A stretch of DNA of 33,617 nucleotides. Source: Sedimenticola sp. (GTDB lineage Bacteria > Pseudomonadota > Gammaproteobacteria > Chromatiales > Chromatiaceae). The notes beneath the pieces were generated by a model that had not been told where the DNA came from, searched no databases, and saw only the letters and a program-made list of their open reading frames with translations. Positions 1-33,617 of this stretch are shown here, piece by piece. The translations under genes and the position numbers were made by a program. Position 1 is the first letter of the stretch, and every line of letters starts with the position of its first letter. The stretch spans positions 1-33,617 of the forward strand of contig JALVTT010000089.1 of the NCBI GenBank assembly GCA_027024025.1, in the 5' to 3' direction.

Positions 1-606
1 CACTCATCGGTCCTATACTGCCTCTTCACAGGAAAGGAACACGTCGATCAGCTCTCGAGCCAAGAATAACCGCTCCCGGCTCCGAGGGATATGATCACAT
101 GGGACCTGACAGGTACGGGCCCGGTAGGGGGCGCAGGCCTTGGGTTGGACACCCCAGTAGCGGCAGAAGGCATGAAAGCGCGCATTGAAGCGGGCTTCGC
201 GGGTGGCCGGGTCATGGTGATCGACCAGGGGCCGGGCATTGTCCACCAGCAGCTCCCGGGGGACACCACCGAAGTGCCGAAAGGCCCCTTCCAGGCCGCC
301 TAGCCAGGCCGATTGGCGCTGGTGATCGAAGGCCTGCACATACAGGCGCCGGGAGTAGCCCAGGGTGGCCACGAACAGGTGCACCGTGACCGCCTCCCCG
401 CCGATCCAGACGCGGCGTTGGCCGAAGTCGATCTGCAACTGGCGGCCCGGCTCGGTCTCGAAACGCACCGTGGCGCGGGCCTCGGCCCGCAGCTGCTGCC
501 CCTGCTGCGCCAGCAGTCCGAGGAGGTGTGCGAACTGTTGGACACGCTGGAGGATCAGGTCATGCAGGCCGCGCGGCGCAAGAACCAGGACGCTTCCACC
601 TTATAG
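1..606 (-). pseudogene. IS21-family istA transposase remnant
   Basis: The reading frame on the minus strand translates to a piece of an IS21-type IstA transposase. It runs through VRFETEPGRQLQIDFG, which carries the first catalytic Asp, then LVDNARPLV with the second Asp, and stops resembling the family right after APYRART. In intact IstA proteins that motif is followed by a KGK-type segment containing the third acidic residue (family knowledge); here it is replaced by an unrelated tail, so the DDE triad is incomplete. On the other side the homologous frame can be followed upstream only to about position 600, where a TAA stop precedes it, and the N-terminal helix-turn-helix region is absent. 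No istB partner or terminal inverted repeats are visible. The element is therefore a fragment cut at both ends and should be inactive. The exact break points are uncertain. Confidence 0.75.
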
Positions 607-731
607 AACGCACGCTGCTCGTCACAGTGCCACCTCCCGTTTGGCCTAAACATCCTCGGTAAGCCGCCGGCGATCATCGAATGGACGTCAGTTGCTCTGG
701 CAGGCAGTGTCCTGAATGCTACCATCGTGCC
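607..731. other. Short gene-free stretch between IS remnant and membrane protein gene
   Basis: About 125 bases separate the IS21 fragment from the likely ATG at 732. I see no convincing promoter, repeat or terminator here. It may hold the outer scar of the former insertion element. Confidence 0.4.
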
Positions 732-1343
732 ATGAGAATGCTCTGGCTCGGCATCTATTTCGGTGTGCTGGTCTGGTCCGCCATCCGGCCCAGGGACTAT
801 TTCACCTGGCTGCTGGAGGTGGCGCCGGCCCTGATCGGGCTGGTGGTGCTCGCCGCTACCTGGCAGCGCTTTCGTCTGACGCCGTTGGCCTATCTGCTGA
901 TACTGCTTCATAGCATCATCCTGATGGTCGGCGGCCACTATACCTATGCCGAGGTGCCGCTGGGCGACTGGGCGGCCCAGTGGTTCGGCTGGTCGCGCAA
1001 CAACTATGACAAGCTCGGTCATTTCGCCCAGGGATTCGTCCCGGCGATGCTTGCGCGCGAGATCCTGATCCGCAAAGCGGTGGTCAACGGTCGCGGCTGG
1101 CTCAACTTTCTGGTCGTTTGTTTCTGCCTCGCTTTTTCGGCCTTCTATGAGCTGATCGAGTGGTGGACGGCCCTTGCCAGCGGGGATTCGGCCACGGCCT
1201 TCCTCGGTACCCAGGGGTATCAGTGGGATACCCAGTCGGACATGTTCATGGCCCTGGTCGGCGCTGTTACGGCGTTGTTGTCGCTGGGGCGTGTGCATGA
1301 CCGGCAGATCGCGGCTGTGGCAATCATTAGCCGTTCCATTTAG
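732..1343 (+). CDS. DUF2238/YjdF-like integral membrane protein
   Basis: The product is about 203 residues with several hydrophobic segments: one at the N-terminus, two between about residues 25 and 75, one near 120-140 and one near 180-195. Its pattern matches the DUF2238 (YjdF) family, including the conserved stretches NNYDKLGHFAQGF, FYELIEWW and WDTQSDM. The family is inner-membrane and has no settled biochemical function. An in-frame ATG at 681 would add 17 polar residues. I prefer 732 because it places the first membrane helix at the N-terminus, although neither start has a good ribosome binding site. The stop overlaps by four bases the stop region of the convergent glycosyltransferase gene, so the two transcription units collide tail to tail. 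Confidence 0.75.
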   Translation: MRMLWLGIYFGVLVWSAIRPRDYFTWLLEVAPALIGLVVLAATWQRFRLTPLAYLLILLHSIILMVGGHYTYAEVPLGDWAAQWFGWSRNNYDKLGHFAQGFVPAMLAREILIRKAVVNGRGWLNFLVVCFCLAFSAFYELIEWWTALASGDSATAFLGTQGYQWDTQSDMFMALVGAVTALLSLGRVHDRQIAAVAIISRSI

Positions 1344-2272
1344 CAGCGCCGTTCGTTTTGCTCCGCGGTGCCCAGCATGAAAGCCAGGGCCGAGACCGAT
1401 CTGAGCGCCCAAGCCTTGATGCCGTAGGGCACGCGTCCGGAGTCGATCAGCCTCTGACCCAGCCGCAGGAACAGTGGCAATGCCGGTCTGAGCAGCAGGG
1501 CGCAGGGCCGCAGCCAGGGATGCAGTCGGGTATCGACCCGGCTGTAGGGCATCGCGGCATAGGCCTGGGGGTGGCGGGTTGCGAAAATGTCCGCGGTGGT
1601 CGCGCCGCTCTCCCGCATCTTTCGGGCAATGGAGGCGAGCGAGGAGGGCGCGCGATGGATCACCACGCTGTCCGGGGCGTAGGCGATGCGGGCCCCTGTG
1701 GCCGTCAGCCGCGCGGCCAGGTCGCGATCCTCGAAGCCGTAACCGCGGAATGCCGTGTCGAAGCCGCCGAGGCGGGAAAAGGTGTCGCGCCGCACAGCCA
1801 GGTTTGCGCTGACCGCGACCAGGCTGTCGCCCCGCGCGATCTGGCGCTCGCGTTCCCGGTTCAGACGGCCCATGTATGCGTCCCAGAATCCCTGTCCCCG
1901 GAACTCGACCCGGCCGAAGGCGGCATCCGCGCCGGATGACAGTTGGCCCACCAGGGCCTTGAGGCAAGCCGCACCGTCGAAGCGGCAGTCGGCGTCGATG
2001 AAGACGATCAGTTCTCCGCGTCCCTGCGCGGCGCCGGTGTTCCGGGCCGCCGCCCGGCCCTGGCTCTCATCCAGCCGGACCAGACGCGCCTGGTCGCCGT
2101 ATGCCTGCCGTACCACCTCGCTGGTGTCGTCGGTGGAGCCGTCGTCCACCACGATCACCCGGCCCAGCTCGAACCCGGTGCAATCCTGGTCGAACACGCT
2201 GGCAAGACAGGCGGTGATGCTGTCTTCTCCGTTGTAGACCGGGATCACGATATCCACCGCCGGCCCTGTCAT
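1340..2272 (-). CDS. Family 2 glycosyltransferase
   Basis: This 310-residue protein has the GT-A fold signature of family 2 glycosyltransferases. It opens with VDIVIPVYNGEDSI, followed by VVDDGSTDDT for nucleotide-sugar binding, an FIDADCRF motif supplying the DxD metal ligand, and GGFDTAFRGYGFEDRDLA, which resembles the acceptor/catalytic ED region. It would transfer a sugar from an NDP-donor to a polysaccharide or lipid acceptor at the inner face of the membrane; the substrate cannot be told from sequence. The C-terminal 60 residues contain a moderately hydrophobic stretch rich in Leu, Pro and Arg that may associate with the membrane. Its ATG overlaps the stop of the upstream glycosyltransferase by four bases, implying translational coupling. 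No other polysaccharide genes are in the window. Confidence 0.85.
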   Translation of the reverse strand: MTGPAVDIVIPVYNGEDSITACLASVFDQDCTGFELGRVIVVDDGSTDDTSEVVRQAYGDQARLVRLDESQGRAAARNTGAAQGRGELIVFIDADCRFDGAACLKALVGQLSSGADAAFGRVEFRGQGFWDAYMGRLNRERERQIARGDSLVAVSANLAVRRDTFSRLGGFDTAFRGYGFEDRDLAARLTATGARIAYAPDSVVIHRAPSSLASIARKMRESGATTADIFATRHPQAYAAMPYSRVDTRLHPWLRPCALLLRPALPLFLRLGQRLIDSGRVPYGIKAWALRSVSALAFMLGTAEQNERRC

Positions 2273-3021
2273 CGAGGCCTCCGCCGGATCAGGCGCCGGT
2301 AGGCGGGATAGAGGGACCAGTAGATCCGGTAAAACAGGCGGAGCGGCCCGGGCGGGCAGTTCTTTTCATGCACCCGCCGCTCCTCGGCGAAGCGTTGCGT
2401 CAGGCCTTGCCGGTCGAGCCGTGAACTCAGGCCCACCAGGCGCATTACGGAAATCGGCAGGGCGATGCGCCTTGCCCGGACCCCGGCCCGATAGGCGCGC
2501 AGAAAGAAATCATAGTCCATGGCGATGCGGAAACCGGTGTCGAAGGCGCCGATATGCTCGAACAGGTCACGGGCGCAGATCGCGCTCTGGTGAAAGATTC
2601 CGGTCTTGAGATTCATCCAGCCGTTCAGCCCCCGGGGCCGGCGGCGAGTTCGGCGACCGTCCTTTTCCAGAAAGATGTCGAAAAGATAGATCCCGGCCTC
2701 TCCGTCGAGGTGCGGGGCGGCGGCAGTCAGGGCCTTGCGGTCGCAAAAGTAATCGTCGGCATGCAGAAAGATGACATAGTCGCCACCCGCCATGGCAAGA
2801 CCCTTGTTCATGGCATCGGCGATGCCGCGGTCGGGTTCGGAGACCCACCGGTCTATCCGGTCCTGGTATCTGCGAATGATGTCGACCGTGCCATCGGTGG
2901 ATCCGCCGTCGACGACGATGTATTCCCGGTCGGGGTAATCCTGCGAGAGCACGCTTTCGATGCTTTGCTCGATGAATGCCTCTGCGTCAAGGCATACGGT
3001 GATTATGGATATCTTTTTCAC
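2269..3021 (-). CDS. Family 2 glycosyltransferase (WcaA-like)
   Basis: The product is a second GT2 enzyme of about 250 residues, beginning KKISIITVCLDAEAFIEQSI with the YIVVDGGSTDGT donor-site motif and FLHADDYF as the metal-binding acidic motif. A conserved region around FHQSAICARDLFEHIGAFD and MDYDFFLRAYRAG resembles colanic-acid-type and other exopolysaccharide glycosyltransferases. The start is uncertain: GTG at 3021 puts the protein directly at the first beta strand, while a TTG at 3090 would add 23 residues with no family match. I chose GTG, but no strong ribosome binding site supports either. It is the first gene of a two-gene minus-strand unit with the downstream GT2, whose ATG overlaps this stop. 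Acceptor and donor are unknown. Confidence 0.85.
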   Translation of the reverse strand: MKKISIITVCLDAEAFIEQSIESVLSQDYPDREYIVVDGGSTDGTVDIIRRYQDRIDRWVSEPDRGIADAMNKGLAMAGGDYVIFLHADDYFCDRKALTAAAPHLDGEAGIYLFDIFLEKDGRRTRRRPRGLNGWMNLKTGIFHQSAICARDLFEHIGAFDTGFRIAMDYDFFLRAYRAGVRARRIALPISVMRLVGLSSRLDRQGLTQRFAEERRVHEKNCPPGPLRLFYRIYWSLYPAYRRLIRRRPR

Positions 3022-3777
<756 letters not shown>

Positions 3778-3811
3778 TCGCGGGGCGCGCGCGATGCCGG
3801 AGGAAACGGAC

Positions 3812-4210
3812 ATGGCTTACCAATGGGACTCGCGCCTGGAGAAGGGCATCGAGCCGATGGATCAGGCCCACCAGGAATTTGTCCAGCTGGTGGATGGCCT
3901 GTTGAAGGCGGACGACACGGAACTGGTGGAGCGTCTGCAGGCCCTGGTGGATCACACCCATGAACATTTCGCGCAGGAAAACCGCTGGATGGACGAGACC
4001 GGATTTCCGCCGGTCATGATCCACAAGGGCGAACACGAGCGCGTACTCGGCGTGATGGAGCAGGTTCTGGAAAAAGCGCGGGAAGGCGATCCCGGCCCGG
4101 CCCGGCAGCTGATCGAACAACTGCCGGCCTGGTTCGACCAGCACGCCATGAGCATGGACCAGGCCTTGGCCATGTTCATGCACAAAACCGGGTATTCGGT
4201 CGACGGTTGA
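3812..4210 (+). CDS. Bacteriohemerythrin
   Basis: This 132-residue protein binds O2 at a non-heme di-iron centre. All the ligand motifs of the family are present: His20, His52 with Glu56 (HFAQE), His71 and His75 (HKGEH), and a later His-x4-Asp (HAMSMD). The start is taken at 3812 because GGAGG at 3799-3803 lies eight bases upstream; an ATG at 3794 in frame overlaps that site and is less likely. Single-domain bacteriohemerythrins deliver or buffer oxygen or act as sensors in microaerobic bacteria (family knowledge). Here the gene follows tadA and precedes the regulatory region of a c-di-GMP sensor, so a link to oxygen-dependent signalling is possible but only inferred from position. Confidence 0.9.
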   Translation: MAYQWDSRLEKGIEPMDQAHQEFVQLVDGLLKADDTELVERLQALVDHTHEHFAQENRWMDETGFPPVMIHKGEHERVLGVMEQVLEKAREGDPGPARQLIEQLPAWFDQHAMSMDQALAMFMHKTGYSVDG

Positions 4211-4529
4211 CTACGGCTGGCTCGGTGGGTTTTCAAGGTGTCCGGGACACCCCCCGTTCTGTGACTGGCATCCGTGGCGCCGGAGGAAGAACTGAATTCC
4301 TCAGATCTTCCCTAGGTTTCGCACAACTTATTGATAATTAAATTTTTTCGCCCTGTTAAAGTTTAAGCGTCAGCTGCCGACAGCCAGGCATGGGCGGGTC
4401 GGCTTCATGTTGTCTTCATGTTTGATCACATACAGTCAGCAACTTGCTGTGCGCCTGTGAATGCGCTCGGGACAGTGAGCAATTTTCCCCAGTCCTGCTA
4501 GACTCGTGTGGGTCGAAAGGAGGCGGATC
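4211..4529 (+). promoter_or_regulatory. Complex upstream region of the c-di-GMP sensor unit
   Basis: This 319-base gene-free region is more AT-rich than its surroundings. It contains a 6-bp hairpin with a 3-base loop at 4237-4251 (GGTGTC/GACACC, no T-tract, so a weak end for the hemerythrin gene). It also has a perfect 11-base palindrome TTAAAGTTTAA at 4356-4366, and two direct copies of CTTCATGTT at 4403-4411 and 4414-4422, spaced 11 bases, about one helical turn. TTGATA at 4331-4336 could be a -35 box with a poor partner. An extended -10 (TGCTAGACT, 4496-4504) lies just before the small ORF. These suggest a regulated promoter, but no specific regulator can be named. Confidence 0.45.
4496..4504 (+). 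promoter_or_regulatory. Candidate extended -10 promoter
   Basis: TGC-TAGACT matches an extended -10 element (TGn followed by a 4/6 match to TATAAT). No good -35 box sits 16-18 bases upstream, as is common for extended -10 promoters. Transcription from here would start about 15-20 bases before the small ORF at 4530 and give a short leader. Confidence 0.35.
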
Positions 4530-4667
4530 ATGGACGTTATAGGCCTACAGACCAAGGAAACTCCGGTTGGTTCGGGCATAGGCGGATTGTGGCGGGGCAA
4601 TGCCTGGTTCCAGGCGCAGACCGTGCGCGATAGATATCTGTTGCGAAGGTTTGCAGAACATAAATGA
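4530..4667 (+). CDS. Small 45-residue ORF coupled to the GGDEF/EAL sensor
   Basis: An ATG at 4530 is preceded by AAAGGAGG at 4516-4523, the best ribosome binding site in this part of the window, at a six-base spacing. The frame stays open for 45 codons and its TGA overlaps the ATG of the sensor gene (ATGA at 4664-4667). The peptide starts MDVIGLQTKETPVG and ends FAEHK; it contains a GSGIGGLWRGNAWF stretch with two Trp and a basic C-terminal third (RDRYLLRR). It has no membrane helix or signal peptide and I recognise no family. The sensor's own start has only a poor site, so this ORF could drive its translation by coupling, either as a leader peptide or as a real small protein partner. Function unknown. 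Confidence 0.6.
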   Translation: MDVIGLQTKETPVGSGIGGLWRGNAWFQAQTVRDRYLLRRFAEHK

Positions 4668-7600
4668 CCACGTTTTCGCCGCAAAGCACGTTTTTTCGAA
4701 TAGACCGGCGGCCATTCAGGGGCGGTTGGTTTGTCCTTATATTTGCCGTGTTCTTGGGCCTGGCATCCGGATTCTCGCGCGCCGCCGATGCCCGTATCGT
4801 CACGGTCGCAGTAGATGCGGAGTTCGCCCCTTATGAATTTTCCACAATGGATGGCGAGGTGCGAGGCATGGCCCCCGACATCTTGCGCGCCATTGGCAAG
4901 CAAAACCGAATTGTATTCCGTTTCGTGCCGATGAACTGGAGTCAAGCGGTCGAGGCGCTTCACGCGGGCCGTGTCGATCTGGTGCAGATGATACGAACCC
5001 AGGCGCGAGTACGGCGTTTTGTTTTCTCAGAGCCCTTTATCCAACTCACACAGGCATTATTCCGCCGCAAGGGCAGTGGCTTAACCGGGTTGTCGGATCT
5101 TTCCGGCCGGCGTGTTGCGCTGCAGCGGCACGATATCGCAGATGAGTTATTGAGGGGCCAGAACGATTTCCTGCGGGTGCCAGTGAATAACAAGTCGCAG
5201 GGCTTCGAGTTGCTGGATATGGGTAAGGTGGACGGCTTCTTTGCTGCCGAGCTGCCGGGCCATTACCTGTTACGCAGCGGCCGTTACCCTCAGGTCGAGT
5301 TGGCGCAAGGCGGTCTCTTTCCCATGTCCTTGTGTTTTACAGCGCGTAAGGACGATGCGTTGCTGATCCAGCGTATCAACGGGGCCTTGGAGCGACTGCG
5401 GAAGCAGGGTGTGCTTGCGGCTATCGAGCGAAAGTGGCGCGACGCGGGTCCCTCCAAAGAGACCCATCTGTGGGAGCCGCTCATTTTTCTGTCCGGTCTG
5501 GCGGCATTGTTTCTGGTGGTCATAATAATGGCGAAGTGGTCGCCCTTTGCCGTGATCTCCAGTCGGTTCCGGTCGGCCTGGCCACATGTCATACGCCATG
5601 CCTGGGCCGCGATCTTTTTGCTTTGCGCCTTGGGCAGCTTGGCGCTGTATCAACGCATGCACAACGACGAAAAGCGGTTGCTCCATTCGGAGATTGCGCA
5701 TCGTAGTCAGAACAAGCTCACCAATGCCCGGCTGTTCATTGAGCAACACATCGATGCTGCGCGTGGTCTTGCAGCCTATCTGGATAGTGAGATTATTCTC
5801 GACCGTTCTGCGCCGTCTGGCGCCGACAATCTGCGCCGGGATCAGGAACGCAGCCAGGAAGAAATACGTGGTAATGCCCTTGCCTTGCTACACGCGCATC
5901 CGGGCGAGATCATGGCCGTTACAGTGTTGATGGGTCGGGACAAAGGGCAAGCTGTGACTGTGGTCCAAGGCGAGCAGATAGGTACGGAGCTCGATCCACC
6001 ACTGGAAATGGGCCAGCTTGCGGATCTTGCGCCAGGTGAGGCGAAAATGCGGCTGAGCATCGGCAGCGCGGGGCAAAAGCTATTGCGCGTGTATTTGGCC
6101 ACCCATGAACGCCCTTTGGCTTATGTGGTCGTGGATTTGGACGCCACGGATCTTCTGGTTTCGGCTGTGACTGAAAACAAGCCCGCCGGCCTGGATGTGG
6201 AGGTCTGGGTGCATCATAAAGGACGGATAGTTTCCTTGCTGAGGCATGTCTCGCGAAGCAGAGACTTGGCGCCAGCGCCGGGGACGCCATTCGACTGGAC
6301 TGGTGTTTTCGTTGCCGGCGGGTTGCGGTTTGAGATGGCTACTCGCGCATCTCCGGTACTGACCGAGCGGTTTCTCAGCCATCGCCCGCACCTTCTCATG
6401 GTCCTAGGCTTGCTGCTCTCAGGGGTTATCACACTGATTGTGTACAGGCGTGCCCGGTATGGTGAGCGTTTGCGCGCCGAGGTAAGCGCTCGTACCGCCG
6501 AACTCGCAGCCGAGCAAAATAAATTGGCGGCCATTATTGAGCATGCCAGGGAGGGTGTATTGCTGGCCGATGGGCAGGGAAATATTTTGTTGGCCAACCC
6601 CGCCGCCTCCGAATTATTTGGCTATGGGCCGGGCGAATTGAACGGGCTCAGTATCACGGATCTGGTGGCGGGTGCGATTCCTGGATCGAGCGCTCGTCGG
6701 GTGTCAGCGGTGTTAGGCGCGGCCGGAGTTTACGATATGGGTCAGACGCGCGTGGCGCAGGCGCAGCATAAGGATGGCACTTTGTTCCCTTGCGAAATTA
6801 CCGTCAGCCGTTTTGAAGAGCGGGAAGAAACCCGCTTATCAGTCATTCTGCGCGATATCAGTACCCGTCATTATCTGGAACGAAACCGGGAAGCACTGCT
6901 TGAGATTCGGGGCATCAGTCAGCAGTCCGTGCCACAAGACAGGCGTCTTCAGCTGATTCTGGACGCCATGTTCGGTGAGGACTACGATCTTCCGTATTGG
7001 GCGGGCGTATTGTTTGTTGCTGATGGTGAAACACTGCGCATGGCTGCATGCCACGGATTCGGTGAATGGGCCGCGGGGCAGCAAATCCAGATTCCGCGCG
7101 GGGAGTGTTTGTGCGGACGCGCGTTTGCGGACAGGTGCACGCTGTGTTTGGCCTATCAGCCGGATGAGGAGCGATCCTTGTTAAAGGAGCTTGGAAGTGG
7201 CGGCCATTTGTGCATGCCAATCCGGCATGGTGAACAGCGCCTGGGGTTGATCGTTTTGGCGCTGCATCCGGACACGCCCGTTCCTGATCTGTTTTATGGA
7301 TTCCTAGAGCAAGTCGAGGAGGTCATTAGTGGCATGTTGCTGCGTGACCGAGACCGGCTCGCCTTGGAGGAAAGTGAGACGGTTCATCGCACCCTGGTCG
7401 AATCGACTCCGCTGGGCATTGTTATTCACGAGCGGGGCATCATACGGTATGCCAATCCGGCTATCGTGCGCATGCTGGGCTTTGATCAGGCGGGGCCCTT
7501 ATTGGATGCCAATTTTATGGATTGGGTAACCGAGGAGTCTCGTTCCGCGATTGAGGACTATATTCTCCGAGTAGGTGGGCAGGACGGGAACACGGTGTTG

Positions 7601-9091
7601 ATGGATGCTAAATTGCTGCGCGCAGATGGCAGCCCATTTTGGACTGAATTGCGCAGTACGCCCACGACGTTTTCGGGACGTTCCGCTAGTCAGTTGCTAA
7701 TTCAGGATATCAGCGAACGCAAGGCAGCCGAGTCACGATTACAATGGCTGTCTTATTATGACGATCTGACCGGGTTGCCCAATCGTCGTCTTTTCAATGA
7801 CCGTTTACAGCAGGCCATCATGTTGGCGCAACGCCATGACCATCCGCTAGCGGTTCTGTATATTGATCTGGATCGCTTCAAGTTCATCAACGACACCATG
7901 GGGCACGCGATTGGTGACAGAGTGTTGGCGGTCATTGGCGAACGGTTGCGTGATGGTCTGCGCGATGCCGATAGCGTGGCGCGACTTGGCGGAGACGAGT
8001 TCGCGGTGTTGTTGCCAGAGTCCAGCAGACAGGCGGCCCTGGCGGTGGCCGAAAAGCTGTATGAGTTTATCGTTGAGCCTTGTGTGATCGATAACCATGA
8101 GTTTATGTTGGAGGGTAGCATCGGTATTGCGGCTTTCCCCGAGGATGGCGCGGATATCGAGACCTTGCTGAAACACGCGGATACCGCTATGTACCATGCC
8201 AAGACCCATCACACCCATTTGCATTGTTTTAGTGGTGAGATGGCTAAGAAGGTAAGCCGCCGCTTGTCGTTGGAGCAGGAACTGGCTAAGGCGATTGATA
8301 CCAAGACGCTGGAGGCCGTATCCCGGCCGGATTGTTTCTCCCTGTATTACCAGGGAAAATATTGGCTCGCGGGGGGGGCGCCAGATACGGCTGGCCTGCT
8401 TGGTGTCGAGGCCTTGCTGCGATGGAGGCATCCTCAGGGCGAAGAGGTGTCGCCAGCGGAATTTATCCCCATGGCCGAGGAAACCGGGATGATTCTTCCT
8501 TTGACTCGCTGGTTGCTGGAGGAGGCCGCGCGTCAGGCCGCTTGGTGGGAGGCGCAGGGGGTGCGACCTGGCCCAATAGGCCTCAATATCTCGCCGGTCA
8601 AGATGATGCGCAGGGATATGGCGGAGACCATGTTGGATATCATCGCGCGGCACGGCGCTCAGCCTGAGTGGTTCGAGGTGGAGATCACTGAAACCGCCAT
8701 GATGCTGGATCCGGAACTCGCCACCAGTGTAACGCGCAAGCTGGCGGATGCCGGCATGTCCGTGGCCATTGATGACTTCGGTACCGGATACTCGTCGTTG
8801 GCCTATTTGAAACAATTCCCGGTGGATTGGCTCAAGATCGATATCGCTTTCGTCCGCGATCTCCCCCACAGCACGGAAAATACCGCGATCGTCCGGTCGA
8901 TTATCGCCATGGCTCATGCCATGGGTATCAAGGTGCTTGCCGAGGGAGTGGAATCCAATGCGCAACTCGAATTTCTGGCCAATGAGGGATGTGATGCTGT
9001 TCAGGGGTTTTTGACTGGCAGGCCTTGCCCGGGTAGCGGAATCGCTGATCTGGTGAGATCCGTGGGACTTGGGCGTGTGGGACAGAATTGA
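4664..9091 (+). CDS. SBP-PAS-GAF-PAS-GGDEF-EAL cyclic-di-GMP sensor
   Basis: The 1475-residue membrane protein has an N-terminal signal or anchor (about 22-40), a periplasmic type-3 solute-binding domain (about 44-265), transmembrane segments near 270-293 and 312-331, a second periplasmic CHASE-like region (about 332-575) and a third membrane segment at 576-596. In the cytoplasm follow PAS (620-740), GAF (745-900), PAS (906-1030), GGDEF and EAL. GGDEF is intact at 1109-1113 with an RxxD product-inhibition site (Arg1100, Asp1103). EAL is intact in its key motifs (Glu1249 in EALLRWR, EITE, DDFGTGYSS, LKID, AEGVES, VQGF). It could therefore both make and degrade c-di-GMP in response to an amino-acid-like ligand and a cytoplasmic signal. 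The GAF domain has Cys815, 817, 825 and 828. Base composition is lower in GC than flanking genes. The ligand is unknown. Confidence 0.93.
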   Translation: MTTFSPQSTFFRIDRRPFRGGWFVLIFAVFLGLASGFSRAADARIVTVAVDAEFAPYEFSTMDGEVRGMAPDILRAIGKQNRIVFRFVPMNWSQAVEALHAGRVDLVQMIRTQARVRRFVFSEPFIQLTQALFRRKGSGLTGLSDLSGRRVALQRHDIADELLRGQNDFLRVPVNNKSQGFELLDMGKVDGFFAAELPGHYLLRSGRYPQVELAQGGLFPMSLCFTARKDDALLIQRINGALERLRKQGVLAAIERKWRDAGPSKETHLWEPLIFLSGLAALFLVVIIMAKWSPFAVISSRFRSAWPHVIRHAWAAIFLLCALGSLALYQRMHNDEKRLLHSEIAHRSQNKLTNARLFIEQHIDAARGLAAYLDSEIILDRSAPSGADNLRRDQERSQEEIRGNALALLHAHPGEIMAVTVLMGRDKGQAVTVVQGEQIGTELDPPLEMGQLADLAPGEAKMRLSIGSAGQKLLRVYLATHERPLAYVVVDLDATDLLVSAVTENKPAGLDVEVWVHHKGRIVSLLRHVSRSRDLAPAPGTPFDWTGVFVAGGLRFEMATRASPVLTERFLSHRPHLLMVLGLLLSGVITLIVYRRARYGERLRAEVSARTAELAAEQNKLAAIIEHAREGVLLADGQGNILLANPAASELFGYGPGELNGLSITDLVAGAIPGSSARRVSAVLGAAGVYDMGQTRVAQAQHKDGTLFPCEITVSRFEEREETRLSVILRDISTRHYLERNREALLEIRGISQQSVPQDRRLQLILDAMFGEDYDLPYWAGVLFVADGETLRMAACHGFGEWAAGQQIQIPRGECLCGRAFADRCTLCLAYQPDEERSLLKELGSGGHLCMPIRHGEQRLGLIVLALHPDTPVPDLFYGFLEQVEEVISGMLLRDRDRLALEESETVHRTLVESTPLGIVIHERGIIRYANPAIVRMLGFDQAGPLLDANFMDWVTEESRSAIEDYILRVGGQDGNTVLMDAKLLRADGSPFWTELRSTPTTFSGRSASQLLIQDISERKAAESRLQWLSYYDDLTGLPNRRLFNDRLQQAIMLAQRHDHPLAVLYIDLDRFKFINDTMGHAIGDRVLAVIGERLRDGLRDADSVARLGGDEFAVLLPESSRQAALAVAEKLYEFIVEPCVIDNHEFMLEGSIGIAAFPEDGADIETLLKHADTAMYHAKTHHTHLHCFSGEMAKKVSRRLSLEQELAKAIDTKTLEAVSRPDCFSLYYQGKYWLAGGAPDTAGLLGVEALLRWRHPQGEEVSPAEFIPMAEETGMILPLTRWLLEEAARQAAWWEAQGVRPGPIGLNISPVKMMRRDMAETMLDIIARHGAQPEWFEVEITETAMMLDPELATSVTRKLADAGMSVAIDDFGTGYSSLAYLKQFPVDWLKIDIAFVRDLPHSTENTAIVRSIIAMAHAMGIKVLAEGVESNAQLEFLANEGCDAVQGFLTGRPCPGSGIADLVRSVGLGRVGQN

Positions 9092-9119
9092 AAGGAGGAA
9101 ATCATTGGAGGGGGCAGAC

Positions 9120-10010
9120 ATGGTGCGGCCCTTTCTGCGGGCGCAGCGTTTGCCCGATGCCTATCTTTCCCTCGTCGAGCGGTGGTTCGGGCCGCTGGCG
9201 GCCGATATTGCCCGCTACCGGGCGGAGGCGGATCGGCCCCTGCTCGTGGGGATCAACGGCGCCCAGGGCTCGGGCAAGAGCACCCTGGCGGCGCTCCTGA
9301 GCCTGCTGCTGGCCTCGGTCCACGGGCGGCGGGCCATCGATCTTTCGATCGATGATTTCTACCTCACCCGTGAGCAGCGCCTGAGACTGGCGGAGCAGGT
9401 GCATCCCCTGCTGGCCACCCGGGGCGTGCCCGGCACCCATGATGTGCCGCTGATGATCCAGACCCTGGAGGCGCTGCGCGGCGCCATGGACGAGGTGCCG
9501 GTGCCGCGTTTCGACAAGGCGCGGGATGACCGCGTGCCGGCCGCGCAATGGACGCGGGTGGCGGCCCCGCTGGATGTGGTGATCCTCGAGGGCTGGTGCC
9601 TGGGCGTGCCGCCGCAGGCGCCAGAGGCGCTGACCCGGGCGGTCAATGCGCTGGAGGAGAGGGAGGATCCACACGCGGTCTGGCGCCGCTATGTGAACGA
9701 TGCCATCGCACGCGATTATCTGCCACTCTATGAGAGGGTCGATATCTGGGTCATGCTGCAGGCGCCGTCCTTCGACTGCGTCTTTCAGTGGCGGGCGGAG
9801 CAGGAGGAGAAGCTCGCGCTGCGCCAGGGTCCGGCGTCACGAACCCGGGTGATGGACGCGGCGGCGCTGGAGCGTTTCATCCAGCACTACCAGCGACTGA
9901 CCGAGCATGGACTGCGGACGTTGCCTGGGAGGGTCCATCATCTCTATCGGCTGAATGCCGACAGAGCGATTGTAGAGGCTGTTCGTCCCCGATCACCGCG
10001 ATTCGCGTGA
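9120..10010 (+). CDS. P-loop kinase of the D-glycerate 3-kinase/Tda10 type
   Basis: The 296-residue product has a Walker A motif GAQGSGKST (residues 47-55), a DDFYLT motif at 78-83 and EGWCLG at 157-162. This set is shared by plant-type D-glycerate 3-kinase and the yeast Tda10 family, relatives of uridine and pantothenate kinases. It probably phosphorylates a small hydroxylated metabolite with ATP; glycerate is the best guess from family knowledge but not proven by sequence. The start at 9120 is supported by GGAGGGGG (9106-9113) six bases upstream; an earlier in-frame start at 9069 would overlap the sensor gene. It lies 28 bases after the sensor stop and may be cotranscribed. GC content returns to the high local level exactly here. 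Confidence 0.75.
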   Translation: MVRPFLRAQRLPDAYLSLVERWFGPLAADIARYRAEADRPLLVGINGAQGSGKSTLAALLSLLLASVHGRRAIDLSIDDFYLTREQRLRLAEQVHPLLATRGVPGTHDVPLMIQTLEALRGAMDEVPVPRFDKARDDRVPAAQWTRVAAPLDVVILEGWCLGVPPQAPEALTRAVNALEEREDPHAVWRRYVNDAIARDYLPLYERVDIWVMLQAPSFDCVFQWRAEQEEKLALRQGPASRTRVMDAAALERFIQHYQRLTEHGLRTLPGRVHHLYRLNADRAIVEAVRPRSPRFA

Positions 10011-10062
10011 TATTCTCCATGCAGCCACCCGGATCCCGCATCCGGTGAACAGGACGAACGGC

Positions 10063-11907
10063 ATGGCAGAGATCATTCCTCCGCTCAACAGACAGACGCT
10101 CGGGCGCATGACATCCGGCGAGAAGCGCGTGGCCGAGCGGCTGCGCGATCTGCTGGAGGACGATTATCTGGTCTGGTACGACATCCCGGTCGGGCGCGAG
10201 CGGCGCTATCCCGACTTCATCATCCTGCATCCCTCGCGCGGGCTGCTGTTTCTGGAGGTCAAGGACTGGAAGCCGTCCAGTCTCAAACGGATCAACAAGT
10301 CCGAGGTGAGTCTGCTCACCCCGCAGGGTCTGGTGACCCGTCCGCATCCGCTGGAGCAGGCCCGCGCCTATACCTATCGGGTGGTGGACATGCTGACGCG
10401 CGATCCCAGCCTGCGCCAGGCGGACGGTCCCCATCGCGGCAAGCTGGTCATGCCCTGGGGCTGGGGCGTGGTGTTCACCAATATCTCGCGGCGCCAGATC
10501 GAGCAGGCCATCCCCGAGGCCGACCGCGAGCGCATCCTTCCCGATCATCTGGTGATCTACAAGGATGAGATCGTCCCCAGTGTCGATCCCGAGGCCTTCC
10601 AGGAACAGCTCTGGGGCATGTTCAACTACCAGTTCGGCGGGCGCCTCACCCTGCCGCAGATCGACCGCATCCGCTGGCATCTGTTTCCCGAGATCCGCAT
10701 TGGCGAGGGCGTGACCGGGGAGCTGTTCGAGGACGAGACAGCGCAAGAGGACGGCGAGTCCGCGCTGCCCGACATCATCCGGGTCATGGACATCCAGCAG
10801 GAACAGCTGGCGCGCAGCCTGGGCGAGGGCCACCGGGTGATCCACGGGGTGGCCGGCTCGGGCAAGACCCTGATCCTGGGCTATCGCTGCCTGCATCTGG
10901 CCGAGGCCATGAACAAGCCCATCCTGGTGCTGTGCTTCAATGTCACCCTGGCGGCGCGCCTGCGGGCCTTCATCTCGGCGCGCGGGATTGGCGCCCAGGT
11001 CCAGATCTATCACTTCCACGACTGGTGCGCGCAACAGCTCAAGACCTACCATGTCGCGCTGATCGAGTCCGAGCGGCCGGTCTGGGAGCGCCAGGTCGAA
11101 ACGGTGATCCAGGCGGTGGAGCAGGGGCATATCCCGCGCGCCCAGTACGGGGCCCTGCTGATCGACGAGGGCCACGACTTCGAGCCCGAGTGGCTGCGCC
11201 TGGTGACCCAGATGATCGATCCCGAGACCAACGCCCTGCTGTTTCTCTACGACGATGCGCAATCGATCTACAAGAAGAAATCCGGCCTGGGCTTCTCGCT
11301 GGCCAGCGTGGGGATACAGGCCGCCGGCCGCACCACTATCCTGCGCCTGAACTATCGCAATACCCGCGAGATCCTGCGTTACGCCTACGACTTCGCCCGG
11401 CATTATCTGGAGTCCGGTGGGGGCGGGGATGCGCAGATCCCGCTGGTCGAGCCCGAGGCCGCCGGCACATCCGGGCCCGAGCCGGTGCTCAAGCTGCTGC
11501 CGGACCGCCTGGCGGAGGTCCGCTACGCCCTGGCCTGCATCCGCCGCTGGCATGGCGATGGCGTGCCGCTGCGGGACATCGCGGTGCTCTATCCCGGCGG
11601 GGCTTACGGCAGGGAGATGGCCGGAACGCTGCGTCAGGCGGGCATCGCCCATCAGTGGCTGGGAAGCAAACAGTACAAGGCAGCCTTCGATCCGGAGGCC
11701 GAGCAGGTGACGGTGCTGACCATCCACAGCAGCAAGGGGCTGGAGTTCCGCCGGGTGATTCTGATCGGCACCGGCTCGCTGGGTCAGGACGAGGCCCGCA
11801 TCCAGGCCGACGCCCGCCTGCTGTATGTGGGCATGACCCGCGCCCAGGAGGCGCTGCTGCTGACCAGTTCGGCCGAGAACCCCTTCAGCCGGGTGCTGGC
11901 GGGCTGA
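10063..11907 (+). CDS. NERD-domain UvrD-like helicase/nuclease
   Basis: This 614-residue protein joins an N-terminal NERD (nuclease-related) domain to a superfamily 1 helicase. The NERD part shows Asp51 in YPDFIIL and Glu65-Val-Lys67 in LEVKDWK, the PD-(D/E)XK-like core. The helicase part has Walker A GVAGSGKT with Lys268, Walker B-type DEGHDF at 368-373, the YDDAQSIYKKKSG motif, LNYRNTREIL, TIHSSKGLEF and YVGMTRAQEALLL, so all main ATPase motifs are present. Such fusions are found scattered in bacteria and have been linked to DNA repair or defence; no defence partners lie nearby. The ATG at 10063 has AGGA about nine bases upstream; GTG at 10045 is possible. It converges with mog, leaving 12 bases between stops. 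Confidence 0.88.
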   Translation: MAEIIPPLNRQTLGRMTSGEKRVAERLRDLLEDDYLVWYDIPVGRERRYPDFIILHPSRGLLFLEVKDWKPSSLKRINKSEVSLLTPQGLVTRPHPLEQARAYTYRVVDMLTRDPSLRQADGPHRGKLVMPWGWGVVFTNISRRQIEQAIPEADRERILPDHLVIYKDEIVPSVDPEAFQEQLWGMFNYQFGGRLTLPQIDRIRWHLFPEIRIGEGVTGELFEDETAQEDGESALPDIIRVMDIQQEQLARSLGEGHRVIHGVAGSGKTLILGYRCLHLAEAMNKPILVLCFNVTLAARLRAFISARGIGAQVQIYHFHDWCAQQLKTYHVALIESERPVWERQVETVIQAVEQGHIPRAQYGALLIDEGHDFEPEWLRLVTQMIDPETNALLFLYDDAQSIYKKKSGLGFSLASVGIQAAGRTTILRLNYRNTREILRYAYDFARHYLESGGGGDAQIPLVEPEAAGTSGPEPVLKLLPDRLAEVRYALACIRRWHGDGVPLRDIAVLYPGGAYGREMAGTLRQAGIAHQWLGSKQYKAAFDPEAEQVTVLTIHSSKGLEFRRVILIGTGSLGQDEARIQADARLLYVGMTRAQEALLLTSSAENPFSRVLAG

Positions 11908-11919
11908 TATATCGCCTTG

Positions 11920-12492
11920 TCAGGATGGATCCGGCCGGGTGCCACCGTCCGGCCGGCGCGCGGACTTGGGGCGGAAGGCCTCGACCACCTCGGGCCGGGT
12001 CTCGACGTAGGGCGCGCCGATCAGGTCCAGGCAGTAGGGTACGGCGGCGAAGATGCCGTCCAGGGTCTCGCCGATGGCCTTGGGCTGCCCGGGCAGGTTG
12101 ATGATGAGGCTGTTGCCCCGGATCACCGCGACCTGGCGCGAGAGGATGGCGGTGGGCACATACTGCAGGCTGATGCGGCGCATCTGTTCGCCGAAGCCCG
12201 GCATCTCTCGGTCGGCCACCGCCAGGGTGGCCTCGGGGGTGACATCGCGCGGCGCCGGGCCGGTTCCGCCGGTGGTCAGGATCAGATGGCAGCCGGCCTG
12301 GTCGGCCAGTTCGCGCAGGCAGGCCTCGATCACCGGCTGTTCGTCGGCGATCAGGCGGGTCTCATGCGTCCACGGTGTGGCCAGCGCCTTTTCCAGCCAG
12401 CTCAGCAGGCCGGGTATGCCCTTGTCCTGGTATTCGCCGCGGCTGGCCCGGTCGCTGATCGAGACCAGGCCGATCCTGAGTGCTGTCTCCAT
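11920..12492 (-). CDS. mog: Molybdopterin adenylyltransferase
   Basis: Mog adenylylates molybdopterin with ATP, preparing it for molybdate insertion by MoeA in molybdenum cofactor synthesis. The 190-residue protein begins LRIGLVSISDRASRGEYQDKG and has TTGGTGP at residues 73-79, followed by RDVTPEAT with Asp83, the MPT-binding site, and a late LPGQPKA loop. These fit the Mog/MoaB family, and the RGEYQDKG stretch favours Mog. The ATG at 12492 has GGGGAA upstream. The start lies inside the 3' part of the NrtS-like ORF in a different frame. No other moa/moe genes are in view. The adjacent nitrate-transporter-like ORF would fit a role for the cofactor in nitrate reductase. Confidence 0.88.
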   Translation of the reverse strand: METALRIGLVSISDRASRGEYQDKGIPGLLSWLEKALATPWTHETRLIADEQPVIEACLRELADQAGCHLILTTGGTGPAPRDVTPEATLAVADREMPGFGEQMRRISLQYVPTAILSRQVAVIRGNSLIINLPGQPKAIGETLDGIFAAVPYCLDLIGAPYVETRPEVVEAFRPKSARRPDGGTRPDPS

Positions 12493-12739
12493 CGGATTCC
12501 CCGTTCGCTTGGGTGCGGGCCGTCAGCATATCACCGGCGGCCTCTCTCGCGCAGCGGGCGGTGCAGGCGCCGCTGTAGAGCGCCACGCAGAAGGGGATGG
12601 CGAAGTCCATCAGGATGCTGCCCCAGGGCAGGGCCCCGCCGTGGATCAGGATGGCCCAGTGGTTGACCAGATTGAGCAGGATGCCGACAACGAGGGCGAT
12701 GCGGGCGGACTGGAGCACGAGTCGGACAGGCTGGGGCAT
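12362..12739 (-). CDS. NrtS-like nitrate/nitrite transporter with long tail
   Basis: The first about 65 residues resemble NrtS, a small two-helix nitrate/nitrite transport protein: a helix around SARIALVVGILLNLVNHWA, a loop with a conserved Trp (LPWGSIL), then a second helix around MDFAIPFCVALYSGA, matching the family's VPYCV-type segment. NrtS proteins are usually near 70-85 residues. Here the frame runs on to 125 residues, and the last about 43 codons overlap the start of mog in another frame by 131 bases. That tail is polar, rich in Gly, Arg and Gln, and looks like mog DNA read out of frame. A frameshift or loss of the original stop could explain it. ATG at 12739 is chosen because it directly precedes the first helix. 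Expression and function are uncertain. Confidence 0.6.
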   Translation of the reverse strand: MPQPVRLVLQSARIALVVGILLNLVNHWAILIHGGALPWGSILMDFAIPFCVALYSGACTARCAREAAGDMLTARTQANGESDGDSTQDRPGLDQRPGQPRRIPGQGHTRPAELAGKGAGHTVDA

Positions 12740-13011
12740 GGAAACGGGCCGCTGAGGGGTTCAATGACAGCAGACCGGCCGGGTGACGAAGATTTTTCAG
12801 GCCGGTTTTGCGCCTTTGGCGGACGCCGGGGAGGCAGGGAATCTTCTGCCCAAATCGCTTCAGGCGGGCTGTAAGCGCCTGTCGGCACGTTTTTCCCGGC
12901 AGGGCACCCCGGGGTTATGGTATGATTCAGCGCTTCATATATCCCCGTTGCGCAAAGATACCGATCAACTGCCCGGAACGGGCCGCGGGGGTGTTTAGCA
13001 GGTGATTTTTC
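12740..13011. promoter_or_regulatory. Divergent promoter region of gyrA and the nrtS-mog unit
   Basis: The 272-base spacer has an extended -10 candidate TGG-TATGAT ending at 12926, about 85 bases before gyrA, with no clear -35. AGGTGA at about 12999-13004 is a suitable ribosome binding site for gyrA. No RNA gene or long repeat is seen. The minus-strand promoter for the NrtS-like ORF could not be placed. Confidence 0.4.
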
Positions 13012-15570
<2,559 letters not shown>

Positions 15571-15577
15571 GATTTTC

Positions 15578-15678
15578 ACCACCAAGGACACAAAGAACAC
15601 GAAGAAATGCATGCAGGATGGCCAGGGGCCTGAGCGCATTTATCGCTATTGTTGTAACTCTTTGTGTTCTTTGTGGTT
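15578..15678. repeat. Inverted-arm repeat of 9-base units, copy 1 (gyrA-serC)
   Basis: Left arm at 15578-15604 is made of degenerate 9-mers of the form RRCACRAAG; right arm at 15658-15678 reads the same motif on the other strand (CTTTGTGTTCTTTGTGG). Arms can pair into a long imperfect hairpin with a 53-base interior that is unlike the interiors of copies 2 and 3. The left arm begins eight bases after the gyrA stop. Confidence 0.85.
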
Positions 15679-15694
15679 ATCAACCATTCAGATC

Positions 15695-15772
15695 GTAGGT
15701 TGGGCAAAGGCGCGCAGCGACGTGCCCAACGAAATCAAGGCTGTTGGGCATGCTGCGCTTTGCCCAACCTAC
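15695..15772. repeat. Palindromic REP-like element with nested hairpin
   Basis: GTAGGTTGGGCAAAG at 15695-15709 and CTTTGCCCAACCTAC at 15758-15772 form a perfect 15-bp inverted repeat. Inside lies a second pair, GTGCCCAAC (15722-15730) and GTTGGGCA (15743-15750). The two half-elements look like related copies in opposite orientation. It sits between repeat copy 1 and the serC ribosome binding site. Confidence 0.85.
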
Positions 15773-15802
15773 AACGTATTCAGTGAAGTTTAGGAAGAAG
15801 CT

Positions 15803-16885
15803 ATGGCACGAGTATTCAATTTCAGCGCGGGTCCGGCCGCGCTTCCCGAGGCGGTTCTGAAGCAGGCACAGGAGGAGATGCTGGACTGGCGCGGCTCCGG
15901 GATGTCGGTGATGGAGATGAGCCATCGCGGCAAGGCCTTCATGTCCATCGCCGAGCAGGCCGAGGCCGATCTGCGCGAGCTGATGGCCATTCCCGACAAC
16001 TACAAGGTGCTGTTCCTGCAGGGCGGGGCCTCCAGTCAGTTCGCCATGGTGCCCATGAACCTGATGGCCGACGGTGACGAGGCCGACTACTTCCTGACCG
16101 GGGCCTGGTCCAAGAAGGCGATCGCCGAGGCGCGGCGCTTCGGCAAGGTGAACGTGGTGGCGGATACCAGCGACAGCAAGTTTACCACCCTGCCGGAGCC
16201 GGGCAGTGTCCGCTTCAGTCCCGATGCCGACTATGTGCACTACACTCCCAACGAGACCATCCAGGGGGTGGAGTTCAACTACATCCCCGACACCGGCGCC
16301 GTGCCGCTGGTGGCGGACATGTCCTCGACCATCCTCTCGCGCCCGGTCGATGTCAGCCGCTTCGGCATCATCTATGCCGGGGCGCAGAAGAACGTCGGCC
16401 CGGCGGGGCTGACGATCGTGATCATCCGTGACGATCTGATCGGCGGCGCCGGCGAGCGGGTGCCGGCCATGTTCAACTACGCCACCCATGCCGATGCCGG
16501 CTCCATGTACAACACCCCGCCGACCTACAGCTGGTACCTGGCGGGGCTGGTGTTCGCCTGGCTCAAGGAGCAGGGCGGGCTGGAGAAGATGGCCGAGGTC
16601 AACCAGCGCAAGGCGGCCATGCTCTACGACGCCATCGACGCCAGCGACTTCTACGACAACCCGGTCGAGAAGCCGTACCGCTCCTGGATGAACGTGCCCT
16701 TCACCCTGGCCGACCCGGAACTCGACGGCAAGTTCCTGGAAGAGGCCGCCGCGGCGGGTCTCGCGACCCTCAAGGGCCACCGCTCCATCGGCGGCATGCG
16801 CGCCAGCATCTACAACGCCATGCCTGAAGAAGGCGTCAAGGCGCTGGTGGACTTCATGGCCGAGTTCGAGCGTAAGAACGGCTAA
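15803..16885 (+). CDS. serC: Phosphoserine aminotransferase
   Basis: SerC transfers an amino group from glutamate to 3-phosphohydroxypyruvate, giving phosphoserine in serine synthesis; it also serves pyridoxal phosphate synthesis in many gammaproteobacteria. The 360-residue protein starts with FNFSAGPAALPE, has the SHRGKAF phosphate-binding stretch, and the PLP Schiff-base lysine is Lys196 in AGAQKNVGPAG. The C-terminal IGGMRASIYNAM is typical of SerC. AGGAAG lies six bases before the ATG. It is placed between gyrA and serA, so two consecutive serine pathway steps are adjacent, but in the reverse of the reaction order. Repeat elements flank it on both sides. Confidence 0.97.
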   Translation: MARVFNFSAGPAALPEAVLKQAQEEMLDWRGSGMSVMEMSHRGKAFMSIAEQAEADLRELMAIPDNYKVLFLQGGASSQFAMVPMNLMADGDEADYFLTGAWSKKAIAEARRFGKVNVVADTSDSKFTTLPEPGSVRFSPDADYVHYTPNETIQGVEFNYIPDTGAVPLVADMSSTILSRPVDVSRFGIIYAGAQKNVGPAGLTIVIIRDDLIGGAGERVPAMFNYATHADAGSMYNTPPTYSWYLAGLVFAWLKEQGGLEKMAEVNQRKAAMLYDAIDASDFYDNPVEKPYRSWMNVPFTLADPELDGKFLEEAAAAGLATLKGHRSIGGMRASIYNAMPEEGVKALVDFMAEFERKNG

Positions 16886-16890
16886 TCGAA

Positions 16891-17020
16891 AACCACAAAG
16901 GGCACGAAGAACACCAAGATCTTATAGCTGGCAGGGACGGCGGACTGTGGATGACTGGGGCTGATGATTGGCTCGATAAGGAATACGGAAGTCCCTTTGT
17001 GTTCTTTGTGTTCTTTGTGG
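16891..17020. repeat. Inverted-arm repeat of 9-base units, copy 2 (serC-serA)
   Basis: Left arm 16891-16919 contains three RRCACRAAG-type units (ACCACAAAG, GGCACGAAG, AACACCAAG). Right arm 16993-17020 holds three units on the opposite strand, with TTCTTTGTG repeated in tandem. The 73-base interior is not shared with the other copies. It lies six bases after the serC stop and ends 26 bases before serA. Confidence 0.85.
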
Positions 17021-17046
17021 CGAATTTCTTCCAAGGAACCTGAACA

Positions 17047-18216
17047 ATGTACAAAATCCAGACACTCAACAATATCTCGGTTGCGGGGTTGGACCGCCTG
17101 CCGCGCGATCAATACGAGGTGGCCTCCGAGATCGCCCATCCCGACGCCATCCTGGTGCGCTCGGCCAAGATGCACGACATGGAGATCCCGGACACGGTGA
17201 AGGCCATCGGCCGCGCCGGGGCCGGGGTCAACAACATCCCGGTCGAGCGCATGACCGAGGCCGGGGTGCCGGTGTTCAACGCCCCCGGGGCGAATGCCAA
17301 CGCGGTCAAGGAGCTGGTGCTGGCCAGCATGCTGATGGCGGCGCGCAACATCGGGCCCGCCTGGCGCTTCGCCCAGGGCCTGGAGGGCAGCGACGCCGAG
17401 ATCGGCAAGGCCGTGGAGGCCGGCAAGAAGCAGTTCGTCGGCTTCGAGCTGCCGGGCCGGACCCTGGGCGTGATCGGCCTGGGCGCCATCGGGGTCAAGG
17501 TCGCCAACGCGGCGCGCGCCCTGGGCATGAACGTGATCGGCTACGACCCGACCATCACCGTCAAGGCGGCCTGGCAGCTCGATGCCGGGGTGCAGCAGGC
17601 CGTCTCGCCCGATGATCTGGTCGCGCGCTGCGATTTCATCAGCCTGCACATCCCCCTGACCGAGGCCACGCGCAACAAGATCAACGCCGAGCGCATCGCG
17701 CTGATGCCCAAGGGCGCGGTGATCCTCAATTTCGCGCGCAACGGGCTGGTGGACGACGAGGCCGCGGTCAAGGCCCTGGACGAGGGGCATCTGTACGCCT
17801 ATGTCTGCGACTTTCCCAGCAACCTGCTCAAGGAGCATCCGCGCGTCATCGCCCTGCCGCATCTCGGCGCCTCCACCCGTGAGGCGGAGGAGAACTGCGC
17901 GGTCATGGTGGTGGACGAGGTGCGCGACTGGCTGGAGAACGGCAATGTGCGCAACTCGGTCAACTTCCCGGAGATCCATCTGCCGCGCGGCGAGGGCTAT
18001 CGCCTGGCGGTGGTCAACGCCAATGTGCCCAATATGCTGGGTCAGGTCTCCAGCCTGCTGGCCGATGCCGGACTCAATATCACCGACATGCTCAACAAGT
18101 CGCGCGACGAGATCGCGGTGACCCTGATCGATGTGGACAAGGCGCCCGAGCCCCCGGTGGCCGAGGCCGTCGCCAGCATCGAGGGCGTGCTCTCGGTCCG
18201 CTGCCTCGGCTGCTGA
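17047..18216 (+). CDS. serA: D-3-phosphoglycerate dehydrogenase
   Basis: SerA oxidises 3-phosphoglycerate to 3-phosphohydroxypyruvate with NAD+, the first step of serine synthesis. The 389-residue protein has the Rossmann motif GLGAIG at residues 144-149, the catalytic His272 in PHLGAST, and an ACT domain from about residue 315 (YRLAVVNANVPNMLG onward). The ACT domain usually binds serine for feedback inhibition in related enzymes; whether it does here is inference. The size fits the short ACT-containing type rather than the long form with an intervening domain. AAGGAA about ten bases upstream supports the ATG at 17047. Repeat copies 2 and 3 flank the gene. Confidence 0.96.
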   Translation: MYKIQTLNNISVAGLDRLPRDQYEVASEIAHPDAILVRSAKMHDMEIPDTVKAIGRAGAGVNNIPVERMTEAGVPVFNAPGANANAVKELVLASMLMAARNIGPAWRFAQGLEGSDAEIGKAVEAGKKQFVGFELPGRTLGVIGLGAIGVKVANAARALGMNVIGYDPTITVKAAWQLDAGVQQAVSPDDLVARCDFISLHIPLTEATRNKINAERIALMPKGAVILNFARNGLVDDEAAVKALDEGHLYAYVCDFPSNLLKEHPRVIALPHLGASTREAEENCAVMVVDEVRDWLENGNVRNSVNFPEIHLPRGEGYRLAVVNANVPNMLGQVSSLLADAGLNITDMLNKSRDEIAVTLIDVDKAPEPPVAEAVASIEGVLSVRCLGC

Positions 18217-18228
18217 CGCGGTAGTGGA

Positions 18229-18315
18229 ACCACAAAGATCACGAAGAAAATAGGGATCGAATGCAAAAAGGTGACTCGCCGTATATACAATACAAACCTT
18301 TGTGTTCTTTGTGGT
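18229..18315. repeat. Inverted-arm repeat of 9-base units, copy 3 (serA-pheA)
   Basis: Left arm 18229-18249 (ACCACAAAG then ATCACGAAG) and right arm 18297-18315 (CTTTGTGTTCTTTGTGG) face each other over a 47-base interior. The right arm ends eleven bases before the pheA ATG, so it takes up the space where a ribosome binding site would lie. Confidence 0.85.
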
Positions 18316-18326
18316 AAAGCAAACAC

Positions 18327-19412
18327 ATGACTGAAGAAGAACAGCTCGCCGAGATCCGCAGGCGCATCGACGCCCTGGACGAGCAGATCCAGGATCTGCT
18401 CAACCGGCGCGCCGAGGCGGCGATGGAGGTCGCCCGGATCAAGCTGGCGGCCGACCCCAACGCGGTGTTCTACCGGCCCGAGCGCGAGGCCCAGGTGCTG
18501 CGCAATGTACAGGCGCGCAACCAGGGGCCGCTGGACGACGAGGAGGTGGCGCGCCTGTTCCGCGAGATCATGTCCGCCTGCCTGGCCCTGGAGCGCCCGC
18601 TGCGCATCGCCTATCTGGGTCCGGAGGGGACCTTCACCCAGGCCGCGGCGCTCAAGCATTTCGGCCACTCGGTGCGCACCGTCTCGATGAGCAGCATCCC
18701 GGATGTGTTCCAGGAGGTCGAGAACGAGTCCGCCGACTACGGGGTGGTGCCGGTGGAGAACTCCTCCGAGGGGGTCATCAATCACACCCTGGACATGTTC
18801 CTGTCCTCGCCGCTGCAGATCTGTGGCGAGGTCTCGCTGCGCATTCACCACAATCTGCTGGGGCGCGGCCAGCCGCTGGAGGAGATCAAGACCGTGTTCT
18901 CCCATCAGCAGTCGCTGGCCCAGTGCCGCGGCTGGCTGGACCGGCACCTGCCGTTCGTCGAGCGCGTGCCGGTGGGCAGCAACGCGGAGGCGGCGCGCCT
19001 GGCCGCCGAGACCGAGCACGCCGCCGCCATCGCCGGGGCCATGGCCGCCGAGCTGTACGGCCTGGACACCCTGGCCGCCAATATCGAGGACGAGGCCGGC
19101 AACACCACCCGCTTCCTGGTGATTGGACGGCACGGCACCGAGGCCTCCGGCGACGACAAGACCAGCCTGCTGGTGTCCACCCGCAACGAGGCCGGCGGCC
19201 TGTACCGCCTGCTGCAGCCGCTGGTGGAGAACGGGGTCAGCATGAGCCGCATCGAGTCGCGGCCCTCGCGCCGGGGCAACTGGGACTACGTGTTCTTCAT
19301 CGACCTGGTGGGCCACCGCGACGACCCGCGGGTGAAGCGCGCCCTGGAGGCCCTGCAGAAGATCGCGGGCATGTACAAGGAACTCGGCTCCTACCCCCAG
19401 GCCGTACTTTGA
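18327..19412 (+). CDS. pheA: Chorismate mutase/prephenate dehydratase (P-protein)
   Basis: This bifunctional enzyme turns chorismate into prephenate and then phenylpyruvate in phenylalanine synthesis. The 361-residue protein has an AroQ-type chorismate mutase helix region at residues 1-90 (RRRIDALDEQIQDLLNRRAE), a prephenate dehydratase domain from about 94 to 275 with the catalytic TRF motif at 261-263, and a C-terminal ACT domain with ESRP at 310-313, part of the phenylalanine feedback site. All three domains are intact and the length is normal. No Shine-Dalgarno sequence is evident: the leader just before the ATG is the right arm of a repeat. hisC follows after 13 bases. Confidence 0.97.
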   Translation: MTEEEQLAEIRRRIDALDEQIQDLLNRRAEAAMEVARIKLAADPNAVFYRPEREAQVLRNVQARNQGPLDDEEVARLFREIMSACLALERPLRIAYLGPEGTFTQAAALKHFGHSVRTVSMSSIPDVFQEVENESADYGVVPVENSSEGVINHTLDMFLSSPLQICGEVSLRIHHNLLGRGQPLEEIKTVFSHQQSLAQCRGWLDRHLPFVERVPVGSNAEAARLAAETEHAAAIAGAMAAELYGLDTLAANIEDEAGNTTRFLVIGRHGTEASGDDKTSLLVSTRNEAGGLYRLLQPLVENGVSMSRIESRPSRRGNWDYVFFIDLVGHRDDPRVKRALEALQKIAGMYKELGSYPQAVL

Positions 19413-19425
19413 ACCCGAGGCGCCC

Positions 19426-20532
19426 ATGACTCAGAACCGATTTCTCGATCACGCCGCGCCCGGTATCGCGCATCTGCAGCCCTATGTGCCGGGCAAGCCG
19501 GTATCCGAGCTGGAGCGTGAGCTGGGCATCCGCGATTCCGTCAAGCTGGCCTCCAACGAGAACCCCCTGGGCCCCGGCGAGGCCGCGCGCCAGGCCCTGC
19601 GTGGCGAGCTGGACGCGCTGGCGCGCTACCCCGACGGCGGCGCCTATGCCCTGCGCGAGGCCCTGGCCGCGCATCACGGCGTCTCACCGGCCTGCGTGAC
19701 CATAGGCAACGGCTCCAATGATGTGCTGGACATGATCGCGCGGGTGTTTCTGTACCCCGGCCGCGAGAGCCTGTTCTCGGAGCACGCCTTCGCTGTCTAT
19801 CCGCTGAGCAGCATGGCGGCCGGCGCCGAGCTGCGCATCGCACCGGCGCGGGACTTCGGCCACGACCTGGAGGCCATGGCCGCGATGATCACCCCGGCCA
19901 CCGGCGTGGTCTGGATCGCCAACCCCAACAATCCCACCGGCACCTGGCTGGACGAGGCCTCGTTGCGAGGCTTTCTCGCGCAGGTCCCGGAGTCGGTCGT
20001 CGTGGTGGTGGACGAGGCCTATTTCGAGTACGTGCATCCGGACCATCCGGACTATCCGGACAGCAGCCGCTGGCTGCATGAGTTCCCCAATCTGGTGGTG
20101 ACCCGCACCTTCTCCAAGGCGCACGGCCTGGCCGCGCTGCGCATCGGTTACGGCCTGTCCCACCCGGACCTGGCCGATCTGCTCAACCGGGTACGTCAGC
20201 CCTTCAACGCCAACAGTCTGGCCCAGGCGGCCGCCGTCGCCGCGCTGGGCGATCAGGCGCACGTGGCCCGCTCGGTCGAACTCAACCGCGCGGGCCTGCG
20301 CCAGCTGGGCGAGGGCTTCGAGCGCCTGGGGCTGCGGTACATCCCCTCGGTCGGCAATTTCATCAGCGTGGATACCGGGCGGCCCGCCTCCGAGGTCGAT
20401 CTGGCCCTGCTCAAACAGGGGGTGATCACCCGTCCGGTCGAGAACTACGGGCTCAAGGGCCATCTGCGGGTCAGCGTCGGCCTGCCGGAAGAGAACGCGC
20501 GCTGCCTGGCGGCCCTGGAGGCGGTGCTGTGA
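19426..20532 (+). CDS. hisC: Histidinol-phosphate/aromatic aminotransferase
   Basis: This PLP-dependent class I/II aminotransferase of 368 residues matches HisC2-type enzymes. It has the substrate stretch SNENPLGPGEAA, the cofactor-binding NPNNPTGT, and Lys231 in TFSKAHGLAALRIGYG as the Schiff-base residue. HisC acts in histidine synthesis, but copies embedded between pheA and tyrA often also transaminate phenylpyruvate or hydroxyphenylpyruvate (inference from context). No other his genes are near, which favours the aromatic role. GAGGCG lies before the ATG. Its stop overlaps the GTG start of tyrA by four bases (GTGA), so the two are translationally coupled. Confidence 0.93.
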   Translation: MTQNRFLDHAAPGIAHLQPYVPGKPVSELERELGIRDSVKLASNENPLGPGEAARQALRGELDALARYPDGGAYALREALAAHHGVSPACVTIGNGSNDVLDMIARVFLYPGRESLFSEHAFAVYPLSSMAAGAELRIAPARDFGHDLEAMAAMITPATGVVWIANPNNPTGTWLDEASLRGFLAQVPESVVVVVDEAYFEYVHPDHPDYPDSSRWLHEFPNLVVTRTFSKAHGLAALRIGYGLSHPDLADLLNRVRQPFNANSLAQAAAVAALGDQAHVARSVELNRAGLRQLGEGFERLGLRYIPSVGNFISVDTGRPASEVDLALLKQGVITRPVENYGLKGHLRVSVGLPEENARCLAALEAVL

Positions 20533-21449
20533 ACCGAACCCTGCTCGATACCCCGGGGGTCGACACCCTGGCGGTGATCGGCGTCGGCCTGATCGGCGGC
20601 TCCCTGGCGCGCGCCCTGCGCGAGGCCGGCCAGGTGCGGCGCATCGTCGGCTGTGGCCGCGGCCGGGAGAACCTGGAGCGTGCCGTCGAGCTGGGTGTGA
20701 TCGACAGTTTCACTCACGACGTGGCCGAGGCGGTGCGCGAGGCCGATCTGGTGTTCGTGGCCGTGCCCCTGGGCGCGATGCGCGGCGTGTTCGAGGCCAT
20801 GCGCGGCGCGCTGCGGCCGGACGCCGTCGTCACCGACGGAGGCAGCGCCAAGGCCTCGGTGATCGAGGATTTCCGCGCGGCCTGTCCGGAGCATCTTTCG
20901 CGCTTCGTCCCGGGTCATCCCATCGCCGGGACCGAGCACAACGGCGTCGAGGCCTCCTTCGCCACTCTGTATCGCAACCGGCGCGTGATCCTGACCCCGC
21001 AGGCCGATACCGACCCCGATGCCCTGGCCCGCGTCACCGCCCTGTGGCGGGCCTGCGGCGCGGAGGTGGTGGAGATGGCGGTGGCGCGGCACGACCAGGT
21101 GCTGGCCGCGACCAGCCATCTGCCGCACATGCTGGCCTTCGGCCTGGTCGATTCCCTGGCGCGCATGGACGAGCACGACGACATCTTCCGCTTCGCCGCG
21201 GGCGGCTTCCGCGACTTCACCCGCATCGCCTCCAGCAACCCCGTGATGTGGCGCGACATCTGCATCGCCAACCGTCAGGCCCTGGCCGGCATGATGCGGC
21301 GCTTTGCCGAGGAGATGACCGACCTGGCGCATTCCATCGAACAGGCCGACGGCGAACACCTGCTCGCCATATTCGAACGCGCCAAGACCGCGCGCGACGC
21401 CTACATCGACGGCCTGGAGGCCGGCGCCGAGGCCGACCCGGCCGAATAG
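20529..21449 (+). CDS. tyrA: Prephenate dehydrogenase
   Basis: TyrA oxidatively decarboxylates prephenate to 4-hydroxyphenylpyruvate (or arogenate to tyrosine) with NAD(P)+. The 306-residue protein begins at GTG 20529 and has a Rossmann motif GVGLIG at residues 18-23, a VTDGGSAK stretch, and the conserved GHPIAGTEHNGVEAS that carries the catalytic His. It lacks a fused chorismate mutase domain, unlike the enteric T-protein, and has no ACT domain. In this cluster mutase activity comes from PheA. Whether it uses prephenate, arogenate or both cannot be told here. It ends 128 bases before aroA. Confidence 0.95.
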   Translation: MNRTLLDTPGVDTLAVIGVGLIGGSLARALREAGQVRRIVGCGRGRENLERAVELGVIDSFTHDVAEAVREADLVFVAVPLGAMRGVFEAMRGALRPDAVVTDGGSAKASVIEDFRAACPEHLSRFVPGHPIAGTEHNGVEASFATLYRNRRVILTPQADTDPDALARVTALWRACGAEVVEMAVARHDQVLAATSHLPHMLAFGLVDSLARMDEHDDIFRFAAGGFRDFTRIASSNPVMWRDICIANRQALAGMMRRFAEEMTDLAHSIEQADGEHLLAIFERAKTARDAYIDGLEAGAEADPAE

Positions 21450-21577
21450 CGTTCTGTGTCGGCATTCGGTGCTGTTGCGCTCCGTAGCCAGCTCCCTGCA
21501 AGGCGGCATTGCCCCTGTCGGCAAAAGGGCCATTGTGGTAGCCTTCTGCGCCTTTCCGGCAAGCAGGTAATCACAAG
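21450..21577. other. Spacer between tyrA and aroA
   Basis: These 128 bases are the longest gap in the second half of the aromatic block. I see no convincing terminator. TTGCCC and CATTGT with a 16-base spacer (about 21510-21537) could be a weak promoter for aroA but the match is poor. Confidence 0.3.
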
Positions 21578-22897
21578 GTGGCTCGCAAGCTTCTTTTCAG
21601 GGTGTCCCCGGGAGGGCGCCTGTCGGGTGACATCCGGGTGCCCGGCGACAAATCCATCTCGCATCGCGCCATCATGCTCGGCTCGCTGGCCGAGGGCACG
21701 ACCCGGGTGAGCGGTTTTCTCGAGGGTGACGACGCGCTCGCCACGCTGCGCGCCTTCCGCGCCATGGGCGTGCGGATCGAGGGCCCGGAGGCGGGCAGGG
21801 TGACCATCCACGGGGTCGGCATGCACGGTCTGCAGGCCCCGGAGGCGCCGCTGGACCTGGGCAATTCCGGTACCTCCATGCGCCTGCTGTGCGGGCTGCT
21901 GGCGGGGCAGGGCTTCGAGGTCACCCTGATCGGTGACGAATCGCTCTCGCGCCGCCCCATGAAGCGGGTCACCGAGCCACTGGCGCGCATGGGCGCCGAG
22001 ATCAACAGCACCCCCAAGGGAACCGCGCCGCTGGTGATCCGTCCGGTGGACGGCCTGCGCGGCATCGATTACGACATGCCGGTGGCCAGCGCCCAGGTAA
22101 AGTCCTGTCTGCTCCTGGCCGGCCTGTATGCCGAGGGCGAGACCCGGGTGAGCGAGCCGGCGCCGACCCGTGACCACACCGAGCGCATGCTGCGGGGCTT
22201 CGGCTACGAGGTAGGGATCGACGGGCCGCAACGCTGGGTGCGCGGCGGCGGGCGCCTGAGCGCCTGCGACATCGATGTGCCGGCCGACATCTCCTCGGCG
22301 GCTTTCTTCCTGGTGGGCGCGAGCATCGCCGAGGGCTCGGATCTGACCCTGCGTCATGTGGGCATGAACCCCACCCGCGACGGGGTGATCAACATCCTGC
22401 GCGCGATGGGCGCGGACATCGAGGTCGGCAACCGGCGCGAGGTGGGCGGCGAGCCGGTGGCCGATCTGCGGGTGCGCGCCGCGCCGCTGCGCGGCATCCG
22501 CATCCCGGAAGACCAGGTGCCGCTGGCCATCGACGAGTTCCCGGCCCTGTTCGTGGCCGCGGCCTGCGCCGAGGGCGAGACGGTGCTCACCGGCGCGGAG
22601 GAGCTGCGGGTCAAGGAATCCGACCGCATCCAGGTGATGGCCGACGGGCTGCAGGCCCTGGGGGTGCGGGCCGAGCCGACCCCGGACGGCATCGTCATCC
22701 AGGGCGGCCCCATCGGCGGCGGCCGGGTGGACAGCCACGGCGACCACCGTATCGCCATGGCCTTCGCCATGGCCGCGCTGCGCGCCGACGGCGAGATCCT
22801 CATCGACGACTGCGCCAATGTGAACACCTCCTTCCCCGGCTTCGTGGAACTGGCGGCCGGTTGTGGCCTGGCCATCGGGCAGGACGACCATGCCTGA
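21578..22897 (+). CDS. aroA: 3-phosphoshikimate 1-carboxyvinyltransferase (EPSP synthase)
   Basis: AroA joins shikimate-3-phosphate and phosphoenolpyruvate to give EPSP, the sixth shikimate-pathway step. The 439-residue protein has Lys25 in the VPGDKSISHRA substrate-binding motif, LGNSGTSMRLL for the PEP/glyphosate loop, and RVKESDRIQVMADGL and DHRIAMAFAMAAL near the end. The loop differs from the enteric LGNAGTAMRPL form and the enzyme looks closer to non-enteric types; its glyphosate response cannot be judged by eye. The start is a GTG at 21578; AGCAGGT some ten bases upstream is a weak site. The 3' end overlaps the start of cmk by eight bases. Confidence 0.96.
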   Translation: MARKLLFRVSPGGRLSGDIRVPGDKSISHRAIMLGSLAEGTTRVSGFLEGDDALATLRAFRAMGVRIEGPEAGRVTIHGVGMHGLQAPEAPLDLGNSGTSMRLLCGLLAGQGFEVTLIGDESLSRRPMKRVTEPLARMGAEINSTPKGTAPLVIRPVDGLRGIDYDMPVASAQVKSCLLLAGLYAEGETRVSEPAPTRDHTERMLRGFGYEVGIDGPQRWVRGGGRLSACDIDVPADISSAAFFLVGASIAEGSDLTLRHVGMNPTRDGVINILRAMGADIEVGNRREVGGEPVADLRVRAAPLRGIRIPEDQVPLAIDEFPALFVAAACAEGETVLTGAEELRVKESDRIQVMADGLQALGVRAEPTPDGIVIQGGPIGGGRVDSHGDHRIAMAFAMAALRADGEILIDDCANVNTSFPGFVELAAGCGLAIGQDDHA

Positions 22898-23561
22898 GGT
22901 GCCGGTCATCACCATCGACGGGCCCAGCGGATCGGGCAAGGGCACGGTCTCGGCCCGCGTCGCGGCGGCCCTGGGCTGGCACATTCTCGACTCCGGCGCC
23001 CTTTACCGGCTCACCGGCCATGCCGTGCAGAAAGCGGGAATCGGCTTTAATAATCCGACGCAAGCTGCGGATATTGCAAGAAATCTCGATGTCGAGTTTC
23101 AGGATGGACAGATCCTTCTGGACGGCGAGGACGTGAGCCTGGCCATCCGCACCGAGCAGGCCGGCAACAATGCCTCCCGGGTCGCGGCCATGCCCGAGGT
23201 GCGCGCGGCCCTGCTGGATTGGCAGCGTGAGGCGGCGCGTCCGCCCGGCCTGGTGGCGGACGGACGCGACATGGGCACCACGGTGTTCCCGGACGCGCCG
23301 CTGAAGGTGTTTTTGACCGCGAGCGCGGAAGAACGCGCGAAAAGACGCTATAAGCAGTTGAAAGAAAAGGGGATAGCGTCTAATATTGCCGACCTTGCAG
23401 CGGAGATACGCGAACGCGACGAGCGCGACAGCACGCGCGCCGCTTCCCCGTTGCTGCCCGCCGAGGATGCCTTGGTGGTCGATTCGACCGGCATGGACAT
23501 CGATACGGTGGTCGAAACCATTCTCCGGGCCGCGCGCGAGCGGGGCCTGGGAACTGCGTAG
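22890..23561 (+). CDS. cmk: Cytidylate kinase
   Basis: Cmk phosphorylates CMP and dCMP with ATP. The 223-residue protein has the P-loop GPSGSGKG at residues 11-18, followed by GTVSARVAAALGW, the nucleotide-binding DGRDMGTTVFPDA motif, and a lid region with TASAEERAKRRYKQL. The ATG at 22890 lies within the last codons of aroA and has AGGA upstream, so translation is probably coupled. An earlier in-frame start at 22863 would add nine residues before the first beta strand and is less likely. The short segment near 23035-23100 and 23340-23400 is locally AT-richer. A terminator candidate begins at its stop codon. Confidence 0.96.
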   Translation: MPEVPVITIDGPSGSGKGTVSARVAAALGWHILDSGALYRLTGHAVQKAGIGFNNPTQAADIARNLDVEFQDGQILLDGEDVSLAIRTEQAGNNASRVAAMPEVRAALLDWQREAARPPGLVADGRDMGTTVFPDAPLKVFLTASAEERAKRRYKQLKEKGIASNIADLAAEIRERDERDSTRAASPLLPAEDALVVDSTGMDIDTVVETILRAARERGLGTA

Positions 23562-23583
23562 TCCCGTTTCGCCGGGGCTTTTT
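23560..23583 (+). terminator. Rho-independent terminator candidate after cmk
   Basis: AGTCCCG (23560-23566) pairs with CGGGGCT (23573-23579) with one G-T wobble over a six-base loop, followed by five T residues. It overlaps the cmk stop codon. It may end or attenuate the upstream transcript so that rpsA depends on its own promoter. Confidence 0.55.
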
Positions 23584-23696
23584 AACTATGGGCTGCGGTC
23601 GGATGGCCGCGTTTGTTCAACATCAACCAGCGCCGTTGGCAGCGATGCGGCGGCAATCAACGTGGTCCGCGCGGGCGGGCCTTGGGTACACACATC

Positions 23697-25376
<1,680 letters not shown>

Positions 25377-25394
25377 GCCGAACAGGCCGCAGCC

Positions 25395-25419
25395 GCGGGG
25401 CGGCATGGTGCCGCCCCGC
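25395..25419 (+). other. Stable hairpin between rpsA and ihfB
   Basis: GCGGGGCGGCA (25395-25405) and TGCCGCCCCGC (25409-25419) form a perfect 11-bp stem with a three-base loop. No T-tract follows, so it is more likely an RNA stabiliser or processing site than a terminator. Confidence 0.6.
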
Positions 25420-25442
25420 CACCACACCAACGGAAACATGTA

Positions 25443-25754
25443 ATGACCAAATCTGAACTGATCGAAGTCATTGCCAGGGAGCAGAGCCACTTGGCCTATC
25501 GCGATGTCGAGCTGGCGGTCAAGTGCATGATCGAGCAGATGAGCCAGTCCCTTGCATCGGGCAACCGGATCGAGATCCGGGGCTTTGGCAGCTTCTCCCT
25601 GCACTACCGGCCGCCGCGCATGGGGCGCAACCCCAAGACCGGTGAATCCGTGCAACTCGCGGGCAAATACGTGCCGCACTTCAAGCCCGGCAAACAGCTC
25701 CGCGAGCGGGTCAATGCCGGCTACCTCCGTGAACTGGAGGAGCGCGAAGGCTGA
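25443..25754 (+). CDS. ihfB: Integration host factor subunit beta
   Basis: IHF is a heterodimer that bends DNA sharply at specific sites and shapes promoters, replication origins and recombination complexes. The 103-residue protein has the HU/IHF fold: two N-terminal helices, the [10 protein letters not shown] signature, and the beta-arm [10 protein letters not shown] with the intercalating Pro64. The linkage to rpsA and the sequence [11 protein letters not shown] identify it as the beta subunit rather than HU or IHF-alpha. GGAAAC precedes the ATG. The C-terminal extension [10 protein letters not shown] is charged. Two hairpins follow the stop, the second a strong terminator. Confidence 0.97.
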
Positions 25755-25757
25755 GCC

Positions 25758-25774
25758 CCGGGTGTTGCACCCGG
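25758..25774 (+). other. Hairpin downstream of ihfB
   Basis: CCGGGTG (25758-25764) and CACCCGG (25768-25774) form a perfect 7-bp stem with a TTG loop. Only a short T-run follows several bases later. It may aid the terminator that follows. Confidence 0.5.
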
Positions 25775-25786
25775 CTGTCGTTTTCC

Positions 25787-25811
25787 AAACCGGCCCCGTG
25801 GCCGGTTTTTT
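25787..25811 (+). terminator. Rho-independent terminator of the rpsA-ihfB unit
   Basis: AAACCGGCC (25787-25795) pairs perfectly with GGCCGGTTT (25800-25808) over a CCGT loop, and T residues run from 25806 to 25811. This is the clearest terminator in the window. It lies between ihfB and the convergent nadB. Confidence 0.88.
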
Positions 25812-25854
25812 CATTCCACGCCTCACGGACCAGGGCGGCACCGGGCCGGGTTCT

Positions 25855-25961
25855 GGTGCGGTTCCTTCGTCACCGGCACCCTACGGGCCGGCCCCTCCCG
25901 GCCTCCCCCACAAGTGGGGGAGGGGCGAAAATGCAGGGTGCGGTGAGGCACGAACCGCACC
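25855..25961. repeat. REP-like inverted pair with central hairpin (ihfB-nadB)
   Basis: A unit GGTGCGGTTCCTTCGTCACC followed by GGCACCCTAC starts at 25855, and its inverted form GGGTGCGGTGAGG with CACGAACCGCACC ends at 25961. Each unit can fold by itself through GGTGCGG and CCGCACC-like ends. Between them CCTCCCCCAC (25902-25911) and GTGGGGGAGG (25914-25923) form a perfect 10-bp stem. A second copy of the pair, in the opposite order, lies at the right end of the window. Confidence 0.8.
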
Positions 25962-25981
25962 AGGATGCCGCCCCGCCGGCC

Positions 25982-27598
25982 TCAGTCCACGCGGGGCATG
26001 TAATTGTCCGGGATCAACACCGTGGGCTGGGCCTGATTGGGATCGGTGGCGGGGAAGTCCAGGGTATAGTGCAGGCCGCGGCTCTCGCGCCGGCGCAGGG
26101 CCGACTGCACGATCAGGTCGCCGACCTCGACCAGGTTGCGCAGTTCCAGCAGGTCGTTGCCGATGCGGAAGTTGCTGTAATACTCGGCGATCTCGCCGCG
26201 CAGCAGGTCGATGCGCCGCTTGGCCCGGGCAAGGCGCTTGTTGCTGCGTACGATGCCCACGTAGTCCCACATGAAGCGCCGCAGTTCGTCCCAGTTGTGG
26301 GCCACCACCACCTCCTCGTCCGAGTCGGTCACGCGGCTCTCGTCCCAGGGCGGGATCCCGGCATGTCCGGGATGCTGTTCCAGGCGGGCCAGGATGCGTT
26401 CCACCGCCAGCTCCCCGTACACCAGGCATTCCAGCAGCGAGTTGCTGGCCATGCGGTTGGCCCCGTGCAGGCCGGTGTAGGCGGCCTCGCCGATGCTGAA
26501 CAGGCCCAGGATGTCGGTCTCGCCGTGCGAGTCCACCTTGATCCCGCCGCAGGTGTAGTGGGCCGCGGGCACCACCGGCAGCGGCTCGCGCCGCATGTCG
26601 ATGCCCAGTTCCAGGCAGCGCGCGAGGATGGTGGGGAAGTGTTCCTCGATGAAGGCGTCCGGCTTGTCGCTGATATCCAGGTACACACACTCCGCCCCCA
26701 GGCGCTTCATCTCGTGGTCGATGGCGCGCGCCACGATGTCGCGCGGGGCCAGTTCGGCGCGTTCGTCGAATTGGGGCATGAAGCGGGTGCCGTCGGGCAA
26801 CAGCAGACGCCCGCCTTCGCCGCGCACCGCCTCGCTGATCAGGAAGGACTTGGCCTGCGGGTGATACAGGCAGGTGGGATGGAACTGGATGAATTCCATG
26901 TTGGCGACCCGGCAGCCGGCGCGCCAGGCCATGGCGATGCCGTCGCCGGTGGCGACGTCGGGATTGCTGGTATAGAGATAGACCTTGGCCGCGCCGCCGC
27001 TGGCCAGCACCACGCAGGGCGCGGCCGCGCTGATGACCCGGTCGTGCCGGAGGTCCAGCAGATAGGCGCCGGTGCAGTGCTTGCCCAGGCCGGGATCGCG
27101 GCGATAGGTGAGATCGACCGCGATATGGTGTTCCAGCAGGGTCACATTGGGGCGCTGACGCACCCGGTCGACCAGGGTGGTCTCGACCGCGCGCCCGGTG
27201 GCGTCGGCCGCATGCACCACGCGCCGGTGGCTGTGGCCGCCCTCGCGGGTCAGGTGGAAGTCGGAGTCTCCGGTCGGCGGGCTCTGGGTGAAGGCCACGC
27301 CCTGTTCGGCCAGCCAGCGGATATTGGCCGGGCCGCGCTCGACCACGGTGCGCACCACCGGCTCCACGCACAGGCCGGCGCCGGCGCGCAGGGTGTCGCT
27401 GACATGGGACTCGATCGAGTCGGCCGAGTCCAGGACCGCCGAGATGCCGCCCTGGGCGTAGTAGGTGTTGCCCTCGCGCAGCTCGCGCTTGGAGACCACG
27501 CCGCAGCGCACCGAGTCCGGCAGACGCAGCGCCAGGCTCAGCCCGGCGGCCCCGCTGCCGATGATCAGGACATCGAATTCATGGTGTTGCTGACTCAT
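25982..27598 (-). CDS. nadB: L-aspartate oxidase
   Basis: NadB oxidises L-aspartate to iminoaspartate with FAD, the first step of de novo NAD synthesis. The 538-residue protein has the FAD-binding [13 protein letters not shown] near the N-terminus, [12 protein letters not shown], the [15 protein letters not shown] active-site stretch, [20 protein letters not shown], and [16 protein letters not shown] followed by [23 protein letters not shown]. These separate it from the related fumarate reductase and succinate dehydrogenase flavoproteins. A C-terminal helical domain is present. It is transcribed away from rpoE, a divergent pairing that is common in gammaproteobacteria. nadA and nadC are not in the window. 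Confidence 0.97.
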
Positions 27599-27812
27599 CG
27601 GGCAACCTTAGCCCGGGCCGGCGGCCCGGTGCAAATGACTCGATCAAGCGCCCGGGGACAAGTATCATGGGGCCGATGAAGGCCATCCCCTCCCAGCGCA
27701 CGATTTTTTTGCCTTCGCGCCCCGCCGGGCGTGAACTTGGCCGGCGCGCGCCTGTCGATACAGTATGGAATATGAAGGGCGGGGTCTCCCTGACGTGGCG
27801 GGAGACGCGTGA
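27599..27812. promoter_or_regulatory. Divergent nadB-rpoE promoter region
   Basis: These 214 bases serve both nadB and rpoE. A sigma-E-like promoter for rpoE lies at 27732-27760. GGGAG near 27800 is the rpoE ribosome binding site. A run of seven T residues lies near 27704. I could not place the nadB promoter. Confidence 0.5.
27732..27760 (+). promoter_or_regulatory. Sigma-E-like promoter upstream of rpoE
   Basis: TGAACTT (27732-27738) is a 6/7 match to the GGAACTT -35 element of sigma-E, followed after exactly 16 bases by TCGATA (27755-27760), a partial match to the -10 TCTGA-type element. Position and spacing fit autoregulation of rpoE, known in related bacteria. Confidence 0.5.
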
Positions 27813-28394
27813 ATGAGCTCGAACCGGGATATCGACCAGGCCCTGGTCGAGCGCGTACAACAGGGTGACAAAAAGGCCTTCGACACACTGGTGCTGAAGT
27901 ATCAGCAGAAGGTAGCCAACCTGGTCAGCCGTTATGTGCGCGACCCGTCCGAGGTGCTGGACGTGACCCAGGAGGCCTTCATCAAGGCCTACCGGGCCCT
28001 GCCCAACTTTCGCGGTGACAGCGCCTTCTATACCTGGTTGTACCGGGTGGCGATCAACACCGCCAAGAACCACCTGGCGGCGATGTCGCGGCGCCCGCCG
28101 CAGGACGACATCGAGGCGGAGACCGCCGAACAGATGGACATGGGGGCGCGTCTGAAGGAGCACGACACGCCCGAACGCATGGCGATGCAGGACGAGATCG
28201 CCCGCACCATCAAGCAGGCCATGGACGATCTGCCCGACGAATTGCGAACCGCGATCACGTTGCGCGAGCTGGACGGACTGAGCTACGACGAGATCGCCGA
28301 GGCCATGGACTGCCCGATAGGAACCGTGCGGTCGCGGATCTTCCGCGCCCGCGAGGCCATAGACAAGAAACTCAAACCGTTACTGGGTGCATGA
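27813..28394 (+). CDS. rpoE: RNA polymerase sigma-E factor
   Basis: RpoE (AlgU) directs transcription of envelope-stress genes. The 193-residue ECF sigma factor has region 2 around residues 20-90 (QEAFIKAYRALPNFRGDSAFYTWLYRVAINTAKNHL split over the -10-binding helix) and region 4 around 130-185 with the helix-turn-helix YDEIAEAMDCPIGTVRSRI. Order with rseA, rseB, rseC and mucD confirms the identity. The ATG at 27813 is preceded by GGGAG at about eight bases. A sigma-E-like promoter upstream suggests it activates itself. rseA begins one base after its stop. Confidence 0.97.
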   Translation: MSSNRDIDQALVERVQQGDKKAFDTLVLKYQQKVANLVSRYVRDPSEVLDVTQEAFIKAYRALPNFRGDSAFYTWLYRVAINTAKNHLAAMSRRPPQDDIEAETAEQMDMGARLKEHDTPERMAMQDEIARTIKQAMDDLPDELRTAITLRELDGLSYDEIAEAMDCPIGTVRSRIFRAREAIDKKLKPLLGA

Positions 28395-28395
28395 G

Positions 28396-29049
28396 ATGAA
28401 ACCGAAAACGCCTGTCGATGAACGCCTGGCCGAGGGCCTCTCGGCATTTGCCGATGGCGAGACAGAAGGCCGCGAACTGGATCACTGGATCCGGACCCTG
28501 GCGCGTGACGGGGCGGCGCGCAGCCGCTTTGCGCGCTACCGCCTGATCTCCGCGCAGCTGGGCGCGGAGGAACCCCTGCGGGTGGACGCCTCCTCGATCG
28601 CCGAGCGTGTCTCGGAGGCGCTGCGCGACGAGCCCACGGTGCTGGCGCCGCGGCGCCGGCGCAGCCCGCTGCGGCTGCCGCGCCTGGCCCTGGGCGCGGC
28701 CCTGGCCGCCGGGGTGGCGGTGCTGGCGGTATCGGTCGCGCCGCGCTTCGTGGCTCCGCCTGGCGCGCCCTCCATGAGCTCGGTCAGCGCCCCCAGTTAC
28801 GCCTTCGCCCCGCGTCTCTCGGTGCCGGCCGAGGGTATCACCATGGTTGCGCTCGGGCCCGGGCAGGGGCGCCCGGCGATACCGCATGGCGTGGACACCC
28901 ACGGCCAGCGCTGGAAGGTGTTGAGCCCGGCCATGCAGGAAAAGCTCGCGCGCTATCTGGTCGAGCACAACGAGGTGGCGGGGCAGATCGCCACCCAGCA
29001 GCCCAGCGCCCACCTGAGTTACATCAGTTCCTATGCCACGGACCGCTGA
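28396..29049 (+). CDS. rseA: Anti-sigma-E factor
   Basis: RseA (MucA) holds RpoE at the inner membrane until proteolysis by DegS and RseP frees it. The 217-residue protein has an N-terminal cytoplasmic anti-sigma domain (ERLAEGLSAFADGETEGREL, then WIRTLARDGAARSRFARYRLI), one membrane helix at about 92-117 (Ala/Val/Leu-rich after an Arg-rich flank), and a periplasmic tail. The tail includes GQRWKVLSPAMQEKLARYLVEHNE, which resembles the RseB-contact end. The ATG at 28396 is one base after the rpoE stop; a GTG at 28387 is an alternative. degS and rseP genes are not in the window. Confidence 0.92.
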   Translation: MKPKTPVDERLAEGLSAFADGETEGRELDHWIRTLARDGAARSRFARYRLISAQLGAEEPLRVDASSIAERVSEALRDEPTVLAPRRRRSPLRLPRLALGAALAAGVAVLAVSVAPRFVAPPGAPSMSSVSAPSYAFAPRLSVPAEGITMVALGPGQGRPAIPHGVDTHGQRWKVLSPAMQEKLARYLVEHNEVAGQIATQQPSAHLSYISSYATDR

Positions 29050-29059
29050 GCGCGCCGCC

Positions 29060-29992
29060 ATGAGCGGCCACGGCCACTATACGGCCTGGATCACCTGCGG
29101 CCTGCTGCTCCTGGCGGGGCTGGCGGGGGCCGCCGCCCCCGATCCGGCCCGGCTCTACCGCGACATGCAGCAGGCGGTCCACCATACCGATTACGAAGGC
29201 CGCTTCGTCTACCAGGTCGGCCCCCGGCTGGATGCGATGTACGTGGTGCACCGCATGCAGAACGGACGCGAGCTGGAGCGCCTGGTGGCCCTCAACGGCG
29301 ACCCCAAGCAGGTGATCCGCGGCGAGAAGGCGGTGGCCTGCCTGGACGCGCACCGGCGCCGCATCAGCGTGGTGGACAGCGCGGCGCATGTGCAGGCCGC
29401 GGCCGATGCCGACCTGGAGGCCCTGAAGACCCTGTACACCTTCTCGCTGGGCGAGCGCGTCCGGGTCGCCGGCCGTCCGGCCATCGAGTTGCAGATCCGG
29501 CCGCGCGACCGGCTGCGATACGGCTACCGTATCGCCCTGGACGAGCAGACCCGCCTGCCGCTGCATTCGGTGATGCTGGACGCCAGCGGCCGCCTGCTGT
29601 CCCAGACCCTGTTCGTGGATCTCAAGACCGGCGCCCATGTCACGCCCATCGAGCGTGACCTGTCGGCCCTGAAGCTGGCCGAGCCGGAGGCCGGGGCCTC
29701 GCCCAGGCCGCTCGAGCACAGTCCCTGGCAGGCGCGCAATCTGCCTCCGGGCTTCCGCCTGGTCAGCCGCCTGGGCATGCCGGAGGATGTGCAGCACTTT
29801 CTGTTCTCGGACGGCCTGACCTCGGTCTCGGTGTATATCGAGCCGGTGCGGGGGCAGGTCTTCGAGGGCTTTTCGCGCATCGGCGCCATCGAGCTGTACG
29901 GCACCCGGCGCGGCGACACCCAGCTGACCGTGGTGGGCGAGGTGCCGCGCGAGACCCTGCGCCGGGTGGCCGAGGCGATGCAGCGGCAATGA
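29060..29992 (+). CDS. rseB: Sigma-E regulatory protein, periplasmic
   Basis: RseB (MucB) binds the periplasmic part of RseA and shields it from DegS; lipopolysaccharide or lipoprotein intermediates release it in E. coli. The product has an N-terminal signal sequence (AWITCGLLLLAGLAGAAA), a lipoprotein-carrier-like fold of about 200 residues (YEGRFVYQVGPRLDAMYVVHR onward), and a smaller C-terminal domain (LPPGFRLVSRLGMPEDVQHFLFSDGL). The start at 29060 gives a shorter lead before the signal; ATG at 29033 would overlap rseA and add nine residues. Neither has a strong ribosome binding site, fitting translational coupling. The stop overlaps the rseC start by four bases. Confidence 0.92.
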   Translation: MSGHGHYTAWITCGLLLLAGLAGAAAPDPARLYRDMQQAVHHTDYEGRFVYQVGPRLDAMYVVHRMQNGRELERLVALNGDPKQVIRGEKAVACLDAHRRRISVVDSAAHVQAAADADLEALKTLYTFSLGERVRVAGRPAIELQIRPRDRLRYGYRIALDEQTRLPLHSVMLDASGRLLSQTLFVDLKTGAHVTPIERDLSALKLAEPEAGASPRPLEHSPWQARNLPPGFRLVSRLGMPEDVQHFLFSDGLTSVSVYIEPVRGQVFEGFSRIGAIELYGTRRGDTQLTVVGEVPRETLRRVAEAMQRQ

Positions 29993-30474
29993 TCGAGCAA
30001 CGCGCCCGGGTGATGGCGGTCGATGGCGACCAGGTCGAGGTCCGCACCGAGGCGCAGACCGGCTGCCATGCCTGTGGCGCCCGGGGCAGCTGCGGCAGCG
30101 GCCTGATCGCACAGATGTTTCCCGCCCGCTTCAAGCAGCGGCTGCGCCTGTCCGGCGCCGCCCTGCGCACGCCGCCCCGGCCCGGGGACCAGGTCGTCAT
30201 CGGCATCGACGAAGGCTATCTGCAAAAGACCAGCCTGTTGCTGTATGCCTTTCCACTGCTCGGTCTGCTGGGCGGCGCCATCGCCGGTCAGCTGGGGTGG
30301 GGGACGGAACTCGCCAGCATCCTCGGTGGTCTGACCGGACTGAGTACGACACTGGTCCTGAACCGATGGGGCGCGGCCTGGCTGCTGCGCCAGGCGCCCG
30401 GCGCGGTGCGCATCCTGCGCGTGGAGCCGGCCCGGGCGGTTCCGGTCCGGTTTCAATTCGACAATCAACCGTGA
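29989..30474 (+). CDS. rseC: SoxR-reducing system/sigma-E regulator
   Basis: RseC is an inner-membrane protein tied to sigma-E control and, in E. coli, to reduction of the SoxR iron-sulfur cluster. The 161-residue product has a cysteine motif CHACGARGSCGSG with Cys26, Cys29 and Cys35, an OB-like N-terminal part (ARVMAVDGDQVEVRTEAQT), and two membrane helices near residues 80-115 (LLLYAFPLLGLLGGAIAG and LASILGGLTGLSTTLVL). Its ATG overlaps the rseB stop. The cysteines are conserved in the family and may bind a metal or an Fe-S cluster. Confidence 0.92.
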   Translation: MIEQRARVMAVDGDQVEVRTEAQTGCHACGARGSCGSGLIAQMFPARFKQRLRLSGAALRTPPRPGDQVVIGIDEGYLQKTSLLLYAFPLLGLLGGAIAGQLGWGTELASILGGLTGLSTTLVLNRWGAAWLLRQAPGAVRILRVEPARAVPVRFQFDNQP

Positions 30475-30487
30475 TGGAAGTATGACC

Positions 30488-31912
30488 ATGCAACGCATTG
30501 CACGCTCTTTCGGCCTGGCCCTGGCGCTGACCGGCGCACTGATGCTGACCGCCACCCAGGCGCTGGCCCGCTCGCTGCCCGACTTCACCGAACTGGCGGC
30601 GGAGAACAGCCCCGCGGTGGTGAACATCTCGACCCGGCAGAATCACAAGCTGGGCAAGAAGTTCAACATGCCGCACCAGTTCAACATCCCCGACCTGCCC
30701 GAGGACAGCCCCTTCAACGAGCTGTTCAAGCATTTCTTTGAGGGCATTCCCAATATGCCGGAGCCGGAAACGCGCTCGCTGGGCTCGGGGTTCATCATCT
30801 CCAGTGACGGCTACATCCTGACCAACCACCACGTGGTGGCCGATGCCGACAAGATCGAGGTGCGCCTGAGCGACCGGCGCTATTTCGAGGCCAAGGTGAT
30901 CGGCAGCGACAAGGCCAGCGACGTGGCCCTGATCAAGATCGACGCCAAGGATCTGCCCACGGTCAAGATCGGCAAGAGCAAGGATCTCAAGGTCGGCGAA
31001 TGGGTGCTGGCCATCGGCTCGCCCTTCGGCTTCGACCACAGCGTGACCGCGGGCATCGTCAGCGCCAAGGGGCGCAGCCTGCCGAGCGAGAACTATGTGC
31101 CCTTCATCCAGACCGACGTGGCCATCAACCCCGGCAACTCGGGCGGTCCGCTGATCAACATGGACGGCGAGGTGGTCGGCATCAACTCGCAGATCTACAG
31201 CCGCACCGGCGGCTTCATGGGGCTGTCCTTCGCCATCCCCATCGAGCTGGCCATGAACGTGGCCGACCAGCTGCGCAAGACCGGGCATGTCTCGCGCGGC
31301 TATCTCGGGGTGCTGATCCAGGACGTGGACCGTAACCTGGCCGAGTCCTTCGGGCTCAAGCAGCCGCACGGCGCCCTGGTGACCCAGGTGATGAAGGACA
31401 CCCCGGCCGAGGCCGCTGGCATCCAGACCGGCGACATCATCGTCCGCTTCAACGGCCATTACATCAATCATTCCAGCGAACTGCCGCCGCTGGTGGGCGC
31501 CAGCCCGGTCAACAAGGAGGCCACCGTCGAGGTGATCCGCAACGGCCGGCACAAGACCCTCAGCGTCAAGGTGACGCAGCTGCCCGAGGACGCCAAGCTG
31601 GCCCAGCGCGAGCCCAGCGACGCCGATCCCGACATGGTCGGCAAACTTGGCGCGGTGGTGACCGATCTGACCCCGCAGATGCGCAAGCGCGCCAAGCTGG
31701 CGCACGGCGGCGCGGTGGTCACCCGGGTGATCGACGGGCCGGCGCGCGAGGCCGGCCTGCAGCGCGGCGACGTGATCCGCATGTTCAACCAGAAGAAGGT
31801 GCGCGACGCGGCCCATCTCAAGCAGCTCGTGGCCCAGGCCAAGGGCACGGTCGCGGCCCTGATCGTGCGTGACGGTCAGCCGCTGTTCGTGGCCATCCGG
31901 CTGAATGACTGA
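30488..31912 (+). CDS. mucD: Periplasmic serine endoprotease DegP/MucD
   Basis: This HtrA-family protease degrades or refolds damaged envelope proteins. The 474-residue protein has a signal peptide (about 1-27, ending TQALA), a trypsin-like domain with His115 in NHHVV, Asp145 in SDVALIKI and Ser218 in GNSGGPL, and two PDZ domains from about residue 265 (SRGYLGVLIQDVD) and 385 (the second with GGAVVTRVIDGPAREAGLQRGD). The catalytic triad is complete. GGAAG at 30476-30480 fits the ATG at 30488 better than that at 30482. As last sigma-E-locus member it closes the rpoE-rseABC-mucD block, typical of Pseudomonas-like operons. The next ORF overlaps its end by eight bases. Confidence 0.95.
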   Translation: MQRIARSFGLALALTGALMLTATQALARSLPDFTELAAENSPAVVNISTRQNHKLGKKFNMPHQFNIPDLPEDSPFNELFKHFFEGIPNMPEPETRSLGSGFIISSDGYILTNHHVVADADKIEVRLSDRRYFEAKVIGSDKASDVALIKIDAKDLPTVKIGKSKDLKVGEWVLAIGSPFGFDHSVTAGIVSAKGRSLPSENYVPFIQTDVAINPGNSGGPLINMDGEVVGINSQIYSRTGGFMGLSFAIPIELAMNVADQLRKTGHVSRGYLGVLIQDVDRNLAESFGLKQPHGALVTQVMKDTPAEAAGIQTGDIIVRFNGHYINHSSELPPLVGASPVNKEATVEVIRNGRHKTLSVKVTQLPEDAKLAQREPSDADPDMVGKLGAVVTDLTPQMRKRAKLAHGGAVVTRVIDGPAREAGLQRGDVIRMFNQKKVRDAAHLKQLVAQAKGTVAALIVRDGQPLFVAIRLND

Positions 31913-32180
31913 GGCCGCGCTGTATTTCTACTACCGCGAGGGCTGCCATCTCTGCGAGGAGATGGCAGCCCGCCTGTTTCGCGACTGGCCGGAGATCGCC
32001 GAACAGATGCAGTGGCGCGACGTCGACAGCCGAGAGGACTGGCGCGCGGCCTGGGGCACGCGGGTGCCGGTGCTGGCGCGGCAGGACGAGGTCCTGTGCG
32101 AGTATTTTATCGACCCTGCGCGGTTGACTGGGCTGACATCGGTATTTCCAAAGAATGGTCGCTCGGGCGTCAAAGTCTGA
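31905..32180 (+). CDS. Glutaredoxin-like (DUF836) protein
   Basis: A 91-residue thioredoxin-fold protein of the DUF836/glutaredoxin-like family. It begins [17 protein letters not shown] with a CxxC motif at Cys14 and Cys17, then [12 protein letters not shown] for the cis-Pro region, and a C-terminal stretch of about 20 residues without clear motif. It would act in thiol-disulfide exchange in the cytoplasm; partners are unknown. The start overlaps the mucD stop by eight bases, so coupling is likely. Related genes follow mucD in several gammaproteobacteria (family knowledge). Confidence 0.85.
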
Positions 32181-32190
32181 TAATGGCGCC

Positions 32191-33528
32191 ATGATGAACG
32201 ATGATCTGTTTGCCGGCAGCCGCCCGGCCTCGCAGCCCCTGGCCGACCGCATGCGCCCGCGCACCCTGGATGAGTACGCCGGGCAGGATCACATCCTGGG
32301 CGAGGGCAAGCCGCTGCGCAACGCCATCCTGGCGGGCAATCTGCATTCCATGATCCTGTGGGGCCCGCCCGGCACCGGCAAGACCACCCTGGCGCGCCTG
32401 CTGGCCAATCATGGCGGGCACCACTTCATCACCCTCTCGGCGGTGCTTTCCGGGGTCAAGGAGATCCGCGCGGCGGTCGAGCAGGCGCGTCAGACCCACG
32501 CCATGCAGGGGCAGCCGACCCTGCTGTTCATCGACGAGGTGCACCGCTTCAACAAATCCCAGCAGGACGCCTTCCTGCCGCATGTGGAGGACGGCACCTT
32601 CATCTTCGTCGGCGCCACCACCGAGAATCCCTCATTCGAGCTGAACAACGCGCTGCTCTCGCGCGCCCGGGTCTATGTGCTCAAGGCCCTGCGGCCGGAG
32701 GCCATCCGCGGCCTGCTGCTGCGCGCCCTGGAGGACCGGGAGCGTGGCCTGGGCGGGCTGGGCCTGAAGCTCTCCGGGGATCAGCTCGATCTGCTGGCCG
32801 AGGCCGCCGACGGCGACGCCCGGCGCGCGCTCAATCTGCTCGAGATCGCCAGCGACCTGGCCGAGGACGGGCGGATCCCGCAGGCGGCGCTGGAGGAGAT
32901 CGTCAGCGGCCAGGTGCGGCGTTTCGACAAGGGCGGGGAGGCCTTCTACGACCAGATCTCGGCGCTGCACAAATCGGTGCGTGGCTCGGCGCCGGACGCC
33001 GCCCTGTACTGGCTGTGCCGCATGCTGGACGGCGGCTGCGATCCGCTCTACATCGCCCGCCGGGTGGTGCGCATGGCCTCGGAAGACATCGGCAACGCCG
33101 ACCCGCGCGGCCTGCAACTGGCGCTGGCCGCCTGGGACGTGCAGACCCGCCTGGGCAGTCCGGAGGGCGAGCTGGCGATCGCCCAGGCAGTGGTGTATCT
33201 GGCCTGCGCGGCCAAGAGCAACGCCGTCTATACCGCCTACAAGGCCGCCATGCAGGCCGCGCGCGAATCCGGATCCCTGGAGGTGCCGCTGCACCTGCGC
33301 AACGCGCCCACCCGTCTGATGAAGGAACTGGACTACGGCAAGGCCTACCGCTACGCCCACGACGAGCCCGAGGGCTATGCCGCGGGCGAGAACTACTTTC
33401 CCGAGGGCCTGGAAGGCACCCGCTTCTACCACCCGGTCGAACGCGGCCTGGAGATCCAGATCGCCGAAAAACTGCGCCGCCTGGCCGAGCTGGACCGCGC
33501 CGCCGGCGGAGAAGGCGTGGATGGGTAG
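32191..33528 (+). CDS. rarA: Replication-associated recombination protein A
   Basis: RarA (MgsA) is a AAA+ ATPase that acts at stalled replication forks and is related to clamp-loader and RuvB proteins. The 445-residue product has Walker A GPPGTGKT with Lys64, Walker B DEVHRF at 115-120, sensor 1 in GATTENPSF, and the C-terminal tetramerisation region with [25 protein letters not shown] and a late [21 protein letters not shown] typical of the family. ATGs at 32191 and 32194 are equally possible; neither has a strong ribosome binding site. It starts 10 bases after the glutaredoxin-like gene. The stop codon lies inside the right-end repeat. Confidence 0.96.
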
Positions 33529-33605
33529 GGTGCGGTGAGGTACGAACCGCACCGAAGCGGCGCCGGGCCGGGTGATGGTGCGGTTCCTTCGTCACCGCAC
33601 CCTAC
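33525..33605. repeat. REP-like inverted pair at the rarA 3' end
   Basis: GTAGGGTGCGGTGAGG with TACGAACCGCACC (33525-33553) faces GGTGCGGTTCCTTCG with TCACCGCACCCTAC (33577-33605), a near-perfect inverted repeat of 29 bases. Each half can also fold through GGTGCGG and CCGCACC. It uses the same unit as the element at 25855-25961 but in the opposite order. The rarA TAG stop (33526-33528) is part of the left half. Confidence 0.85.
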
Positions 33606-33617
33606 GGGCCTGGACCT

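Follow-up and report, generated by a model that had tools for sequence, protein, structure and literature searches.

An old MITE insertion probably split the 5′ end of a c-di-GMP sensor gene in Sedimenticola sp. and may supply its restart codon

We examined the junction between a very large sensor gene of Sedimenticola sp. and the short ORF that precedes it within a 33,617-nt stretch of DNA (contig JALVTT010000089.1, referred to here as the window). The short ORF occupies positions 4530..4667 of the + strand, reads from ATG to TGA and encodes a peptide of 45 aa, MDVIGLQTKETPVGSGIGGLWRGNAWFQAQTVRDRYLLRRFAEHK. A Shine-Dalgarno sequence, AAAGGAGG, lies at 4516-4523 on the same strand, six bases 5′ of ATG 4530. 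The stop codon of the ORF (TGA, 4665-4667) overlaps the start codon of the sensor (ATG, 4664-4666) in the arrangement ATGA, and the geometry of a coupled pair, a stop/start overlap together with a ribosome-binding site at the upstream ORF, is therefore present. The sensor itself (4664..9091, + strand; 1475 aa) has the profile-matched architecture SBP_bac_3-PAS-GAF-PAS-GGDEF-EAL and is almost devoid of a Shine-Dalgarno sequence, the nearest candidate being GAAGG at 4645-4649, 14 nt from ATG 4664. The strong site upstream of ATG 4530, its near-absence before the sensor and the overlap at 4664-4667 had all been claimed in a sequence-only reading of this DNA and are borne out here. The 33.6-kb window contains two copies of the octamer AAAGGAGG where 0.6 would be expected, and since 12 of 100 shuffles contain it at least twice, its mere presence is not rare; its spacing to ATG 4530 is. 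An alternative in-frame start, GTG 4506, would extend the peptide to 53 aa and begins 2 nt beyond the end of a promoter-like box at 4495-4504. The predicted RNA fold of the ATGA junction is unremarkable (z -1.7; 12 of 200 shuffles equally good) and the window has no match in Rfam at the gathering threshold. The 45-aa peptide has no match in Pfam at E ≤ 0.001, a single chance-level match in each of NCBIfam and PHROGs (E 0.086 and 0.067) and nothing at E ≤ 1 in a plasmid search.

A six-frame protein search of 55 genomes, including the source genome, returned 56 non-self hits to the peptide, all of them weak and 13 in one congener. We examined the 22 that lie within the genus together with one in a further genome, G021 (22 loci in all); the remaining 33 hits are in more distant genomes, and two of these (G027:C260 and G027:C68) coincide with places occupied by the element described below. 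In 17 of the 22 loci the translation KEALINSGASRLWRKIVQFKARIARNSRLLRRFATRK recurs in the same register as the peptide, with frequent stops, and extends past the peptide end as WAI..RRKMPCYELIRASL. At the DNA level the matches correspond to a 160-bp repeat with inverted ends, GGAAGCTCTGATyAATTC-like at both ends of the family copies. Identical 4-bp flanks, including CTAA, TTAA, TTAG, CTTG and TTTG, were found as target-site duplications in 15 of 28 measured places (of 46), with three of four bases matching in 8 of the other 13. When one copy (L062) was folded, it formed a full-length DNA hairpin (-47.9 kcal/mol, z -9.7), and other family copies match the profile on both strands. Being short (160 bp), multi-copy and devoid of a transposase gene, the repeat has the characteristics of a MITE, and judged from their sequences the peptide hits in congeners are mostly copies of this foldback element. 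From the 4-bp YTAR-like target duplications we presume the family to be of the IS5 type. No parent insertion sequence or transposase with the same ends was seen by eye in the list of element ends or in three loci, and three element copies gave no match in Rfam at E ≤ 0.1. All 8 genomes of the genus carry the element, as do at least 72 of 210 genomes and at least 19 of 61 genera of the family, with the source genome counted; copy counts per genome take in both strands of a palindrome and reflect scoring of part of the candidates.

The alignment underlying these statements kept 17 of the 22 loci, with L080, L068, L069, L072 and L074 left out. The best non-self hit, L080 in G021 (E 6.5e-4, one internal stop), was considered as an element copy and rejected, having no profile hit above 10 bits; it contains no tRNA. 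L068 and L069 lie beside or partly inside a tRNA-Gly gene. The first profile was built from 13 of the 17 loci, omitting L073 (internal insertion) and L065, L071 and L081 (incomplete), with the row for L075 standing in reverse orientation; a remade alignment, in which L075 was turned and L076 dropped to give 12 rows, found the same place in the window. A broad profile was built from 47 of 54 loci, two of which (L109 and L120) represent one place, giving 46 places. Element forms of about 205 bp also occur among the genome matches, and palindromic derivatives of 60-67 nt that match the MITE end only, on both strands, were seen at three loci in two genomes (L161-L163; G005, G006).

Searched with the 13-copy profile, from which the window was withheld, nhmmer aligns 4553-4708 of the + strand without gaps to model positions 2-157 of 168 (50.3 bits, E 4.1e-15), whereas the best of 3000 dinucleotide shuffles of a 220-nt segment reached 6.8 bits. 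The broad profile (47 rows, 46 places) matches 4553-4710 with one inserted base (55.8 bits, E 8.3e-17), and an element-model search of the source genome places it at 4554-4711 (E 1.3e-12). A second match of 28.8 bits on the reverse strand of the window reflects the palindrome. The window thus carries a decayed 160-bp MITE copy in sense orientation at 4556..4715 (+ strand), in which the left end is recognisable and the right end largely decayed, 4709-4715 being assigned by register without a match. From the profile register and the 4-bp duplications of other copies, the putative target-site duplications would be CCAA at 4552..4555 and TCAG at 4716..4719 (both + strand), each decayed and now equal at two of four positions. 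Among the copies compared, the closest are in G196, G195 and G193, genomes of the same genus as G194, which bears the only sensor ortholog found; the best single copy compared, L140 in G196, agrees with the window copy in 95 of 132 columns and likewise has ATGA at the same place. In the source genome the window copy is the only near-full-length one among the 150 of 1319 candidates scored, accompanied by a short end fragment on contig C151. The residual palindrome of the window copy is weak (about 90th of 66434 axes, and about 1330th without the central 12 pairs) and its fold is no better than those of shuffles (z 0.73), which is as expected for an old copy and is not independent proof of one.

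Since the profile match spans 4553-4708, codons 10-45 of the short ORF, the ATGA junction and the first 17 codons of the sensor (4664-4714) consist of element DNA, with ORF codon 9 lying across the insertion junction. The sequence-only reading was right that the peptide matches no protein family; the reason is that the peptide is transposable-element DNA. The junction at 4664..4667 (+ strand) is likewise element sequence, as the aligned place carries ATG in 21 of the 46 other places and ATGA in 7 of 46. A long ORF starts within the element at 18 of 46 places; of the 10 that were read, the gene-like ones seem by eye to have a natural start just downstream. The idea that the MITE acts as a portable stop/start module was rejected, usable restarts amounting to 11% in real against 27% in shuffled sequence in the sense orientation and to 31% against 29% in reverse. 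At one other locus (L125 in G003, position 1553, reverse strand) the ATG that the MITE carries at the corresponding position leads by an open frame into a gene that may encode an agmatine deiminase and probably has its natural start some 20 codons downstream.

The remainder of the short ORF appears to belong to the sensor gene. When the flanks are joined with 164 nt removed, under either choice of duplication, ATG 4530 falls in frame with the sensor signal peptide, and the joined product, MDVIGLQ(TK or IR)GGWFVLIFAVFLGLASGFSRA... (alternatively rendered as MDVIGLQ(TK/IR)GGWFVLIFAVFLGLASGFSRAADA...), would be an ordinary-looking signal peptide by eye. As the frame would be restored by chance one time in three, this join is supportive rather than decisive. 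Together with a box spacing shared with the ortholog it points to 4530..4555 (+ strand) as what survives of the sensor gene's original 5′ end, comprising its start codon within the first 8-9 codons, of which ORF codons 1-8 are the intact part. The element and its duplication add 160 + 4 = 164 nt, which leaves a remainder of two on division by three, so the insertion broke the reading frame; the same arithmetic rules out a clean in-frame insertion. In simulations of neutral decay, the ORF, its start and stop and the open exit frame were all retained in 3.5% of 20000 runs, which gives modest support to selection on the junction; these runs began from an open composite consensus and constitute a weak test.

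The only sensor ortholog found is L099 on contig G194:C292 (JALVUB010000292.1, 3630 nt), from a MAG of Sedimenticola sp. Orthologs were sought among 210 genomes belonging to the family or order and among 369 from the class, where the source genome alone matched; a species collection was also screened with two peptide patterns. None of the 7 congeners yields a match to the first 619 residues of the sensor at E ≤ 1e-20, which leaves the peptide without a group of orthologs that could show its conservation; in two family genomes (G227 and G059) the match, at 27-29%, is confined to the solute-binding region. Upstream of its coding region the ortholog carries CTGCTAGACT, identical to the box at 4495..4504 (+ strand) of the window, a purine-rich AAGAGGA and a likely start codon, TTG 287, which begins 26 nt beyond the last base of the box, exactly as ATG 4530 does in the window; TTG codons downstream of it may also serve as starts. 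From this positional equivalence we read AAAGGAGG at 4516-4523 as the putative original ribosome-binding site of the sensor gene. We take CTGCTAGACT to be an extended -10-like element, and its conservation makes a transcription start downstream of 4530 less likely, despite a consensus promoter scan that found no promoter in either the window or the ortholog. The ortholog reads as one continuous ORF from TTG 287 to TAG 1778 with no separate peptide, so that the expectation of a 45-codon frame conserved in relatives fails in the one relative available. The TAG at position 1778 is in frame on a contig with 2.2x coverage and represents either a sequencing error or decay, and for these reasons the start and n-region of the ortholog are uncertain.

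Protein similarity between the two sensors begins at residue 20, just past the element. The n-region of the ortholog (18 codons) nevertheless aligns without gaps and in the same frame with codons 10-27 of the short ORF, at 36 of 54 nt, a likeness reached by none of 5000 DNA shuffles and by 29 of 20000 protein shuffles; the mismatches number 2, 6 and 11 by codon position. The ortholog is thus not a clean empty site: either the insertion is older than the split and the ortholog has since lost 113 nt, or the similarity is native or due to chance. The ortholog segment taken by itself is not significantly similar to the element (62 of 500 shuffles as good; no broad-profile hit at E ≤ 1), and against the 13-copy profile it scores 1.9 bits (E 0.41) in the predicted register. 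Because of the n-region similarity, we rank an older insertion above a recent one that followed divergence from the ortholog.

The same similarity, at both the DNA and protein levels, is what an alternative would build on in which the inserted element was 5′-truncated, measured about 113 nt and landed near 4611, with codons 1-27 as native n-region and a merely fortuitous likeness of 4556-4609 to the element. The segment 4601-4760 alone indeed scores 30.7 bits. However, 4530-4600 alone matches the left end of the element, again without gaps and with the register unchanged (7.8 bits, E 9e-5), and the likeness across 4556-4609, which begins at the true terminus of the element, was reached by none of 500 shuffles, so we regard a truncated insertion as unlikely.

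The fate of the sensor gene bears on a second alternative, that the insertion disabled expression, with the short ORF translated and the sensor started poorly from an internal GTG or TTG, or hardly at all, on its way to becoming a pseudogene. ATG 4664 lacks a good Shine-Dalgarno sequence, and GTG 4748 and TTG 4754 are the next in-frame starts, as such a course would have it. By eye, however, both fall inside the signal peptide's hydrophobic core and would cut into that peptide, whereas the 17 MITE-derived codons stand before this core. With TAA directly 5′ of it in the sensor frame, ATG 4664 is the only start that keeps the signal peptide whole. Moreover, the ORF is uninterrupted across 1475 codons although the insertion appears very old, the element differing at 62 of 167 positions from the composite consensus. 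Compared with the ortholog over 1077 codons, the sensor has a pN of 0.27 and a pS of 0.75 (saturated), and this sequence divergence indicates purifying selection. An open, apparently selected sensor ORF beside so strongly diverged an element implies that the start at ATG 4664 probably functions, and we judge loss of expression to be rather improbable.

A third alternative, that the 45-residue peptide is a functional small protein under selection, either a leader peptide or a partner of the sensor, follows from the ideal Shine-Dalgarno spacing and the ATGA overlap, and the distribution of mismatches over codons 10-27 suggests some constraint at the protein level. Against this, the element accounts for 36 of the 45 codons, what the peptide has in common with the ortholog belongs there to the N-terminus of the sensor itself, and the absence of a match for the first 619 sensor residues in seven congeners leaves no ortholog set. 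We therefore consider a dedicated peptide very unlikely: the coupling geometry that prompted the earlier proposal is real, and its attribution to a leader peptide or protein partner is unsupported by an ORF that is mostly mobile-element DNA and by a sole ortholog that has no separate peptide. The frames do overlap such that a -1 shift would fuse the short ORF to the sensor, but a ribosomal frameshift near 4662 is scarcely credible, since no slippery heptamer is recognisable by eye before the TGA, whereas an ATG overlaps the stop.

We consider it probable, at roughly three chances in four, that the 5′ end of the sensor gene was split long ago by a MITE and that the sensor now relies on termination-reinitiation at the ATG which the MITE carries. 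The element, 160 bp with a 4-bp duplication, would have entered in sense orientation after sensor codon 8-9, within the n-region of the signal peptide. The apparent 45-residue gene would then comprise the ribosome-binding site, start codon and opening codons that once served the sensor, with reading continued into the element as far as TGA 4665, where an element-borne ATG overlaps the stop and its frame is open through the right end of the element into the sensor. Ribosomes would load at AAAGGAGG, read 45 codons, stop at the TGA and restart at the overlapping ATG, giving a sensor with 17 element-derived N-terminal residues and a predicted N-terminus of MTTFSPQ. Given a sensor start without a good Shine-Dalgarno sequence, termination-reinitiation from the short ORF is the simplest route, and translational coupling is the most plausible way in which the sensor would be translated. 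The peptide most likely has no role except to bring ribosomes to the restart site. While element homology, register, frame arithmetic and the single uninterrupted sensor ORF can be read directly, the transcription, translation and reinitiation steps are predictions from them.

The window holds another dispersed palindromic repeat, about 52 bp long with the consensus TGCCGGCACATCCTTGTGCCGGAGGAAGATCCGAATTTTTCAGATCTTCC, which lies at 4269-4320 and has 9 more matches in the source genome at E ≤ 1; the end of its hairpin resembles the MITE end only faintly. The translations of frames 15494-15793, 15680-16780 and 16882-17979 resemble what we take to be dispersed repeats (VGWAK..., KEHKEHKG...), suggesting that these are further intergenic repeat families.

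Bacterial MITEs inside genes have been described, among them the Rickettsia palindromic elements, ERIC and YPAL, and for YPAL a signal peptide made partly by the MITE is on record, in the available portions of these accounts (PMC2229807; PMC10969869 for gene-internal elements, PMC2229807 for the signal peptide). As far as these portions go, the cases are mostly in-frame fusions, with mention of frame-shifted ERIC fusions that form new loci (PMC2229807; PMC10969869). The window copy resembles them in being a small palindromic non-autonomous element in a coding region that contributes codons to a protein; unlike the cases set out there, it breaks the frame of an existing gene yet supplies the stop/start junction for reading it. 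In-frame MITE-gene fusions being already known, what would set this locus apart, at least relative to those portions, is an insertion that breaks the frame and is rescued by a stop/start junction carried in by the MITE, and a literature search at the level of titles and abstract openings, which is no proof of absence, found no such rescue. In a study of termination-reinitiation at ATGA overlaps, 13 of the 14 pairs tested were strictly coupled; downstream genes that overlap commonly carry a Shine-Dalgarno sequence of their own, and its removal reduced reinitiation in 4 of the 5 E. coli pairs (PMC6728339). Our locus shares with those pairs the 4-nt overlap and a strong Shine-Dalgarno sequence at the upstream ORF; it differs in that both ORFs of the pairs described there are genes, whereas the upstream ORF here would be the stump of the same gene joined to element DNA, and in that the downstream start has almost no Shine-Dalgarno sequence. 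By analogy with the E. coli pairs reported in that study, reinitiation at ATG 4664 may thus be inefficient. The YTAR-like 4-bp target duplications resemble those of IS5-type MITEs; no parent transposase gene was found for the present family, so its assignment to that type is tentative.

The locus illustrates that a short ORF with a strong ribosome-binding site and an ATGA overlap, for all its resemblance to a small-protein gene, can be the scar of a mobile-element insertion, and that annotating small ORFs from a Shine-Dalgarno sequence and an overlap alone would name such a scar a gene. It is also a probable example, open to experiment, of a gene that outlived the disruption of its frame thanks to a restart codon within the inserted DNA. 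A further step, doubtful at present, is that the element has been exapted and its remnant kept because it sets sensor output. If so, translation of the 45 codons would open the structure of the remnant and pass ribosomes to the MITE-borne ATG, and both the level of a c-di-GMP receptor and the N-terminus of its signal peptide would depend on transposon DNA.
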